Positions 1-64,000 of a stretch of DNA of 64,000 nucleotides are shown in pieces. The stretch's first letter is position 1, and every line of letters begins with the position of its first letter. The notes under the pieces were generated by a model. The model ran no database searches and was not told where the DNA came from. It worked only from the letters and a program-made list of their open reading frames with translations. The position numbers were made by a program, and so were the translations under genes. The DNA comes from Pseudomonas gozinkensis. GTDB lineage: Bacteria > Pseudomonadota > Gammaproteobacteria > Pseudomonadales > Pseudomonadaceae. The stretch spans positions 3,064,501 to 3,128,500 of the forward strand of contig NZ_CP062253.1 of assembly GCF_014863585.1 (NCBI RefSeq), read 5' to 3'.

Positions 1-1
1 T

Positions 2-415
2 CAAAGTACCCACGCTCGCAAAGCAAGTACGCTGATGTCGGTTGATGAATTGGCACAGAAGATAAATGCACTGGACGTCGCCGGGGTTACGCTGTCCGGG
101 GGGGAACCACTCGATCAGGCGCTAGCCCTGGAGCAATTAATACATGCCGTCGATGGCGAGAAAAACTGGATACTTTATACCGGCTATACGCCAAAAGAGA
201 TATTCCAGAACGAAGCCATGATTCGTGTTGTTAAAGCTGTAGATTTGACGCTGGCGGGTCGGTATCGGCATAACGCGCAACATCCCTATCAGCACAAGCA
301 GATTATTCAAAGCAGCGACAGAGTCGACATGGATTTTTTCCGTGCCAAACGAGTAGTCGAGTTTGTTGTTTCAAATTCTGGCGTTACCAAAACCGGTTTT
401 CCGATTCATCTATAA
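2..415 (+). CDS. Radical-SAM 4Fe-4S activase-like protein, 3' part
   Basis: The frame is open to the left edge, so the gene starts outside the window and only about the last 137 codons are seen. The visible part has the TLSGGEPL motif of radical-SAM activases, which contacts S-adenosylmethionine, then an ILYTGYT strand and a DLTLAGRY segment as in NrdG-type proteins (anaerobic ribonucleotide reductase activase family). The three-cysteine cluster motif must lie upstream. The residues just before the first internal ATG (STHARKAS) read like the stretch that follows the third cysteine, so that ATG is probably not the start. The next gene, a Ycf46-type AAA ATPase, starts 27 bp downstream on the same strand and is probably cotranscribed. 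Family is fairly sure; substrate is unknown. Confidence 0.7.
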   Translation, partial: QSTHARKASTLMSVDELAQKINALDVAGVTLSGGEPLDQALALEQLIHAVDGEKNWILYTGYTPKEIFQNEAMIRVVKAVDLTLAGRYRHNAQHPYQHKQIIQSSDRVDMDFFRAKRVVEFVVSNSGVTKTGFPIHL

Positions 416-442
416 CTCAGTTCAAGCGCAGGGATAACAGGC

Positions 443-2053
443 ATGAACCGCACCAAGCAGATCACAGATTACCTCAAGGCGCGTTATGCGATTTTGGTCA
501 TTGAGACCTTCGAGGAAGAACGTGCACTCAATGAGATTTCTGAAATTGCCAAGACGCTGAGCCATCGTTTATTCGTCTGGAACTCGACGATGGGCGTCCA
601 GATAAATGGCGTCGTGGCCGGAGATAAAACCTTTGATTTGAAAATGGCCCTGGATTTTTGCGAAGAAAAGGCGAAGGAGGAGGGCAGCAAGAATATTTTT
701 GTTTTTTGTGATGCTCATAACTACCTTGGCTCAAGCTGCAATCCGGTTTATCGCCGCCGACTTCGAGATTTGGCCATCAATATCCGTTCACGTGGGTATC
801 GAAGTAATTGCATTGTCGTAGCGCCCAGCTTTGAAATTGCCAATGATCTTCAAAAGGAAATCACGCTGATTGATTTTCCTTTGCCATCAAGAGACGAGGT
901 CAAGGGTCAGATAAATAACTTTGTCAATTCCTGGCAAGGTAATGACAGCGTCAAGATTGACCTTTCCAGTGAAGTCAACGACAAACTCATTGATGCTGCA
1001 TTGGGGCTCACGGGATTGGAGATTGACAATAGTCTGTCTCGTTCATTGGTATCCAGTCTGAGTTTGAATGAAAACACCGTAAACGATCTGCTTTCCGAGA
1101 AAAAACAAATCATACGAAAGACAGGGATCCTTGAATACATCGACTCAAAGCTGAATCTTGAGGATGTTGGGGGGCTGGCAACGCTCAAGAAGTGGCTCCA
1201 TTTGCGCAGCCAGTGTTTTGGGCAGCTTGCCAAGGAGTTCGGTGTCGGAACTCCGAAAGGTTTGCTCTTGACTGGCGTTCCTGGTTGCGGCAAGTCGCTG
1301 ACGGCGAAATGCGTAGCGTCGTCATGGAACATGCCTTTACTGCGATTGGACATGGGCAAGATATTCCAGGGGGTGGTTGGCTCTTCAGAATCCAATATTC
1401 GTTCCGCCCTGCGTACCGCAGAAGCTGTTTCCCCCTGCATCCTGTGGATCGATGAAATTGAAAAAGGTCTTTCCGGTTCTTCCGGAGGAGCATCGGACGG
1501 TGGCACGGCTACACGGGTATTCGGCACGCTGTTGACCTGGATGCAAGAAAAAACGGCGCCTGTTTTTGTGTTTGCTACCGCCAACAACATCAATAGCCTG
1601 CCGCCGGAGTTGTTGAGAAAGGGGCGGTTCGACGAAATATTTTTCGTTGATTTCCCGTCGACACTGGAAAGAAAGAAGATTCTTGAAATACACCTGAAGA
1701 AATTGAAGCGTGACCCTGAAAAGTTCGATCTGGATCGATTGTCTGCTTTAGGAGGCGAGTCGAATTTTGGTCAGGACATTGTGCTGTCTGGTGCTGAAAT
1801 CGAAGCCTGGGTCGGGGATTCGCTGATTGAAGCGTTCTCACGGCGCATGAGTGGTTCTGATGATGCAAGCGATCTGTCGATGGCTGATTTCGAAACGACT
1901 ATTTCGCGCTTGGTACCCATGAGCAAAATGCGCAAGGACGAGTTTACAAGGCTTCGTGATTGGGCGAATCAAAACGCGATCAGTGCTTCGGCCATGGTTG
2001 CCGGCCTGAATGACACGGAAACTCAAATCGGTGGCAGGCAGATCGATTTTTAA
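443..2053 (+). CDS. Ycf46-like AAA+ ATPase
   Basis: 536 residues. Residues 1-220 match the N-terminal region of Ycf46 proteins (ARYAILVIETFEEERAL near the start, a KEITLIDFPLPS segment near 150). The AAA+ module follows: Walker A GVPGCGKS at 278-285, Walker B ILWIDEIE with Asp337/Glu338, then sensor/arginine-finger region ELLRKGRFDEI. No membrane segment or signal peptide is visible, so it is cytosolic. Ycf46 proteins are poorly characterised; cyanobacterial members have been linked to carbon uptake. The partner upstream is a radical-SAM protein, and an ATPase that remodels the target or the activase is an inference. Base composition is clearly more AT-rich than the operon that follows. Function unknown. 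Confidence 0.8.
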   Translation: MNRTKQITDYLKARYAILVIETFEEERALNEISEIAKTLSHRLFVWNSTMGVQINGVVAGDKTFDLKMALDFCEEKAKEEGSKNIFVFCDAHNYLGSSCNPVYRRRLRDLAINIRSRGYRSNCIVVAPSFEIANDLQKEITLIDFPLPSRDEVKGQINNFVNSWQGNDSVKIDLSSEVNDKLIDAALGLTGLEIDNSLSRSLVSSLSLNENTVNDLLSEKKQIIRKTGILEYIDSKLNLEDVGGLATLKKWLHLRSQCFGQLAKEFGVGTPKGLLLTGVPGCGKSLTAKCVASSWNMPLLRLDMGKIFQGVVGSSESNIRSALRTAEAVSPCILWIDEIEKGLSGSSGGASDGGTATRVFGTLLTWMQEKTAPVFVFATANNINSLPPELLRKGRFDEIFFVDFPSTLERKKILEIHLKKLKRDPEKFDLDRLSALGGESNFGQDIVLSGAEIEAWVGDSLIEAFSRRMSGSDDASDLSMADFETTISRLVPMSKMRKDEFTRLRDWANQNAISASAMVAGLNDTETQIGGRQIDF

Positions 2054-2070
2054 TGCCGCACGTCAGCAGG

Positions 2071-2111
2071 CGACTTGCTGGTCTTGCGCCGTGCGCAGGA
2101 CCAGCAAGTCG
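2071..2111. terminator. Hairpin between convergent genes
   Basis: Perfect 13-bp inverted repeat (CGACTTGCTGGTC at 2071-2083 with its complement at 2099-2111) that also contains an inner TGCGC/GCGCA pair, so almost the whole 41 bp can fold. It sits between the 3' ends of the AAA ATPase gene (+) and the cytochrome gene (-). There is no clear T-run on either side, so terminator function is an inference. Confidence 0.55.
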
Positions 2112-2132
2112 ATGCTTTCCATCAAGCTCTCC

Positions 2133-3485
2133 CTAGCGCATCTGCAGGATGATCGGGCTGCTGCTGGCCGGGTCGGTGTGTTCACGCAGTTTGCCGACCG
2201 TCTGCGCATCAACGGCGCTGCCCTGATTGCCCCAGGTGCTGCGCATGAACGTCAGCACTTCGGCGATCTGTTGATCCGACAGCTGCTCACGGAAGGCCGG
2301 CATGCGATAGGCATCCGGCACGCCGGCCGCCACGACACGCTGCGAACCATTGAGCGTGATGTTGATTGCCGAGGCACTTTCCCTGGCCAGTGCGGAAGTG
2401 GCGCCGGCCAGCGGCGGCATCCATTGCGATTGACCCTTGCCGTCCAGGCCGTGGCACGACGCACAGCGCGTCACGTAGGTATGAGCACCTGGCGAGTCCA
2501 GGCGTTCGGCTGCCGAAACCGCCTGATACTGCCAGGGTGCGCCATCCCGCTCGCGATCCCCGGGAAGCGACTTCAGGTAGTGGGCAATCGCGGTCAGATC
2601 GTCATCGCTCATGAACTGCGTGGAGTTGTTGAACGCCTCGGTCATCGAGCCGTAGACCACCGCGTGTTGGTTGCGCCCGCTCTTGAGGAACTGCACGATC
2701 TCCGGCTCGCTCCAGCGGCCCAGGCCGGTGTTGTGGTCATCGCGCAGGCTCGGCGCGTACCAGCCATCGAGCAAGGCGCCGGCAAGGTACGGCTTGCCGG
2801 AGTCATCCAGTGCCTTCTCGTTGAACGCCAGGCCGCGGGGCGTATGGCAACTGCCACAGTGCCCGGCGCCCTGAACGAGGTAAGCGCCACGGTTCCACTG
2901 TTCATCCTGCGACGGTTTGGTCACGTAAGGTTCGGCGTCGACAAACACGCCGTTCCACAGTGCAATCGGCCAGCGCAGGTTCAGCGGAAACGGAATGGCA
3001 CTCGGGATGTTCGCCTGTTTCACCGGCGCCACGCCTTTCATGAAGAAGGCATACAGCGCTCGAACATCTTCATCACTGAGCTTGGCGTAGGACGGGTAGG
3101 GCATCGCCGGATACAGACGGCGACTGTCCGGCGCCACGCCGTGACGCACGGCACGGTCGAAGTCCGCCAGGCTGTAGTGGCCGATGCCGGTTTCGGTGTC
3201 CGGGGTGATATTGGTCGCATGGATTGAGCCCAGCGGCGTGGCCATTTCCAGGCCGCCGGCGAATGGTGCGCCACCCGGCACGCTGTGACAGGCCACGCAA
3301 TCGCTGAGCCTGGCAACGTATTCGCCACGGGCGACCAGCGCCGGGTCGATATCGGCCGCGGCGATCTGATGGGTTTCCAGGCGCGAGACAGGCTCGCGAG
3401 TGACATACCAGGCCAGCAGGCCTGCCGCGACCAGGCACGGCACGGCCAGCCAGCCAGCGGTTCTTGCGAATCGGCTGTTGTTCAT
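2133..3485 (-). CDS. Triheme cytochrome c subunit of aldehyde/isoquinoline-type dehydrogenase
   Basis: 450 residues with an N-terminal uncleaved anchor or signal (AGWLAVPCLVAAGLLAWYV) and three heme c motifs, CVACH, CGSCH and CASCH, each in its own cytochrome domain. This is the layout of the membrane cytochrome subunit that takes electrons from periplasmic alcohol or molybdenum aldehyde dehydrogenases and passes them to the respiratory chain. The start is placed at ATG 3485, preceded by GGAG five bases upstream; an in-frame TTG 21 bases earlier overlaps the previous gene. It is the last gene of a three-gene operon with the Mo subunit and the 2Fe-2S subunit. Substrate of the complex is not evident from sequence. 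Confidence 0.88.
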   Translation of the reverse strand: MNNSRFARTAGWLAVPCLVAAGLLAWYVTREPVSRLETHQIAAADIDPALVARGEYVARLSDCVACHSVPGGAPFAGGLEMATPLGSIHATNITPDTETGIGHYSLADFDRAVRHGVAPDSRRLYPAMPYPSYAKLSDEDVRALYAFFMKGVAPVKQANIPSAIPFPLNLRWPIALWNGVFVDAEPYVTKPSQDEQWNRGAYLVQGAGHCGSCHTPRGLAFNEKALDDSGKPYLAGALLDGWYAPSLRDDHNTGLGRWSEPEIVQFLKSGRNQHAVVYGSMTEAFNNSTQFMSDDDLTAIAHYLKSLPGDRERDGAPWQYQAVSAAERLDSPGAHTYVTRCASCHGLDGKGQSQWMPPLAGATSALARESASAINITLNGSQRVVAAGVPDAYRMPAFREQLSDQQIAEVLTFMRSTWGNQGSAVDAQTVGKLREHTDPASSSPIILQMR

Positions 3486-3502
3486 AAACGCTCCGGCGCG
3501 GA

Positions 3503-5755
3503 TCAAGTGAAGGTGTGTCGGCTCAGGGGCAGGCTGCGTACCCGTTGCCCGGTCAGCGTTGCCACCGCATTGGCGACGGCGGGCGCGACGGCCGGCAACG
3601 GCGGTTCACCGATGCCCCCCATTTTTTCCCCGCTCTCGACCACACGCACATGAACCCGGGCCATCCGTGCAGGCGGCAGGATCGGATACAAGTCGTAGTT
3701 GCGCGCCCGGGGTTTGCCATCGATCCACACGGCTTCTTCCACCAACGTCTGCGACAGTCCCAGTGCCACGGCGCCATTGACCTGAGCCTCGACAATCGCC
3801 GGGTTGACGATGCTGCCGGGGTCAATCGCCTGCCAGATGTCGTGCACCTTGACCTGGCCATTCTCGAGGGAGACCTCGGCGATCACCGCAGTCTCTGTAC
3901 CGAACGGTGAAGCCATGGCCACGCCGCGGGCACGTCGGCTGCCATCCTCGGCGGTAAACGGGCCACGCTTCCAGCCGCCCGACAGTTCACCCACCGCTTG
4001 CAGCAGCGTGGTCAGGCGTTTGTTGTCACGCAGCAAATGCAGGCGCAGGTCGAATGGGTCTTTGCCGCCCTTGTCGGCCAGTTCATCAAGGAACGATTCA
4101 TAGAAGAAGTCGTTGAGGGAATTGCCCACCGAACGCCAGTAACCCAACATCGCCGGACCTTTGACGTAGATCTGCGCGATGCGCTTGTTGGGGATTGCGT
4201 AGGATTTGCCGGACAAACCTTCGAGCGCCGTCGGGTCAAGTTTTTCGCCCTGCTTGCCGGCAAGTGCCTCGGTCGGGCCTTCGGTGGCACTGATCGCTTC
4301 GATTGCCAGCGGCCAGCCGTCGGTGTCCAGTGCGGCACGGAAATTCACGGCGGCAACGGGGCGGAGCACGTCGCGCAGGAACTCTTCCTCGCGACTCCAG
4401 ATCAGTTTGACCGGGCGACCCACCGCTTTGGACAGCGCGATCGCCTGAGGGTAGGGACTGGCCGAGTCATAGAGAAAATGCCGGCCGAAGAACCCGCCCA
4501 GCAGCGGCGAATGCAAGGTGATGCGCGACGGATCCAGCCCTGTGCGTTTGGCGATGTCGGCACGAAACATGTCCGGCGCCTGATTCGGCAACCAGACTTC
4601 CAGCGAGCCGTCCGGATTGAACCGGGCCAGTGCTGAAGGTGGCTCCAGTTGCCCATGGTTCAGGTACTGGTTGTGGTAAGTGGCGTCGATCCGGGTCTTG
4701 GTCTCCTTGAGAATCGAAGCCACATCGCCTTCATGTTCATCATCTTTGGCGGGGCTTTTATCTTCAGCGAGACGCTTGAACCAGGCATCGCTGGAAAAGT
4801 CGGCGGGCATCGGCCGCACTTTGCTGTCGGCCGTGGGCTCTTGCCAGTCGACCTGAATCGCCTCGACGGCACGTCTGGCGTGCCACCAGCGCTCGGCGAC
4901 CACCGCCACGGCCCCCGGCAGACGGTGCACGGAATGCACGCCCTTCATCGCCTTGACCTGGTCTTCGTTGCGCAGGTTGCCGACCGTCATCCCCAGGCGC
5001 GGGGCATGTTGAACCGCGGCATGCAGCATGTCGTCGACCTTCAGATCGATGCTGTAAAGCGCCTTGCCCGTGGACTTGTCGTAGGCATCGAGGCGCTTCA
5101 CCGGTTTGCCGATCCAGCGGAACTGGCTCGGGTCACGCAGTTTCACAGAGGCCGGATCGGGAACCGGCAGATCCATCGCGCGCTCGGCCAGTTCACCGTA
5201 GGCCAGCGAGCGGCCCGACTTCGCATGCACCACCTTGCCAGGCTCGGTGCTCAACTCGCTCACCGGCACGCCCAGTTGCTGCGCACCCGCCTGCAGCAGC
5301 ATGGCGCGGGCGAGGGCACCGAGGCGGCGCATGACCGGGTAACTCATGCGTACCGACATGCTGCCGCCGGTGATGCGCATGCCGTTTTCCAACACCACAT
5401 AGGCTTCGCCGGGCGGTGCCGCTTCGACCAGAAAGGTCGCCGGGTCGGCATCCAGTTCTTCACCGACGATCTGTGCCATGGCGGTGAAGGTCCCTTGTCC
5501 GCCTTCCATGAACGGGCAGAGCAGACGCACGCGGTTGTCCGGGCGGATCTCGAGAAACGCCGGGACTTGGGTGCCGCGCTCGGCCGTCGCTGCAACGGCA
5601 GCCTGCACGCGTGTCGCACCGAGCGGCAGACCGAAGCCGAGCACCAGCGCGCCGACGGCGGTGCCGGTCAGAAAACGCCTGCGCGAAACATTGACCGGTT
5701 CATGCAGATCCAGTACTGACGCGTGCTGTGAAGGGTCGATACGAACGTTCATCAC
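3503..5755 (-). CDS. Molybdopterin-binding subunit of xanthine-dehydrogenase-family aldehyde oxidoreductase (IorB-like)
   Basis: 750 residues. A Tat-type signal (SRRRFLTGTAVGALVLG) lies near residues 24-40, so it is exported folded to the periplasm. The body matches single-chain Mo-binding subunits of the IorB/PaoC group; the IGEPPLP motif near the C-terminus carries the glutamate that acts at the molybdenum in this family. It overlaps the upstream 2Fe-2S gene by 4 bp (ATGA) and is followed by the cytochrome gene, so translation is probably coupled. The complex hydroxylates an aldehyde or N-heterocycle with electrons going through 2Fe-2S and heme c; the exact substrate is unknown. Aldehyde dehydrogenase is the likeliest role. 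Confidence 0.88.
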   Translation of the reverse strand: MMNVRIDPSQHASVLDLHEPVNVSRRRFLTGTAVGALVLGFGLPLGATRVQAAVAATAERGTQVPAFLEIRPDNRVRLLCPFMEGGQGTFTAMAQIVGEELDADPATFLVEAAPPGEAYVVLENGMRITGGSMSVRMSYPVMRRLGALARAMLLQAGAQQLGVPVSELSTEPGKVVHAKSGRSLAYGELAERAMDLPVPDPASVKLRDPSQFRWIGKPVKRLDAYDKSTGKALYSIDLKVDDMLHAAVQHAPRLGMTVGNLRNEDQVKAMKGVHSVHRLPGAVAVVAERWWHARRAVEAIQVDWQEPTADSKVRPMPADFSSDAWFKRLAEDKSPAKDDEHEGDVASILKETKTRIDATYHNQYLNHGQLEPPSALARFNPDGSLEVWLPNQAPDMFRADIAKRTGLDPSRITLHSPLLGGFFGRHFLYDSASPYPQAIALSKAVGRPVKLIWSREEEFLRDVLRPVAAVNFRAALDTDGWPLAIEAISATEGPTEALAGKQGEKLDPTALEGLSGKSYAIPNKRIAQIYVKGPAMLGYWRSVGNSLNDFFYESFLDELADKGGKDPFDLRLHLLRDNKRLTTLLQAVGELSGGWKRGPFTAEDGSRRARGVAMASPFGTETAVIAEVSLENGQVKVHDIWQAIDPGSIVNPAIVEAQVNGAVALGLSQTLVEEAVWIDGKPRARNYDLYPILPPARMARVHVRVVESGEKMGGIGEPPLPAVAPAVANAVATLTGQRVRSLPLSRHTFT

Positions 5756-6207
5756 GCTTCTCCCTTGCCGGCAAGCTCATGCACGGCGGCATGAATGGCG
5801 TTGTAAGTACCGCAGCGGCACAGGTTGACCATCGCTGCCTCGATTTGCGCATCACTGGGCTTGGGGTTTTGTTTGAGCAGGGCCGTGGCGGCCATCACTT
5901 GCCCGGACTGGCAGTACCCGCACTGGGCGACCTGCAGATCGACCCAGGTCGAGACCACCCGTTTGCCTACGTCATCGGCTTCGATGGCCTCGATTGTGGT
6001 GACCTCGCGGCCTACCACACCCGCCACCGGCGTGACGCACGAGCGCACCACATTGCCGTCCACCAGCACCGAGCAGGCGCCGCATTGCGCCAGTCCGCAG
6101 CCGTACTTGGTCCCGGTCATGCCCAGATCATCGCGGATCACCCACAGCAAGGGCGTGTCGGCGTCGGCATCGACCTGGTAAGTCTTCTGGTTGATTCGTA
6201 GTTCCAT
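5752..6207 (-). CDS. 2Fe-2S subunit of molybdenum aldehyde oxidoreductase (IorA-like)
   Basis: 151 residues, the usual size for the small iron-sulfur subunit. The N-terminal plant-ferredoxin cluster is seen as CGLAQCGAC plus a later Cys (VRSC), and the C-terminal helical cluster as CGYCQSG and CRCGTY. It has no signal peptide of its own, so it presumably travels to the periplasm with the Tat-borne large subunit. It is the first gene of the operon; the AraC regulator gene lies 78 bp upstream on the same strand. Its role is electron transfer from the Mo cofactor to the cytochrome subunit. Confidence 0.9.
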   Translation of the reverse strand: MELRINQKTYQVDADADTPLLWVIRDDLGMTGTKYGCGLAQCGACSVLVDGNVVRSCVTPVAGVVGREVTTIEAIEADDVGKRVVSTWVDLQVAQCGYCQSGQVMAATALLKQNPKPSDAQIEAAMVNLCRCGTYNAIHAAVHELAGKGEA

Positions 6208-6285
6208 GGTTCACCCGCTTGATCATCGGTTGACGTGCATTGTTATGAGCGGTGACACGCGTCGAGGCGCATCACCGGTTTTCGT

Positions 6286-7218
6286 TCAGTTCGCAATTGT
6301 GCCGAGCGCTTCTGCCTCGAATGGCTGTCCGCGCAAAAGGGCTATGTCACGACTCGGCGCGGTGCCGAAGAGCCGGCCGTACTCGCGGCTGAACTGCGAA
6401 GGACTTTCATAGCCGACCGCAAACGCCGCGCGCGAAACGTCCAGGCGCTCGACCAGCATCAGTCGGCGGGCTTCGTTCAGCCGCAGCCATTTCTGGTACT
6501 GCAACGGACTCATGCCGGTGAGCTGGCGGAAATGATGGTGAAAGGTCGGCGCGCTCATCTGCACCCGCGCGGCCAGATCGTCGATGCGCAGGGCATCGGT
6601 GTAGTTGACCTTGAGCCAGTCGATGGCCTTGGCGATGCGATAACCCTGGCCATCGACGGCAGTGATCTGCCGCAGTCGCGGGCCTTGGTCGGTGTGCAGC
6701 AGCCGATAGTGGATCTCTCGCAGAATCAGCGGTGCCAGCACGGGGATCGCCTCGGGCTCATCGAGCAACGCCAGCAGGCGATCGAGCGCGTCCTCCAGCG
6801 CTGACGACAGGTTGCCAATCGCGGCGCCCGTACCCGTTGATGGCTGACGTTTCGCGGGTAAACCGCTCTTGGTGATGACCTCGGCAAGCATGCTGACATC
6901 CAGTTTCAGTACGAGGCCGACACAGGGCTGCTCGGGACTGGCGAGCATCACTTCGGAGTTGGCGGGCAGATCCAGCGAGGTGACCAGAAACCGCGAAGGA
7001 TCATAGCTGTAGCCCTCACCACCGACCCACAAGCGCTTTTCGCCGCGGCCCACGAGAATCAGGCTGGGTTCGATCATGCACACAACGGGGGGCGCCGGCT
7101 GGTCGCGACGAAACAGCGTCAGGCCGGGTATGGCCGTGGAGAAGTCACCCGGTGCGCTCATGCGCGGGTCGATGTGCAAGGCCAAAGGCGATTCCTGGGG
7201 CAGGGACGTTGGGATCAT
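6286..7218 (-). CDS. AraC-family transcriptional regulator
   Basis: 310 residues. Residues about 15-195 form an AraC-type N-terminal cupin-like ligand domain; residues about 205-300 hold the double helix-turn-helix (DDLAARVQMSAPTFHHHFRQ and AAFAVGYESPSQFSREYGRL). It is directly upstream of, and codirectional with, the molybdoenzyme operon, so activation of that operon in response to an aldehyde-like ligand is a reasonable inference. An AGGAG site lies about nine bases before the ATG. The divergent MFS gene starts 229 bp away and could share the control region. Confidence 0.88.
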   Translation of the reverse strand: MIPTSLPQESPLALHIDPRMSAPGDFSTAIPGLTLFRRDQPAPPVVCMIEPSLILVGRGEKRLWVGGEGYSYDPSRFLVTSLDLPANSEVMLASPEQPCVGLVLKLDVSMLAEVITKSGLPAKRQPSTGTGAAIGNLSSALEDALDRLLALLDEPEAIPVLAPLILREIHYRLLHTDQGPRLRQITAVDGQGYRIAKAIDWLKVNYTDALRIDDLAARVQMSAPTFHHHFRQLTGMSPLQYQKWLRLNEARRLMLVERLDVSRAAFAVGYESPSQFSREYGRLFGTAPSRDIALLRGQPFEAEALGTIAN

Positions 7219-7447
7219 GCGGGCTCACTCCTGTTGACCGAACTCTAATCCGCGCGCGAGACGTTTCCTATCCGTCACCCTGCATCGCCAGAGGATCAGG
7301 CAAGCATTCAAGAGGAATGCGCTAGGGAAGCCCCGGATTGACCGGGAGAATGTGTCTATCTGTTTCAGGGGCAGTGACCGGACGGGCGACAAACTGCTTG
7401 CCCCTGCGCATCACATCCACACGTTTTTCGCACCACAGGTAGTTTTC

Positions 7448-8656
7448 ATGACGTTACCCTCTACAGATCCTTCCAAAAGAGCAGGCGGCTGGAGCGCCGT
7501 GCTGGCCATGTCGCTGGCCGCGTTCGCCCTGGTCGCTTCAGAGTTCATGCCCGTCAGCCTGCTGACGCCCATCGCAGCAGACCTGCACATCACCGAAGGC
7601 CAGGCAGGACAGGGGATTTCCGTGTCCGGTGCCTTTGCATTGATCACCAGTTTGTTGATTGCTTCAGTCGCTGCTCGCGTCGAACGCAAGAAGCTTCTGC
7701 TGGGCCTGACCTTGCTGATGATCGTCTCCGGAACGGTCGTCGCGCTTGCCCCGGGCTACCCGTCATTCATGTTTGGGCGTGCCTTGATCGGGATAGCGAT
7801 TGGTGGTTTCTGGTCGCTGTCGGCGGCGACTGCAATGCGACTGGTGAAGCCGGCACAGGTTTCCCGTGCGCTGGCTATCGTCAATGGCGGTAATGCTTTG
7901 GCTACGGTCATTGCCGCTCCGGCGGGGAGCTTTCTTGGCTCGTTGATCGGCTGGCGTGGCGCATTCTTCTGTGTGGTTCCGGTCGCTGTGCTTGCCGCTG
8001 TGTGGCTGCTGGTGAGCCTGCCGTCCTTCAAGGCCGAACGCCAGGCAAGCAGCGGCAATGTCCTGCGGCTGATGAAGCAGTTGCCAGTGGCCTTGGGCAT
8101 GGTTGCCGTCAGCGCATTTTTCATGGGCCAGTTCATGCTGTTCACCTACCTGCGGCCATTTCTTGAGGGTGTGACTGGCGTCAGTGTCTCAACCTTGTCG
8201 TTCATGTTGCTGGGGTTGGGACTGGCAGGTTTTATCGGCACTTTTCTGATCGAACGGTTTATGGGGCGCGGCCTCTATCGCACGCTGACCATCATCCCGC
8301 TGATCATGGCGGCCATCGCGCTGGCGTTGGTCAGCTTCGGCAAATCACCGCTGCTGACCGCCGTGCTGCTTGGACTCTGGGGGCTGGTTGCCACGGCCGC
8401 GCCGGTCGGCTGGTGGACGTGGCTGGCGCAAACGCTCCCGGATGACGCGGAAGCCGGAGGCGGCTTGCTCGTAGCGATTGTCCAACTGGCAATCGCCGGC
8501 GGCGCAATCATTGGTGGTCTGGCCTTTGATCTGAGTGGTTACAAAGCCACTTTCGAGCTGAGTGCCGCTGTCTTGGTCGCCGCGTCTGTGCTGGCCTGGC
8601 TGGCCGGGCGCAATGCCACGGAAATTCATCTTGTCGAGTCGATCGCGACGGCCTGA
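7448..8656 (+). CDS. MFS transporter (AraJ/YdhP-like drug/sugar exporter)
   Basis: 402 residues from ATG 7448; the frame is open further upstream but that part lacks protein character. Twelve hydrophobic segments are visible, beginning with LAMSLAAFALVASEFMPVSL, a signature start of the DHA1 group related to AraJ/YdhP. These are proton-coupled exporters of the inner membrane. It is divergent from the AraC gene and convergent with the minus-strand redox cluster, ending 26 bp from the small ORF. Substrate unknown. Confidence 0.85.
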   Translation: MTLPSTDPSKRAGGWSAVLAMSLAAFALVASEFMPVSLLTPIAADLHITEGQAGQGISVSGAFALITSLLIASVAARVERKKLLLGLTLLMIVSGTVVALAPGYPSFMFGRALIGIAIGGFWSLSAATAMRLVKPAQVSRALAIVNGGNALATVIAAPAGSFLGSLIGWRGAFFCVVPVAVLAAVWLLVSLPSFKAERQASSGNVLRLMKQLPVALGMVAVSAFFMGQFMLFTYLRPFLEGVTGVSVSTLSFMLLGLGLAGFIGTFLIERFMGRGLYRTLTIIPLIMAAIALALVSFGKSPLLTAVLLGLWGLVATAAPVGWWTWLAQTLPDDAEAGGGLLVAIVQLAIAGGAIIGGLAFDLSGYKATFELSAAVLVAASVLAWLAGRNATEIHLVESIATA

Positions 8657-8682
8657 CGAGTTCACATACAACCCGTTTCGCC

Positions 8683-8853
8683 CTAGGGCTCAAGCATCAA
8701 ACTGCGCCAAACGATAACGGGCGGTTCAACCTGCGCAACATCCGGTTGAGGCACTTGCTGCTCCTCTGGCGAAATCACCTCGGCTGATGTCCGCTCAAGC
8801 AATAAAAGCCGTGCAGTTTCTACGGTCGATTCATGAGTCGGCGGCGTGGTCAT
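8683..8853 (-). CDS. 56-residue small protein, translationally coupled
   Basis: A 57-codon frame starting MTTPPTHESTVETARLLLLE and ending VIVWRSLMLEP. Its ATG overlaps the TGA of the upstream zinc-type dehydrogenase gene as ATGA (8850-8853), the usual sign of translational coupling, and it fits the 194-bp gap before the convergent MFS gene. Composition is acidic and Pro/Glu-rich in the middle, with no membrane segment. No family is recognised. Reality rests on the overlap and on the sensible composition. Confidence 0.5.
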   Translation of the reverse strand: MTTPPTHESTVETARLLLLERTSAEVISPEEQQVPQPDVAQVEPPVIVWRSLMLEP

Positions 8854-9848
8854 TTGAGTAAAACAACCACCTTGCCCTTGGCGCGACCCTGCTCAACGTA
8901 CTTCAATGCCTCGGCCGTTGATTCAAAGGGGAAGGAGCGATCAACCACAGGTTCGATGACCCCTTCCTCAACCAGCGCGGTGATGCGTTGCAGTTGAGCG
9001 CCATTGGCCCGCATGAACACGAACGAGTAACTGACGTCCTGCTTGCGCGCTTTGCGACGAATACCAAGGCTCAGCAGGCGCATCACTTGCCGCAATGACC
9101 AGGACAATCCTTGCTCCTGCGCGAACTGTGCAGTGGGTGGCCCCGAGATGGAAATGAGCTGGCCACCGGGCTTGAGGACCTTGAGCGATTTTTCCAGCAC
9201 GTCGCCGCCGAGACTGTTCAGCACCACGTCGTAATCATGCAGCACATTTTCGAAGTGCTGCTGTGTGTAGTCGATCACCAGATCGGCCCCCAGGGCCTTG
9301 ACCCATTCGACATTGGCGGTGCTGGTGGTTGTGGCAACAAACGCACCAAGGTGTCTGGCAAGCTGAATGGCAACGGTGCCGACGCCGCCGGAACCGGCGT
9401 GAATCAGGACTTTCTGGCCCCTTTGCAGCCGAGCGGTTTCGACCAGTACTTGCCAGGCGGTCAGTGCAACCAGGGGCAGGGACGCGGCTTGCGCCATGTT
9501 GGTGTTGGCAGGTTTCAGGGCGACCACGTTTTCATTCACGGCGATCAATTGAGCGAACGTCCCGATCCGCGCTTCGGGCGGGCGAGCGTATACCTCGTCT
9601 CCCGGTTTGAAGCGTGTCACCTGCGGGCCGACTTCAACCACGACGCCCGCCAGGTCATTGCCCAAAATCAACGGAAAGGAGTAGGGCAGGATCAGCTTGA
9701 AGTCGCCTTTGCTGATCTTTGAATCCAGCACGTTGACACTGCTCGCCTGTACCTCGATCAAGACGTCGTTGGCACCGACCGTGGGGGTGGGCACTTCGCC
9801 AATGCGTCCGGGATTCTTGCCATAGCCATCAATCAGAAATGCTTTCAT
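8850..9848 (-). CDS. NAD(P)-dependent zinc-type dehydrogenase / quinone oxidoreductase
   Basis: 332 residues from ATG 9848 (MKAFLIDGYGKNPG). Medium-chain dehydrogenase fold: GroES-like N-terminal half with GNDLAGVV, then Rossmann motif HAGSGGVGTVAIQLARHLGA near residue 150. The pattern of catalytic zinc ligands is not evident, so it is closer to quinone oxidoreductases and alkenal reductases than to zinc alcohol dehydrogenases. It is the fourth gene in a minus-strand run with an Old Yellow Enzyme, an SDR and a hydrolase, which suggests reductive handling of reactive carbonyls or quinones. Confidence 0.85.
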   Translation of the reverse strand: MKAFLIDGYGKNPGRIGEVPTPTVGANDVLIEVQASSVNVLDSKISKGDFKLILPYSFPLILGNDLAGVVVEVGPQVTRFKPGDEVYARPPEARIGTFAQLIAVNENVVALKPANTNMAQAASLPLVALTAWQVLVETARLQRGQKVLIHAGSGGVGTVAIQLARHLGAFVATTTSTANVEWVKALGADLVIDYTQQHFENVLHDYDVVLNSLGGDVLEKSLKVLKPGGQLISISGPPTAQFAQEQGLSWSLRQVMRLLSLGIRRKARKQDVSYSFVFMRANGAQLQRITALVEEGVIEPVVDRSFPFESTAEALKYVEQGRAKGKVVVLLK

Positions 9849-9915
9849 CGGGGTGCGGCTCTTGCTGGTTGTACGGAGGGTAGTCGGTGGATTGCAGTGT
9901 TGCTGCGCGACGTGG

Positions 9916-10785
9916 TCACGCATCGAGAAACGCCTGCGCCTTGGCCACAAAATCGGCGTGATGCTGGAAAATCCCGCCGTGTCCGGCGTCCACATAAATC
10001 ACCAACTGTGCATTGGGGATAAGCCTGGCCAGCTCGAACGAGTTAACGCTGGGCACCATGATGTCGTTGTCGCCGTTGACGATCAGCGTCGGCGTGCGCA
10101 AGCGTTCGAGCGCTTGCCGCGGTTGTCTGCCCCACGCCGTGATGGCTTTCAATTGCCGCAGGAAGGCGCGGGGCGTCGGGCCCTTGTCGCGATTGTTCTT
10201 GCGTGCCTTGAGGCGTCGTAAATACTGCGAGGCAGACCGTCGCCCATTGGCTGACGACGTGAAGAAAAGGTAGAACTTGGGGTCGCGCAGGGTCAGCAAG
10301 CCTTTGAGGATCAATGGCCACGACACTGTGCCGACCTTGTCGATGCCGGTGCCGCCCGCCGGTCCGGTGCCGGTCAGTATCAAACGGCGCACCCGATCAG
10401 GTGCCTTCAGGGCGATGTCCTGAGCGACGAAACCGCCGAGGGAGAAACCGAGCACATCAGCGTTTTTCAGCCCCAGCGCCTGGATCAACTGGATGGCATC
10501 GTCGGCCATTTCACCCACCGTCAGTGGCGCGGTTCCACCCGAGTTGCCGATGCCGCGATAGTCGGTGGTGATGACGCGTCTGGTTTGCGCCAGGCCATCA
10601 ATGATCGCAGGGTCGAAGTTATCCAGCACAGCGCCCCAATGGTTGAATACTACGAGGGGCACACCCGTTGCGGGCCCGGTGTCGCGGTAGGCGAAGGGAA
10701 TGCCGTTGACCGTGATCGACTGGTTTGCCGCGTCGACGAATGACGCCGGCGAACCCGTACGGGAAGTTGTCTGCATTGAATTCAT
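9916..10785 (-). CDS. Alpha/beta hydrolase
   Basis: 289 residues from ATG 10785. Nucleophile elbow GFSLGG (G-x-S-x-G), acid region VNGDNDIMVP and catalytic His in GHGGIF are all present, so it should be active. Related to the peroxidase/esterase-like alpha/beta hydrolases often found beside redox enzymes. It lies between the SDR gene (82 bp upstream) and the dehydrogenase gene (67 bp downstream) and is probably cotranscribed with them. No signal peptide; cytosolic. Substrate unknown. Confidence 0.86.
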   Translation of the reverse strand: MNSMQTTSRTGSPASFVDAANQSITVNGIPFAYRDTGPATGVPLVVFNHWGAVLDNFDPAIIDGLAQTRRVITTDYRGIGNSGGTAPLTVGEMADDAIQLIQALGLKNADVLGFSLGGFVAQDIALKAPDRVRRLILTGTGPAGGTGIDKVGTVSWPLILKGLLTLRDPKFYLFFTSSANGRRSASQYLRRLKARKNNRDKGPTPRAFLRQLKAITAWGRQPRQALERLRTPTLIVNGDNDIMVPSVNSFELARLIPNAQLVIYVDAGHGGIFQHHADFVAKAQAFLDA

Positions 10786-10867
10786 TGTCACTCCGGACAG
10801 CGGGCTGGATTCGATGCAGTGCCATGCACCTGCATCGAATCCTGCGCGCATGCTCGCTAGCAAAAAA

Positions 10868-11656
10868 TCACTGTGGCGTCTGGTAGCGCTGGGCAACCGC
10901 AGACTGGCGGATTTGCCCCAGCAGCCCCTGACGTGCGCCCTGCAGGTCATCCCAGCGCTCGGCTTCTTGCAGCGGCGGGATGGTCACAGGTTCGCGGCGA
11001 TCGAAACCGACCAGTGCGGCATCCACCAGATCACCCACTTCCATGATTTCGCTCAAGGTGTTGACGTCGATGCCGGAGCGATCCCAGATCTCCGTGCGAG
11101 TGGCGGCGGGCAGCACGGCTTGCACGTAGACGCCCTGAGGCGACAGTTCCAGGCTCAGGCCCTGGGACAGGAACAGCACGAAGGCCTTGGTCGCACCGTA
11201 GACCGTCATGCCGAACTCCGGCGCCAGACCCACCACCGAACCGATGTTGATGATCGCTCCTTCACCGGCCTTGGCCAGGCGTGGAGCAATGGCGCTGGCG
11301 AGCCGCACCAGCGCCGTGGTGTTGAGGGCGACCAGTTGCGCAACGCTGTCGGTGCTTTGATCGACGAAGTGACCGGACAGTGCGGCGCCGGCGTTATTGA
11401 CGAGGATGCCGATGCGGGCGTCGTCGCGCAGGCGGCTTTCAATGGTGGTCAGGTCGCCGAGTTGGGTCAGGTCTGCCGGGATGATATCGACGGCGACGTC
11501 GTGCTCGCTGCGCAAACGAGTTGCAAGTGTGTCCAGGCGGGCCTTGTCGCGGGCGACCAGTACCAGATCGTGGCCACGTTGCGCGAAGCGTTCGGCGTAG
11601 ACGGCGCCAATGCCGGTGGAGGCGCCGGTGATGAGAACAGTAGGGCGAGTGCTCAT
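10868..11656 (-). CDS. SDR-family oxidoreductase
   Basis: 262 residues. Classical short-chain dehydrogenase: cofactor motif TGASTGIG at residues 10-17, NNAG motif, catalytic Ser in NIGSVVG and catalytic pair YGATK. Substrate unknown. It follows the alkene reductase gene by 39 bp and belongs to the same putative operon, which is probably controlled by the divergent TetR gene at 12946. Confidence 0.88.
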   Translation of the reverse strand: MSTRPTVLITGASTGIGAVYAERFAQRGHDLVLVARDKARLDTLATRLRSEHDVAVDIIPADLTQLGDLTTIESRLRDDARIGILVNNAGAALSGHFVDQSTDSVAQLVALNTTALVRLASAIAPRLAKAGEGAIINIGSVVGLAPEFGMTVYGATKAFVLFLSQGLSLELSPQGVYVQAVLPAATRTEIWDRSGIDVNTLSEIMEVGDLVDAALVGFDRREPVTIPPLQEAERWDDLQGARQGLLGQIRQSAVAQRYQTPQ

Positions 11657-11695
11657 GGGGTATCTCTCTTTCAGGAGGTGAGAAACAGAACGCGC

Positions 11696-12796
11696 TCAGC
11701 TTGCGCTGACGCTCGATTCAGCAAGAGTCGGGTAGTCGATGTAACCCGCCGCGCCGCCGCCATACAGGGTGGCGGGATTGAACGCAGACAGCGGCGCGCC
11801 ACGCTCGAGGCGCTCCACCAGATCCGGGTTGCCAATGAACGGGCGACCAAAGGCGATCAGGTCGACCTGGTCTTCGGCGAGTCGCGCATTCGCCAGGTCC
11901 AGGTCATAGCCGTTGTTGGCGATATAGGTGTTTTTGAAACGCTGGCGCAGGGCGCCGAAATCGAAGGGGGCCACGTCACGCGGGCCGCCGGTCGCGCCTT
12001 CGACCACGTGCAGGTAAACCACGTCGAGGGCGTCGAGTTGTTCGACGACGTAATCGTATTGCGCCTGCGGATCGCTGCTGGATACGCCGTTGGCCGGCGA
12101 CACGGGAGACAGGCGCACACCGGTGCGATCCGCCCCGATCTCATTGACGACAGCCGCCGTCACTTCGAGCAACAGACGCGCACGATTTTCAATCGAGCCG
12201 CCGTAGTCATCGGTCCGCAGATTGGCGTTGTCCTTGAGAAACTGATCCAGCAAATAGCCGTTTGCACCGTGAATCTCTACGCCATCGAACCCGGCAGCGA
12301 CTGCGTTGGCCGCAGCCTGGCGGAAATCGGAGACGATCCCCGGCAGTTCACTGAGTTCCAGCGCTCGGGGTTCGGAAACGTCTTCGAAGCGGTTGTTGAC
12401 GAACACTTTGGTAGCAGCACGCAGTGCAGAAGGGGCCACCGGTGCGGCGCCGTTTTCTTGCAGGTCTGCGTGTGAGACGCGGCCAACATGCCACAGCTGC
12501 AAGAAGATTTTGCCGCCCTTGGCGTGGACGGCATCGGTGACTGTACGCCAACCGTCTATCTGCGCCTGGGTGTAGATCCCGGGGGTGTCCTGATAACCCT
12601 GGCCCTGTCGGGAAATCTGAGTAGCTTCGCTGATCAGCAAACCGGCGCTGGCGCGCTGGCTGTAATAGGTCGCCGCGAATTCGCTGGGGACAAAGCCCTG
12701 GCCTGCGCGGTTACGTGTGAGCGGTGCGAGAACGACGCGGTTCGACAGCGTGAGACTGCCTAGCGTGTAAGGGGTAAACAGAGTCTGCTTGGTCAT
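11696..12796 (-). CDS. Alkene reductase, Old Yellow Enzyme family (NemA/XenB-like)
   Basis: 366 residues, normal length for the family. TIM-barrel FMN enzyme: N-terminal LFTPYTLGSLTLSNRVVLAPLTRNRA, the HGANGYLLDQF block with the His/Asn substrate pair, and the DDYGGS block are all present. Members reduce activated C=C bonds of enals, maleimides and nitro-compounds with NADPH. First gene of the minus-strand redox run, divergent from a TetR gene, an arrangement like E. coli nemR-nemA where the regulator senses electrophiles. Confidence 0.92.
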   Translation of the reverse strand: MTKQTLFTPYTLGSLTLSNRVVLAPLTRNRAGQGFVPSEFAATYYSQRASAGLLISEATQISRQGQGYQDTPGIYTQAQIDGWRTVTDAVHAKGGKIFLQLWHVGRVSHADLQENGAAPVAPSALRAATKVFVNNRFEDVSEPRALELSELPGIVSDFRQAAANAVAAGFDGVEIHGANGYLLDQFLKDNANLRTDDYGGSIENRARLLLEVTAAVVNEIGADRTGVRLSPVSPANGVSSSDPQAQYDYVVEQLDALDVVYLHVVEGATGGPRDVAPFDFGALRQRFKNTYIANNGYDLDLANARLAEDQVDLIAFGRPFIGNPDLVERLERGAPLSAFNPATLYGGGAAGYIDYPTLAESSVSAS

Positions 12797-12864
12797 CTGA
12801 TGAATCTTCCGTGCCCATTGATGGAGATCGGTGGGGTGCGAAATTAGGATGATGATCGAAATCT

Positions 12865-12880
12865 AAACTGTCAACAGTTT
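12865..12880. promoter_or_regulatory. Palindromic operator in the TetR/alkene-reductase intergenic region
   Basis: AAACTGTCAACAGTTT has 7-bp perfect arms around a CA centre. Read on the minus strand it contains TTGACA, a perfect -35 hexamer for the alkene reductase operon, so a bound repressor would cover the promoter. The site is between the two divergent starts, 65 bp from the TetR GTG start and 68 bp from the reductase ATG. Binding by this TetR protein is inferred from position. Confidence 0.65.
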
Positions 12881-12945
12881 TGATTATGGCCAACATCTAT
12901 GTATCATCGGACGCAGAAATTCCCGCTGAACACGAGGTATTGCAC

Positions 12946-13542
12946 GTGAGAGTGACCAAGGCCCAGGCGCAGGCCAATCGAGAACACATCGTTGAAACGG
13001 CCTCAGAGCTGTTCCGTGAACGTGGCTTTGATGGCGTCGGTGTGGCGGATCTCATGGCGGCTGCCGGTTTCACCCATGGAGGCTTCTACAAGCACTTCGG
13101 GTCGAAGGCCGACCTGATGGCCGAAGCCTCGGCCTGCAGTCTTGGTAAATCGTTGACAGGTGCCCAGGCGCTTGATGTTCCCGGTTTCATCAACGTCTAT
13201 GTGAACAGAGAACATCGTGACGGACGCGGCACCGGCTGCACGATGGCCGCGCTGTGTGGCGACGCGGCGCGTCAGACGGACGATGTGAAAGCGACGTTTG
13301 CCGAAGGCATTGAACGCACCCTGCAAACCCTGGGGGAAAAATATCCGACAGGGCCGGGTGCCGCGGAGGGTGAGGGGAGACAGAAAATGATCGACTTGCT
13401 GTCGCGGGCGGTTGGCGCAATTGTCTTGTCACGCGCCTGCCCGGATGATTCCGCATTGGCGGATGAGATCCTTGAGGTATGCCGCGCCGAAATGTTTGCT
13501 TCGTTGCCGGTGTTGCCGGTCGATGAAGTGGAAACGCCGTAG
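12946..13542 (+). CDS. TetR/AcrR-family regulator (NemR-like context)
   Basis: 198 residues from a GTG start. The frame can be extended to a TTG at 12880 and an ATG at 12886, but the GTG has GAGG eight bases upstream and gives the normal TetR N-terminus (RVTKAQAQANREHIVETA), so it is preferred. HTH at about residues 28-48 (VADLMAAAGFTHGGFYKHFGS). Cysteines at 64, 98 and 104 could be electrophile sensors as in E. coli NemR; that is inference. It is divergent from the alkene reductase and the palindrome at 12865-12880 is the likely operator. Confidence 0.85.
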   Translation: MRVTKAQAQANREHIVETASELFRERGFDGVGVADLMAAAGFTHGGFYKHFGSKADLMAEASACSLGKSLTGAQALDVPGFINVYVNREHRDGRGTGCTMAALCGDAARQTDDVKATFAEGIERTLQTLGEKYPTGPGAAEGEGRQKMIDLLSRAVGAIVLSRACPDDSALADEILEVCRAEMFASLPVLPVDEVETP

Positions 13543-13601
13543 ACGGGCCGATCCGCCCTGTTCGATGACTTGAATGTCAGCCCGTTTCAGACAGCCGTTT
13601 T

Positions 13602-13629
13602 TCGTGAATATGTACTCTATTGGTCACGA
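13602..13629. promoter_or_regulatory. TetR operator copy 1 (TCGTGA-N16-TCACGA)
   Basis: 28-bp imperfect dyad, with TCGTGA at 13602-13607 and TCACGA at 13624-13629, 36 bp before the start of the second TetR gene. The same spacing and the same GTGA/GGTCAC halves occur at 15838-15865 and 15960-15987 in front of the two divergent efflux transcripts. Autorepression by the gene that follows is the likely role. Confidence 0.65.
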
Positions 13630-13665
13630 TTTGTAAGACCTCGACAGGGTGAGTAAGCTACGTCC

Positions 13666-14286
13666 ATGAACCAGCCATCCATATCTTCGCCAGGCCCACG
13701 TGGCCCAGTCGATCACGACATTCGTGATCAGATTGTCGCGGCAGCCAATGAACACTTCAGCCAATACGGCTATGGCAAAACCACGGTTTCCGACTTGGCC
13801 AGGGCCATCGGTTTTTCCAAGGCGTACATCTATAAGTTCTTTGATTCCAAACAGGCGATCGGCGAAGCGATCTGCACAAACTGTCTGGGGCAAATCGTTG
13901 CAGCGGTAGAACAGGCTGTTAACGCAGAGGCGATTTCGCCAACCGAGCGTTTGCGCCGACTCGTGAAAACCGTGATAGCTACGGGTGTCGACCTGTTCTT
14001 CAATGACCGCAAGCTCTACGACATCGCGGCATTCTCCGCGGGGGAGCGCTGGCCCAGTGCCCAGATGTATGAAGACCAGATCAAGCGCTTTATCTTCGAC
14101 ATCGTGCGTGAAGGGCGGGAGCTCGGAGAGTTCGAGCGCAAGACCCCGCTGGACGAGACCGTCGAGGCGATTCATCTGGCCCTGCGTCCCTTCGTCAACC
14201 CGTTGTTGCTGCAGCACAATCTGGATTTTATCGAGGTAGCGCCCACGCTGACCTCCAACCTCATTCTGCGTAGCCTGATGCCCTGA
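13666..14286 (+). CDS. TetR/AcrR-family repressor of the RND efflux genes
   Basis: 206 residues. N-terminal HTH (TVSDLARAIGFSKAYIYKFFDSK at about 41-63) and a C-terminal ligand domain of the AcrR type found beside RND pumps. It is convergent with the outer-membrane factor gene and is followed by the rest of the pump. Three near-identical 28-bp dyads (its own promoter and both efflux promoters) suggest that it represses itself and the whole pump; the ligand is unknown. Confidence 0.85.
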   Translation: MNQPSISSPGPRGPVDHDIRDQIVAAANEHFSQYGYGKTTVSDLARAIGFSKAYIYKFFDSKQAIGEAICTNCLGQIVAAVEQAVNAEAISPTERLRRLVKTVIATGVDLFFNDRKLYDIAAFSAGERWPSAQMYEDQIKRFIFDIVREGRELGEFERKTPLDETVEAIHLALRPFVNPLLLQHNLDFIEVAPTLTSNLILRSLMP

Positions 14287-14297
14287 GCCAACCCGGA

Positions 14298-14313
14298 TCA
14301 CCTGTTCAGGTGA
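14298..14313. repeat. Short perfect dyad between convergent genes
   Basis: TCACCTGTTCAGGTGA (7-bp arms, TT centre) lies between the stop of the TetR gene and the stop of the outer-membrane factor gene. It could help transcription end but has no T-run; no firm function. Confidence 0.3.
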
Positions 14314-14358
14314 ACTGGGCCAGAGCGCCACGTCCCCCAACCAGGTTTCCTGTTCCCG

Positions 14359-15816
14359 CTATATGCGTGCCGCAACGGATTTCCCGGGTTTCCATCCTCC
14401 ACCCAGCGACTTGAATACCGCCACCGCTGCACGGGCCGATTCCGTCCGCGCTTGCGCTCTGGCGTCGGATGCCTGCAGCAGTGTTTCGTCGGCGTGCAGG
14501 ACATCGATCAGGCTGGCCGTACCTTTTTCATAGGCGGTGAACGAGGACTGGCGAGCTTGAGTCAGCGCCGCCTCGCCGCCGGTAAGGGTGGTGGTCTGGG
14601 CTTGCCGGTTCACCAGTGAGGACAGCGCGTTCTCTACATCTTCGGTGGCGCGCAGTACCGATTGGCGATACGCGGCCAATGCTTCAGCTTCCTGTCCCTT
14701 CGCCTGATCGATTTGGGCATTGATGCGTCCGAAGTCGAATAGCCGCCAGCGCAAACCCAGGACACCGGCCGACTGGCTTGCGCCGCCAGTGAAAAGATTG
14801 CCCCCGGACACGGCTGTCGCGCTGCCCAGCAAGGCGCTGAGAGAAAATTTCGGGTAGTACTCGGCAATCGCTTCACCGATGCGCGCGTTGGAGGATGCAA
14901 GACGGCGTTCGGCCACGATCAGGTCCGGTCTGCGCCGCAGCAGATCTGCCGGAGTACCCAGTGCAGTCAACGACGGCACATCGGGAATTTCGCCCTCACG
15001 TGCCAGTTGCGTGCGGTGAGTGCCGGGAGGCGTGCCGAGCAGCACGTCCATCGCATTCAGGGCCGCCTCCAGACCGCTTTGCAGTACCGGAACGGTTGCC
15101 TGGACTTGCGACAATTCCCCCTCGGCCTGACGCACCTGGTAATCCGCGGCCAGACCCTTGCCGTAAAGCAACCGAACTTTCTCCAGCAACCCGCGCCGGG
15201 TATCGACTTGCCGGTTGGCGATATCCAGCCGTGCCTGTAATCCGCGCAGAGTGATGTAGACATCGGCCGTTTGCGCGGCGATTGCCAGTCGTGTAGCGGT
15301 CAGACCCGCTGCTGAGGCCTGGTACTCAGCCAGTGCTGCCTCACGCCCGCGGCGCAGTCCGCCAAAGACATCGACTTCCCAGCCCGCCTCGAGGTTGGCC
15401 TCGTAAGCATTGCCATAACGGTCATGGCCCGGTGTTGAATTCAACACCTGGCCCAGTGGCGTCTCGACGGACTGATAAGCGCGTGCCGCCTGTGCGCTGA
15501 TGTTCGCCGAGGGCAGCAGTGCTGCATTTGCGGCGCCCAGGCCGGCCCTTGCCTGGGTGACGCGCGCTGACGCCTGCGCCAGGTCCAGATTCTGCTGCAG
15601 CGCCTGATTGATGAAGTTGGTCAGCAGCGGATCATTAAAGCTTTCCCACCAGGTGACAAGGCTGTCCGGAGTCGATCCGGACCGCGATTCGACAGCAGAC
15701 TGGCCCAGGTAATGGTCCGAAAGCGGGGCATCCGGACGGTGGTAATCCGGACCCACTGCACAACCTGCCGTGAGGCTGGCGGTAACCAAAAGAGCAATCG
15801 GGCGGAGGGGAGGCAT
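14359..15816 (-). CDS. RND efflux outer-membrane factor (NodT/OprM family)
   Basis: 485 residues. A lipoprotein signal with lipobox LTAGC is followed by the VGPDYHRP start typical of NodT-family channels, and two TolC-like repeat domains. It forms the outer-membrane duct for the adaptor and pump encoded divergently at 16030-20225. AAGGA precedes the ATG. Operator copy 2 (15838-15865) sits just upstream of its start, so it has its own repressible promoter. Confidence 0.92.
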   Translation of the reverse strand: MPPLRPIALLVTASLTAGCAVGPDYHRPDAPLSDHYLGQSAVESRSGSTPDSLVTWWESFNDPLLTNFINQALQQNLDLAQASARVTQARAGLGAANAALLPSANISAQAARAYQSVETPLGQVLNSTPGHDRYGNAYEANLEAGWEVDVFGGLRRGREAALAEYQASAAGLTATRLAIAAQTADVYITLRGLQARLDIANRQVDTRRGLLEKVRLLYGKGLAADYQVRQAEGELSQVQATVPVLQSGLEAALNAMDVLLGTPPGTHRTQLAREGEIPDVPSLTALGTPADLLRRRPDLIVAERRLASSNARIGEAIAEYYPKFSLSALLGSATAVSGGNLFTGGASQSAGVLGLRWRLFDFGRINAQIDQAKGQEAEALAAYRQSVLRATEDVENALSSLVNRQAQTTTLTGGEAALTQARQSSFTAYEKGTASLIDVLHADETLLQASDARAQARTESARAAVAVFKSLGGGWKPGKSVAARI

Positions 15817-15837
15817 CGGCGTTCCTTAACGAGATTT

Positions 15838-15865
15838 TCGTGACCATATTACGTAATGGTCACAT
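15838..15865. promoter_or_regulatory. TetR operator copy 2
   Basis: TCGTGA at 15838-15843 and TCACAT at 15860-15865, with the inner TGACCAT/ATGGTCA arms forming a perfect 7-bp dyad. Same half-site spacing (22 bp start to start) as copies 1 and 3. It lies 22 bp upstream of the outer-membrane factor ATG on the minus strand, where a repressor would block early transcription. Confidence 0.65.
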
Positions 15866-15959
15866 CGTGTCAATTGAGGATAACTGATCTGATCGAGCCT
15901 TATCCCAAAGGAATAACTGCGCGAATGATGAAGAACTGGAGCATCGAATACTTCACGAA

Positions 15960-15987
15960 AAGTGACTGTTGACGATAACGGTCACGA
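15960..15987. promoter_or_regulatory. TetR operator copy 3
   Basis: GTGA at 15962-15965 and GGTCACGA at 15980-15987, the same 22-bp register as copies 1 and 2; the GGTCACGA half is identical to copy 1. It lies 42 bp before the adaptor ATG. A TTGAC lies inside it and could be part of a -35. Confidence 0.6.
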
Positions 15988-16029
15988 GCATGAGAATATG
16001 ATGATCATCCTATTCCAGTAAGGGAACCT

Positions 16030-17139
16030 ATGCGCCGGCTCCGAACTATCCCCATTGCCGCATGCCTGTTGCCACTCGCGCTGGTGGCGTGCGGTGATTC
16101 TTCCTCCGTCACCGACCCGCGTACGCAGGCGCCTTTGGTCCGGGCCACCACCGTTCAGGCTGCGGCTGACGGTTCTCGATCCTTTACGGGGGTTGTGACG
16201 GCGCGCATTCAGGGCGACCTGGGGTTTCGCGTGTCGGGCAAGGTGCTCGAGCGTCTGGTTGACACGGGGCAAACCGTCAAACGCGGTCAGCCGCTGATGC
16301 GGCTTGACCCCATCGACCTGGGACTGCAGGCACGTGCGCAGCAGGAGTCGGTCACCGCCGCCCGGGCCCGCGCCAGGCAGACGGCCGATGACGAAGCCCG
16401 CTATCGCACCCTGGTCAGCGCCGGCGCCATTTCCGCATCGGCCTACGATCAGATCAAAGCCGCCGCAGATACTGCCAAGGCGCAACTAAGCGCCGCTGAA
16501 GCGCAAGCGGACGTTGCCCGCAATGCTTCCGGTTATGCGGTGCTGGTTGCCGATGCCGACGGCGTTGTGGTGGAAACACTCGCCGAACCCGGACAAGTCG
16601 TCAGCCCTGGACAACCGGTGGTTCGACTGGCGCGGGCAGGGCAGCGCGAGGCCATCGTGCACTTGCCCGAGACGTTGCGTCCCTCAGCAGGGTCCACCGC
16701 GCAAGCCACGCTCTATGGCGACGCCTCGGGTGCTGTTAAGGCGAAATTGAGATTGCTTTCGGATTCGGCCGACCGCACGACGCGTACGTTCGAGGCGCGC
16801 TATGTACTGGAAGGCGCACTGGCCAATGCGCCGATAGGTTCGACAGTCACCCTCAGAATCGCCAAGGGCTCGACACCTGCCGCGTCGTTGCAGGTGCCCG
16901 TCGCTGCGGTTTACGACGCAGGTGAAGGCCCTGGGGTGTGGGTCATCGCGGGCTCCCCGCCAACCGTGACCTGGCGACCGGTTCAGGTGCAGGGGTTGAG
17001 CGACGATTCTGCGCGAGTGGCTGGCGATCTGCGCGTCGGCGAACAGATTGTGGCGCTGGGCGCTCATCTGTTGCACGAAGGTGAGCCAGTAAGAGTACCC
17101 GGGCCTGATGCGGCGACCGTTGCCGGGAGTCGTCCATGA
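16030..17139 (+). CDS. RND efflux periplasmic adaptor (membrane fusion protein)
   Basis: 369 residues. Lipoprotein signal with lipobox LVACG, then the barrel-sandwich/lipoyl halves (GDLGFRVSGKVLERLVDTGQ and the later GVVVETLAEPGQVVSPGQPV) flanking an alpha-helical hairpin of about 80 residues, and a beta-barrel domain. AAGGGAA precedes the ATG. The stop overlaps the pump gene start as ATGA, so the two are translationally coupled. It bridges the inner-membrane pump and the outer-membrane duct. Confidence 0.92.
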   Translation: MRRLRTIPIAACLLPLALVACGDSSSVTDPRTQAPLVRATTVQAAADGSRSFTGVVTARIQGDLGFRVSGKVLERLVDTGQTVKRGQPLMRLDPIDLGLQARAQQESVTAARARARQTADDEARYRTLVSAGAISASAYDQIKAAADTAKAQLSAAEAQADVARNASGYAVLVADADGVVVETLAEPGQVVSPGQPVVRLARAGQREAIVHLPETLRPSAGSTAQATLYGDASGAVKAKLRLLSDSADRTTRTFEARYVLEGALANAPIGSTVTLRIAKGSTPAASLQVPVAAVYDAGEGPGVWVIAGSPPTVTWRPVQVQGLSDDSARVAGDLRVGEQIVALGAHLLHEGEPVRVPGPDAATVAGSRP

Positions 17140-20100
17140 GCGAAGGACGATTCAACATTTCCGCCATCGCCGTTCGCGAGCGCGCGATCACGGTCTTTCT
17201 GATTTTTCTGATCGCCGTTGCAGGCATCCTGGCGTTCTTCCAGTTGGGGCGTGCCGAAGATCCTCCGTTCACGGTCAAGCAGTTGACCGTCATCACGGCG
17301 TGGCCGGGGGCGACTGCACAAGAGATGCAGGATCAGGTCGCCGAACCCCTGGAAAAACGCCTGCAAGAACTCAAATGGTACGACCGCTCGGAAACCTATA
17401 CGCGGCCAGGGCTCGCTTTCACGATGGTCTCGTTGCTCGATAGCACGCCGCCTGCGCAAGTGCAGGAGGAGTTCTATCAGGCACGTAAAAAACTCGACGA
17501 TGAAGCCGTCAAGTTGCCGGCCGGAGTCATCGGGCCGATGGTCAACGACGAGTATTCGGACGTGACCTTTGCGCTGTTCGCCCTGAAAGCCAAAGGCGAG
17601 CCCCAGCGTCTTCTGGTCCGCGATGCGGAGTCCATGCGGCAGCGCTTGTTGCATGTGCCGGGGGTGAAGAAGGTCAACATCATCGGCGAACAGGCCGAAC
17701 GGATATTTGTTTCGTTCTCCCATGACCGGTTGGCGACCTTGGGCTTGTCACCGCTGGACATCTTCGCCGCGCTTAACAGTCAGAACGTACTGACCCCGGC
17801 CGGATCAATCGACACCAGCGGGCCACAGGTTTTTCTGCGTCTCGATGGTGCGTTCGACAAGCTGCAGAAAATCCGCGACACCCCTGTGATCGTCCAGGGG
17901 CGGGCACTCAAGCTGTCTGATGTGGCGACGGTCGAACGCGGTTACGAAGACCCGGCCACCTATCTTGTGCGCAATAACGGCGAAGATGCGCTGTTGCTCG
18001 GCGTTGTGATGCGTGAAGGCTGGAACGGTCTTGATCTGGGCAAGGCGCTGGATGCCGAGACCGCAAGGATCAATGTGGAAATGCCCTTGGGAATGAGCCT
18101 CTCGAAGGTCACCGATCAGGCAGTGAATATCGACTCCGCCGTCGGCGAGTTCATGGTCAAGTTCTTTGTCGCGTTGCTGGTGGTCATGCTCGTTTGCTTT
18201 CTGAGCATGGGCTGGCGTGTTGGCGTGGTGGTCGCCGCTGCCGTGCCGTTGACCCTGGCGATCGTGTTTGTGGTGATGGCAGCCACCGGCAAGAACTTCG
18301 ACCGTATTACCCTCGGATCACTGATCCTGGCGCTCGGTTTGCTGGTCGATGACGCGATCATTGCCATTGAAATGATGGTGGTGAAAATGGAGGAGGGCTA
18401 CGATCGCATCAAGGCGTCTGCCTATGCCTGGAGCCACACGGCGGCGCCGATGCTGTCCGGAACACTGGTCACTGCGATCGGTTTTTTGCCGAACGGTTTC
18501 GCTCAGTCAACCGCCGGCGAATACACCAGTAACATGTTCTGGATCGTGGGCATCGCTCTGATCGCTTCGTGGGTCGTCGCCGTGGCGTTCACTCCTTATC
18601 TGGGTGTGAAACTGTTGCCGGACATCAAGGCTGTCGAGGGTGGACACGCGGCGATCTACAACACGGCGCGATACAACCGATTCCGCCGGGTTCTGACCCG
18701 GGTCATTGCGCGCAAGTGGTGGGTCGCGGGCATGGTTATCGCGCTGTTCTTCGTGGCCGCTGCGGGCATGGGCCTGGTGAAGAAACAGTTCTTCCCGACC
18801 TCTGACCGTCCTGAAGTCATGATCGAGGTGCAAATGCCCTACGGCACGTCCATCGAGCAGACCAGCGCCACGGCCGCCAAGGTCGAAGTCTGGCTGCAAC
18901 AGCAAGACGAGGCAAAAATCGTCACGGCCTATATCGGTCAGGGTGCACCGCGTTTCTTCCTGGCCATGGCGCCGGAACTGCCCGATCCGTCGTTCGCCAA
19001 GATCGTGGTGCTGACCGACAGTCAGGAGGCACGGGAAACCCTCAAATTGCGTTTTCGTGAAGCAGTCGCTCAAGGGCTCGCCCCGGAAGCGCGCCTCAGG
19101 GCATCGCAAATCGTGTTTGGTCCTTATTCGCCATTCCCGGTGGCCTACCGGGTGATGGGGCCTGATCCTGCGAAGTTGCGCGTGATCGCGGAGCAGGTGC
19201 GGGGCGTGATGCAGGACAGCCCGATGATGAGAACCGTGAACACTGATTGGGGCCCGCTGACGCCGTCGTTGCATTTCAACCTGGATCAGGACCGTCTGCA
19301 GGCAGTGGGACTGACATCGACTGCCGTTGCACAGCAATTGCAGTTCCTGCTGAGCGGAGTACCGATCACGGCGGTGCGCGAGGATATTCGTTCAGTGCAG
19401 GTCATGGGGCGGGCAGCGGGCGATATCCGGCTCGATCCGCAGCAAATCGAAGGCTTCACCTTGGTCGGTGCGTCGGGGCAGCGAATCCCGTTGTCGCAGA
19501 TAGGCGAAGTCGATGTGCGCATGGAGGATCCGATCCTGCGCCGACGTGATCGCACCCCGACCATCACCGTGCGCGGCGATATCGCCGAAGATTTGCAGCC
19601 ACCGGATGTTTCCAGTGCGCTGCTGATGCAACTGCAGCCGATCATCGAGAAACTGCCTTCCGGTTACCGGATCGAGCAAGCGGGTGCGATCGAAGAGTCC
19701 GGCAAGGCCGGCAAGGCGATCCTGCCGTTGTTGCCGATCATGATCGCCATGACGCTGGTCATCATCATTGTGCAGGTGCGTTCGGTCTCGGCGATGATCA
19801 TGGTGTTCCTCACCTCACCGTTAGGCTTGATTGGTGTGGTGCCGACACTGCTCATCTTCAATCAGCCGTTTGGCATCAATGCGCTGGTCGGGTTGATTGC
19901 ACTGTCGGGGATCCTGATGCGTAATACGCTGATTCTGATCGGTCAGATTCATCACAACGCGCAAGAAGGGCTTGATCCGTTTCACGCTGTCGTCGAAGCC
20001 ACGGTACAACGTGCGCGACCAGTACTGTTGACGGCCCTGGCGGCGATCCTGGCGTTTATTCCCCTGACACACTCGGTGTTCTGGGGGACGCTGGCCTATA

Positions 20101-20225
20101 CCCTGATTGGCGGCACGCTCGTCGGCACCATCATGACGCTGGTGTTCCTGCCCGCGATGTACTCGATCTGGTTCAAGATCGATCCTGAGGCCAGGCCGCC
20201 GACTGCAATAGTCAAACCGGTATAG
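17136..20225 (+). CDS. RND efflux inner-membrane permease (AcrB/TriC-like)
   Basis: 1029 residues, full length for the AcrB superfamily. TM1 begins ERAITVFLIFLIAVAGI; the family motif GLLVDDAIIAIE in TM4 carries the two aspartates of the proton relay. Two periplasmic porter/docking halves and twelve membrane segments are visible. The protein resembles HAE-1/TriC-like pumps more than heavy-metal CusA pumps, since methionine-rich metal sites are not obvious. Substrate is unknown. A strong terminator follows 18 bp after the stop. Confidence 0.92.
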   Translation: MSEGRFNISAIAVRERAITVFLIFLIAVAGILAFFQLGRAEDPPFTVKQLTVITAWPGATAQEMQDQVAEPLEKRLQELKWYDRSETYTRPGLAFTMVSLLDSTPPAQVQEEFYQARKKLDDEAVKLPAGVIGPMVNDEYSDVTFALFALKAKGEPQRLLVRDAESMRQRLLHVPGVKKVNIIGEQAERIFVSFSHDRLATLGLSPLDIFAALNSQNVLTPAGSIDTSGPQVFLRLDGAFDKLQKIRDTPVIVQGRALKLSDVATVERGYEDPATYLVRNNGEDALLLGVVMREGWNGLDLGKALDAETARINVEMPLGMSLSKVTDQAVNIDSAVGEFMVKFFVALLVVMLVCFLSMGWRVGVVVAAAVPLTLAIVFVVMAATGKNFDRITLGSLILALGLLVDDAIIAIEMMVVKMEEGYDRIKASAYAWSHTAAPMLSGTLVTAIGFLPNGFAQSTAGEYTSNMFWIVGIALIASWVVAVAFTPYLGVKLLPDIKAVEGGHAAIYNTARYNRFRRVLTRVIARKWWVAGMVIALFFVAAAGMGLVKKQFFPTSDRPEVMIEVQMPYGTSIEQTSATAAKVEVWLQQQDEAKIVTAYIGQGAPRFFLAMAPELPDPSFAKIVVLTDSQEARETLKLRFREAVAQGLAPEARLRASQIVFGPYSPFPVAYRVMGPDPAKLRVIAEQVRGVMQDSPMMRTVNTDWGPLTPSLHFNLDQDRLQAVGLTSTAVAQQLQFLLSGVPITAVREDIRSVQVMGRAAGDIRLDPQQIEGFTLVGASGQRIPLSQIGEVDVRMEDPILRRRDRTPTITVRGDIAEDLQPPDVSSALLMQLQPIIEKLPSGYRIEQAGAIEESGKAGKAILPLLPIMIAMTLVIIIVQVRSVSAMIMVFLTSPLGLIGVVPTLLIFNQPFGINALVGLIALSGILMRNTLILIGQIHHNAQEGLDPFHAVVEATVQRARPVLLTALAAILAFIPLTHSVFWGTLAYTLIGGTLVGTIMTLVFLPAMYSIWFKIDPEARPPTAIVKPV

Positions 20226-20243
20226 CGATAAATGCTGGAAATC

Positions 20244-20268
20244 GAGGCCCGCTCTGGCGGGCCTCTTT
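20244..20268 (+). terminator. Rho-independent terminator of the efflux operon
   Basis: GAGGCCCGC / GCGGGCCTC stem of 9 bp with TCTG loop, followed by TTT, right after the RND permease stop. Confidence 0.8.
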
Positions 20269-20377
20269 GCGCGCGCAAGTGAACAGCCTGGCGTGATAGT
20301 TTGGGCTGGCATGCGTGGGCAAGGGGCAAAACTTCCGGATCCCGGAAACGTCCGCGTTCAGCCCTTGGTGGCAGAGC

Positions 20378-20845
20378 TTATGAAATCGTGTACCAATGGA
20401 AATGGATGTACTCGTCGTCATACTCCGCGAACAGTGAAACGATGAAATCCGTCTTCATTGAGTACATCAACAACGCTCCGACAAAACCTGTCCGCTCATG
20501 CAGCGGTTGCTTGAGCGGAGCAATCAAATCAATCGTCCGATCCACAATCATCTGATTGAAAAAAGCTTCCGGGATTGTCTCGAACTTGGCGTCGGATATG
20601 TATTGTGGGAAACGGCTGTCACTTTCAGGTCGCCAATCCAGGTACTCCGCCTGGAGCCAGAATTGCAGTCCGTTTTCACCATGCCGTTTGGGTGCGCGAG
20701 TTATTCTGATGGTCTCCTGCGACTCAGAAAATCGAAAGGCGTCGTTTGGATAGGTGACGTAGTAGAGACCGCGACATTCACTTCGTGCAGCACTACAAAT
20801 CTGCTGTTCACTCGATAGTTGATCGAAATCGCTTCTGTCGAACAT
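20378..20845 (-). CDS. Hypothetical protein, 155 residues
   Basis: Acidic soluble protein without signal peptide or membrane segment; many aromatic residues (FVGALLMYSMKTDF, YDDEYIHFHWYT at the end). A CAGG ribosome-binding site lies seven bases before the ATG. No family recognised. Codon use is AT-richer than neighbouring genes, and it lies alone between the efflux operon and a set of gene remnants, so it may be a recent acquisition. A small immunity-type protein is one possibility, without direct support. Confidence 0.6.
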   Translation of the reverse strand: MFDRSDFDQLSSEQQICSAARSECRGLYYVTYPNDAFRFSESQETIRITRAPKRHGENGLQFWLQAEYLDWRPESDSRFPQYISDAKFETIPEAFFNQMIVDRTIDLIAPLKQPLHERTGFVGALLMYSMKTDFIVSLFAEYDDEYIHFHWYTIS

Positions 20846-20950
20846 GTAATTACCTGAGGTTTACTTCGTGCAATTGGGCTATAGCGCGATAGTAGCAAAA
20901 TCGTCTTGCTGATTTTTTCAGGAGGTGTCTTCATCCCGATTTGGCCAGGC

Positions 20951-21064
20951 TCAAAGCAAGTCCTCAGGCTGCATCGTCAAAATGATTTTCCCGACGTTCT
21001 CGGAAGACTCCATTCGGCGGTGAGCATTGGCGGTGTGTCGGGCGAGATGTGGCGCGTCGACAAG
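20951..21064 (-). pseudogene. Remnant of a quinone-reductase/zinc-type dehydrogenase (C-terminus only)
   Basis: The minus frame ending at TGA 20951-20953 reads HRRMESSENVGKIILTM then six residues to the stop. This is the conserved C-terminal end of medium-chain quinone oxidoreductases (A-H-x-x-M-E-S-x-x-x-x-G-K-I-x-L-T). The frame meets a stop about 45 codons in and no N-terminal part exists nearby, so it is a decayed fragment. The rest of 20846-21232 holds nothing else recognisable. Confidence 0.6.
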
Positions 21065-21232
21065 GGTGGGGCACGAGGCTGGGCGTTACTGCGGCGCCTC
21101 GCACTTCGGTCAGGTGCCTGCATTGGGAGGTTTCATGCATGACTTTAGGATCAGTCTGATAGGAAGGATTCCTACGTGCCCTGAAAATCGGGAGTTAAAC
21201 AATCGTTAACTCGCATGACTAAGGACAAGCAT

Positions 21233-21547
21233 ATGAAGTCTCTGCGTGACATTCAGAATTTACAGCTGAGACTGGTTGAGTCCGCGTCGGTGAATGAAAA
21301 CTGCGCTGCTGACCTGTTAAGCATTCTCCGCAAACTCACCGCTGCGGAGGCCAGCAGCGTCGTCGAAATAATCGGCTTGCTGCAACATGAGGCTGCAATG
21401 CTTTGCGAGCTTTCCAGAGACTTAACGGTTCAACGGTATGCGGCAATTTTCGATAAGGCTGCTTGTTGGCCCGGTCATCGAACGAAACACTTGTCGATAG
21501 CGACCGCTACTTTCGCTGGGACTGCCAAAAAGCGCCGGGGACCCTGA
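21233..21547 (+). CDS. Hypothetical small protein, 104 residues
   Basis: Frame from ATG 21233 (MKSLRDIQNLQLRLVES), with AAGGA seven bases upstream. The first 75 residues look like a helical soluble domain; the last 30 are basic and of poor character, so the 3' end may be shifted or decayed. No family recognised. It lies amid gene remnants. Confidence 0.4.
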   Translation: MKSLRDIQNLQLRLVESASVNENCAADLLSILRKLTAAEASSVVEIIGLLQHEAAMLCELSRDLTVQRYAAIFDKAACWPGHRTKHLSIATATFAGTAKKRRGP

Positions 21548-21596
21548 GGACTTTCAAAGGACACGGGGTCGGAAACCCGCGGGATGTTGTCAGTAG

Positions 21597-21755
21597 GAGG
21601 CCTTCCAGCTTATCGACGTATTGGCCACTGAAGCGCTGATCCGCGATACCGCCGACTCTAGCAAGGCCGCCGTTGCTGCTCGCCACCATCAGGAGCGGCT
21701 TCAGCGTGATGTGTACAGCCACGTTTCAGCCCAATCCGAGTCGACTAACCGTTGA
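21597..21755 (+). pseudogene. Possible decayed coding fragment
   Basis: An Ala/Arg/Gln-rich helical frame (AFQLIDVLATEALIRDTADS onward) runs 52 codons to a TGA at 21753-21755 but has no start codon, being preceded at once by TAG. It may be the tail of a lost gene. The rest of 21548-21828 shows nothing recognisable. Confidence 0.25.
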
Positions 21756-21828
21756 GGAAGCGGACTTTGTCGCCATATTTGAGTACATCGGCTGTCGGCT
21801 CGGTATTGATCGTTTTCTGCAATTCACT

Positions 21829-22209
21829 TCAAGGCGAAGTCAACGTAATCAGATAAGCGCCTGAGTTCAGCGGTTTGCCGGCGGCATCAACCAGGGCGTA
21901 TTGCTGATCGTAGTAACGGCCATCCTTATTCCCGGCCACGACCAACTTCACGTCTACTCGCGAATGATCGAGCGCGCTGACCGAGGGAACCGGTGCAACG
22001 CTACGCACACTGACCGAGTCGCCGCTGACCTTGTTCGGGCAACCGGTGAACTCAAACGTCGAACGAGTCCCCACATGGGAGCTACAACCCGATTCGACAA
22101 TACTGCCGTGAAACTGGATGACGCCCTGGCCTGACGGCGTTGCTGCCAGGCACGCACCGCTCAGCGCGAAGAACAGGCTGATACCGACCGACACACGTTT
22201 ACCGTTCAT
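21829..22209 (-). CDS. Type 1 fimbrial-subunit-like protein (short)
   Basis: 126 residues. Cleavable signal (ISLFFALSGACLA), then GVIQFHGSIVESGCS, the first strand of FimA-type pilins with the first conserved Cys, a second Cys in FTGCPNK, and an ending GAYLITLTSP like the last strand of pilins. At about 105 mature residues it is shorter than the usual 140-160, so it may be a minor or capping subunit. AGGAG lies seven bases before the ATG. Divergent from the adhesin gene at 22422, and near the fimbrial operon that starts at 31.5 kb. Confidence 0.72.
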   Translation of the reverse strand: MNGKRVSVGISLFFALSGACLAATPSGQGVIQFHGSIVESGCSSHVGTRSTFEFTGCPNKVSGDSVSVRSVAPVPSVSALDHSRVDVKLVVAGNKDGRYYDQQYALVDAAGKPLNSGAYLITLTSP

Positions 22210-22344
22210 GGTGATGCTCCTTAGGGTTGTAAGGACTGCATCGACAGGTCTGGCTGGGATCTTGAGTTTTTAAGGAATGTTTATTTCCTGAAGTTGCCAA
22301 CGGCGTATCAGGGCTCATCCGTCAGAATGAGGCTGCTGACAAAC

Positions 22345-22358
22345 TAAGAATTGCCTGA
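22345..22358 (+). promoter_or_regulatory. RcsB-box-like activator site, adhesin promoter
   Basis: TAAGAATTGCCTGA matches the E. coli RcsB box TAAGAATATTCCTA in most positions and is almost the same as the sites at 23405 and 31441. A -10-like TAAGGT starts 37 bp after the box start, putting the box over the -35 region as for a class II activator. Adhesin ATG is at 22422. Confidence 0.6.
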
Positions 22359-22421
22359 TGTTCGCCGCTTTTCACGGTCGCTAAGGTACGGGGCCCATTA
22401 TCTCCAGGTATCGCTGTCAGC

Positions 22422-23399
22422 ATGATTTTTTCTAACAAACAAACACTAATGTGCGCCGTGCTTAAAATCGCTTGTGTGATGGCGTTTGCCTACGGCCCCG
22501 GCGCAATGGCTGCGAATTGCAGTTATTGGAGTGGCAAAGCGGTCACCCTGAATTTCGGAGCCCGTTTGACCGCTGACAGCCTGGCGATCCCCCAGGACGC
22601 CCCCATAGGTACAGTCATATACGAGGAAACTCTTCAACTAGAAGGAGTTTGGTATAAATGCGAGTCATGGCATCTTTACGGATTTTACATGACGCCAGCG
22701 CTCGGTGTACCTTCCGGCAATACTTATCCTCTGGGCAAGACCGGACTCTCTTTCCGTGTAAAGCGAAGTGTCTCTCTCGGGGACTTGTCACCGCCCATCT
22801 CTCGCCCCAGCAGTCTCGGTGATCTTTGGTCAACCGGCAGTGGCGCGCACACGCTTCAAATTTTCAAGTCCGCCGAACTGTCATTGCAGAGCAGGGTCGA
22901 CGCTGGCGAATTGGGCCAATTCAAGGCCGGCGAATTGCTGCTTGTCACGTACAACCTGGTCAATCCAATCAACCTGAATACTGCCTCCTGCCAGACCCCT
23001 GCAGTGTCCGTCCAAATGGGCGTGGACTATCAGCTGAACGAGTTCGAAAAGAGTGGCTATACCCCTCGAATGATCAAGTACAACATCGCGTTGAAGGAGT
23101 GCCAGCGTGGCATCCAGAAAGTGACCTATCAGCTCAAAGCCAATACACCGGTGATTGATCAGCAAAAGGGCATTGTTTCACTGAGTTCCGGATCATCAGC
23201 CAAAGGCATCGGCTTACAGCTGATGAACGAGGCAGGAGAGCCCATCGCCCTGGACACTCCTTACCCGTTCAGCGGTTTCAACCCAACGGGCACAGACTTC
23301 AAAATTCCTTTATCCGCCTCTTACATCCGCTTGGCCGATAGCGAACTTGAAGCCGGCACTGCCGATACCGACGTCACGTTCATCATGAATTATCTGTAA
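22422..23399 (+). CDS. Fimbrial tip adhesin (two-domain)
   Basis: 325 residues. Signal peptide (CAVLKIACVMAFAYGPGAMA), then an N-terminal receptor-binding-type domain to about residue 185, and a C-terminal pilin domain ending DTDVTFIMNYL, as in FimH-like adhesins. Cysteines are spaced as in such domains (ANCSYWSG, WYKCESW, TASCQTP, KECQRG). It stands alone before the regulatory genes, while pilin, chaperone and usher are 8 kb downstream. An RcsB-box-like site lies 77 bp upstream. The ribosome-binding site is weak. Confidence 0.78.
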   Translation: MIFSNKQTLMCAVLKIACVMAFAYGPGAMAANCSYWSGKAVTLNFGARLTADSLAIPQDAPIGTVIYEETLQLEGVWYKCESWHLYGFYMTPALGVPSGNTYPLGKTGLSFRVKRSVSLGDLSPPISRPSSLGDLWSTGSGAHTLQIFKSAELSLQSRVDAGELGQFKAGELLLVTYNLVNPINLNTASCQTPAVSVQMGVDYQLNEFEKSGYTPRMIKYNIALKECQRGIQKVTYQLKANTPVIDQQKGIVSLSSGSSAKGIGLQLMNEAGEPIALDTPYPFSGFNPTGTDFKIPLSASYIRLADSELEAGTADTDVTFIMNYL

Positions 23400-23404
23400 C
23401 AAAC

Positions 23405-23418
23405 TAAGGATCGTCTGA
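23405..23418 (+). promoter_or_regulatory. RcsB-box-like site, pvrS promoter
   Basis: TAAGGATCGTCTGA, preceded by the same AACAAAC as nothing else nearby except the 22345 copy (ACAAAC). A -10-like TAAAGT begins exactly 37 bp after the box start, as at 22345. The predicted +1 falls at or next to the pvrS ATG. Confidence 0.6.
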
Positions 23419-23453
23419 TTTTTCCTGCTTTCTGCCCCACCTAAAGTGGCGGT

Positions 23454-26276
23454 ATGAAACTGAAAACGTATCTCCACCAGTTCAATCCGATCCTTTCCAC
23501 GCCCGACGCGGCGCGGCGATTGCTGCGTATTTTTGCCTTGGTGCTGCTGGTCGGTATCCTCGGCGGCGTTTATAACTTTCTGCTGTTCACCTTCAACAAT
23601 GAAGTCTCCCAGCGGCGCGGCTATATGAGCAGTGCGATTGCCGAAGCCCATACCTTTTTCACTACCCGTGAAGCGCTGCTCGAAAGCCTCGGCTTGTCAG
23701 CCACGCGCTACGACGGGCAGGCCGAAACGGCAGCGTCCGACGAAGAAATTCATCTGCTGCTGGGCGATACGCCCGGCACGCAATGGAGCATCTGGCTAAC
23801 CCAGCGCATGCGCGATTATTTGAAAGCGCAACAGGTCAACCTGATCTACGTCGGCAGTGATATCGAGACCACGGTGTCGCGCCTTTATAACGCTACGCCG
23901 GCAGTTGGGGATTTCTCCGAAACCATGCTGAATGAACTTCAAGTTCTTAAGCGTGACAACGGCCTTGCCCTGCGAGAGTTGTGGCTGACGCATAAGTCGG
24001 CAGGGCATTCACAGCTGTACATATTCATTCGTCTGGACGAACGCGATATGAACTCGGGTTGGTTGGGCCTGGAAATGGATGATCGGGAAGTCTCCAGAGC
24101 CTTGAGCGATCACAGCGCAGGCGAGTTCACGATGTTCAACGCTCAAGGCATGCCGCTTTTCAGCAACAGCCGCAATCCGCATTCAGGTCAGAATCTGCCA
24201 GACCTTCAGCAGCAAGATTTCTTTGGCTTTGTCGGCGACGGCTGGCTGCCCGACCACATCGTGTTGCGCAAGCAGTTGAAGTCTTCAGATCGGCAACTCG
24301 CGTACTCCCTCGACTTGCGCGCCGTGCTGTTGGGGCTGTGGCCGCAATTGGGTGCCGCGCTGTTGTTTTGCCTGTTCAGCATCAGCCTGGTGTGGCTGTT
24401 GACCTATCGTTTGGAGCGCCGCTTCATCAACCCTGCAATCATGCGGATTCAGGCCCTGATCGAAAGTGAGCGGTTCAGTCGCGACGTTATCCAGACTGCA
24501 CCGGTAGCACTGTGCGTATTGCGGCGCACCGACGGTCAGGTGGTGCTGGAAAATACGCTGTCCCAACATTGGCTAGGGCAGGGGGGCGAGCGCGAACATT
24601 TGTGCCCTGGCTGGATCCGCCAAGCCTTCGATACGCTCGAGCCCAGCCTGAGCGACTACTTCGAAACCAGTGAAGGCAGGCACCTTTATCTGAGTTGCGC
24701 GCCCACCCGTTACAAAGGCGAAGACGTCTTGCTCTGTGCCTTCAGCGACATCAGTGCACGCACTGAAATCGAAGTTGCACTGGATGAGGCCCGGCAGTTG
24801 GCCGATGCAGCCAACGAAGCCAAGACCTTGTTTCTGGCGACCATGAGCCATGAAATTCGCACTCCGTTATATGGCGTGCTGGGTACCTTGGAATTGCTGG
24901 CGCGCACCAATCTGGACGCCCAGCAAAAAAATTATCTCCAGGCCATCGAAGGCTCCTCGGCGACATTGCTGCAGTTGATCTGCGATGTGCTGGATGTGTC
25001 GAAAATCGAGGCTGGGCAACTGGCTTTGGAGTTGAGCGAGTTTTCTGCACTGGAACTGGTACGAGAAGTGATTCAGGGATATGCGGCGGCGGCCCAGAGC
25101 AAGGGCCTGCAGCTGTATGCCTGCCTGGACCCGCAGTTGCCGGATCGAGTTATCGGTGACGTCAGTCGCATTCGTCAAATCCTCAACAATCTGTTGAGCA
25201 ACGCCGTCAAGTTCACTGACTCAGGGAGGGTAGTGTTGCGGGTCAAGTTGCTCAGCCGCGATGGCGAACGCGCCAGTCTGCAATGGCAGGTCTCGGACAC
25301 CGGCAAGGGCATCGCTCATGACGATCAGCCATTCATTTTTGAACCGTTCTACCAGACCGGAGGCAACACCAATGTAATCGCCGGTACAGGCCTTGGCCTG
25401 CCTATTTGCCTGCGTTTGACAAACCTGATGAACGGCAATATCCGCTTGGTCAGCGAACTGGGTTTGGGAAGCAGTTTTTCCCTGACCTTGCCACTGGAAG
25501 AACCAACGATCGGCTCACTTTCGACAACCATGACAGGTCTGTTGCCCGAAGTGGTTTACGTAGTCTCGCCGATCCGTGAGGTGGCCGAGGCCATCAGCGG
25601 CTGGTTGCGGCGCTGGGGTGCCCGCCCGCAAATCGGGTGTCCGGCGCACCAGCATTTTGGTCAGGAGTGCGTGTTGATCGAGCTGCACCCCGGCATCCTC
25701 GAACAGCGCTTGGTGCGCGAATGGGGTGGCCCGTTGGTGCTGGCCACCAGCGATGGTTCCAACGAGCCGCAGGCAATGTGCGGTGGCTGGAAGGTCAACT
25801 TCAATGATCTGTTCGCGATTTATCAGGCAGTGAGCCGGGCCCAGGGATTGCGTATGGCCAAGCCTCAGGCGCGGATAGACCAGCGCGACCTGCACAAACT
25901 TAATCTGCACATCCTGGTAGCCGAAGACAACGTGATCAATCAGCTGATCCTGCGCGACCAACTTGAGGAGCTTGGATGCACCGTGGAGCTGACTTGCGAC
26001 GGTGAAGAGGCGTTAGCGCTCTGGCGCAGCACACCATTCGACATTGTCCTTAGCGATGTGAACATGCCGAGACTCAACGGTTACGAATTGGCCCGTGAGC
26101 TGCGTCGCCAGGGTTGTACTACGCCGATCATTGGCGCGACAGCCAACGCCATGCATGGAGAGGAAGCGTTGTGTCTAGCGGCCGGCATGAATCACTGCCT
26201 GGTCAAACCTTTTACGTTGCGAGCCTTGTTTAATTACCTGGCTCCTTATGAACGAGCAGCCCATGAAGCCGTGTAA
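23454..26276 (+). CDS. pvrS: Hybrid sensor histidine kinase (PvrS-like)
   Basis: 940 residues. TM1 at about 23-45, periplasmic sensor region to about 285, TM2 at about 290-315, a PAS-like region, HisKA with the phospho-acceptor His466 in [11 protein letters not shown], HATPase with N-box [12 protein letters not shown] and G-box GTGLGLPI, and a receiver with Asp868 (IVLSDVNMPRLNG). No Hpt domain, unlike the second kinase at 27525. Gene order kinase, EAL regulator, kinase with Hpt, RcsB-like regulator, pilin equals the pvrS-pvrR-rcsC-rcsB-cupD order of PAPI-1 in P. aeruginosa PA14. No good ribosome-binding site is visible before the ATG. Confidence 0.75.
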   Translation: MKLKTYLHQFNPILSTPDAARRLLRIFALVLLVGILGGVYNFLLFTFNNEVSQRRGYMSSAIAEAHTFFTTREALLESLGLSATRYDGQAETAASDEEIHLLLGDTPGTQWSIWLTQRMRDYLKAQQVNLIYVGSDIETTVSRLYNATPAVGDFSETMLNELQVLKRDNGLALRELWLTHKSAGHSQLYIFIRLDERDMNSGWLGLEMDDREVSRALSDHSAGEFTMFNAQGMPLFSNSRNPHSGQNLPDLQQQDFFGFVGDGWLPDHIVLRKQLKSSDRQLAYSLDLRAVLLGLWPQLGAALLFCLFSISLVWLLTYRLERRFINPAIMRIQALIESERFSRDVIQTAPVALCVLRRTDGQVVLENTLSQHWLGQGGEREHLCPGWIRQAFDTLEPSLSDYFETSEGRHLYLSCAPTRYKGEDVLLCAFSDISARTEIEVALDEARQLADAANEAKTLFLATMSHEIRTPLYGVLGTLELLARTNLDAQQKNYLQAIEGSSATLLQLICDVLDVSKIEAGQLALELSEFSALELVREVIQGYAAAAQSKGLQLYACLDPQLPDRVIGDVSRIRQILNNLLSNAVKFTDSGRVVLRVKLLSRDGERASLQWQVSDTGKGIAHDDQPFIFEPFYQTGGNTNVIAGTGLGLPICLRLTNLMNGNIRLVSELGLGSSFSLTLPLEEPTIGSLSTTMTGLLPEVVYVVSPIREVAEAISGWLRRWGARPQIGCPAHQHFGQECVLIELHPGILEQRLVREWGGPLVLATSDGSNEPQAMCGGWKVNFNDLFAIYQAVSRAQGLRMAKPQARIDQRDLHKLNLHILVAEDNVINQLILRDQLEELGCTVELTCDGEEALALWRSTPFDIVLSDVNMPRLNGYELARELRRQGCTTPIIGATANAMHGEEALCLAAGMNHCLVKPFTLRALFNYLAPYERAAHEAV

Positions 26277-27450
26277 CATTTTGATAGTCGAAGACCATCC
26301 CTTCCAGCAGTTGTACTTGCAGCATCTGTTCAGTGAACTGGGGGATTTCTATCTGGAGTCTGCTTGCGACGGCGAAGAAGCGCTGGACTGCTTGAAACGG
26401 CGCGATTTCGATCTGGTACTCACCGACCTGCTGATGCCCGGCATGGATGGCGTGCAATTCATTCAGGGGCTGGCGGCGTTACGTTCGCGGCCAGTGCTGG
26501 CGATCATGAGTGCAGCTTCGCGCCGAATGCTGATGGGGGCAAGCCTGGTGGCCAGCAACCTGCAAGTGAAGGTCATAGGATTGATCTCTAAACCGGTGAA
26601 TGCTGTTGCCCTGCGCTGTCTGATCGATCAATTGCAGGGACTACGACAGATCGCTCAGCCTTTGCCCCTGGCCGGTATTGACCGTCAAGCAATCCTTGAT
26701 GCGTTGGATAACGGTGAATTACAAGCCTGGTTTCAACCCAAGAAAGCCTTGGTCAATGCACGTATCGTCGCTGCTGAAGCGCTGATTCGCTGGGTTCACC
26801 CCGAGTACGGCGTGCTCCTGCCGGGGATGTTTCTGCCCGCACTCATTTCGTTTGATCTGGAAGAGCGCCTGTTATGGCTGGTTCTGGAACAGGCAATAGA
26901 GGCCCAGGCCCAATGGCGCCAGCAGGGTTATGACATTCCTGTGTCGATCAACTTGCCCACGCACCTGCTCAACAGGCACGACTTGCCTGACCGAATTCTA
27001 GAGTTTGTCCTCAGGCATGAAGGCATTCCAGGGAGGATTTGCTTCGAGTTGATGGAGTGCTCGGTCCCAGACGATATAAGCAACTTTTACGCTGGAGCCT
27101 GTCGTTTGCGGATCAAAGGCTTTGGTCTGTCACAGGATGATTTTGGTAAGGGCTACAGCTCCTACATGAACTTGGTGTCAGCGCCGTTTACCGAATTGAA
27201 GATTGATCGGTCACTCGTACAGGGCTGTAATGACAACGAAGAGCTGGCGCAAGCTTTGACCAGTATTGTCGGCCTGGGGCGACAGTTAGGATTGACCGTG
27301 GTGGCTGAGGGTGTCGAAACCGCGCAAGAACTTGCTCTGTTGCGTAAGATCGACTGCACTCAGGTCCAGGGTTTCCTGATCTCCCATGCGGTCTCCCCGG
27401 ATCAGTTCCAGCAGTTGTTGAGCCATGATGGTCCGGCAAACATGTACTGA
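26263..27450 (+). CDS. pvrR: EAL-domain response regulator, c-di-GMP phosphodiesterase (PvrR/RocR-like)
   Basis: About 395 residues; the start is ATG 26248 or 26263, both inside the end of the previous gene. N-terminal receiver (ILIVEDHP, phospho-acceptor Asp in LVLTDLLMPGMDG) and C-terminal EAL domain with the catalytic set intact: EALIRW, Asn in SINLPTHLL, Glu in FELMECS, QDDFGKGYSS, KIDRSLV, VAEGVET and QGFLIS. It should hydrolyse c-di-GMP, which in PvrR/RocR systems lowers fimbriation and biofilm. Overlap with pvrS shows cotranscription. Confidence 0.85.
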   Translation: MKPCNILIVEDHPFQQLYLQHLFSELGDFYLESACDGEEALDCLKRRDFDLVLTDLLMPGMDGVQFIQGLAALRSRPVLAIMSAASRRMLMGASLVASNLQVKVIGLISKPVNAVALRCLIDQLQGLRQIAQPLPLAGIDRQAILDALDNGELQAWFQPKKALVNARIVAAEALIRWVHPEYGVLLPGMFLPALISFDLEERLLWLVLEQAIEAQAQWRQQGYDIPVSINLPTHLLNRHDLPDRILEFVLRHEGIPGRICFELMECSVPDDISNFYAGACRLRIKGFGLSQDDFGKGYSSYMNLVSAPFTELKIDRSLVQGCNDNEELAQALTSIVGLGRQLGLTVVAEGVETAQELALLRKIDCTQVQGFLISHAVSPDQFQQLLSHDGPANMY

Positions 27451-27524
27451 TCCACCCTAACGTCTCTTGCTTTTGAGGTCATTGTGTCCAACGGCTATAG
27501 GCTCGTCGCCGGCGGAGCTGTGCG

Positions 27525-30500
27525 ATGAATCATCCCAACGCTTTACTGGAGAAACTGGCCAGTAGCTCCCTGCGTCTGAACAAGGGGTTCATAGTGCTCG
27601 GCGCGCTGGTATTGATTTTAATCGGTATCAGCTACCTGGGCATACAGCGCACGCTGGAAGAGCAGCGCGACACCATGGGCTTTCATTTTGCCCGGTTGAT
27701 GGAAAACATCCGCGAACAGGAAGCTTTCCTCAAGGCCGTCCAGCGGTACAGCGCCAAAGGCCCTGTCCTGGACGCCCGGGTTTCGCCTTTGTTTCAGCAA
27801 AAAAACCTGCCTGATCAAGGACCGGATGTTTATGAAGGTCGGCAGTTTTCGTTTTCGATGCCTTTCAGCGTGAAAATCGCCTCCGATAAAATCGCGGTCG
27901 GCGAACAGCCAAAAGTATTTGCCTTGGCCGCACACCTGAGCGATTACTACAGCGCTTTCTGGTCCGCGTCACACTATCAGTCACCGCAGGTTTTTCTGTT
28001 CAACGTCCCGGACAACTTCGATATCACGGTACCGGCCACCGGGCACATACGCCGTGATGGGCAGATTCAGGGCGGCATATTTGGCGATGTCGTGGCGCAG
28101 GTCAGGAAGCAACTGCATGATCAGTCGCTGGACAATCAGGTTCATTGGAATCTGTACAGTGCAGCAACTGATGATGTGATGGCGCCGACACTCGTTGCCT
28201 ACATCAATATTGATCTCGCTTCGAGCACGTTGAATATTCAAGGCGCCAGCCCTCGGGTAGCGCTCGCGACCTTGCTGAACCTTTCTCAGGTCAACAACAT
28301 TGAGCGAATCATGCAGTGGTCGATCTACGACCAATTCACCCTGATTTCGCCGTCCGGTAAGGTATTGGTTGGCGCATTCGACCCGCAACGTATGTTGCAG
28401 GACGGCACGAATTTCAACCGTGACGGCCTGGTCTTTAAACTGACCAGCCATGATGAGCATCCATGGACGGCGATCTACACCATCAGCTTCAAAAGTTTTT
28501 TGGATTACGCCTTGTGGCCGTTGCTCTGCCTGGCTGCGCTAGTCCTGACCGGACTGGGTTGCGGATGGGCATTCAATCGCTGGTATAAAAGCAGAGTCGT
28601 ACTCCCTGCACATCAGGCCCACCTGAGCATCGCCGAAAGTGAAGCGTTCAACCGTGCCGTGATCGACACCGCGCCAGCCGGCCTGTATGTGGTGCGCTGC
28701 AGCGACCATAAAGTGTTACTGGAAAACCAACGTGCCCAGCAATGGCAAGACACTACCCAAGTGATCAGCGCCCTCAGCCAACAGCACGGGCTCACCGAGC
28801 CTGGCCAGGCTGAACTCGAGGTTGATGGGCGCCATTTGCATGTCGCGTTTGTTTCCACTCGTTATCAAGGCCAGGATGCCTGGCTCTGCGTCTTTCATGA
28901 TGTGACCCGGCATATCGAGGACGCAGCAGCCCTTGAAGAAGCACGCCGGGCGGCCGACTCGGCCAACGAGGCCAAGACACTCTTTTTGGCCACCATGAGC
29001 CATGAAATTCGTACACCGCTGTACGGCGTACTCGGCACCCTCGAGTTGCTGGGCCTGACCGAGCTTGAGCCGCGTCAACAGGCTTACCTGCACACGATCC
29101 AACGCTCTTCCGCGACTTTGTTCCAATTGATCAGCGACGTGCTGGATGTGTCGAAGATCGAGTCAGGACAGATGATCATCGAGTCTCAGGAGTTCTGCCC
29201 ACTGGAGCTGACGGAAGACACCCTGCGTACCTACAGCGCATTCGCCCAAACCAAGGGTTTGCAACTCTATGCCTGTATCGACGCAACGCTGCCGAACCGT
29301 GTGCGGGGTGATCCGCAACGCATCCGGCAGATTCTCAATAATCTGCTAAGCAACGCCATCAAGTTCACCGACTATGGCCGGGTAGTGCTGCGGGTTCGGG
29401 TGCTGCAAACCGATGGCTCACACGTCAGTCTGCAATGGCAAGTCAGCGACACGGGGAGCGGTATCTCCCAGACTCAGCAGGCGCAACTATTCAATCCTTT
29501 CTATCAGGTTCGCGATGGCGTCAACGGCTCCGGAGCGGGGTTGGGCCTGGCGATTTGCCGGTGGCTGTGTGAGCTGATGGCAGGGCAGTTGAAAGTGGTC
29601 AGCGAACCGGGTCTGGGCAGCAGCTTTTCTTTGCAATTGTCACTTGAGAATGTGCCGGGGGAACTGGCCGATTGTCCTGAGTTCAAGCCGGGAGCGTCGG
29701 CTGTGTATGTTCGGGCGCCAGTCCAGGAGTTGACGCACCATCTCTGCGCCTGGCTCAACCGGCTGGGTATAGAGGCGCGCTCACTCAGCCCTGATCTGCT
29801 GCATGCGGAGCCGTCGACATTGCTGGTGGACATGCTGCCGTCCGGCAACGAACTACCCTGGCTGGGAGCAAGTATCATTGCCACTGCTGACGGGCATAAT
29901 CCTCCGGAGTATTTGGGCAGTGGCTGGAACGTCGACGCCTATGATGTTCGTGCTATTGCCTGGAGCATCTACCTGGCGGATCAGGGTGTCGACGAGTCTG
30001 ACCGGCAGGTGCTGCCGGGAAAAAGCCGAAGCCTGAACTTGCACATTCTGGTGGCCGAAGACAACCCGATCAATTCACAGATCATAAAGGAACAGCTGGA
30101 AGCCCTGGGTTGTTCGGTAGTACTTGCGGGTAACGGCGAACAGGCCCTTGCACAGTGGTCGCCCGGTCTGTTCGATCTGGTACTGAGCGACATCAACATG
30201 CCCATCATGAATGGCTATGAATTTGCTGCGACCCTGCGCCAACATGATGTGAATCTACCCATTATCGGAGTGACCGCCAACGCTCTGCGCGAGGAGGGTG
30301 AACGCTGCGCCGCAGTGGGTATGAACGCCTGGATGGTCAAACCGCTGAATCTGAAAACCTTGCGAACGAAATTGTTGGAATGCTGCGTGAAGCCAGTATC
30401 CCCGAATGCCTCGGTCGCCGATGACAGCCTTGCGCATGAGGTCCCCGCTGACTCGGTGCAGCTCTCACCGAAAATGCGCGAGCTGTTCATCTGTACGATG

Positions 30501-30734
30501 AAACAGGACAGGCAGACTACGCTTGCAGCGCTGGACAGTGGTGACAGCAACACCGTTGCAAGACAACTGCACAGCATGGCCGGGGCTTTGGGCGCCGTAC
30601 AGGCTGGCTCCATGGCCATTGCCTTTGCCGAACTGGAGTCTCGACTGATGGCGGGCTCGATCACGCCGACCCTGATTCTGGAGGTCAACACTCAACTTGA
30701 TCGGCTGAATGCTTTGTTGAATAGTCTTGAATAA
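27525..30734 (+). CDS. rcsC: Hybrid sensor histidine kinase with Hpt domain (RcsC/RocS1-like)
   Basis: 1069 residues. TM1 near 20-40, large periplasmic part, TM2 near 325-350, HisKA with His493, HATPase ([20 protein letters not shown]), receiver with Asp889 ([13 protein letters not shown]), and a C-terminal Hpt domain with His1016 ([12 protein letters not shown]). It can therefore run the full His-Asp-His relay to a separate regulator, most likely the RcsB-like protein encoded next (27 bp downstream). The kinase cores of this protein and PvrS are very alike, pointing to duplication. Confidence 0.8.
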
Positions 30735-30760
30735 CCTCGATTTTACTGTGGAAAACTGAC

Positions 30761-31408
30761 ATGAAAAAATTACACGTTGTCATCGCTGACGATCATCCCA
30801 TTGTGCTGCTCGGGGTTCGTGAGCTGATTGAACGTGACGAACGCTTTTGTGTGGTGGGGGAGGCCGTCTGCTCCAACGAGCTGATCAACCTGCTTGAACG
30901 TCATTCTGTCGATCTGGTGATCACCGATTTCAACATGCCTGCGGACTCTCCTTACGGCGATGGTCTCAAGCTTGTGGAGTATCTGAAACGGCATTTCCCG
31001 ACAGTGAAAGTCCTGGTCCTGACTATGATCTCCAGCCCCTTGATCCTGACCCGGCTGCATGAACTGGGCGTTGTCGGGGTCATTCAGAAAAGTCAGCTGC
31101 ACAACGAAATTCAAGTTGCCCTCAAGGCCATCGCCAGAGGCAATCCGTTCCAAAGTGCCCGACCTGTCTCCAGCTCAGTGATGGAGTCCAACGCTGTTTT
31201 GGACGATCGGTTCGCCAGCCTGTCCCCTAAAGAACACGAAATATTACGTCTGTTCGTGTCTGGACAAAGTGTCAGTGATATAGCTCGGAACCAGAGTAGA
31301 AGTGCCAAGACTATCAGTACGCAAAAAAAGTCTGCGATGCGTAAACTGGAAGTTAACAGTGATCAGGATTTATTGACTTACTGCTTTGAGCGCAAACTTT
31401 TCAGCTAG
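30761..31408 (+). CDS. rcsB: RcsB-like response regulator (LuxR-type HTH)
   Basis: 215 residues. Receiver domain with phospho-acceptor Asp in ITDFNMPADSPYGDGL, which is the RcsB version of this motif, and an RHFPTVKVLVLTM strand. C-terminal HTH with LSPKEHEILRLFVSGQSVSD and SAKTISTQKKSAMRKLEV, almost word for word the E. coli RcsB DNA-binding helix. It should therefore bind RcsB-type boxes, and three such boxes are seen upstream of the adhesin, pvrS and pilin genes. It receives phosphate from the Hpt of the kinase before it. Confidence 0.85.
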   Translation: MKKLHVVIADDHPIVLLGVRELIERDERFCVVGEAVCSNELINLLERHSVDLVITDFNMPADSPYGDGLKLVEYLKRHFPTVKVLVLTMISSPLILTRLHELGVVGVIQKSQLHNEIQVALKAIARGNPFQSARPVSSSVMESNAVLDDRFASLSPKEHEILRLFVSGQSVSDIARNQSRSAKTISTQKKSAMRKLEVNSDQDLLTYCFERKLFS

Positions 31409-31440
31409 TGCTTATCTGTATTCCACTGTCTGTCCTCCTT

Positions 31441-31454
31441 TAAGAATCGTCTGA
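31441..31454 (+). promoter_or_regulatory. RcsB-box-like site, major pilin promoter
   Basis: TAAGAATCGTCTGA, 32 bp after the rcsB stop. A TATCGT/TATATC -10-like element begins 35-37 bp after the box start. The pilin ATG is 64 bp after the box. Confidence 0.62.
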
Positions 31455-31517
31455 TGTTCCTGTATGGGTGGGATCTATATCGTGCTTCTGCACCACTTAG
31501 AACCTTCAACCCAAACA

Positions 31518-32114
31518 ATGGTAATCAGAATGAACACGCTACCTCTGGCTCTATTAACCTTGGCATTGTCTGTATCTGCTGGCAGCGCTTTAGCAGCAGA
31601 ACCGCCAACTAAAGCCGGCACCGGCACCATCAACTTCACTGGCATCATCAACAACGATGCATGCTCCGTTGATGGCGCTGATTTGAACAAGACCATCTCG
31701 GTTGCGATGGGTGATGTCTCGATCAAGGATATGGGAACTGCTGCGTCTCCGACGGGCTCTGGCAAACTGAGCGCCGAAAACTTCGGCATGAAAATCAGCT
31801 GCAACGCGGGCACCAAAGTGTCGATGATCTTCGAACCTAAAAAGGGTGCCGGTTCTGGCATCGTTGAAGGAACCAAGGTGCTTAATGTGATCGGTGGTCT
31901 AGGTGCTGCGAAAAACGTTGGTATTGCGCTGTTCGATGCCAACAACAATCAGATCGATCTAAGCTCTCCCGCCACGGCAAAAATCGAAGATACCCTGCAA
32001 GATGGCAGCAGTACGCTGAAATTCTCCGCTGCCTATGTCACCACTGGTGCTGCGGGCACCGCAATCGCCGGTCGCGCTGACGCCACCCTGCCGTTCACCC
32101 TGCAATACGAATAA
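31518..32114 (+). CDS. Major fimbrial subunit (CupD1/CupC1-like)
   Basis: 198 residues from ATG 31518, chosen over ATG 31530 because it gives the signal peptide a positively charged start (MVIRMNTLPLALLTLALSVS). Cleavage after GSALA. Mature pilin has GTINFTGIINNDACSVDG with the first Cys and a second in MKISCNAG, and ends TLPFTLQYE, the classic pilin last strand with penultimate Tyr. First gene of the pilin-chaperone-usher operon; RcsB-box-like site upstream. Confidence 0.85.
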   Translation: MVIRMNTLPLALLTLALSVSAGSALAAEPPTKAGTGTINFTGIINNDACSVDGADLNKTISVAMGDVSIKDMGTAASPTGSGKLSAENFGMKISCNAGTKVSMIFEPKKGAGSGIVEGTKVLNVIGGLGAAKNVGIALFDANNNQIDLSSPATAKIEDTLQDGSSTLKFSAAYVTTGAAGTAIAGRADATLPFTLQYE

Positions 32115-32186
32115 TCACCGGGAATTAACGGATCCAGCGTGGGGCTTATCGGCCCTGCGCACCCTTTGAACCAAACGGTACTTTTT

Positions 32187-32936
32187 ATGTTTCGTCGTAC
32201 ATCCCTGTCTTTCGGCCTGGGACTCCTCGGTCTGCTCGTGGCGTCGCAAGCCAGCGCCGGCATCTCACTGAGCGCTACCCGTCTGGTCTTTGACGGAAAA
32301 CACAAGGAAGCCGGCATCACTGTGCGCAATAGCGGTGAAAACGTGTTGATCCAGTCTTGGGTCGATACAGATACACCCGGCGTTAACTCGGTGCCCTTCG
32401 CCGTAACCCCACCGCTGGCACGGGTGATGGGCAAGGAGCAGCAGTTGTTGCGGGTGATCTATGAGGGCGCCGGAATGCCGTCCGACAAGGAGTCGGTGGT
32501 CTGGCTCAATGTCCAGGAAATTCCTCAGGCTTCAAAAGAGAAAAACACATTACAGCTCGCTGTGCGCCAACGCATCAAGGTGTTTTTCCGACCGGCCGGA
32601 CTGAGTTCTGATGCCTATCTGGCGCCAACCCAACTGTTATGGCGCCTGGAGAATCGGGCTGGTAAATCAGTGTTGGTGATGAATAATCCTGGACTCTTTC
32701 ATGTCTCTATGGCGGACATAAAACTTCAATCCGGAACATTGACCGAACAAATCTTTGATTCAACGATGATCGCTCCGGGTGAAAGCAAAGAGTTCACCAT
32801 CAAGTCATTTAGCAATGCAACTACACCCCATGTACTCTTTACCAGTATCAACGACTACGGTGCGCAAGATCACTACATCGTAAAGCTCGCCAATGGCACT
32901 TCAAGCCAAGCCAGCTTGAACAAGGAATTGCCTTAA
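32187..32936 (+). CDS. Periplasmic pili assembly chaperone
   Basis: 249 residues from ATG 32187. Signal peptide ending ASQASAG, then the PapD-type immunoglobulin fold: RLVFDGKHKEAGITVRN, PPLARVMGKEQQLLRVIYEG, DKESVVWLNVQEIP and the RQRIKVFFRP G1 strand with its conserved Arg. It caps pilin subunits and delivers them to the usher encoded next. Cup-type operons often have a second chaperone; none is seen here. Confidence 0.88.
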   Translation: MFRRTSLSFGLGLLGLLVASQASAGISLSATRLVFDGKHKEAGITVRNSGENVLIQSWVDTDTPGVNSVPFAVTPPLARVMGKEQQLLRVIYEGAGMPSDKESVVWLNVQEIPQASKEKNTLQLAVRQRIKVFFRPAGLSSDAYLAPTQLLWRLENRAGKSVLVMNNPGLFHVSMADIKLQSGTLTEQIFDSTMIAPGESKEFTIKSFSNATTPHVLFTSINDYGAQDHYIVKLANGTSSQASLNKELP

Positions 32937-32941
32937 CGTAC

Positions 32942-32956
32942 CTGCCTGAAAGGCAG
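32942..32956 (+). repeat. Hairpin between chaperone and usher genes
   Basis: CTGCCTGAAAGGCAG: 6-bp stem, GAA loop, 6 bp after the chaperone stop and 70 bp before the usher start. No T-run. It may protect the upstream mRNA or lower usher expression relative to pilin and chaperone. Confidence 0.4.
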
Positions 32957-33025
32957 TCGTACTTCTTGCCGTATTTATCTTCGCTCCGTTGAGTCGTTCG
33001 TATCGGAGGTGATATAGGTTTTTTC

Positions 33026-35572
33026 ATGTCTTTATTTCCAAGCGAAATATCGGGTTTCTTTGCGTGCGCGCGACGCCCGGATGCCAGTACTCTGTCAAGT
33101 CCGCTTTTTATCGCTGTTGCCAGCGCGCTCCCCCTGTTTGTCGCAGCGGCGGAAATAGAATCTGATCAACTTGAACAGTTCAATACCTCGTTTCTGCAAG
33201 GCGCCCAGTCATCGGTTGATCTGCAGTTGCTGTTGTCCGCAAACAGCGTGCTGCCGGGTAACTATCGGGTCGACCTCTACAGCAACGAAGTGCTGGTGGG
33301 GCGTCGTGATATCGACTTCCAACGCAACCCGAAAAACGGCGTGATCGAAGCCTGTCTGAACTTGAGCATGCTGCAGCAATTGGGCATCGACATGAACAAG
33401 CTGCAGGCGGCCGGAAAATTCAACCCCAATGAGCCGCAAGCCTGCTATGACCTGCCTGCGCTGATTGATAAGGCCACCTTGCGCTACGACGCCAGTCGTC
33501 TGCGGCTGTTGGCCAGTGTGCCGCAGATCGCCATGCAGCGAGGCATGCGCGGTTATGTCGATCCTGCCTTATGGGATAGTGGCGTCTCGGCCGCTTTTAT
33601 CAATTATCAGCTGAGCAGCAACCGTAACAGCACGGACTCCGCCACCACGCTCTCCAACAATCTGGGTCTGCGTAACGGCCTAAACCTGGGCGGCTGGCGC
33701 TTGCGTAATGAATCGAACTTCAGGAGCAGTACTGGTCAGCCCTCTACGTTCAAGAGCAACCGCAGTTATTTGCAACATGACGTGACCGCGTTGAAAGGCC
33801 AATTCAGTGCCGGTGATATTTTCTCCGACACTGACCTGTTCGACAGTGTTCGTTATCGCGGTCTGAAACTGGCTTCTGACGAAGGTATGCGCGCTGACAG
33901 CGAGCGTGGGTATGCGCCGATCATTCGCGGTGTGGCGCAAACGAGTGCCATAGTGGAGATCCGGCAGAACGATTACATCCTCTACACGGCCAACGTACCG
34001 CCAGGCCCGTTTGAAATCAGTGATATCTACCCCAGCGGCTCCAATGGCGACCTGCAAGTGACCATCATCGAAGCTGATGGCCGTCGGCGGGTAACCGTGC
34101 AAGCGTTTTCCAGCTTGCCGATCATGGTTCGCGAAGGCCAGGTGAAGTACAGCGTCTCGGCGGGCAAGTACAGCAGCAACAGCGATGGCCTGGCGTTGCC
34201 ACAGTTTGTCAGCAGTACCCTGGCCTACGGCATCAATAGCAACCTCACCGGGATCGTCGGTGTCCAGGCCTCGGAGAACTTCAAGGCGCTGTCAGTCGGT
34301 GCGGGGCGCAACACTTCGATAGGCGCAGTCTCGGTCGACCTGACTCGCTCATCCAGCCTTACTGCGGGTGAGACCGTTCAGGGTAATAGCCTGCGGGCGT
34401 TGTATGCCAAGACGTTCACCGGTACCGACACCAACTTCACTTTGGCGGCCTATCGCTATTCGACCGAAGGCTACCGGACCCTGACCAACCACGTCGAGGC
34501 GCTCAGCAACAACGGCCAGAAACCCACCGGCAACTCGAAAACCCGTACCGACCTGACCATTAACCAAAGCCTGGGCCGCAACCAGCAATATGGCAGCGTT
34601 TACCTGAACGCCAGCGACCAGCGCTACTGGGGACGCGGTGGTTCCCAAAGCCTGTCTACCGGTTACAGCAATTACTGGGGGGAGGTCAGTTACAACGTCG
34701 GCGTGACCTATACCAAGGATGTCGGGGATGTCGGGTCTTCAAACAATGACACGTTGATCAACCTGTCCCTGTCGTTTCCCTTGGGCTCCAAGCCTCGAGC
34801 GCCACGAGTCTTTGTTTCGGCGAACACACAGAAGAACAGCGACAGTACTCAAGTCGGTATCAACGGGTATTTGTCGGAAACCAGCGATACCTATTACTCA
34901 TTGCAAGGCGGTACCAGCAGCACAGGTTACAGCTCGGGCTCGGCCAACATCAGTACCCGAACTTCAGTGGCGGATATCAGCGCAGGTTATAGCCAGGGGC
35001 GCGGCTACGCTTCGCAGAACGTTAATCTGGCCGGTTCCGTGGTCGCTCATGCGGGAGGCGTCAATCTGGGGCAGACCGTGGGCGAAACCTTTGCCCTGGC
35101 CGAAGTGCCGGGTGTCTCCGGGGCCAGGATCGGCAGCTACAGCGGTGCGGAAACCGGCGCGAATGGCTTTGCCGTAGTCCCCAATACCCAGCCCTATCGA
35201 GTGAATTGGATCAGCCTGGATACCCGGGATCTAGGGGCGGACATTGAAATCGATAACGCAACTCAGCAAGTCGTGCCAAGGCGAGGCGCCGTGGTGTTGG
35301 CGCGATATGTTGGCAAGACCGGCCGCCGGGTGCAGTTCGAGCTGTTTGATGCGCAGAACAAGGCCATTCCATTTGGCGCTGCGCTGGAAGATGCTACCGG
35401 TAAACAACTGGCTATTTCCGATCCGAACGGTAAAGCCCTGGCGCTGGTAGAAGAGGATTCAGGCACGCTCACCATCAAATGGGCGGGAGAACATTGCCGA
35501 GCACCCTACACATTACCTGAGCGCAACAAAGCCCTGAACTACGATCGCGTGCTGTTGAGGTGTGCCCCATGA
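33026..35572 (+). CDS. Outer-membrane usher of fimbrial assembly
   Basis: 848 residues, full length. Signal region (SPLFIAVASALPLFVAAAEIE), N-terminal subunit-chaperone binding domain, FimD/PapC beta-barrel with plug in the middle, and C-terminal domains with the final Cys-containing end (EHCRAPYTLPERNKAL, LRCAP). A GGAGGTGATAT stretch is upstream, though somewhat far from the ATG. The stop overlaps a second ATG (ATGA) that opens only a 32-codon frame, so a downstream fimbrial gene has been lost. Confidence 0.9.
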   Translation: MSLFPSEISGFFACARRPDASTLSSPLFIAVASALPLFVAAAEIESDQLEQFNTSFLQGAQSSVDLQLLLSANSVLPGNYRVDLYSNEVLVGRRDIDFQRNPKNGVIEACLNLSMLQQLGIDMNKLQAAGKFNPNEPQACYDLPALIDKATLRYDASRLRLLASVPQIAMQRGMRGYVDPALWDSGVSAAFINYQLSSNRNSTDSATTLSNNLGLRNGLNLGGWRLRNESNFRSSTGQPSTFKSNRSYLQHDVTALKGQFSAGDIFSDTDLFDSVRYRGLKLASDEGMRADSERGYAPIIRGVAQTSAIVEIRQNDYILYTANVPPGPFEISDIYPSGSNGDLQVTIIEADGRRRVTVQAFSSLPIMVREGQVKYSVSAGKYSSNSDGLALPQFVSSTLAYGINSNLTGIVGVQASENFKALSVGAGRNTSIGAVSVDLTRSSSLTAGETVQGNSLRALYAKTFTGTDTNFTLAAYRYSTEGYRTLTNHVEALSNNGQKPTGNSKTRTDLTINQSLGRNQQYGSVYLNASDQRYWGRGGSQSLSTGYSNYWGEVSYNVGVTYTKDVGDVGSSNNDTLINLSLSFPLGSKPRAPRVFVSANTQKNSDSTQVGINGYLSETSDTYYSLQGGTSSTGYSSGSANISTRTSVADISAGYSQGRGYASQNVNLAGSVVAHAGGVNLGQTVGETFALAEVPGVSGARIGSYSGAETGANGFAVVPNTQPYRVNWISLDTRDLGADIEIDNATQQVVPRRGAVVLARYVGKTGRRVQFELFDAQNKAIPFGAALEDATGKQLAISDPNGKALALVEEDSGTLTIKWAGEHCRAPYTLPERNKALNYDRVLLRCAP

Positions 35573-35667
35573 CCCAAACCTTGGCCAGGGGGGAGGGGAA
35601 CATAAATGGCGATACACATGGCTGGCGTCAAAGTCCGCTATTGGCCGTTAGCGGCCGTACCGAGTGA
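35569..35667 (+). pseudogene. Truncated start of a lost fimbrial gene after the usher
   Basis: ATG 35569-35571 overlaps the usher stop (ATGA) and opens a 32-codon frame (MTQTLARGEGNINGD, then stop at 35665). In Cup operons the usher is followed by an adhesin or second subunit and a second chaperone. The coupling signal with no gene behind it suggests deletion, with the tRNA-derived repeat only 75 bp further on. The remainder up to 35742 is AT-rich and empty. Confidence 0.45.
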
Positions 35668-35742
35668 CAATTGCACACAATCAAAGCGGAATGCTTTTTG
35701 CCATAACTCATTGAAATTACTTATTTTTTGTTATGGACTTAA

Positions 35743-35838
35743 AAAACCGTCGACTGTAACAGGTCCATGAGTTCGAATCCCATCGCCTCCGCCATATTTG
35801 ATACGACAAAGCCCTGATTATTCAGGGCTTTGTCGTTT
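35743..35838 (+). repeat. Copy of tRNA-Ser 3' half plus terminator (96-bp inverted repeat, left copy)
   Basis: 96 bp identical, base for base, to the reverse complement of 38875-38970. It begins at the last anticodon base of tRNA-Ser(UGA) and runs through variable arm, T arm, acceptor 3' strand, CCA and the 15-bp terminator hairpin (35803-35836). The 5' half of the tRNA is absent, so this is not a gene. Such 3'-half copies are left by tRNA-targeting integrases. Here the copy is inverted relative to the intact gene. Confidence 0.85.
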
Positions 35839-36340
35839 TTGGGGCTCCGTGGTAGCCGCAGCCCCGGGCATCCTTTTGGGTGGCCGCCGTTCCAAGGTAG
35901 GCAATGCCATTGCTGGCCAGGTACATCGAAGCCCCTGCTACCACTGCCCCTTGCGCTTTCAAGACGTAGACTTTCAGACGTCCGTCGGGCACCACTGCAA
36001 AGGAAGCCTGATTCAGCAGCCGGTGCTCTGGCTTGGTATGAAAGCCGCCCGCATGCACCTCTGCGAATAGAGCCAGGGTCTTGGGCGTGACTTCTTCAAT
36101 TTCGAATGGGTGCGAATCGAAACCACTTTTTCAATGGCACCAGCTAATTGCAAGTGAGTCCACCCCTTCAACCGCTCAAGCCGTGCTTCGCCCACAACAG
36201 CGTACTGCTCCAGTGCAGAAGATTTCTCGATAAGAGGGGTTACAGTCGATCAGCTCTGCTGACTCATTGAGCAATTTCAGCACTGGCTGGCTCAGTTTTA
36301 CTGTCTGCTTTGAGTCGATAGCGGTCCTTCACCAGGGACC
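35839..36340 (-). pseudogene. Broken GNAT acetyltransferase gene
   Basis: Minus-strand reading gives GNAT-like sequence in pieces: VKLSQPVLKLLNESAELI, then VVGEARLERLKGWTHLQL, then EVTPKTLALFAEVHAGGFHT and VAGASMYLASNGIAYLGTAA, ARGCGYHGA. The last is the acetyl-CoA binding loop region. The pieces are in different frames, so at least two shifts exist, and the protein is cut exactly where the 96-bp tRNA repeat begins. Nothing recognisable is seen in 36341-36478. Confidence 0.65.
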
Positions 36341-36478
36341 TTGACTTGCGGGCGGCCCATCACCACCAAGGTTCATTACTGGTTCAGTAACGAAAATGAC
36401 GGACGTCTACTAGCGCCCCTGAAAAGCTCCAATCGCTTCAATATCACGAGTATTACAAAGATCAGCTTTCGCCTCCGC

Positions 36479-37402
36479 TTACATACGATGATGTTCCAGC
36501 AAGAAGTCCACGAACAATCGCACCCGTGCTGGCATTGTTGCCCCACCCACGAACACCGCGTGAATAGGTTCTTGGTCCCCAGGGTTCCAGGTTTCCAACA
36601 GCGCAACCAGGGCACCCCGATGTAGATCTTCGCTCACGGTGAACTCACCGATACGTGCAATGCCGGCGCCGACTCGCGCGAGTTGCGCCAGCGCTTCACC
36701 ACTGCTGCATTCGATGTTGCCGCTGACTTTCAGGGAAAACTCTTTGCCGTCGCGGATGAACGGCCAGTTGGGTTCGGCACGCCGGAAGTTGAAGCGCAGG
36801 CAGTTGTGCTTTAGCAGGTCTTCGGGTTCCTGGGGCATGCCATGGCGATGCAGATACTCGGGCGATGCCACCACGACCTGACCGGTAACGCCGATCCTGC
36901 GCGCAGTCAGCGGGCTGTCGGGCAGATGGCCAAAGCGGATCGCGACATCAGCCTGTCCGCCGAGAATGTCGACCACTTCGTCACCGAGGGTGAGGTCGAC
37001 GACGATGTGCGGGTAACGGGCGCTGAATGCTGCGACCAAGGGAACGATGGCCAGCCGGCCATGGCCAAGGGCGGCGCTGACGCGCAATCGCCCTTTGGGT
37101 ACGCCTTGATCGGCGATGGCTTCCTCGACTTCGTCCATGTCGGCGAGGATACGCCGGGCGCCGCGCAGGAACGCTTCACCCTCCGCAGTGAAGGTGATCG
37201 CGCGTGTAGTGCGCAACAACAAGCGGGTGCCAAGGCGTTGCTCGGTCCGCGCGATGATCCGACTGACTGCCGAGGGTGTCAGACCAAGTGAACGCGCTGC
37301 AGCTGACAGGCTGCCTTCCTGCGCCACCGTGGTGAACACGCTCATTTCACCCGACCTGCCGTTGAAATCCACTTGTGCCCCCTGCGCAAAGGTGATTGCC
37401 AA
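36479..37402 (-). CDS. LysR-family transcriptional regulator
   Basis: 307 residues. N-terminal winged HTH (SVFTTVAQEGSLSAAARSLG, SAVSRIIARTEQRLGTRLLLRTT) and C-terminal periplasmic-binding-like effector domain. Divergent from an MFS gene with 64 bp between, the classic arrangement in which the LysR protein controls the transporter. Both genes lie between the inverted tRNA repeats. Confidence 0.9.
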   Translation of the reverse strand: MAITFAQGAQVDFNGRSGEMSVFTTVAQEGSLSAAARSLGLTPSAVSRIIARTEQRLGTRLLLRTTRAITFTAEGEAFLRGARRILADMDEVEEAIADQGVPKGRLRVSAALGHGRLAIVPLVAAFSARYPHIVVDLTLGDEVVDILGGQADVAIRFGHLPDSPLTARRIGVTGQVVVASPEYLHRHGMPQEPEDLLKHNCLRFNFRRAEPNWPFIRDGKEFSLKVSGNIECSSGEALAQLARVGAGIARIGEFTVSEDLHRGALVALLETWNPGDQEPIHAVFVGGATMPARVRLFVDFLLEHHRM

Positions 37403-37466
37403 ATAGGCTAGCTACCGCTTGAAAGCACAGGATCGTAGCATCTGCGGCATAGATAAGGAGCCTTTC

Positions 37467-38633
37467 ATGCGTATCAATCCACCACTTGTCGCGCTCGCTA
37501 TCGGTGCCTTCGGCATCGGCGTAACAGAATTCGCCCCCATGGGCATGCTTCCGGGTATCGCTGCGGATCTGGGCGTTTCCATTCCCGCGGCCGGTTTGCT
37601 GGTCAGTGCTTATGCGCTGGGCGTATTGCTCGGTGCGCCGTTGATGACCCTGACCACCGGCAGGATTCCCCGGCGCTATCTGCTGATCGGGCTGATGGCG
37701 ATTTTCACTCTGGGCAATTTGATGTCAGCCCTGGCCACGGATTACTACAGCCTGATGGTTGCCAGGGTGGTGACCTCACTGAACCATGGTGCATTTTTTG
37801 GTGTCGGCTCCATCGTAGCCGCCAGCGTGGTCGCCCCCGAAAAACGTGCCGGAGCGGTTGCGGCAATGTTCATGGGCCTGACATTGGCGACCATTGGCGG
37901 TGTGCCGCTGGCCGCCTGGTTTGGTGAACTGTTCGGTTGGCGAACCGCATTCTGGGGGATTACCGGCCTGGGCTTGGTGACCATGGCCGCGTTGTGGTTT
38001 GCGCTGCCTGACGTGCGGGCGACACCAAGCGTTGGAGCCATCGCGGAAATTCGTGTATTGGGGCGCGGCCAGGTGCTGGCTGCGCTGGCCTTGACCGTAG
38101 TCGGCTCGAGCGCCATGTTCACCGTTTTCACCTATATAGCACCGATCCTCAGCAGCGAGACCCATGCATCCAGTCCCTACATCACTGCCATGCTAATGCT
38201 TTACGGCGTCGGGTTGACGCTCGGCAACATGTGGGGCGGTAAGGCCGCGGACCGCTCGATAGATCGCACCCTGGTCGTTTCGCTGAGCGTGCTGATTCTG
38301 GTCTTGTTGGCGTTCACTGTGCTTATGCGCTGGCCACTGCCGGCCGCCGTGGCCATCCTGATTTGGGGGATCGCCAGTTTTGCCCTAGTGCCGCCGCTAC
38401 AGATGCGCGTCATGGAAGCCGCTAGAGACGCGCCCAATCTTGCCTCGGCGGTGAATATCGGAGCCTTCAATTTTGGCAATGCGATTGGTGCGGCGCTGGG
38501 AGGAGCAGTGATCAACGCAGGGCTGGGTTATCCGGCGATTTCCCTGGCAGGGGCGACGATGGCAGGCTTGGGGTTGCTGATGGTGTTGGCTTTTGTCCGG
38601 CGTTCCAGAAGGGTTGAAGCAGTAGCGGTTTGA
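37467..38633 (+). CDS. MFS transporter (AraJ-like exporter)
   Basis: 388 residues from ATG 37467, with AAGGAG seven bases upstream. Twelve hydrophobic segments; start PPLVALAIGAFGIGVTEFAPMG and the RIPRRYLL loop after TM2 are typical of DHA1 arabinose-efflux-permease-like exporters. Probably regulated by the divergent LysR gene. Substrate unknown. Confidence 0.88.
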   Translation: MRINPPLVALAIGAFGIGVTEFAPMGMLPGIAADLGVSIPAAGLLVSAYALGVLLGAPLMTLTTGRIPRRYLLIGLMAIFTLGNLMSALATDYYSLMVARVVTSLNHGAFFGVGSIVAASVVAPEKRAGAVAAMFMGLTLATIGGVPLAAWFGELFGWRTAFWGITGLGLVTMAALWFALPDVRATPSVGAIAEIRVLGRGQVLAALALTVVGSSAMFTVFTYIAPILSSETHASSPYITAMLMLYGVGLTLGNMWGGKAADRSIDRTLVVSLSVLILVLLAFTVLMRWPLPAAVAILIWGIASFALVPPLQMRVMEAARDAPNLASAVNIGAFNFGNAIGAALGGAVINAGLGYPAISLAGATMAGLGLLMVLAFVRRSRRVEAVAV

Positions 38634-38874
38634 CGACGGTGACGGGGGAGTGATTCGTTAACCTCGAGGTGTGGCGGCAGGAAGTAATTCGCTGCCGTTT
38701 CGGGCGGCGAATACGGCTGAAAGATGCAAGATGCCTAATCTCAAACGCTCACTTCATTTTTTGGTCGAGCTATCAGATTTCGCGGCAGAGGGGGAGAGTA
38801 GGTGCGGTTGCGGAAATGGCCGAAAACTTGCGGAAATGATCTATTAAGAGATGAGCAAAATTCCTGAAAGCCAG

Positions 38875-38970
38875 AAACGACAAAGCCCTGAATAATCAGG
38901 GCTTTGTCGTATCAAATATGGCGGAGGCGATGGGATTCGAACTCATGGACCTGTTACAGTCGACGGTTTT
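38875..38970 (-). repeat. Right copy of the 96-bp inverted repeat (inside and after tRNA-Ser)
   Basis: Minus-strand 3' half of tRNA-Ser(UGA) plus its terminator, identical to 35743-35838 in opposite orientation. The 240 bp between the MFS stop and this repeat carry only a short direct repeat, TTGCGGAAATG at 38808-38818 and 38828-38838. Confidence 0.85.
38877..38910 (-). terminator. Terminator of tRNA-Ser
   Basis: Perfect 15-bp stem (ACGACAAAGCCCTGA with its complement) and 4-nt loop, 8 nt after the CCA end of the tRNA. A duplicate lies at 35803-35836. Confidence 0.75.
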
Positions 38971-39006
38971 CAAGACCGTTGCCTTAAACCACTCGGCCAC
39001 ACCTCC
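38919..39006 (-). tRNA. tRNA-Ser (anticodon UGA)
   Basis: 88 nt including encoded CCA. Acceptor GGAGGTG pairs with CGCCTCC; D-loop GGTTTAAGGC; anticodon loop CTTGAAA with TGA at 38970-38972; long class II variable arm (GTCGACTGTAACAGGTCC region); T-loop TTCGAATCC. Neighbour is the YccA gene, as I recall for other Pseudomonas genomes. The 3' half is duplicated, inverted, at 35743. Confidence 0.95.
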
Positions 39007-39128
39007 GTTGCGTTGCGGGCGCCATAATACCTGAATGAAACACACTGTCAAACTCTGTGCATGGCTTGTTACAGAGCGTCTGTTATGATCTTTGCGACTG
39101 AACGTTTCAAACCAACAGGAGTGTCGCC

Positions 39129-39800
39129 ATGCGCGAACAGGATTACGCAGTTCACAACAGCGTGCAGGCTGAGCAGCTAGAGGTTAGCCGCGTCCTGCGC
39201 AACACTTACGGTCTACTGGCGCTCACCCTCGCATTCAGCGGTGTGATGGCGTTCGTGGCTCAACAGATGCGGGTCGGCTACCCGAATATTTTCGTGGTGC
39301 TGATCGGTTTCTACGGGCTGTTCTTCCTCACCAACAAGCTCCGTGATTCCGCCTGGGGCCTGGTGTCGGCATTTGCCCTGACCGGTTTCATGGGTTTCCT
39401 GCTCGGCCCGATCCTCAACCGTTACCTGGGCATGCAGGGTGGCGCTGAAGTCGTCAGCTCCGCGTTCGCGATGACTGCACTGGTGTTCGGTGGTCTGTCG
39501 GCCTACGTGCTGATCACTCGCAAGGACATGAGCTTCCTCGGTGGCTTCATCACCGCCGGTTTCTTCGTCCTGCTGGGTGCGACGCTGGCGAGCATGTTCT
39601 TCCAGATCAGCGGCCTGCAACTGGCGATCAGCGCAGGTTTCGTGCTGTTCTCGTCGGTCTGCATCCTGTTCCAGACCAGCGCCATCATCCACGGCGGCGA
39701 GCGCAACTACATCATGGCAACCATCAGCCTGTATGTATCGATCTACAACCTGTTCGTCAGCCTGTTGCAGATCTTCGGCATCATGAGCCGCGACGACTGA
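39129..39800 (+). CDS. Bax inhibitor-1/YccA family membrane protein
   Basis: 223 residues with seven hydrophobic segments and a charged N-terminal tail. Family features: LLALTLAFSGVMA in TM1 and the GGERNYIMATISLYVSIYNL region before the last TM, including the aspartate-rich end MSRDD. YccA proteins modulate FtsH proteolysis in E. coli. CAGGAG precedes the ATG, and a terminator follows at 39823. Confidence 0.93.
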   Translation: MREQDYAVHNSVQAEQLEVSRVLRNTYGLLALTLAFSGVMAFVAQQMRVGYPNIFVVLIGFYGLFFLTNKLRDSAWGLVSAFALTGFMGFLLGPILNRYLGMQGGAEVVSSAFAMTALVFGGLSAYVLITRKDMSFLGGFITAGFFVLLGATLASMFFQISGLQLAISAGFVLFSSVCILFQTSAIIHGGERNYIMATISLYVSIYNLFVSLLQIFGIMSRDD

Positions 39801-39822
39801 TCGCTGCACCGCTAAAAACAAG

Positions 39823-39845
39823 AAACCCGCGAAAGCGGGTTTTTT
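39823..39845 (+). terminator. Rho-independent terminator after the YccA gene
   Basis: AAACCCGC-GAAA-GCGGGTTT stem-loop followed by TTTT; placed between the YccA gene (+) and the lipoprotein gene (-), it could serve both. Confidence 0.85.
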
Positions 39846-39872
39846 GTTGCCTGCGAAAAAGAGAGCCGGCAA

Positions 39873-40199
39873 TCAATTGATCTCGATGCTGCCGTCGGCC
39901 TGTTGCTTGTAGATCGTGTAGGGCAACAGCAACGTATCGAGCACTCCCGACACGGCCGCATCGACGAGCAGACCCGGCGTCGCGTTCTTGTAGTTGAACG
40001 CATCGACATCATCCGGCTTTTCGGCGTGCAGCATGCAGAAGTCGTACGTCACGCCGCTGTAGATACGCGGTACAGCGCCGCAATAGGATTTGTTCGCTTT
40101 CAACTGCTCCGTGGAATGCTTGTCACTGAACGCCACGGTCTGCACCGTCCCGCACCCTGCCAGCATCAACGCTGCCAGCATCATTGCCTGAATTCTCAT
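39873..40199 (-). CDS. YceK/YidQ-like small lipoprotein
   Basis: 108 residues from ATG 40199. Lipobox LMLAGCG followed by TVQTVAFSDKH; body has YCGAVPRIYSGVTYDFCML and a hydrophobic C-terminal part AVSGVLDTLLLPYTIYKQ, the hallmarks of the YceK/YidQ (DUF1375) family. The C-terminal segment LPYTI(Y) is typical. Outer-membrane lipoprotein of unknown function. Confidence 0.8.
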   Translation of the reverse strand: MRIQAMMLAALMLAGCGTVQTVAFSDKHSTEQLKANKSYCGAVPRIYSGVTYDFCMLHAEKPDDVDAFNYKNATPGLLVDAAVSGVLDTLLLPYTIYKQQADGSIEIN

Positions 40200-40239
40200 G
40201 CCGCCAATCCTTCGCCGGAAAAAACTCAATTTACGCCGC

Positions 40240-40677
40240 TCATGCCATCGGCGGCAATCGCCGTTTCACCGGGGTCTTCTTGACGATCGCGGTATTGGTT
40301 TCCGCCAGCGTGTTCAGGCGGTCGAGCAGGGTGTCCAGTTGCTCCATCGAGCGCACATGCAGACGGGCGATAAAACAATCCTCACCGGTAACCTTGTCGC
40401 ACTCGGTGAACTCGGGAATCGACAAAATCTGCCGCTCCACCTCCTGCAACTGCCCCGGCAATGGTCGCACCCGGACAATCGCCTGCAACTGATAACCGAA
40501 GCATTTTGGATCGATTTCCACGGTGTAACCCTTGAGCACACCACGTTCCTCCAGACGCCGCAGGCGCTCGGCCACGCTGGGCGAGGACAACCCGCTGATC
40601 TGCGCCAGCGCCTTGAGCGAGCGTCGCGAATCCTCCATCAAGGCTCCGATCAGGATCTGGTCGATATCGTCGGTCAT
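40240..40677 (-). CDS. Lrp/AsnC-family transcriptional regulator
   Basis: 145 residues. HTH SLKALAQISGLSSPSVAERLRRLEERGV at about 20-47 and RAM effector domain (YQLQAIVRVRPLPGQ, GEDCFIARLHV). Divergent from an EamA-type exporter gene (138 bp between), which it probably controls in response to an amino acid, as is common for this pairing. Confidence 0.9.
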   Translation of the reverse strand: MTDDIDQILIGALMEDSRRSLKALAQISGLSSPSVAERLRRLEERGVLKGYTVEIDPKCFGYQLQAIVRVRPLPGQLQEVERQILSIPEFTECDKVTGEDCFIARLHVRSMEQLDTLLDRLNTLAETNTAIVKKTPVKRRLPPMA

Positions 40678-40815
40678 ACAAAAACTCCCGCATTAGGCGA
40701 ATGGCGCAAACCACCCTCGATAAAAAAGGCAGAAATCGAGTTTAGCCTGCTTTTTGCGCTGGAGAAGCCGCGGTCCCGCTTGGCATACTTTTGCCACACA
40801 TTAAGGAGATTGATG

Positions 40816-41709
40816 ATGGACAACACACTCCGTCGCGGCTCATTCGAAATGACCGCCGCCATGCTGATTTCCGGGACGATCGGCTGGTTCGTGCTGGTGT
40901 CCGGGCAACCGGTGCTGGACGTGGTGTTCTGGCGCTGCGTGTTCGGCGCCGGGACTTTGCTGCTGATCTGCGCCGCGTTCGGCTTTCTGCGCCCAGGCAT
41001 TCTGACCCGCACCACCTTCCTGCTGGCGGTGCTCAGCGGGGTGGCAATCGTCGGCAACTGGGTGTTGCTGTTCGCCTCGTATTCGAGGGCTTCGATTGCC
41101 ATCGGCACGGCGGTGTACAACGTCCAGCCGTTCATGCTGGTGGGTTTGGCGGCGCTGTTCCTGGGCGAGAAGATCACCCTGCAAAAGCTGTTCTGGCTGG
41201 CGATTTCTTTCATGGGAATGCTGGCCATCGTCAGTGCCCACGGCGGGCAGGGCGAGGGTGGCAATAATTACCTGACAGGGATCGCGCTGGCGCTGGGGGC
41301 GGCGTTTTTGTACGCCATCGCAGCGTTGATCATCAAGCGCCTGACTGGCACACCGCCGCACTTGATTGCGCTAATCCAGGTTTGCACCGGCGTGTTGTTG
41401 CTCGCGCCGTTCGCCCATTTCTCAGCAATGCCCGAGGCGCCGAGTGCCTGGGCCAGCCTGGTGACGCTGGGCATCGTCCACACCGGTCTGATGTACGTAT
41501 TGCTCTACGGCGCGATCCAGAAACTGCCGACCGCATTGACCGGCGCCCTGTCGTTCATCTACCCGATTGCGGCGATTTTCGTCGACTGGTTTGCCTTCGG
41601 CCATCAATTGCAAACCCTGCAATGGATCGGCGTGGCGGCTATTTTGCTGGCCGCTGCCGGCATGCAACAGGGTTGGGGCCTGAAGACGCGGCGCCTGGCC
41701 GCGCAGTAA
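40816..41709 (+). CDS. DMT-family (EamA) exporter
   Basis: 297 residues from ATG 40816; AAGGAG is seven bases upstream, while the ATG at 40813 is too close. Ten hydrophobic segments in two EamA halves (GTIGWFVLVSGQPVLDVVFW in TM1-2, WGLKTRRLAA at the C-terminal tail). Likely amino-acid or metabolite exporter given the divergent Lrp-type regulator. Confidence 0.87.
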   Translation: MDNTLRRGSFEMTAAMLISGTIGWFVLVSGQPVLDVVFWRCVFGAGTLLLICAAFGFLRPGILTRTTFLLAVLSGVAIVGNWVLLFASYSRASIAIGTAVYNVQPFMLVGLAALFLGEKITLQKLFWLAISFMGMLAIVSAHGGQGEGGNNYLTGIALALGAAFLYAIAALIIKRLTGTPPHLIALIQVCTGVLLLAPFAHFSAMPEAPSAWASLVTLGIVHTGLMYVLLYGAIQKLPTALTGALSFIYPIAAIFVDWFAFGHQLQTLQWIGVAAILLAAAGMQQGWGLKTRRLAAQ

Positions 41710-41712
41710 AAC

Positions 41713-42786
41713 TCAGATGTTCCAGCGCGGCGCAGTCTTCGCCAGGCGCTGGCGCATCTCGCCGACGTTGGCGGCCAGTTGCCGGGTCAACAAACGGTAG
41801 CCATCGAGTGGGCTGTAGACCGGCGTGTCGAGGCTGGCGTCCGGCAACTCCACCGGGCGTCCCAATCGGCCGGACGCACCGGTTTTCAACGCCCGGGCCA
41901 TGCCGATCAATTGCACGCGAATATGCCGGTGCTCAGCCTTGAGCGCTGCTTGCAGGTGCGCCATGGCGTCGGGGTCGTTGGCGTCCGGGCGGATGTTGCC
42001 GAGGATTTCCAGGGTGCTGATGCACATGCGCAGGTTGCGCTGGATCGCGTCCAGTTCGGTCATTGACACCTTGACCTCCTTGGACACCGACGGCATCAGC
42101 GAACGCAACTGCACCATCACCGCGTTCAGTCGACTCATCAATTTCAAGTGTTCGTCGGCAGTCACCGGTTGGCCGCCGATGATCCGCCCGTACACCGTTG
42201 CGCAATCGCGCAGCGCATCGGCCAGGTTGTAGCGCCACGAGTACACCGCGTACAGCGGCAGGGCGAAGGAGAAGGCCAGGGCCAAAGCGATACCGATCAG
42301 GATATCGACCCCGCGCCACAGCCCGTCGGTGATCGGGTTGTCGCCATGCCCGGCGACAATGAACACGGTGATGGCCGAGAGCAGGGCCGTATAACCGCCC
42401 TTGCCGATGGCGTGGTACGAGAAGAATCCGCACACCACCGCCATCGCAAAATAGGTCAGCCACGGCATGCCCAGCCATGCCTGCTGCGCCACTATCAATA
42501 AACCGACGCCGGCACCGATCAAGGTGCCGGTGGCGCGTTCGGCGGCTTTCTTGCCGATGTTGCCGTGATGCTGCAAGCCGCCGATGACTACCAGCATGGT
42601 CACCGACGCCCATTCGCCGTGGGGCAGGTTGATGCCGGTGGTCAGCAAGATCGTCGCCAGCAATCCCAGCGCGACGCGCACCGCGTGGATCGTTCGTGCA
42701 TGGCGGTAACGCCGGTACGGGTCGAGCAACGGCCGCAGGATCCGCCGCAACAGCGGCGGCCAGCGGTGGGGGCTGAAAGTGCTCAG
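41713..42786 (-). CDS. FUSC-family membrane protein (aromatic acid exporter-like), probable CTG start
   Basis: 357 residues if read from CTG 42784-42786. Six TM segments of the FUSC/YccS type near the N-terminus (HAVRVALGLLATILLTTG, CGFFSYHAIGKGGYTALL) and a cytosolic helical C-terminal part. No ATG or GTG fits the N-terminus: the first non-ATG alternative with a domain is TTG 42750, but a perfect AGGAGG lies 8 bases before CTG 42786, and the codons between read STFSPHRWPPLL, which look native. The gene follows the GapN-like gene by 13 bp. Confidence 0.75.
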   Translation of the reverse strand: MSTFSPHRWPPLLRRILRPLLDPYRRYRHARTIHAVRVALGLLATILLTTGINLPHGEWASVTMLVVIGGLQHHGNIGKKAAERATGTLIGAGVGLLIVAQQAWLGMPWLTYFAMAVVCGFFSYHAIGKGGYTALLSAITVFIVAGHGDNPITDGLWRGVDILIGIALALAFSFALPLYAVYSWRYNLADALRDCATVYGRIIGGQPVTADEHLKLMSRLNAVMVQLRSLMPSVSKEVKVSMTELDAIQRNLRMCISTLEILGNIRPDANDPDAMAHLQAALKAEHRHIRVQLIGMARALKTGASGRLGRPVELPDASLDTPVYSPLDGYRLLTRQLAANVGEMRQRLAKTAPRWNI

Positions 42787-42799
42787 CGCTGATTCCTCC

Positions 42800-44425
42800 T
42801 CAGAAGATGTAGTCGGTGGCGATGAAGTTCGAATCGCGCCCGCGAATGATTTCGCTGATCAGGTCCTTGTTGGGTTCCTGGAACTTGGTCGCCACCAGGG
42901 TACGGATCGAAAACACCCGCAGCGCATCGTGTACCGACAGCGTGCCCTCGGCGGAGTTCTTGCGACCGTTGAACGGGTAGGTGTCCGGGCCGCGCTGGCA
43001 CTGGGCATTGAGGTTGATCCGCCCGACCTGGTTGGCGAAGGTGTCGACCAGACGACCGACCGCCACCGGGTTGGTGCCGAAGATGCTCAGTTGCTGGCCG
43101 AAATCCGACTCCAGCACGTAGTCGATCACGGTATCGAGATGACGGTACGGCACGATCGGCACCACCGGGCCGAACTGCTCTTCCTGATAGACACGCATCT
43201 GTGGTGTCACCGGGTACAGCACCGCCGGGTAGAAGAACGAGGCTCGCGCTTCGCCGCCATTCGGGTTGACCACTTGGGCGCCTTTGCTTTGCGCATCGGC
43301 CACCAGCCCGTGCAGGTAATCGACCTTGCCCGACTCCGGCAGCGGCGTCAGCGAAACCCCGCTGTCCCACGGCATGCCCGGTTTGAGGCTGGCCAGTTTG
43401 GCGTTGAATTTCTCGATGAAGCTATCGACCACATCTTCATGCACGAACAGAATCTTCAGCGCGGTGCAGCGCTGGCCGTTGAACGACAGGGAACCGGTAA
43501 CCGCTTCACTCACCGCGTTATCCAGATCGACTTCTGGCAGGACGATGCCGGGGTTCTTCGCATCCAGCCCCAATGCTGCGCGCAAACGATGCGGTTTCGG
43601 GTGCAGTTTCTTCAGGTCGCTGGCGGCCTTGTTGGTGCCGATGAAGGCGAAGATATCGATCTTGCCGCTGGCCATCAGCGCGCTGACGGTCTCGCGGCCG
43701 CTGCCGTAGATCACGTTGATCACGCCGGTCGGGAAGCTGTCGCGGAAGGCTTCGAGCAGCGGACGGATCAGCAGCACGCCGAGCTTCGCCGGTTTGAACA
43801 CCACGGTGTTGCCCATGATCAGCGCCGGAATCAACGTGGTGAACGTCTCGTTCAGCGGATAGTTGTAAGGCCCCATGCACAGTGCCACGCCGAGTGGTAC
43901 GCGGCGGATCTGGCCGAGGGTGTCCTGCTCCAGTTCGAAGCGGCTGGAGCGACGGTCGAGTTCTTTCAACGCATTGATGGTGTCGACGATGTAGTCGCAG
44001 GTGCGGTCGAACTCTTTTTCCGAGTCCTTGAGGTTCTTGCCGATTTCCCACATCAGCAGTTTCACCACGGCGTCGCGCTGCTGGCGCATGCGCCCGAGGA
44101 AGGCTTCGACGTGCTGGATGCGTTCGGCCACGCGCATGGTCGGCCACAGGCCCTGGCCCCGGTCGTAGGCACGGACGGCGGCGTCGAGGGCGGTGAGGGC
44201 GGTGTCGGCGTCCAGCAGCGGCGTGCTGCCGAGGATCACCTGTTCGTCGCCATTGTCACCGTGCAGATAGACCGGGCTGCGCACGGTGGCGAGCGGGCCG
44301 TCCCAGCGGCGCAACTGGCCATCGACCAGGTATTCGCGTTGCTCGACCTGACCGTCGAGGCGGTATTTTTCCGGGATGTCGCTGACAGAAGGGAACAGGT
44401 TGCCAAGAATGTTTGCTGTGGTCAT
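42800..44425 (-). CDS. NADP-dependent glyceraldehyde-3-phosphate dehydrogenase-like aldehyde dehydrogenase
   Basis: 541 residues, about 40-60 longer than most ALDHs. ALDH blocks present: GPYNYPLNETF (cofactor-side strand with the conserved Asn), PALIMGNTVVFKPAK, FIGTNKAASDL, and the nucleophile in FNGQRCTALK. The block that normally reads E-L-G-G-K with the general-base Glu reads ALGLDAKNPG here, so the Glu appears replaced. Overall closest to plant-type GapN, but substrate should be treated as open. Followed by the FUSC gene in the same operon. Confidence 0.75.
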   Translation of the reverse strand: MTTANILGNLFPSVSDIPEKYRLDGQVEQREYLVDGQLRRWDGPLATVRSPVYLHGDNGDEQVILGSTPLLDADTALTALDAAVRAYDRGQGLWPTMRVAERIQHVEAFLGRMRQQRDAVVKLLMWEIGKNLKDSEKEFDRTCDYIVDTINALKELDRRSSRFELEQDTLGQIRRVPLGVALCMGPYNYPLNETFTTLIPALIMGNTVVFKPAKLGVLLIRPLLEAFRDSFPTGVINVIYGSGRETVSALMASGKIDIFAFIGTNKAASDLKKLHPKPHRLRAALGLDAKNPGIVLPEVDLDNAVSEAVTGSLSFNGQRCTALKILFVHEDVVDSFIEKFNAKLASLKPGMPWDSGVSLTPLPESGKVDYLHGLVADAQSKGAQVVNPNGGEARASFFYPAVLYPVTPQMRVYQEEQFGPVVPIVPYRHLDTVIDYVLESDFGQQLSIFGTNPVAVGRLVDTFANQVGRINLNAQCQRGPDTYPFNGRKNSAEGTLSVHDALRVFSIRTLVATKFQEPNKDLISEIIRGRDSNFIATDYIF

Positions 44426-44573
44426 GTCGCTACCCCGTAGAAGATGTCGGCGGGCCGATTGGAAAAGGCTTTACAGGTTATACGCCTGAATTCACTGAAA
44501 TTTAAACCCGCAAATGTCACGCGAATGTCACGCAAAGGCGCAGGGCAGAGGGGGGAGCAACACCGCGAACTCT

Positions 44574-44676
44574 GTGGGAGCTGCGGTGCGACGATTCGAC
44601 TTGCCAGCGATGAGGCCGCAACTTTCACCGGCTTCATCGACTGACACTCCGCTATCGCTGGCAAGCCAGCTCCCAC
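44574..44676. repeat. REP-like intergenic palindrome
   Basis: Nested inverted repeat: GTGGGAGCTG (44574-44583) with CAGCTCCCAC (44667-44676), and CTTGCCAGCGAT (44600-44611) with ATCGCTGGCAAG (44654-44665). The same family recurs at 57773-57860. It occupies the 395-bp gap 44426-44820 between divergent genes; nothing else is seen there. Confidence 0.8.
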
Positions 44677-44820
44677 AGGTTTTCAGGAATGCCCGATTCT
44701 TCAGGGAACCCGACTGGCCCAGGATGCTCCCTTCGCTGTCCCGCAATGCCCTCAACGCGCTGGCTTCGCTGGCTTAAGGTGAGATCACAACAATAAGTGA
44801 TGCCACACGCGAGGATTGTC

Positions 44821-45174
44821 ATGCGGGCAAGCCGATTCACTTTACTGCTGCCATTGTTCCTGACGCTGTCAGGCTGTGGCGAAGACCCCAAACCCCCGGC
44901 CAGCACCAACAACAGCATTCCCAAAGACCCGGCCCTGGCGCAGATCTACGCCAACAGCTGCCAGCTCTGCCACGCCAATCCCGCCGCCAATGCGCCGCTG
45001 ACCGGTGACCGCAAGGCCTGGGAATCGCGCATCCAGCAGGGCGCCGACACGCTGCTCGACCACGCCATCAACGGCTACAACGGCATGCCGCCGATGGGCC
45101 AGTGCGTTGAGTGCTCGGAAGAACAATTCCTTCAGTTGATCGGCTTCATGGCCGACCAGCCGCTCCCACAATAA
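44821..45174 (+). CDS. Small c-type cytochrome lipoprotein (cytochrome c5-like)
   Basis: 117 residues from ATG 44821. Lipobox LTLSGCG, heme motif CQLCH, distal ligand region NGYNGMPPMG with Met, and a C-terminal pair CVEC as in cytochrome c5 and related class I cytochromes. Placed 10 bp before a Tat-type FAD oxidase gene, so it is probably the electron acceptor of that enzyme in the periplasm. Confidence 0.85.
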   Translation: MRASRFTLLLPLFLTLSGCGEDPKPPASTNNSIPKDPALAQIYANSCQLCHANPAANAPLTGDRKAWESRIQQGADTLLDHAINGYNGMPPMGQCVECSEEQFLQLIGFMADQPLPQ

Positions 45175-45184
45175 GGACCCTGGC

Positions 45185-46579
45185 ATGCCGATAGATCTGA
45201 CACGCCGGCAGTTGTTGCAACGGGCAAGCATCGTCGGCGCGTTCAGCGCGCTGGCTTCCAATCCGGCGCTGGGCCAGTTGATGCGCGCGCCGCGACTGAT
45301 TCCCTGGCGCAACTGGTCGGGCGGGCAGAGTTGCCTGCCGGCGGCGCGGGTGGCGCCGAAAAATCTGGATGAACTGACGGCGCTGATTCAGCAGGCACCG
45401 GGCAAGATTCGCCCGGTCGGCTCGGCGCACTCCTTCAGCGCGCTGGTGCCCACCGACGGCACTCTGCTGTCGCTGAGCTACTTCAACGGCTTGCTCGATC
45501 ACGATCCGAAAACCCTGCAAGCCGAATTCGCTGCCGGTACGCCGATGTCGCGCATGGGCACGCCACTCAAGGACATTGGCCAGGCCCTGCAAAACATGGC
45601 CGACATCGACTACCAGACCCTCGCCGGGGCAATCTCCACCTCGACCCACGGCACCGGCAAAACCTTCCAGTCCTACTCGGCCCACGTCTGCGGGATGCAA
45701 CTGGTGACGGCCAGCGGCGAGGTGCTGGATTGCGACAGTCAGCGTCACCCTGAAGTGTTCAATGCTGCCCGCGTATCCCTCGGTGCGTTGGGTGTCGCGA
45801 CAAAAATTCGCCTGCAAAACCGCCCGGCCTATCGCCTGCGGGAAACCCAGTGGATCGCCAAGACCGAAGAACTGCTGGAAGACATCGACAAGAACACCCG
45901 CGAAAACCAGCACTGGGAAATGCTCGTCGTCACCCATTCCGACTACGCCTTGTCGATCGCCCTCAACGAAACTATCGACCCGCCCACGCCGCCGATTCCG
46001 CCCGAAGAGGAGGGCGGCAACGAGTTCGTGACCCTGATCGAGAAGATCGACAAGTACGGCAGCGATTTCCCGGGCCTGCGCAGTTCGCTGCTCAACAGCC
46101 TGCGGCACCTGGCGAGTTTCGATGACCGGGTCGGCGACTCGTTCGACATCTACGCCAACGTGCGCACCGTGCGCTTCAACGAAATGGAATATTCGGTGCC
46201 CGCCGAGCACGGGCCGGCCTGCCTGCGCGAGATTCTCAAACTGATCCGCGACAAGGACCTGCGCACCTGGTTTCCCATCGAGTACCGCTACGTGAAGGCC
46301 GACGACATTCCGCTGAGCATGTTCGAGGGCCGCGACAGTTGTTCGATCTCGGTCCACCAGCATTACCAGATGGACCACCACAACTTCTTTGCCGCCGTCG
46401 AGCCGATTTTCTGGAAGTACAACGGCCGCCCGCACTGGGGCAAGTTGCACACGCTCAACGCCCGTACGTTGCAAACGCTTTATCCGCGCTGGCAGGAATT
46501 CATTCAGGTACGCCAGGCGCTGGACCCGAGCGGCAAGTTTCTCAACGGGCATCTGTCGTCGATTCTGGGGGTGAGCTGA
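45185..46579 (+). CDS. FAD-linked oxidase of the aldonolactone oxidase (ALO/GulO) type, Tat-exported
   Basis: 464 residues. N-terminal DLTRRQLLQRASIVGAFSAL is a Tat signal. FAD-binding PCMH domain: PVGSAHSFSALVPTDG near 80, and AGAISTSTHGTGK near 145, whose HGTG loop contacts the flavin. C-terminal ALO-type domain ends HWGKLHTLNARTLQTLYPRW, with the H-W-G-K-x-H motif of the sugar-lactone oxidase family. Encoded between a cytochrome c and a Tat-type PLP enzyme. Substrate unknown; sugar lactones or sugar alcohols are typical. Confidence 0.85.
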   Translation: MPIDLTRRQLLQRASIVGAFSALASNPALGQLMRAPRLIPWRNWSGGQSCLPAARVAPKNLDELTALIQQAPGKIRPVGSAHSFSALVPTDGTLLSLSYFNGLLDHDPKTLQAEFAAGTPMSRMGTPLKDIGQALQNMADIDYQTLAGAISTSTHGTGKTFQSYSAHVCGMQLVTASGEVLDCDSQRHPEVFNAARVSLGALGVATKIRLQNRPAYRLRETQWIAKTEELLEDIDKNTRENQHWEMLVVTHSDYALSIALNETIDPPTPPIPPEEEGGNEFVTLIEKIDKYGSDFPGLRSSLLNSLRHLASFDDRVGDSFDIYANVRTVRFNEMEYSVPAEHGPACLREILKLIRDKDLRTWFPIEYRYVKADDIPLSMFEGRDSCSISVHQHYQMDHHNFFAAVEPIFWKYNGRPHWGKLHTLNARTLQTLYPRWQEFIQVRQALDPSGKFLNGHLSSILGVS

Positions 46580-47862
46580 TGGCGGTCAATCGACGTAATT
46601 TCGTGCTCGGGACTTTGGGTGTCGGCGCTTTGCTGGTGGGTGTTGGCGCATGGCTGCGGCCTGGGGATCGCGGCGGGCCTTACAGTGAATATTTCCGGGC
46701 GCTGAACAACGAACTCAAGACCAAAGGCCCGATGCGCCCGGTGTTGCTGATCGATCTGGATCGCCTCGACCACAACATAGAGGTGGTGATGCGCTCGGTC
46801 AAACGCGCGGGCAAGCAGTTGCGGCTGGTGGAGAAATCCCTGCCGTCACCTGGCCTGCTCAGTTACATCAGCCAAAGGGCAGGAACGCAGAGGCTGATGT
46901 CGTTTCATCAGCCGTTTCTCAATCACGATGCGGTGACGTTTCCGCAGTCCGACATCCTGCTCGGCAAGCCATTGCCGGTTCGTTCTGCCGAGCTGTTCTA
47001 TCAGACCCACAAAGGCCCGTTCGACCCGGCGAAGCAACTGCAATGGCTGATCGACAACCCCGAACGCCTGCAGCAATACCTCGCGCTGGCCCAAGGCCTG
47101 GGCACCCGAATGCGGATCAACATCGAGCTGGACGTCGGCCTGCACCGGGGTGGTGTCAGCGACCTGAACGTGCTCGGACAGATGCTCGCGCTGATCGCCG
47201 CCAACCCGCAGCACCTGGAGTTTGCCGGGTTCATGGGCTACGACCCGTTCGTGGGCATGGGCGTGCCGGGGATTCTCGGCTCGCCCGAGGAACTGTTCGC
47301 CAGGGTGATGGTGATTTATCAGCGCTGCGTCGACTTCACCCGGCAGCAATATCCGGCGCTGTGGCATGACGGCTTGTGCCTGAACACCGCCGGCAGCCCG
47401 AGTTATCGCATTCATGAAAACGAAAGTCTGAGCAGTGAAGTGTCGGTGGGCACGGCGATGCTCAAGCCGACTCATTACGATCTGCCGTCGCTGGTCGAAC
47501 ATGAACCCGCCGCGTACATCGCCACCCCGGTGTTGAAAAGCACCGGGGCCGTGAACATTCCGGCGCTGGATGACAAGTCGAAGCTGTTTTCGTGGTGGGA
47601 CACCAATCAACGTCAGACCTTCTTTATCTACGGCGGCAACTGGATGGCCGAATTCGAATCACCGCCCGGATTGCAGAGCAATGGCGTTTACGGGCGGAGT
47701 TCGAATCAGGAAATGGTCAATGGTTCGAATGCCGTGGGGCTGAACGTAGAAGATCAGGTCTTTCTACGACCAACCCAGACAGAAGCCGTTCTGCTGCAGT
47801 TCGGTGATCTGCTGGCGATGCGGGGGGGAAAGATTGTTGATGTGTGGCCGGTTTACACCTGA
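46579..47862 (+). CDS. Exported PLP-dependent enzyme, alanine racemase N-domain / D-threonine aldolase-like
   Basis: 427 residues from ATG 46579, overlapping the oxidase stop by one base (TGATG). Start VNRRNFVLGTLGVGALLVG is Tat-like. Body fits fold type III PLP enzymes: VLLIDLDRLDHNIEVV, then RLVEKSLPSPGLL with the candidate Schiff-base Lys, INIELDVGLHRGGV, and FAGFMGYDPFVG. Secreted members of this group are rare. It likely acts on a D-amino acid or related compound in the periplasm, perhaps with the FAD oxidase and cytochrome c encoded just before. Confidence 0.78.
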   Translation: MAVNRRNFVLGTLGVGALLVGVGAWLRPGDRGGPYSEYFRALNNELKTKGPMRPVLLIDLDRLDHNIEVVMRSVKRAGKQLRLVEKSLPSPGLLSYISQRAGTQRLMSFHQPFLNHDAVTFPQSDILLGKPLPVRSAELFYQTHKGPFDPAKQLQWLIDNPERLQQYLALAQGLGTRMRINIELDVGLHRGGVSDLNVLGQMLALIAANPQHLEFAGFMGYDPFVGMGVPGILGSPEELFARVMVIYQRCVDFTRQQYPALWHDGLCLNTAGSPSYRIHENESLSSEVSVGTAMLKPTHYDLPSLVEHEPAAYIATPVLKSTGAVNIPALDDKSKLFSWWDTNQRQTFFIYGGNWMAEFESPPGLQSNGVYGRSSNQEMVNGSNAVGLNVEDQVFLRPTQTEAVLLQFGDLLAMRGGKIVDVWPVYT

Positions 47863-47893
47863 AGACGAAATTACGCAGCGTGCTACCAATAGC
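47840..47893 (+). pseudogene. Possible 5' remnant of a SRAP/YedK (HMCES-like) peptidase gene
   Basis: In another frame over the end of the PLP gene, an ATG opens MCGRFTPEDEITQRAT. M-C-G-R-F is the invariant start of SRAP proteins, where Cys2 is catalytic. After about 16 residues similarity ends at the large palindrome. It may be a truncated gene or chance, since the first bases also encode the native-looking C-terminus of the PLP enzyme. Confidence 0.35.
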
Positions 47894-47896
47894 AGA

Positions 47897-47930
47897 CCGC
47901 GTCTACTGTCAGGTCTGACAGTAGACGCGG
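47897..47930. promoter_or_regulatory. 34-bp near-perfect palindrome containing ACTGTCA-N4-TGACAGT
   Basis: Sixteen-base arms with a GT centre (CCGCGTCTACTGTCAG and complement). Core ACTGTCA (47905-47911) and TGACAGT (47916-47922) recur with the same 4-bp gap at 60930-60947, in front of the large gene at 60847. It lies 105 bp before the next start. It could be a terminator of the PLP operon, an operator, or both. Confidence 0.55.
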
Positions 47931-48034
47931 TGTCTTTGGTGCGCGCAATAATTTGCGTCAGAACGTCGTCTTTGAAGGGGCGAGTATTACCTTAAGACGT
48001 TCTTTATTAACCCTTTCATAAACAGGTGATGCAA

Positions 48035-48433
48035 ATGGCGACTACAGGTAGTTTTATTTTCCAAGCTAGTGCACTTGGTAACTTCAGGGCAAACAAATTT
48101 TCGCTCAGCGAAGTAGGAAATGTGATTAAAGTCGATGTGTCCGATTATATTGGCCCCAGGGGTTATAGTACGCTGACGATGGAGTTTGAAAGGTTTAAGG
48201 GTACAAAGACCTTTAAAGATGAGCAGTTGCCCAAAATCATATATCACGTCCTGACTGACAGTTACAATTTTTCCTATACCCAGAAATCTGGCTCTCTGAC
48301 TGTCACCATCGAGGAATATGTGTTGAGAGTCCATGGAGTATTCAATCTCGAAATGGCTGCTTCACCCGACAGCGATACGGCAGGGCCTAAAAAAATAGAC
48401 CTCACCAACGGCGTATTTGATATGAAAAGCTGA
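48035..48433 (+). CDS. Hypothetical beta-rich protein, 132 residues
   Basis: Start ATG 48035 has AGG eight bases upstream; an ATG at 48029 and GTG at 48026 are in frame. No signal peptide. Alternating hydrophobic/polar strands (GSFIFQASALGNFRANKFSL, SLTVTIEEYVLRVHGVFNLE) and an ending KKIDLTNGVFDMKS suggest a beta-sandwich. AT-richer than its neighbours and followed by a strong terminator, so a single-gene unit. No family recognised. Confidence 0.65.
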   Translation: MATTGSFIFQASALGNFRANKFSLSEVGNVIKVDVSDYIGPRGYSTLTMEFERFKGTKTFKDEQLPKIIYHVLTDSYNFSYTQKSGSLTVTIEEYVLRVHGVFNLEMAASPDSDTAGPKKIDLTNGVFDMKS

Positions 48434-48461
48434 CTCTCAGCGTTTCTCTGCACTATCTAAG

Positions 48462-48495
48462 GCGTGGGAGCGAACAGGCTCGCCCCACGCTTTTT
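48462..48495 (+). terminator. Rho-independent terminator
   Basis: GCGTGGG ... CCCACGC stem with an inner GAGCGAACAGGCTCG part and a TTTTT tail, 29 bp after the hypothetical gene. The following 150 bp to the phdA-like gene show no further gene. Confidence 0.8.
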
Positions 48496-48646
48496 ACGTC
48501 TTCAGGGCCTGCTCCAATTCATTAATGAAGCTTTCATGACAAAAGTTCGGTAGCACATCGCCAGTCCGGTCATGCCTATGTAACGCGCTTGAGGGGCCCT
48601 TCGGGGCGCTTTTCACAAGCCGAGGCGGGACGCCGGGAGTGAGGCA

Positions 48647-49258
48647 ATGGGGACTATGGAACGCTACTCGAAAGTGGGCATGCAGGAACTCGATCAACGC
48701 CTGTCGAAGATCGTCGAGGCCGCGCGCAAGAAGCCGGTTTCGGTGTATCGCTACGGCGCGCCGTGGGTCTGGATCGTGTCGCAGGATGACTGGCAGGGCG
48801 CCTTGAAAGAGGTCTCCAGCTACATTCCGCCGGGCCATTCGCTGGTGCTGCTGCGCCCGCAGATCGACGACCTGCTCGATGCCCACCGCGACCTCCTGCA
48901 CGACCTCAATGCCCAACCCGGCATGCTGATCGCCCCGCAGACGGTCATGCACATCCTGCTCCTGCAACTGCTGTATTCGGTGCCCAGCGAGCAGCAGCTC
49001 TATGAACAGCTCAATTACAACCTGCTGTTCCGCTGGTTCGTCGGCCTGGGCCTGAACCAGAAAGTCTGGAGCTTCAACGTCCTCAGTCGCGACATCGCCA
49101 CGCTGCTCAACGAGCCGCGCGCGGTGCAGCTCATCCAGAAAATCATCGGTGAAGTGTTCTGCGGCGCGCTGCTGCAAATGCCCGAGTTCTCGCTGAACTT
49201 CGCGCTGCTGCACACCTGGCTGGGCAAGCACACCGGGGCCTCGCACGTCAGCAATTAA
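48647..49258 (+). CDS. phdA: PhdA-like protein: Phd/YefM-type N-domain fused to a transposase DUF772-type domain
   Basis: 203 residues. Residues 1-55 resemble Phd/YefM antitoxins (VGMQELDQRLSKIVEAARKK, then RYGAPWVWIVSQDDW). Residues about 100-175 match the N-terminal helical domain of IS5/IS1182 transposases (LLLQLLYSVPSEQQLYEQLN, LLFRWFVGLGL), but no catalytic DDE domain follows, so it is a domesticated protein and not an IS. In P. aeruginosa the same gene is PA0691 (phdA), reported to affect phage-mediated lysis and DNA release in biofilms, and lies between pdtA and pdtB. GGGAG lies seven bases before the ATG. Confidence 0.75.
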   Translation: MGTMERYSKVGMQELDQRLSKIVEAARKKPVSVYRYGAPWVWIVSQDDWQGALKEVSSYIPPGHSLVLLRPQIDDLLDAHRDLLHDLNAQPGMLIAPQTVMHILLLQLLYSVPSEQQLYEQLNYNLLFRWFVGLGLNQKVWSFNVLSRDIATLLNEPRAVQLIQKIIGEVFCGALLQMPEFSLNFALLHTWLGKHTGASHVSN

Positions 49259-49290
49259 CAACGCCAGTCATTGACGCACACGCAAGGCGC

Positions 49291-50925
49291 ATGAGCGCCA
49301 ACAGGTCATCGCGAATTTCAGGGGGTAGTGTGGATCAGATTTTCACGTCACGGCTGGCGCTGTGGGGCTGGCTGCTGGTGACGGCCGGCGCGCAGCCGGC
49401 GTTCGCCGAGGAGGCCGAGAACGCAGCGGCGCAGCGTCTGGTGGACGTCAACGAATACTTCGTGCGCGGCAACACCGTGCTCGATGCGCGGGCGATCGAA
49501 GAAGCGGTGTACCCGTTCCTCGGCCCGCAAAAAGCCTTGAGCGACATCGAAGGTGCGCGGGATGCCTTGCAGAAGGCCTATCAGGAACGCGGCTACCAAT
49601 CGGTGTTCGTCGAGTTGCCGGAGCAAGCGGTGGCCGACGGCATCGTCTACCTGCAAGTCAGCGAAACCAAGGTCGGCCGCGTGCGGGTGGTCGGCGCCAA
49701 ACACTATTCGCCGCTGGACATCCGCGACAACGTCCCGGCGCTGAAAGAAGGCGAGGTGCCGGACTTCGCCAAGGTCCAGGGCGAACTGGCGCAGCTCAAC
49801 AAGACCCCGGGCCGCCAGGTGATGCCGCTGGTGCGCGAAGGTCAGCGCCCCGGCACCATGGACGTGGACTTGCAGGTCGAAGACCAGAACCCGTGGACCG
49901 CCAGCGTGGGGCTGAACAACGACTACAGTGCCGACACCGAAAAACTGCGCACCGTCACCAGCCTCGGCTACAACAACCTTTGGCAGTTGGGGCACAGCGT
50001 CAACCTGACGTTCTTTACCGCACCGCAAGAGACCGACAACGCCAAGGTCTGGTCCGGTTCCTACACCGCGCCGCTGACCGAGCGCTGGAGCGTGCAGTTC
50101 TCCGGTTACCAGTCCGACAGCAACGTCGCCACCATCGGCGGCAGCAACGTGCTCGGCAAGGGCCATTCCTATGGCGTAGCGGCGATCTACACGATCCCGT
50201 CCAGCGGCAACTGGTCGAACTCGCTGTCGGCCGGCATCGATTTCAAGGACTTCGACGAACGCCTGACCCTGTCCGGCGAAAGCGACAAGGTGCCGCTCAA
50301 ATACGCGCCGTTCACCTTCGCCTACAACGGCTATCGCTACAGCGAAAAGAGCCAGCTCGGCCTCGGCCTGAGCCTGGTCGCGGCCACTCGCAGCATCTTC
50401 GGCTACGGCAGCTCCGACGAAGACTTCGACTACAAACGCTACCGCGCCAACCCGAGTTTCGCCGTACTCAAGGGCGATACCAATTTCACCTGGACCTTCG
50501 ACAGCGACTGGCAGAGTGCAAGCAAAGCCGCGTTCCAGCTGGCGTCGGGACCGCTGGTTTCCAACGAACAATTCTCTGCTGGCGGCGCGACTTCGGTACG
50601 CGGCTATCTGGCCGCCGAACGCACCGCCGATGACGGCTTCCTGCTGAGCGAAGAACTGCGCACACCGTCGCTGGCCAAGTACGTCGGCGGCTGGATGCAG
50701 GACTGGCGCTTCTACGCCTTCGCCGAAGGCGCGCAACTCTATCTGCGCGACGAACTGCCGGACCAGGATGCCAATTACGCCCTGGCCAGCGTCGGCCTCG
50801 GCACCCGCGCCAGCCTGAGCAAATGGCTGTCCGGCAGCCTCGACTGGGGCTACCCGCTACTCGAAGGGCCGAACACCTCGAAACAGGAATCGCGCCTGCA
50901 CTTCAACCTTCAGGCCACTTTCTAA
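49291..50925 (+). CDS. pdtB: Two-partner secretion outer-membrane transporter (PdtB/ShlB/FhaC family)
   Basis: 544 residues. Signal peptide LALWGWLLVTAGAQPAFA; an in-frame GTG at 49330 right after GGGGG would give a more normal signal length and may be the real start. POTRA domains at about 45-200 (VNEYFVRGNTVLDARAIEEA), then a 16-strand beta-barrel (ShlB domain) with the FSAGGATSVRGYL motif of the L6 loop. It should export a large TpsA protein, but no tpsA gene is in the window on either side. Neighbours match PA0691-PA0701 of P. aeruginosa. Confidence 0.88.
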   Translation: MSANRSSRISGGSVDQIFTSRLALWGWLLVTAGAQPAFAEEAENAAAQRLVDVNEYFVRGNTVLDARAIEEAVYPFLGPQKALSDIEGARDALQKAYQERGYQSVFVELPEQAVADGIVYLQVSETKVGRVRVVGAKHYSPLDIRDNVPALKEGEVPDFAKVQGELAQLNKTPGRQVMPLVREGQRPGTMDVDLQVEDQNPWTASVGLNNDYSADTEKLRTVTSLGYNNLWQLGHSVNLTFFTAPQETDNAKVWSGSYTAPLTERWSVQFSGYQSDSNVATIGGSNVLGKGHSYGVAAIYTIPSSGNWSNSLSAGIDFKDFDERLTLSGESDKVPLKYAPFTFAYNGYRYSEKSQLGLGLSLVAATRSIFGYGSSDEDFDYKRYRANPSFAVLKGDTNFTWTFDSDWQSASKAAFQLASGPLVSNEQFSAGGATSVRGYLAAERTADDGFLLSEELRTPSLAKYVGGWMQDWRFYAFAEGAQLYLRDELPDQDANYALASVGLGTRASLSKWLSGSLDWGYPLLEGPNTSKQESRLHFNLQATF

Positions 50926-50939
50926 CAAGGAGCACTTCC

Positions 50940-52739
50940 ATGCAGCGCCTTTTCCTTTCGTTGTTGATCTGCCTGGGCTTCGTGCTCCCGGCCACGGCTC
51001 AGGCCTGGTGGCAGGACGACTGGCATTACCGCAAACAGATCGCCGTCGACACCACGCCGCAAGGGGCGGGGATCAATCAGGCTCTGGGCCGCACCGCGCT
51101 GCTGGTGCGCCTGCACACCGGCAACTTCACCTTCGACGGCGTGAAAGAGGACGGCTCGGACCTGCGTTTCGTCGCCGCCGATGACAAGACCGTGCTCAAC
51201 CACCAGATCGAAAGCTTCGACGCGCTGATGGGCATGGCGCTGATCTGGGTCGATGTGCCGAATGTCGAGGGCGGTCAGCGTCAGGACATCTGGATGTATT
51301 ACGGCAACCAGAAAGCCCCAGCCACCGGCAACGGTCAGCTCACATTCGATCCGAATTACACCGCGCTCTATCACTTCGACGGCGCCACCGGCACCCCGGC
51401 GAAAGACACCACCGCCTACGGCAACACCGCGCAGAGCGCGACCGGCGCGGCCATTGACGGCGTAGTAGGGCGGGCCTTGCAGTTCAGCGGTCAGCCGTTG
51501 CTGCTGCCGGCCAGTCCGTCGTTGCAGCACAACGCTGGCAGCGCGTTCACCTTCAGCGCCTGGCTGCGTCTGGATCAGGCCAATGGCGAACAACTGATTC
51601 TGGCTCGCCGCGAAGGCACCCACAGCTTGCTGGTCGGGGTGAATCAGGGCGTGCCGTTTGTGGAAATCGACGGCCAGCGCGCCGTGGCCACGCAACCGCT
51701 GAATCCAGGTCAATGGCAGCACGTCGCACTGACTGCCGAAGGCGCGAAAGTGACGCTGTACATCAACGGTCGCGAAGGTGCGGTACTGGCTCAGGCGATG
51801 CCGGCGTTCAACTCGGTCATGGCCATCGGTGCCGATCTGCACGAAGGTCCTTTCCAGCCGTTCGTGGGCGCCATCGATGAACTGCGCCTGTCGAAAGTCG
51901 CCCGTCCGGCGCCGCTGTTGCTGGCCGACGCCACCTCCCAGGGCGCCGAGTCGAAACTGGTCGCCTATGGCGTCGATGAAGAACAGTCCGGCTTCGGTTT
52001 CGGTAGCCTTGGCTTCCTGCTCAACGCCGTACCGGTGGACGCCTGGGTCATCATCGCGGTGCTGGTGCTGATGATGTTCCAGTCGTGGATCATCATGCTG
52101 CGCAAGAACCGCACCTTGAGCCGTGTCACTGCCGCCAACGAAGATTTCCGCGTGCAATTCGCCAAGGTCGGCACTCGCCTGGAGATGTTCGCCGACGACA
52201 CCCAACTCGCCCAGCGTTTGCAGCACTCGCCGCTGTGGCGCCTGTATCAGGTGGCGGTGAAAGAGATCCGCACCCGCCGCGAGCAGGGCGCCGATACCTC
52301 GTCGGTTTCGGCGGCGACCATCGAAGCCATCCGCTGCTCGATGGACGGCGTGCGCACCCGGGAAAACCAGCAGCTGAGTTCGAAACTCTCGACCCTGTCC
52401 AACGCCATCGCCGGCGGCCCGTACATCGGCCTGCTCGGCACCGTGCTGGGGATCATGGTGGTGTTCCTCGGCACGGCCATGGCCGGCGACGTCAACATCA
52501 ACGCCATCGCGCCGGGTATGGCGGCAGCCTTGCTGGCCACGGCCATGGGCCTGTTCGTCGCGATCCCGGCGCTGTTTGGCTACAACCGCCTGATCACCCG
52601 CAACAAGGAAGTCAGCGCCGACATGCGCGTGTTCGTCGACGAGTTCATCACCCGTCTGGCGGAGATGCACGGCGAAGGCCAGTCCAGTGAAGCGGCGCAT
52701 CAGCGCGGCCATCACGCCAACCACTCCGTACCGGCCTGA
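50940..52739 (+). CDS. exbB: ExbB/TolQ/MotA-type proton channel with N-terminal DUF2341 and LamG-like domains
   Basis: 599 residues from ATG 50940 (AAGGAG upstream); ordinary ExbB has about 240. Signal peptide to ATAQA, then DUF2341-type domain (WWQDDWHYRKQIAVD), a LamG/concanavalin-like domain at about 150-320 (FTFSAWLRLDQANGEQLILA), then TM1 (VDAWVIIAVLVLMMFQSWII) and the TolQ/ExbB core with GGPYIGLLGTVLGIMVVF and PGMAAALLATAMGLFVAIPA. The large outside domain could bind a substrate or wall component. Works with ExbD and TonB encoded next. Confidence 0.88.
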   Translation: MQRLFLSLLICLGFVLPATAQAWWQDDWHYRKQIAVDTTPQGAGINQALGRTALLVRLHTGNFTFDGVKEDGSDLRFVAADDKTVLNHQIESFDALMGMALIWVDVPNVEGGQRQDIWMYYGNQKAPATGNGQLTFDPNYTALYHFDGATGTPAKDTTAYGNTAQSATGAAIDGVVGRALQFSGQPLLLPASPSLQHNAGSAFTFSAWLRLDQANGEQLILARREGTHSLLVGVNQGVPFVEIDGQRAVATQPLNPGQWQHVALTAEGAKVTLYINGREGAVLAQAMPAFNSVMAIGADLHEGPFQPFVGAIDELRLSKVARPAPLLLADATSQGAESKLVAYGVDEEQSGFGFGSLGFLLNAVPVDAWVIIAVLVLMMFQSWIIMLRKNRTLSRVTAANEDFRVQFAKVGTRLEMFADDTQLAQRLQHSPLWRLYQVAVKEIRTRREQGADTSSVSAATIEAIRCSMDGVRTRENQQLSSKLSTLSNAIAGGPYIGLLGTVLGIMVVFLGTAMAGDVNINAIAPGMAAALLATAMGLFVAIPALFGYNRLITRNKEVSADMRVFVDEFITRLAEMHGEGQSSEAAHQRGHHANHSVPA

Positions 52740-52750
52740 GGAGCACTGAC

Positions 52751-53176
52751 ATGGCGTCCGTAAATGCCTCCCACGACGATGACGAAGATGCCGCAGTGGA
52801 CAGCATCAACATCACGCCACTGGTGGACGTGCTGATGGTGGTGCTGGTGATGTTCATCCTCACCGCTACCGCGCAGGTCTCCGGGATCCAGATCAACCTG
52901 CCCAAGGCCAGCGCCGCGGTGTCGCTGTCCGAGGCCAAGACCAAGGCGATTTCGGTCAACGACGGCGGCCAGGTGTTCCTCGACGCCTACCCGGTGACGT
53001 TGCCGGAGCTGGAAGAACGCCTGCGCATCGAGAAGGCGCAGAACCCGGACTTCCCGGTGATCGTGCGCGGCGACGCCACGGTGCAGTACCAGAAGGTCAT
53101 CGAAGTGCTGGATCTGCTGCGCCGGCTCGAACTGTCCCAGGTCGGTCTCGTCACCGGCAAACCGACGCAGGGCTGA
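52751..53176 (+). CDS. exbD: ExbD/TolR family protein
   Basis: 141 residues. Single TM near 20-40 with the essential Asp in ITPLVDVLMVVLVMFIL, followed by a small periplasmic domain (VIVRGDATVQYQKVIEVLDL). Forms the proton-driven motor with ExbB; AGGAG lies upstream. The stop is next to the TonB start. Confidence 0.93.
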   Translation: MASVNASHDDDEDAAVDSINITPLVDVLMVVLVMFILTATAQVSGIQINLPKASAAVSLSEAKTKAISVNDGGQVFLDAYPVTLPELEERLRIEKAQNPDFPVIVRGDATVQYQKVIEVLDLLRRLELSQVGLVTGKPTQG

Positions 53177-53179
53177 GTG

Positions 53180-53884
53180 ATGACTGCACAACTGCCAATC
53201 GAGCCTTTGCCGGTGAAGAAGTCGCCACTGCGTTACGTGAAGTGGGGCGCCGGGCTGCTGCTGGGCGCCGTCGCGGCATTCCTGTTGTGGCAGTGGGCCA
53301 ATGACATGAGCGGCATCCGCCGGGAAGCGCCGAAGGTGCCGACGATCATTCCGTTGCCGCCACCGCCACCTCCGCCGCCGGAAAAACCGCCGGAGCCGGA
53401 AACACCGGTGGAAGAAAAAATCGTCGAGCCCGAGCCAACGCCCGAGCCGCAAGAGGTCAAGCCCGAGGAAGAAGCACCGCCATCACCGGCGGACGACCTG
53501 GCCAACCCGATGCAAATGGACGGCGACGCCCAGAGCGGCAGCGACGCCTTCAACATCGGCGCGGGCAAGGGCGGCGGCATGGCCGGTTCCGGCGGTGGGC
53601 GACTGGGCAACGGCACGTACAGCCAGTTCCTTGCGTTCACCTTCCAGAAACTGCTGCGCGAGAACCCCGACCTGCGCAACCTCGCGTTTTCGCTGCAGGC
53701 CGATGTGTGGCTGAGCAGCGTCGGCGAGATCACCCGGGTCGAGCTGATCAAGTCCAGCGGCAACCCCGAGATCGACAGTCAGGTGCTGGCCGCATTGCGT
53801 AACGCGCCCCATCTGAGCGAGCGGCCACCGGCCTCCATCACCTTGCCTGTGCGCATGTCCCTGCAAGGGCGGCGTCCGGGTTAA
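53180..53884 (+). CDS. tonB: TonB-family energy transducer
   Basis: 234 residues from ATG 53180 (GTG 53177 is also possible and directly abuts the exbD stop). One TM (WGAGLLLGAVAAFLLWQW), a Pro/Glu-rich periplasmic spacer with PPPPPPPPEKPPEPE, a Gly-rich stretch and a C-terminal TonB domain with the SSGNPEIDSQVLAAL motif. Dedicated to this cluster, so it probably energises an outer-membrane step of the locus. Confidence 0.9.
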   Translation: MTAQLPIEPLPVKKSPLRYVKWGAGLLLGAVAAFLLWQWANDMSGIRREAPKVPTIIPLPPPPPPPPEKPPEPETPVEEKIVEPEPTPEPQEVKPEEEAPPSPADDLANPMQMDGDAQSGSDAFNIGAGKGGGMAGSGGGRLGNGTYSQFLAFTFQKLLRENPDLRNLAFSLQADVWLSSVGEITRVELIKSSGNPEIDSQVLAALRNAPHLSERPPASITLPVRMSLQGRRPG

Positions 53885-53923
53885 CCGAATTCATAAAGCT
53901 GTATGAAAAGGAGTTGTGTGCAG

Positions 53924-55621
53924 ATGATTTCCAACGTGAATCGATTGTCCCTGGCGGTCGGCATGGTCATCGCGACCCTGGTCGGTCAGGCCGCGGCAGC
54001 GCCTGCGCCCTCGGAGAACGCCACGATCAATCTGATCCGCTTGCTGGTCGAGCAGGGCATTCTGAAACAGGACAAGGCCGACGCACTGATCGCCCAGGCC
54101 CAGAACGAAGCGGCCCAGGCCAAGCAGGCCGCCGCGTCCACCGCTGTGGCGGCCGGGCCGGTCGCCGCACCAGGCGATGTGCGGGTGCAATACGTGCCGG
54201 CCGCGGTGCGCGACCAGATCCGCGATCAGGTCAAGGCTGAGGTCATGGCCACCGCCAAACAGGAAAACTGGGCCGCGCCCAACACTTTCCCGGACTGGGC
54301 GTCGCGCATCAGCTTCGACGGCGACATTCGCCTGCGTGACGAGTCGCGCTACTACTCGGGCAGCAACAGCAACGAAATCGTCGACTTCGCCAAGCTCAAC
54401 AACAACGGCCCGTACGACGTGAACCCCAACAGCAGCACCGCGTTGCCGCCGTTGCTCAACACCCGCGAAGACCGCGAAAACCTGTTCCGCCTGCGCGCCC
54501 GGCTGGGCATGAAAGCAGTGATCTCGCCGGAATGGACCGCCGGCATCCGCATCGGTACCGGCTCGGACAACAACCCGGTGTCGACCACCCAGAACCTCGG
54601 CGGCGGCTTCTCGAAAAAGGACATCTGGCTCGATCAGGGTTACCTGACCTGGAAGCCGTCGGATGAGCTGACCCTGACCGGTGGCCGCTTCGCCAACCCG
54701 TTCATGTCCACCGACATGCTGTACTCCAACGACCTGAACTTCGACGGCGTGGCGGCGATTTTCGACCACAAGCTCAGCCGCGACTGGGGCGTGTTCGGCA
54801 CCGTCGGCGCGTTTCCGGTGGACTACACCAACGACACCACCACCAGCAACGGCTTCGACAAGGAAGAAAGCGACAACAAATGGCTGTACGGCGCGCAGAT
54901 CGGCGCCAAGTGGGCGATCAACAGCAACAACCGCTTGAAAGGCGCGCTGGCCTACTACCGCTTCGACGACATCGAAGGCCAGCGCTCCAGCCCCTGCGAG
55001 CCCTGGGCCGGCGCGCCGGGCTGCGACAGCGACGGCACCCGCGCGGCGTTCATGCAGAAGGGCAACAGCGTGTTCCTGCTGCGTGACATCACGCCGAACC
55101 CGCTCAATCCGACCACCACGCCGCAACCGCAATTCGTTGGCCTGGCGTCCGAATTCAACCTGCTGGACCTCAACGTGGTGTGGGACGCCGACCTGCCGGA
55201 AGACTTCAAACTGCGCAGCCAGGGCAACTACATCCACAACCTCGGCTACGACGAAGGCGACATGCGCAAGCGTTCGGCGGGGCAACTGGTCAACAACCTC
55301 GACAGCAACGGCAACATCGAAAGCGGCGCCAATGCGTGGATGGTCCAGTTCACCCTTGGTAACGCGCTGGAGTTGAAGAAGCAGGGCGACTGGAACCTGT
55401 TCGCCGGCTACAAGTACATCCAGCCGGATGCCTTGCCGGACGGCTTCAACGACTCGTCGTTCCACCTCGGCGGCACCAACGCCAAGGGCTACTTCCTGGG
55501 CGGCAATTACGGTCTGGCGAAGAACGTCTACGCCACCGGCCGCTGGCTGAGTTCGGAGGCGGTGTATGGCGCGCCGTTCGACATCGACGTCATGCAGCTT
55601 GAGATCAATACGCGCTTCTAA
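53924..55621 (+). CDS. Putative outer-membrane porin
   Basis: 565 residues from ATG 53924; ATG 53903 and GTG 53918 are in frame, but AAAAGGAG at 53906-53913 argues against the first. Signal peptide to GQAAA, a coiled-coil-like N-terminal stretch (DKADALIAQAQNEAAQAKQA), and a long beta-barrel with repeated aromatic strands ending DVMQLEINTRF, with the terminal Phe of outer-membrane proteins. The only Cys pair (SPCEPWAGAPGCDS) is in a loop. Corresponds in position to PA0696. Confidence 0.8.
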   Translation: MISNVNRLSLAVGMVIATLVGQAAAAPAPSENATINLIRLLVEQGILKQDKADALIAQAQNEAAQAKQAAASTAVAAGPVAAPGDVRVQYVPAAVRDQIRDQVKAEVMATAKQENWAAPNTFPDWASRISFDGDIRLRDESRYYSGSNSNEIVDFAKLNNNGPYDVNPNSSTALPPLLNTREDRENLFRLRARLGMKAVISPEWTAGIRIGTGSDNNPVSTTQNLGGGFSKKDIWLDQGYLTWKPSDELTLTGGRFANPFMSTDMLYSNDLNFDGVAAIFDHKLSRDWGVFGTVGAFPVDYTNDTTTSNGFDKEESDNKWLYGAQIGAKWAINSNNRLKGALAYYRFDDIEGQRSSPCEPWAGAPGCDSDGTRAAFMQKGNSVFLLRDITPNPLNPTTTPQPQFVGLASEFNLLDLNVVWDADLPEDFKLRSQGNYIHNLGYDEGDMRKRSAGQLVNNLDSNGNIESGANAWMVQFTLGNALELKKQGDWNLFAGYKYIQPDALPDGFNDSSFHLGGTNAKGYFLGGNYGLAKNVYATGRWLSSEAVYGAPFDIDVMQLEINTRF

Positions 55622-55638
55622 AGCGCCGGGAGAGGGTT

Positions 55639-56268
55639 ATGAAAATCCGCTTTTTATGGCTTGGGCTCGGGATGTTGATCGCCACCGGGGCGAGCGCTGA
55701 AGGCATGGAGGAACGCCTGCGCACCCAGTTGCGCAGCACCACCCAGCAGCTGCAAGCCCTGCAAAGCCAGCAGGCCCAGGCCAGCGCCGCACAACTGGCG
55801 GCGCAGAACGAAGCCAAGGCTGCCCAGGCGCAAATCAAGCAATTGACCGCCGAACTGGCCAAGGCCAAAGGCCTCGCCGAGCAACTGGCCGGGCAGCAGC
55901 AAAGCCTGCACAGCCAGGCCCAGGCGCAAGTGGCGGCCAGCAACGAGCAGACCGGCAAGTTCAAGAAAGCCTATGACGAGTTGTTGGTCATGGCCCGTGC
56001 CAAAGAGGCAGAACGGTCTAAGCTTCAAGCGCAATTGACCGAACGTGACACACAAGTGCAGCAATGTTCGGTCAAGAATCAGCAGATGTACGGCGTGGCC
56101 AAGCAGATTCTCACCGCCTACGAAAACATCGATGTGGCCGAGGTGATGAAGATCCGCCAGCCCTTCGCCGGCAGCGCCCGGGTCAAGTTCGATGAACTGG
56201 CTCAGGGCTTCGGCGATGAACTGTACAAGACTCAATTCGATGCGCCGCAAGCCGCGATCGCGCACTGA
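55639..56268 (+). CDS. Exported coiled-coil protein
   Basis: 209 residues. Signal peptide (LWLGLGMLIATGASA), then a long heptad-rich region of Gln/Ala/Lys from about 25 to 150 (coiled coil), and a small C-terminal part (VAKQILTAYENIDVAEVMKI). Function unknown; its place in the TonB-porin operon suggests a periplasmic scaffold or spacer. Position fits PA0697. Confidence 0.75.
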   Translation: MKIRFLWLGLGMLIATGASAEGMEERLRTQLRSTTQQLQALQSQQAQASAAQLAAQNEAKAAQAQIKQLTAELAKAKGLAEQLAGQQQSLHSQAQAQVAASNEQTGKFKKAYDELLVMARAKEAERSKLQAQLTERDTQVQQCSVKNQQMYGVAKQILTAYENIDVAEVMKIRQPFAGSARVKFDELAQGFGDELYKTQFDAPQAAIAH

Positions 56269-56297
56269 TTAAAAGACTCATGGACAAGGAAGAAGTA

Positions 56298-56765
56298 ATG
56301 ACTCAATTGATCTCCCACGTATCCCCGCAATCCCTGACCGACGTACTGCAAGCCGCCGGTTACCGCGTCAACCAGACCGAGCAGAACGGCATCGTCCAGT
56401 TGCTCAGCGCCAGCCAGGGCATCGGTTATGCCGTGCGTTTCGGCAACCCGGCGGTGGCGGAGCAGGGTAGCTACGTCGACTTCACCTTCAGCTGCGCCTT
56501 GCGCGTGCAGGGTGAGTTGCCGGCCGGTGTGGCCGAGCAGTGGAACGCGACCCGCCGGTTTGCCCGGTTGTCGTTGCAGGGCGAGTTTCTGGTGATGGAG
56601 ATGGATGTGGTGGTGGCCGCGGGCGTCAGCAATGACCACTTGCGCGGCAACCTGGAATTGTGGGATCGCCTGCTTCAGGAGTTCATCGTTTACCTGCGTG
56701 ATTTCACTCAAAGCGCTGCCGTTGCCCAGGCACCAAAAGTTGAGCAAGAGGAAGTCGCGCTGTGA
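56298..56765 (+). CDS. YbjN-domain protein
   Basis: 155 residues from ATG 56298, chosen over ATG 56280 because AAGGA stands seven bases before it. Compact alpha/beta fold typical of YbjN (SLTDVLQAAGYRVNQTEQNG at the start, RRFARLSLQGEFLVMEMDVV in the middle). The family includes secretion-chaperone-like proteins. No signal peptide. The stop overlaps the next gene's GTG. Confidence 0.78.
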   Translation: MTQLISHVSPQSLTDVLQAAGYRVNQTEQNGIVQLLSASQGIGYAVRFGNPAVAEQGSYVDFTFSCALRVQGELPAGVAEQWNATRRFARLSLQGEFLVMEMDVVVAAGVSNDHLRGNLELWDRLLQEFIVYLRDFTQSAAVAQAPKVEQEEVAL

Positions 56766-57709
56766 CAAAGCCTGCCATGGTAATCAGCGCCGCTGCGGTG
56801 GCGCTGTTGGTGGTGGCCGTGGCGCTGGTGGTGCGGCCGGGTAATGACCCGGTCGCCGCCCAGCAAGCGGCGCCGGTGATTGCAGCGAATGCCGGCCCAG
56901 CGGTGGCGCGGTTGGGTAATCAGCAGGTCTCGCCGGAGGAGTTGCAGGCATTGCTGGCGGCTGTTCCACCGCAAACCCGCGAGCAACTGCGTGGCAATCG
57001 TGAGGCGTTGGAGCGCTGGATTCGTTCACGCCTGGCAGAGAAAGCCGTGCTGGAACAGGCTGATGCTCAAGGCTGGGCGCAGCGTCCGGACGTGGTGCGG
57101 CAAACCCGCGCCGCCACCGAGCAGATCGTGTTCCGCGACTATTTGCAGTCGGTCAGCAAAGTGCCGGCGGACTATCCGAGCGCCGCCGAATTGCAGCAGG
57201 CCTATGACGCGGGCAAGGCCAATTGGCAGACCCCGGCATTGTATCGGGTCAGCCAGATTTTCCTCGGGGTGAACGAACCGCAGAATCTTGAGGCCGTGCG
57301 CAAGCAGGCGACGGAGTTGAGCAAGAAAGCGCAGTCGACCCCGTCGGAATTCGCGGCGTTGGCCAAGGAGTTTTCCCAGGATCGCCTCACTGCCGAACGC
57401 GGCGGCGATACCGGCCTGCAACCGTTGCAGCAACTGGTACCGGAAGTACGCGGTGCGGTGGCGCGACTCAAGGTTGGCGCGGTCTCCGATCCCGTTCAAA
57501 GCAGCGCCGGCTTCCACGTGATCAAACTCACCGAACAACAACCGGCCCGCACCGCGACCCTCGACGAGCTGCGCGACCAACTGACCCAGGCCTTGCGTGC
57601 GCAACGTCAGGAGCAGATCGCCCAGGCCTATCTGGACGGCATGCTCAATACCGCGACGCTGAGCATCGACGGGGCCGAGCTCAACAAGGTGCTGGAGGAA
57701 AAACTGTAA
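56762..57709 (+). CDS. Periplasmic PpiC-type peptidyl-prolyl isomerase
   Basis: 315 residues from a GTG start overlapping the YbjN stop (GTGA). N-terminal membrane anchor (VISAAAVALLVVAVALVV), SurA-like helical part, and parvulin domain at about 155-265 (YRVSQIFLGVNE, FAALAKEFSQDRLTAERGGD, VQSSAGFHVIKL). It probably helps fold the porin or TPS proteins of the same operon. Fits PA0699. Confidence 0.87.
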   Translation: MTKPAMVISAAAVALLVVAVALVVRPGNDPVAAQQAAPVIAANAGPAVARLGNQQVSPEELQALLAAVPPQTREQLRGNREALERWIRSRLAEKAVLEQADAQGWAQRPDVVRQTRAATEQIVFRDYLQSVSKVPADYPSAAELQQAYDAGKANWQTPALYRVSQIFLGVNEPQNLEAVRKQATELSKKAQSTPSEFAALAKEFSQDRLTAERGGDTGLQPLQQLVPEVRGAVARLKVGAVSDPVQSSAGFHVIKLTEQQPARTATLDELRDQLTQALRAQRQEQIAQAYLDGMLNTATLSIDGAELNKVLEEKL

Positions 57710-57772
57710 TTCAGATCCACCACTGAACCCTGTGGGAGCTGAACAAAGTTATTGAGATCACCCAATAATCCT

Positions 57773-57860
57773 GTGGGAGCTGGCTTGCCAGCGATGGCGT
57801 AGTGTCAGGCAACAGATTTTCTGAATGTGACTACCTCATCGCTGGCAAGCCAGCTCCCAC
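57773..57860. repeat. REP-like intergenic palindrome
   Basis: Perfect 24-bp arms (57773-57796 and 57837-57860, starting GTGGGAGCTGGCTTGCC) around a 40-bp loop, with one more half-copy GTGGGAGCTG at 57732. Same family as 44574-44676. It fills the gap after the PPIase gene; no gene is seen in 57710-57936. Confidence 0.85.
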
Positions 57861-57936
57861 GGGTATCCATTGGGTTCAGAAGACCTCTCATAGCGCTGGA
57901 AGCCGATAAAAAACAAAGATCGACAGGGAGTCATCG

Positions 57937-58914
57937 ATGTCATTCACCGAACCCGCAACACGACAGAGCAACGCCGATTTTCGCTGGCCCCGGGACAAGG
58001 AAGAGCCCTGGCTGGCGCAAGCGGCGAACCTCGACGGCGACGTCGCGCAATACTTTCTGGTCAGCGCCCGTTGCGGCTGCTTCATGCAGGCCGCCCGCAG
58101 CCTCAACGTGCGCTCGACCCTGCTGCGCAAACAACTGGCGCAGCTCGAACAGCAACTGCAATGCGCGCTGTTCAGCTTTCAGGGCAGCGCCTTGAGCCTG
58201 ACCCGCGAAGGCCAGCAATTGCAGGCGCAACTGATTGCATTGGCCCATGAGCGCAAACTGCCGGTGATCGAGCAGCCCCTGATAAGACTGGCCGTCGCCG
58301 AATCGATCCTGCACGACATCCTCGGCCGCGACCTGATCGCACTGCTGCGCCGCAACGCCAGCGTACGCCTCGAGATCATCGCCCTCGACAGCGAACTGGC
58401 CCTGCGCGCGGTCAGTGCCGACATCGTGCTGTGGCTGGCCCACGGCGACACTCCTCACCCGGGCCCGACCTTCGCCACCAGCGAACCGCAACGCCTTGCA
58501 CAACTGGAATACCAGCCACACATCGCCAAACGTTACTCCCGTATCACTGCGCGGCCAGAGAGTCCGGATGACCTCGCCGATTTCATGCTGGTGCAATGGC
58601 AGCATGACCGGCAGATCGACAGCTTCCGGCCGTGGAATGAACTGGTAGAACAGCGCCTGGCCGGGGTGGTGCAGATGCAGTCCTATGAGCTGATGCTGGA
58701 GATGATCCGGTGCAGCGCGTGCATTGGTTTGCTGCCGATGTACATGAGCCGGTTTGATCGCGGATTGGTGGCGTTGCCGGGGTTGTTTGAAGAAACGATG
58801 CGGTTGCAGGCGTGGCTGGCGGTGAACACTGAATCGCAGGGGGGCGGGGAGGTGCAGGTTTTGGTTGAGTTGATCAGACGTACGTTCAGTGACCGGGGGG
58901 AGTGGTTTGAGTAA
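57937..58914 (+). CDS. LysR-family regulator of the Pdt-like locus
   Basis: 325 residues. HTH at about 38-60 (FMQAARSLNVRSTLLRKQLA), preceded by an unusually long N-terminal tail of about 30 residues, then the effector domain. Position corresponds to PA0701, next to the PPIase gene in the P. aeruginosa Pdt locus. Likely regulates part of this block. A terminator follows. Confidence 0.8.
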   Translation: MSFTEPATRQSNADFRWPRDKEEPWLAQAANLDGDVAQYFLVSARCGCFMQAARSLNVRSTLLRKQLAQLEQQLQCALFSFQGSALSLTREGQQLQAQLIALAHERKLPVIEQPLIRLAVAESILHDILGRDLIALLRRNASVRLEIIALDSELALRAVSADIVLWLAHGDTPHPGPTFATSEPQRLAQLEYQPHIAKRYSRITARPESPDDLADFMLVQWQHDRQIDSFRPWNELVEQRLAGVVQMQSYELMLEMIRCSACIGLLPMYMSRFDRGLVALPGLFEETMRLQAWLAVNTESQGGGEVQVLVELIRRTFSDRGEWFE

Positions 58915-58920
58915 CGGCAT

Positions 58921-58964
58921 CAAGAAGGACGGATGTGTTTAATTAAATTTATCCGTCCTTCTTG
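58921..58964. terminator. Bidirectional terminator between convergent genes
   Basis: CAAGAAGGACGGAT (58921-58934) pairs with ATCCGTCCTTCTTG (58951-58964), a 14-bp stem with an AT-rich loop, between the LysR gene (+) and the large gene at 59024 (-). Confidence 0.8.
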
Positions 58965-59023
58965 CTCCTTGTGGTTTCAAAGTGGTGAGTTTAAATGTAC
59001 GCGCCCTTTGAGCATTGCTGATT

Positions 59024-60847
59024 TCATATCCATTTTATGCTTTTGATCCAGCAGCCTTGGTCTGTTTCGTTCTTGGCGTCCCACTCAAAGGAGCCAATAA
59101 AACGCCCGGCAGGTGCGTTGTACCGCAAGAGAGTAATGCCGTCATTGGAAACTGGAATGAATACGGCTGACAGGGGTTGCCCGTTGATGTCATAAAACCT
59201 CACCGAGTTGCTGGAAGACGAGTTATAGAGGTGGTATAGCTCAACGCTGGATGACTGCCCGTACTCCCAGCTAAACCTGATTGAGCAATTGTAGTGGATA
59301 TTCATAGTGGTTTTGCCCAATCCTGGATATCCCACTGCTGCATACAGGCCACTCACTCCACCGTTGGTTGCCGCTCTGATTGTGGTAACGGTCAAACCAC
59401 TTTTCAGGGTCACGGGCGATCCTGTTGGAAACTCAGTTCCGGGTAATGCTTGTTCCCAGTCCTCATAGCCAGAAATAATGACCCGATAATTTTTCTGGGG
59501 AAAGAGCACGGCTTCTGAGTAGTTTGGGATATCGGAGAAATTTAATTTGAATGAGAGGTTGAGGTTGCTGCCAGCGAGAAGCGAGTTCAACCAACTTACC
59601 GGCGCGGAGCGAATCAGTCCCGGCCCTGAGCTCAGAGGTTCTCCTTTCAAATCGTCATAAACAACCGTCGCTCCATTTTTATCGATTCCCGTATATTTCA
59701 GCCATCCCGTCTGCCCTGACTGCTGATGTGGCCACGCAGCCAACCGAAATTGGGATGTTGGGAGCAGCTTCGCAAGATCCAGATCCGGCGACTCGATCTC
59801 GTCGATCCTCCCCACTGGGAGTGCCGAGTCGGAATCCGTAATTCTGTCCACCGAACCGTCGAGTTTCTCCGACTCATACGAATTGCCATTGCGAAAGAAC
59901 TGATAAAAAAACGTGATCGGTTTACCCATGTTCGCGGCAATGAACGCACTGTCCAGCGCGAAATTGGCGCGTTTGTTGGTATTGAAAGGGATCGCAGTGA
60001 AGGTCGGAGAACCGACGCCGGGAGCGCCCTGGACGATCATTTTCGCGGTGTCACCTGGAAGGGCATCGAGCACTTCCGCCTGGGCGTTGGCACCCTGGAG
60101 GTTGGCCGGGTCCAGTGGGTCTAGCTTCCCGGCAATCGACTTCTGAAACCGTGGCGCAAAAAGATCGGGCAGAGGGACACCGATCACTTGCGCTGTGGCA
60201 GTGTCCGAGTCGCCCACCGGTGTTGTTCCTCTGAGCAATTTGTAGTCGATCAGCACCGTGGCCCCGGTCGAGAAAAGGTTGTTCGCCGCCTGCAGGACAA
60301 GTGGTTGTTTCTGCCCGAACTGATCAGTGGCGACAGTTCCGCTGAGCGGAACCACCACGTCCGGCACGTTCGGCATTTTGACCGTGACGGTGGCATTGAC
60401 CGTGTCACCCGCCTCGAAGCGGTTGTCAGCGGTCAGCACGATCACCTGCAGCGGGTTCTTGCCGAGCAACGCCAGATCAATAAAACGAGGATCGTCAGTC
60501 GGGTCGTCCTGCCGCTCGCGGGGGATTGGTGCGGGCAGCTTGTTCACGTCGGTTACCGTCAGGATCCATGAGTCTGTAGCAGGCAAACTCGTATTTGCCC
60601 GCAACTCGAGCCTGTACGAGCCGGGAGCCGGATTGAGGATCGTCTCGATGAACTCGCCACTGGCGTTATACGTTTTACCTGTGATCAGAGGCACACTGTT
60701 GTTGGTAATTACGTAAGGCCCACCCGGCGGGCCACCCATCCCTCCGATTCGAAATCCTGCAGTCGGTGCGCTGCCCGGGTTCGGTATGGGGGTTCCGCCC
60801 AGCGTCTCGCAAAATTTAAACGTCGGAATCGGGGTGCTCATGGACAA
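59024..60847 (-). CDS. Large beta-rich protein of unknown function
   Basis: 607 residues. No signal peptide, no TM segment. Repeated immunoglobulin-like stretches: GDTVNATVTVKMPNVPDVVV with a GTVATDQFG strand, GDTAKMIVQGAPGVGSPTFT, and a VTVTDV-type strand earlier; the C-terminal 140 residues (SIRFSWEYGQ to DQGCWIKSIKWI) look like a separate beta-sandwich. Glycine/proline-rich start (GGMGGPPGGPY). Not recognised; similar proteins are common in fluorescent pseudomonads as I recall. AT-richer than its neighbours. The palindrome at 60930-60947 lies 83 bp upstream and may control it. Confidence 0.8.
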   Translation of the reverse strand: MSMSTPIPTFKFCETLGGTPIPNPGSAPTAGFRIGGMGGPPGGPYVITNNSVPLITGKTYNASGEFIETILNPAPGSYRLELRANTSLPATDSWILTVTDVNKLPAPIPRERQDDPTDDPRFIDLALLGKNPLQVIVLTADNRFEAGDTVNATVTVKMPNVPDVVVPLSGTVATDQFGQKQPLVLQAANNLFSTGATVLIDYKLLRGTTPVGDSDTATAQVIGVPLPDLFAPRFQKSIAGKLDPLDPANLQGANAQAEVLDALPGDTAKMIVQGAPGVGSPTFTAIPFNTNKRANFALDSAFIAANMGKPITFFYQFFRNGNSYESEKLDGSVDRITDSDSALPVGRIDEIESPDLDLAKLLPTSQFRLAAWPHQQSGQTGWLKYTGIDKNGATVVYDDLKGEPLSSGPGLIRSAPVSWLNSLLAGSNLNLSFKLNFSDIPNYSEAVLFPQKNYRVIISGYEDWEQALPGTEFPTGSPVTLKSGLTVTTIRAATNGGVSGLYAAVGYPGLGKTTMNIHYNCSIRFSWEYGQSSSVELYHLYNSSSSNSVRFYDINGQPLSAVFIPVSNDGITLLRYNAPAGRFIGSFEWDAKNETDQGCWIKSIKWI

Positions 60848-60929
60848 CGCTCCTTCGCAGGTTCAGCGGCAACCATTGCAAGTTGCAGCGGGAATAAGCT
60901 ATCGAGCACCAAACGGTCGGAGCGGCGCC

Positions 60930-60947
60930 ACTGTCAACTTTGACAGT
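60930..60947. promoter_or_regulatory. Palindrome ACTGTCA-N4-TGACAGT
   Basis: ACTGTCAACTTTGACAGT, same 7-bp arms and 4-bp gap as the core of the palindrome at 47897-47930. It stands upstream of the large gene that begins at 60847. Confidence 0.55.
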
Positions 60948-61024
60948 AGCGATGAGCGGTCATGATGGGTTCATCCGCTTTTTCTAAACAAACGGCCCGC
61001 AGGCCGTTTGTTTGTTTCAGCGGA

Positions 61025-61396
61025 TCAAGCCGCCGAATCCGTAGCCACCTCCAGGTTATCCAGCACCCGATTCACCGCCAGTTCGCCCAGCATGATCAGT
61101 TGTGCGATCCCCAAAAGTACATGCCGGTGCGAGCCGTCCACCAGCCCGGCGAAGTCGTTGGCCATGGTTTTGGCCGAGGTCAGGGTTTCGCAGGCGTCGG
61201 CCAGCAGTTCTTCGCTGTCGATACCGGGGGCGATGAGGTAGCGGGTGCCGGGTTTGAGCAGCGGTTTTCGGGGGAGCAGCGGATTGAGGTAATGGTCGAG
61301 GGCGCGTTCGGCGGCTTCGTGGAATTTCTTGGAATCGAGGGTTTCGTAGGGTGAGGTTGGATCGGTTTCGGGTGGGTTTGGCGTTGGTTTGATCAT
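61025..61396 (-). CDS. DUF6124-family small protein
   Basis: 123 residues. Pseudomonas-typical start KPTPNPPETDP followed by FHEAAERALDHYLNP, and a C-terminal helical part LLGIAQLIMLGELAVNRVLD, the features of DUF6124. GGGAG precedes the ATG. Function unknown. Its mRNA would carry the long structured leader at 61421-61652, so expression is probably controlled at RNA level. Divergent from the GNAT gene. Confidence 0.8.
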   Translation of the reverse strand: MIKPTPNPPETDPTSPYETLDSKKFHEAAERALDHYLNPLLPRKPLLKPGTRYLIAPGIDSEELLADACETLTSAKTMANDFAGLVDGSHRHVLLGIAQLIMLGELAVNRVLDNLEVATDSAA

Positions 61397-61420
61397 GGTA
61401 AAACTCCCTGATTGATGGAG

Positions 61421-61523
61421 CTGCCACGGTTCGCTGCGAAACGAAGGGAGGTGGCAGTTGTACGCGGGTTCGCAGACCGGGAATCAAGGAACCCGGCATA
61501 CCCGAGGGTATCCCGCGCACAAC
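61421..61523 (-). ncRNA. Structured leader RNA of the DUF6124 gene, proximal part
   Basis: On the minus strand: an outer 12-bp stem (61512-61523 with 61457-61468) closes a junction holding two hairpins, AUACC-CUCG-GGUAU (61498-61511) and a CCGGG/CCCGG stem (61477-61496). Then a 7-bp CUGCCAC/GUGGCAG stem (61451-61457 with 61421-61427). The one mismatch in the outer stem on the plus strand (A.C) is a G.U pair on the minus strand, which indicates the minus strand is the RNA. The ribosome-binding site of the DUF6124 gene follows 13 bases later. Confidence 0.6.
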
Positions 61524-61533
61524 CGCCATTACG

Positions 61534-61652
61534 CGTTCAGCCAAAATGCTGAACGGAAACGACACGCTGGGCGCCTTGATTGATCCGGGCTGCGAAACCC
61601 GATCGCTGATTCATCAGCGACCCGGAAACGATAGAGCCCGCCCTCAAGGCGC
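61534..61652 (-). ncRNA. Structured leader RNA, distal part
   Basis: Three more foldings: an 8-bp hairpin CGTTCAGC/GCTGAACG (61534-61541, 61548-61555), a 9-bp closing stem GCGCCTTGA/TCAAGGCGC (61571-61579, 61644-61652) enclosing a 6-bp CGGGCT/AGCCCG stem (61586-61591, 61635-61640) and a 7-bp TCGCTGA/TCAGCGA hairpin with a 4-nt loop (61603-61620). No protein is supported in 61397-61805, so this RNA fills most of the gap. Confidence 0.5.
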
Positions 61653-61805
61653 ACAAGCCGGCGGATTCTGGCGGATGCGTAGGCAATGGCGCAAGGCGTT
61701 GTGGCTTGCCGGACGTTTCGGGCAACGGCTTTAAACAGTCATGGCGAATCCGTGAAAAAGCGGTTTACAGTGACCGGCCACGCACTGATCCAGGAGGGAT
61801 CTTTC

Positions 61806-62321
61806 ATGCCTGAGCACAACCCCGCCATTCACCTCGAACGCTTCAACGAATCCCACGTCGAAGGCGTCACCGCGCTTTACAACGACCCGGCCGTGACCCG
61901 GCAGGTGTTGCAGATGCCGTTTCAGTCTGCCGAGATCTGGCGCCAGCGGCTGATGCCCGAGAACGAACGGATGGTGAAACTGGTGGCGCTGCATCAAGGT
62001 GCGGTGATCGGGCATCTCGGGCTGGAGGCTTTTTCGCGAATTCGTCGCAGCCATGCCGGCAGTGTCGGCATGGCCGTTGCGGTGGCGTGGCAGGGCAAGG
62101 GCGTGGGTTCGAAGCTGTTGTCGGCGGCGCTCGACGTCGCCGACAACTGGATGAACCTGCACCGGGTCGAGCTTTCGGTGTACGCCGACAACGAGGCGGC
62201 GATCGGTCTTTACCGCAAGTTCGGCTTCGAGACCGAGGGCCTGTTTCGCGACTACGCCGTACGCGACGGGCAATGGGTCGATACGTTGAGCATGGCGCGG
62301 CTGCGTCGGGTTACGGCTTGA
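61806..62321 (+). CDS. GNAT-family N-acetyltransferase
   Basis: 171 residues from ATG 61806, with AGGAGGGAT upstream. Acetyl-CoA motif VAVAWQGKGVGSKLLSAALD (Q-x-x-G-x-G/A) near 90-105, followed by LHRVELSVYADNEAAIGLYRKFGFETEG as in YhhY/RimI-like acetyltransferases. Substrate unknown. Convergent with, and overlapping by 11 bp, the halovibrin-like gene. Confidence 0.9.
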   Translation: MPEHNPAIHLERFNESHVEGVTALYNDPAVTRQVLQMPFQSAEIWRQRLMPENERMVKLVALHQGAVIGHLGLEAFSRIRRSHAGSVGMAVAVAWQGKGVGSKLLSAALDVADNWMNLHRVELSVYADNEAAIGLYRKFGFETEGLFRDYAVRDGQWVDTLSMARLRRVTA

Positions 62322-63267
62322 CCAGTTGATCCGCGTCGACGTATTGGAACGTCGCCTCGTTGGCCGGTGTGGCCGGTGGGAACAGGCGGATCACGGGTAC
62401 CCAGATCTTCGGGTTTGTGGAGTCGTAAAAATCCTTCTGGTTGCCCTGCGCTTCGGCCAACCCGGCATTGGTGCCGCCGGCTATGAAGAAGAACGCCATG
62501 AGCGGGAGTGTGTTCTGCAGGTTCTGTGGCCAGGTCTTGATCACGATTTCATTCTGTTCGGTGAAATGCGCGGGGATCTGGCTCAACATTCCCCGCGCCC
62601 GTATGGATTGATAGAAGGGCACTCCCGCCGGTTTGCCGGTGGCTTCGGAAACGTCAAACCCGCATTGGCGCAGGTTATGACTGTTGGGTGAGGTGTCCCA
62701 TACTTTTTTCCATTGTTCGGCCGTGGCCACCCCGGCACTCTGACAGCGCTGGCTCGTTGCCGGGAACGAGGCATAAGGGCCGCAGGGCGGTTTTCGGTTC
62801 CAGGTCCAGCCATCGATCGGGAAGGCACAGAGTACATCGAGGTCGACCTTGTCGACGGGCGCACCGAAGATCGGGTACAGCATGAAACCGTTGCCTTTGC
62901 CCCATGCCAGCCGCCCGAATTTCGAGTCGGCCCTGAGGTAGGAAAACGAAACCCCTCCGCTATTGATCGAGGTCGGGCTTGGGTTCCAGACGTGGTGCGT
63001 GTCGCCGGGGTTCTTGTCAGTCACTCGCAAAACGATGCCGGAACAGAGAAAGGCAGGTCGGTTATCGTTCTTGTCACAGTTTGGAAATTGGCGGTTATAG
63101 AGCGTGTTCAACAACTCGACGACCTGAGGTCCGGTCAATTCGGCGTGCGGGTTGTTGCTCACTACCGGCAATGGTGAATCGGTGTCGACTTGAGTACAAC
63201 CCAAAACGGTTGCAGTCAGAATACTCAGGACGATGTTCTTCAGATTCATTGCGCCCTTGCTGTTCAT
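62311..63267 (-). CDS. Halovibrin (HvnA)-like lipoprotein
   Basis: 318 residues. Lipoprotein signal with lipobox TVLGC. The body has the HvnA pattern as I recall it: LTGPQVVELLNTLYN, CSGIVLRVT, HHVWNPSPTSINSGGVSFSY, LRADSKFGRLAWGKGNGFML, VLCAFPIDG and QCGFDVS. Halovibrins of Vibrio fischeri are secreted NAD+-glycohydrolase-type enzymes. AGGA lies seven bases before ATG 63267; ATG 63249 is a second possibility. A DUF2599 lipoprotein gene lies 20 bp upstream in the same operon. Confidence 0.72.
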   Translation of the reverse strand: MNSKGAMNLKNIVLSILTATVLGCTQVDTDSPLPVVSNNPHAELTGPQVVELLNTLYNRQFPNCDKNDNRPAFLCSGIVLRVTDKNPGDTHHVWNPSPTSINSGGVSFSYLRADSKFGRLAWGKGNGFMLYPIFGAPVDKVDLDVLCAFPIDGWTWNRKPPCGPYASFPATSQRCQSAGVATAEQWKKVWDTSPNSHNLRQCGFDVSEATGKPAGVPFYQSIRARGMLSQIPAHFTEQNEIVIKTWPQNLQNTLPLMAFFFIAGGTNAGLAEAQGNQKDFYDSTNPKIWVPVIRLFPPATPANEATFQYVDADQLVKP

Positions 63268-63287
63268 CTTGATGTCCTTGCTTGCGC

Positions 63288-63734
63288 TCAGGGTGCAGCT
63301 TCAGGTAACGGCTTTTCGTGGTTACAGCCTTCTGCCACTGTTTTTGAAAGCCCTACGTCAGGACGCCAGGGCTCCAGGTTCCATTCCGGTTTGTCCCGGG
63401 CAACCATCAGATGACAGATCAACTGGTGGCGCAGGCCATGGGTGTTTGTCCAGTAACGGCTGTTGGAATAATCACGGGTGAGCTCGTCCCATAAATAGGC
63501 CGTGCCCTCCGGAGGTGTCCGTCTGGCACAGTCGGTTGGCTTGATGGAAAGCGTCCACTCGTAGCTCCGGTAGATCCATTGCGCGCTGGCGACGTAACTC
63601 GTGCAGCGCTCCACCGTCTGGATGTAGCTGTCCGCGTCTGTGCGCATGGATGCGCGCATGTCGGGCGGTGTCTTCGCCACTTGCGAACAACCGGCAAGCA
63701 GCGCTATCGCAAGTGCGTAGATCATTTTTTGCAT
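63288..63734 (-). CDS. DUF2599-domain lipoprotein
   Basis: 148 residues. Lipobox LLAGCS. Domain features of DUF2599: RCTSYVASAQWIYRSYEWTL, LWDELTRDY, RYWTNTHGLRHQLICHLMVA and KPEWNLEPWRPDV, with the conserved His/Cys and Trp residues. Function of the family is unknown. Directly upstream of the halovibrin-like gene, so the two probably act together at the cell surface. Confidence 0.75.
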   Translation of the reverse strand: MQKMIYALAIALLAGCSQVAKTPPDMRASMRTDADSYIQTVERCTSYVASAQWIYRSYEWTLSIKPTDCARRTPPEGTAYLWDELTRDYSNSRYWTNTHGLRHQLICHLMVARDKPEWNLEPWRPDVGLSKTVAEGCNHEKPLPEAAP

Positions 63735-63798
63735 GATTTGCCCTCACTTTGGTGTAACCGGTCGCCAAGTCATTGGTCTTGTTTAGTCAAAAAAATGC

Positions 63799-64000
63799 TT
63801 AAAGCTGTACCTTCAAATACGGCGAAAAAATGATGGGGTCCGTGCTATTCGTGCGTCTGATGGTGTAGTTGAAGTAGGCTGTCTTGCCTCGGTTGTTGCT
63901 TACCCAGCCTGTCGGAATCCTGAAGTCCATATAGGCACCTTGGACGTAAGGGATCTCGTTGCTGTCGAGACGTGTCTGACCATCAATGGTTAATGAGATG
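63799..64000 (-). CDS. Partial gene: C-terminus of a beta-rich protein
   Basis: The minus frame is open to the right edge and ends at TAA 63799-63801. Visible part reads ISLTIDGQTRLDS at the edge and ends IIFSPYLKVQL, about 66 residues of alternating strands, with WVSNNRGKTAYFNYTI in between. It resembles the immunoglobulin-like repeats of the gene at 59024 in style, but family cannot be fixed from so little. Confidence 0.6.
   Translation of the reverse strand, partial: ISLTIDGQTRLDSNEIPYVQGAYMDFRIPTGWVSNNRGKTAYFNYTIRRTNSTDPIIFSPYLKVQL

Follow-up and report, generated by a model that had tools for sequence, protein, structure and literature searches.

The window analysed here, a stretch of 64,000 nucleotides of the Pseudomonas gozinkensis chromosome, carries a gene for a DUF6124 protein of 123 amino acids (PF19619; 61025-61396, ATG at 61396; 82.9 bits, E 1.5e-23) preceded by a structured leader. 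All parts of this unit lie on the minus strand: first the promoter-like hexamers, then a1/b1, C4, a2/b2 placed over the ribosome-binding site, and finally the DUF6124 gene; as we read it, the element begins near 61656 and ends with the ribosome-binding site (61404-61409). The putative promoter (61628-61656) is made of the hexamers TTGTGC (61656-61651) and TATCGT (61633-61628) with a 17-nt spacer. The upstream target element, c4-a1b1 (RF03163; 61582-61634), scores 52.5 bits against a cut-off of 46.7, and its match includes a 5' hairpin, UCGCUGAUGAAUCAGCGA (61603-61620). The b1 site, CGGGUUUCGCAG (61590-61601), lies in a hairpin loop and is complementary to loop b of C4 with one bulge, and the a1 site, AAUCAAGG (61574-61581), is complementary to loop a. 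A spacer hairpin of the minimum-energy fold (61534-61555) stands between a1b1 and the C4 antisense RNA (RF01695; 61447-61533), which is matched over the full length of the model (1-87) with 84.2 bits (cut-off 45; E 2.3e-16) and has three helices. Its 13-nt loop a, GUUCCUUGAUUCC (61480-61492; given in the anatomy of the unit as CCUUGAUU), is the hypervariable specificity loop, and the loop b region is CUGCGAACCCG (61465-61475). Downstream, the hairpin UUCG-UUUCGCAG-CGAA (61430-61445) displays the b2 site, and the a2 site, AAUCAGGGAG (61404-61413), overlaps the Shine-Dalgarno sequence of the DUF6124 gene. The sequence-only reading had described a multi-stem leader of an RNA family that it could not name; comparison with Rfam supplies two names, both over cut-off, and the element is more than such a leader, namely an antisense RNA plus two copies of its target.

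That the leader folds was borne out: the minus strand of 61400-61660 has a predicted energy of -125.8 kcal/mol (z -5.28), whereas its shuffles average -97.1 and none of 200 did as well. The plus strand of the same stretch is nearly as foldable (z -4.97), so energy alone is no guide to the strand. The choice of the minus strand as the folded form, made earlier from a mismatch in the proximal outer stem, agrees with the alignment, where two G.U pairs of that stem would be A.C on the plus strand, and with both Rfam models, which match the minus strand. The leader was also rightly assigned to the DUF6124 gene, which lies just downstream (61396-61025). The proposed fold stands only in part: the leader folds, but one strand of the distal closing stem of the minimum-energy structure is GCGCCUUGA, a stretch that starts at the end of the -35-like hexamer and reaches into the spacer preceding the -10-like one. 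If the hexamers are a promoter, this strand is untranscribed and the distal closing helix is absent from the RNA, outside which it probably lies.

The helices of C4 covary, as had been anticipated. When the 30 copies from this genome are aligned, 16 of the 25 pairs changed on both sides and 95.3% of the cells are paired, a result obtained in none of 500 shuffles; slid controls gave 35 to 49% of cells paired. The short third helix shows no two-sided change and was missing from the prediction of RNAalifold alone. The outer stem of C4 starts with GGC, which resembles the GGW/GGC sites described in excerpts of PMC5320573. The loops are predicted to be open: over the 30 loci, the mean unpaired probability is 0.68 for loop a, against 0.24 for the remainder of C4, and 0.89 for the first six bases of loop b. 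For the a2 sites, prediction gives no greater accessibility than for the remainder of the target leader (mean unpaired 0.51 vs 0.52), and a joint fold of C4 with its target, which left C4 closed, was excluded as evidence.

The exact pair TTGTGC-17-TATCGT occurs at 7 of the 30 C4 loci of this genome, and at 17 of the 30 once the variants TTGTAC and TAACTT, TATTGT or TTTCGT are included with the same 17-nt spacing, a pattern that we devised after viewing the loci; an eighteenth match, with 16 nt, is probably due to chance. A strict scan for consensus sigma-70 sites found no promoter. At 17 of the 30 loci, the word GTTTAAA or GTTTAAG occurs 169-222 nt upstream of C4 and upstream of the promoter-like hexamers, near the point where similarity between copies ends, and could be a regulator site or an insertion boundary. 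A weak terminator-like site (61575-61561) lies near the spacer hairpin; the scanned stretch has two such sites, where 1.2 are expected. A T-run of at least five within the 60 nt before C4 is present at only 1 of 22 DUF6124-type loci of this genome, against 35 of 58 C4 loci of other genomes, which makes a separately terminated upstream RNA less likely here.

The unit belongs to a large set. The genome (one contig, 6.56 Mb) has 32 matches to C4 (30 over cut-off), 29 to a1b1 (10 over cut-off), and 28 to DUF6124 (27 over cut-off), and 14 control genomes had no C4, no a1b1, and no DUF6124. A repeated link between leader and gene had been predicted and is pronounced: a C4 lies on the same strand within 400 nt upstream of 23 of the 28 DUF6124 matches, where random placement gives a mean of 0.03 and a maximum of 2 (2,000 trials), and an a1b1 element lies within 120 nt upstream of 27 of the 32 C4. 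Among the other DUF6124 matches, one is parted from its C4 by an insertion that starts in the first codons and leaves the two about 1.6 kb apart (L010, G000:C1:2811000-2815000), two are intact genes without a recognised C4 (L033 and L034), one has a decayed start (L032), and one is partial (L035). Some C4 precede other genes: DUF3077, as had also been foreseen (L003), a frame of 53 aa and, after it, a DUF3077 match (L002), a Bro-N antirepressor (L008), or a tentative group of proteins of about 90-110 aa (L012, L014, L028, L029 and L030), the others being 20-32% identical to the L012 protein. For the L012 member, 58 homologues are listed; none of the five members in this genome has a Pfam match over cut-off. 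L048 and L055 were also placed in this tentative group downstream of C4.

The association extends through the genus, where C4 was found in 184 and DUF6124 in 158 of 199 genomes. Across the phylum, C4 occurs in 62 of 398 genomes and 41 of 212 genera, and DUF6124 over cut-off in 6 of 398 genomes, all of Pseudomonas. The per-genome counts are lower bounds, set by the number of candidates scored (20 for C4 and 29 for DUF6124 in the genus, 10 and 15 in the phylum), and within the genus a good many genomes are at that ceiling. Among the best 80 of at least 570 relatives in public genomes, all titled Pseudomonas, 78 DUF6124 loci have a C4 just upstream, and the remaining two, L354 and L395, lie at contig ends with only 130 and 41 nt of upstream sequence. 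DUF6124 was found in 1 of 50,697 phage records and in none of 72,556 plasmid records; predicted viral contigs contain relatives at 64 loci, some of which lie close to a contig end. Another lineage (G291, G494 and G584; L133-L142) has at least eight C4 per genome, before small proteins most of which look alike by eye; one of these was checked and has no Pfam match. In these genomes, a complementary run of at least seven was present upstream at 7 and downstream at 1 of the 10 loci read, so the layout is not identical everywhere. A further small-protein partner is found at L157 (G024:C45), where a stretch of about 1.1 kb contains three C4 units that precede short frames and a protein of 71 aa.

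Loop a is different in all 30 copies listed for this genome, and its targets change with it. Over the 30 loci, the predicted duplex of loop a with the ribosome-binding region is stronger for own pairs than for others (-13.08 vs -8.31 kcal/mol), as it is with the upstream region (-11.40 vs -9.03 kcal/mol), and the same holds for loop b downstream (-9.67 vs -7.73 kcal/mol) and upstream (-14.71 vs -9.68 kcal/mol for non-cognate pairs), with 0 of 10,000 permutations in each of the four comparisons. In the unit of the window, the downstream loop-a duplex (-11.6 kcal/mol, with one G.U) is the fifth best of 30 targets and the upstream one the best among the targets for its loop. We also counted exact Watson-Crick matches of at least seven at the downstream site in own and swapped pairs. 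Such runs occur in 18 of 30 own and 33 of 870 swapped pairs of this genome. The 58 loci from other searches reduce to 41 distinct loops, with runs in 34 of 41 own and 83 of 1640 swapped pairs, and the 78 named loci reduce to 38, with runs in 20 of 38 own and 100 of 1406 swapped pairs; in both sets, none of 10,000 permutations reached the own mean. Genome G010 gives 16 of 22 against 25 of 462, by counts alone. Summed over the four sites, 24 of the 30 C4 RNAs pair best with their own target and the other 6 pair better with that of another unit, so that prediction makes the set orthogonal for the most part but not throughout. Downstream, loop a forms no good duplex in L029 and L020 and a weak one in L012. 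Since loop a and both its targets change together, each unit should be mainly self-regulating, and about thirty such units should operate in one chromosome with limited cross-talk.

Specificity appears to be separable from the gene it accompanies. In the tandem pair L024/L025, the 75 nt before a1b1 are identical, the coding sequences are 95% identical, and the 3' flank is identical for 125 nt, and in between the cassette of about 200 nt that runs from b1 to before the start codon is only 59% alike, each copy having its own matched loop and targets. Over 12 same-locus pairs in 7 clusters, which are not a random sample because we chose tandem clusters for near-equal scores suggesting recent duplicates, coding identity is 88-100% and cassette identity 53-84%, with the 75 nt upstream 95-100% identical in 10 of the 12. 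Cassettes of close relatives are only slightly more alike than those of distant ones: within this genome, mean cassette identity is 63.8% (57-71) for the nine pairs with coding identity of at least 85% and 58.6% (sd 4.5) for the 226 pairs below 75%. Among within-genome pairs with coding identity of at least 85%, cassettes are at most 72% identical in 24 of 26, and one further pair has 84% with another loop; the exception is L100/L122 of G016, with a cassette identity of 96% and both genes intact. This pair, together with L172/L176 of G010, which have loop a in common and differ in loop b, breaks a strict rule that we had considered, by which co-resident intact genes would never share a specificity. 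Between genomes, cassettes are at least 81% identical in 5 of 18 pairs with coding identity of at least 85%. Conversely, L152.4 and the L017 copy of this genome, in different genomes, have similar cassettes (94%) before different genes (coding 73%), and the loop a of the window recurs at six loci of the named set. Because cassette and gene identities disagree in this way, specificity behaves as a module separable from the gene, and the cassettes may well have been exchanged by recombination. The comparison kept 45 units (23 from this genome); L153.1, L154.2, L125, L128, the three C4 of L157, and the L002, L007, L008, L010, L019, L028 and L029 copies of this genome were left out for having no ATG frame or no a1b1 anchor recognised by script, with L153, L154 and L157 afterwards read by eye, and the pair count within and between genomes omitted L169 as well and set the cassette start of the single G010 loci slightly differently.

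Our computations establish the RNA family, the order of the parts, the covariation of the helices, the concerted change of loops and targets, the linkage to DUF6124, the multiplication, and the differing cassettes. Very probably, the leader belongs to a family of C4-type antisense switches that has multiplied in the genome and represses DUF6124, its units being self-contained and largely orthogonal. One promoter would give a transcript with b1/a1, then C4, then b2/a2 over the ribosome-binding site of the gene. C4 would probably be excised from it, presumably by RNase P, and its loops a and b would pair with b2/a2 and block translation of DUF6124. The upstream a1/b1 would also bind C4, as a decoy setting the balance, and its release here would need a cut at the 5' end of C4.

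The immunity region of P1 and P7 has the order a1/b1, C4, a2/b2, gene, and the unit described here has the same order, with a target over the ribosome-binding site, as well as a sequence and fold over both cut-offs (RF01695 and RF03163) and specificity in loops a and b. In P1/P7, c4 pairs around the ribosome-binding site of the ant mRNA and translation is blocked, according to excerpts of PMC12197685. Our units differ in that DUF6124 stands in the place of the phage antirepressor operon icd/ant, in that they are chromosomal, with about thirty copies and no phage gene among the tested neighbours of the unit in the window, and in that specificities differ between copies and cassettes look exchanged. 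The change of partner bears on the biological role, not on membership in the RNA family.

A large C4-like set with a variable loop in one genome is itself not new. The Group 1 sRNAs of Acinetobacter baumannii AB5075 comprise 21 C4-like RNAs with a variable a' loop, and the excerpted text of PMC5320573 suggests processing from RNA sequencing, identifies no target, and proposes other bacterial transcripts or phages. Compared with what is excerpted there, most C4 copies here sit between two matching targets, usually before a DUF6124 gene. A second relative is IsrK (RF01394), a short Salmonella RNA from Gifsy-1 that pairs in trans with its own downstream operon and raises translation (PMC4825925, in part), much as a C4 decoy would. 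In three loci, Rfam isrK overlaps c4-a1b1 and the spacer just upstream of C4, both over cut-off (L043:1399-1485, L045:1399-1485, L063:1402-1485), and isrK also exceeds its cut-off in L077. Together with the action of IsrK in trans, this overlap lends support to the decoy idea. The overlap and a Xylella table in the consulted portion of PMC12189769, which lists isrK beside C4, suggest that Salmonella IsrK may be the leader of a C4-type antirepressor operon. The window differs, since its isrK match (61621-61557) scores 33.7 against a cut-off of 50 and the IsrK partner genes are orf45/anrP (PMC4825925, in part). A full-text search of PMC4825925 did not return the term 'C4 antisense'.

The copies might instead be addiction modules similar to type I toxin-antitoxin systems, in which DUF6124 would be harmful, C4 would be its RNA antitoxin, and selfish copies would gain from specificities not yet covered in the cell. 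We regard this as possible, if rather improbable. A small gene with an antisense RNA directed at its start fits the idea, as do the different cassettes of 24 of 26 near-identical co-resident gene pairs. So do two same-locus pairs with near-identical leaders, L153.1/2 (99.5%) and L154.1/2 (96.8%), in each of which one copy has lost its gene start. Most type I toxins are hydrophobic and have fewer than 60 aa, whereas DUF6124, with 123 aa, is not short, and the antisense RNA lies in the same transcript instead of on the opposite strand. Moreover, L100/L122 of G016 keep both genes intact with the same cassette, and the two intact DUF6124 genes without C4 argue, weakly, against strong toxicity. The Salmonella IsrK locus gives the idea a parallel, for expression of the antirepressor under its control results in a toxic protein (PMC4825925, in part).

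Superinfection immunity, with C4 acting in trans on the a/b targets of phage antirepressors and DUF6124 being secondary, is a less likely account. C4 does belong to P1/P7 immunity (excerpts of PMC5320573 and PMC12197685). In this genome the L008 C4 precedes a Bro-N antirepressor, and by eye others in the genus precede similar proteins. The 13-nt loop a of the window is identical to that of a C4 in a predicted viral contig (L259), which is followed by a short peptide that we take to be Icd-like, but loop b of that copy differs from that of the window. When the loops of this genome were compared with 48 distinct viral ribosome-binding regions, matches of at least eight were found for 5 of 30 loops, against a shuffled mean of 5.29, hence there is no excess of matches to phage targets; a single exact pattern served to collect the viral set, whose 102 sites reduce to 48 distinct loops. 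The hypothesis that the loops were tuned to phage targets was thus set aside, matches to viral C4 targets being no commoner for own loops than for shuffled ones.

Still more doubtful is a purely cis-acting leader, of the attenuator or riboswitch kind, which would release no free antisense RNA. In its favour, a single transcript would contain all the parts, so that cis pairing of C4 with a2/b2 is conceivable. Yet the family is matched at full length, and its prototype is a separate antisense RNA acting on the ant mRNA (PMC12197685 and PMC5320573, both in part). C4 is moreover a closed, covarying unit with loops predicted to be open, and sequencing reads from such transcripts of A. baumannii fall far more often in C4 than upstream of it, as reported in excerpts of PMC5320573. 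That the copies are decaying prophage remnants without function is hardly credible: C4 is known from phages, broken units exist (L010, with its insertion; L019, with a stop; L031, with an in-frame stop; L032; L153.1; L154.2), and DUF6124 relatives occur at 64 loci in predicted viral contigs, but loop, both targets and helices have stayed in step despite extensive change, C4 is linked to 78 of the best 80 of at least 570 relatives, the tested neighbours are a GNAT gene, a LysR gene and a 607-aa gene without Pfam match, and DUF6124 is found in 1 of 50,697 phage and 0 of 72,556 plasmid records.

If the leader is a unit of self-contained antisense switches, DUF6124 gains a specific predicted regulatory mechanism, and for one genus there is a predicted answer to the Acinetobacter question of what multiplied C4 RNAs with variable loops target. 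Some thirty natural cognate pairs in one cell could reveal how few base pairs separate independent antisense circuits, and that near-identical genes differ in their cassettes needs a selective explanation and offers a way to test one. The C4 family and a multi-copy C4-like set in A. baumannii were already known; as far as our searches show, the layout with own targets and DUF6124, the scale in Pseudomonas, and the separability of cassette and gene are new. No paper linking C4 to DUF6124 or DUF3077 was found in the titles and abstract starts of the open-access literature, a search that covers few subscription papers. We also offer a speculation that we hold to be unlikely, that the copies form a recombining RNA immunity repertoire, in which about thirty switches per genome, each in control of a DUF6124-type effector, would serve together as RNA-sensing tripwires. 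Were it true, targets on the transcript of an invader would titrate the one C4 that they match and so free its effector, and the cassettes of about 200 nt would be swapped between near-identical genes and drawn from a pool common to different species.

The DUF6124 protein may be a toxin, an effector or a plain regulator. It has 1,255 homologues at E up to 0.001, and its structural model is mainly a helical hairpin (helices 22-37, 61-85 and 89-114) with a mean pLDDT of 72.4 and block means of 85-94 over residues 61-110. The model has no significant match among PDB folds (best E 0.34), and the protein of the window has none in PHROGs, NCBIfam or PADLOC, nor by sequence in the PDB. DUF6124 and DUF3077 are possibly related, with a Pfam cross-match of E 1.7e-4, below the curated cut-off, and a profile comparison of E 4e-4 and probability 34%. 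A relation of the L012 group to these families was not shown.

The unit stands in a variable part of the chromosome. Beside it lies a 607-aa gene without Pfam match (59024-60847, minus strand), and the GNAT and LysR genes that flank both adjoin each other in five relatives (L101-L105), so that about 58.9-61.75 kb, with this unit and the 607-aa gene, is accessory DNA. No phage gene was found among the neighbours tested, which were these three. G016 has the unit of the window at 94% identity and, beyond it, 104 nt at 75% that reach part of the 607-aa gene. Similarity to the L017 copy extends to 60850, just before the start of the 607-aa gene. Farther along, at 63288-63734 on the minus strand, the window encodes a DUF2599 protein whose start resembles, by eye, a lipoprotein signal.
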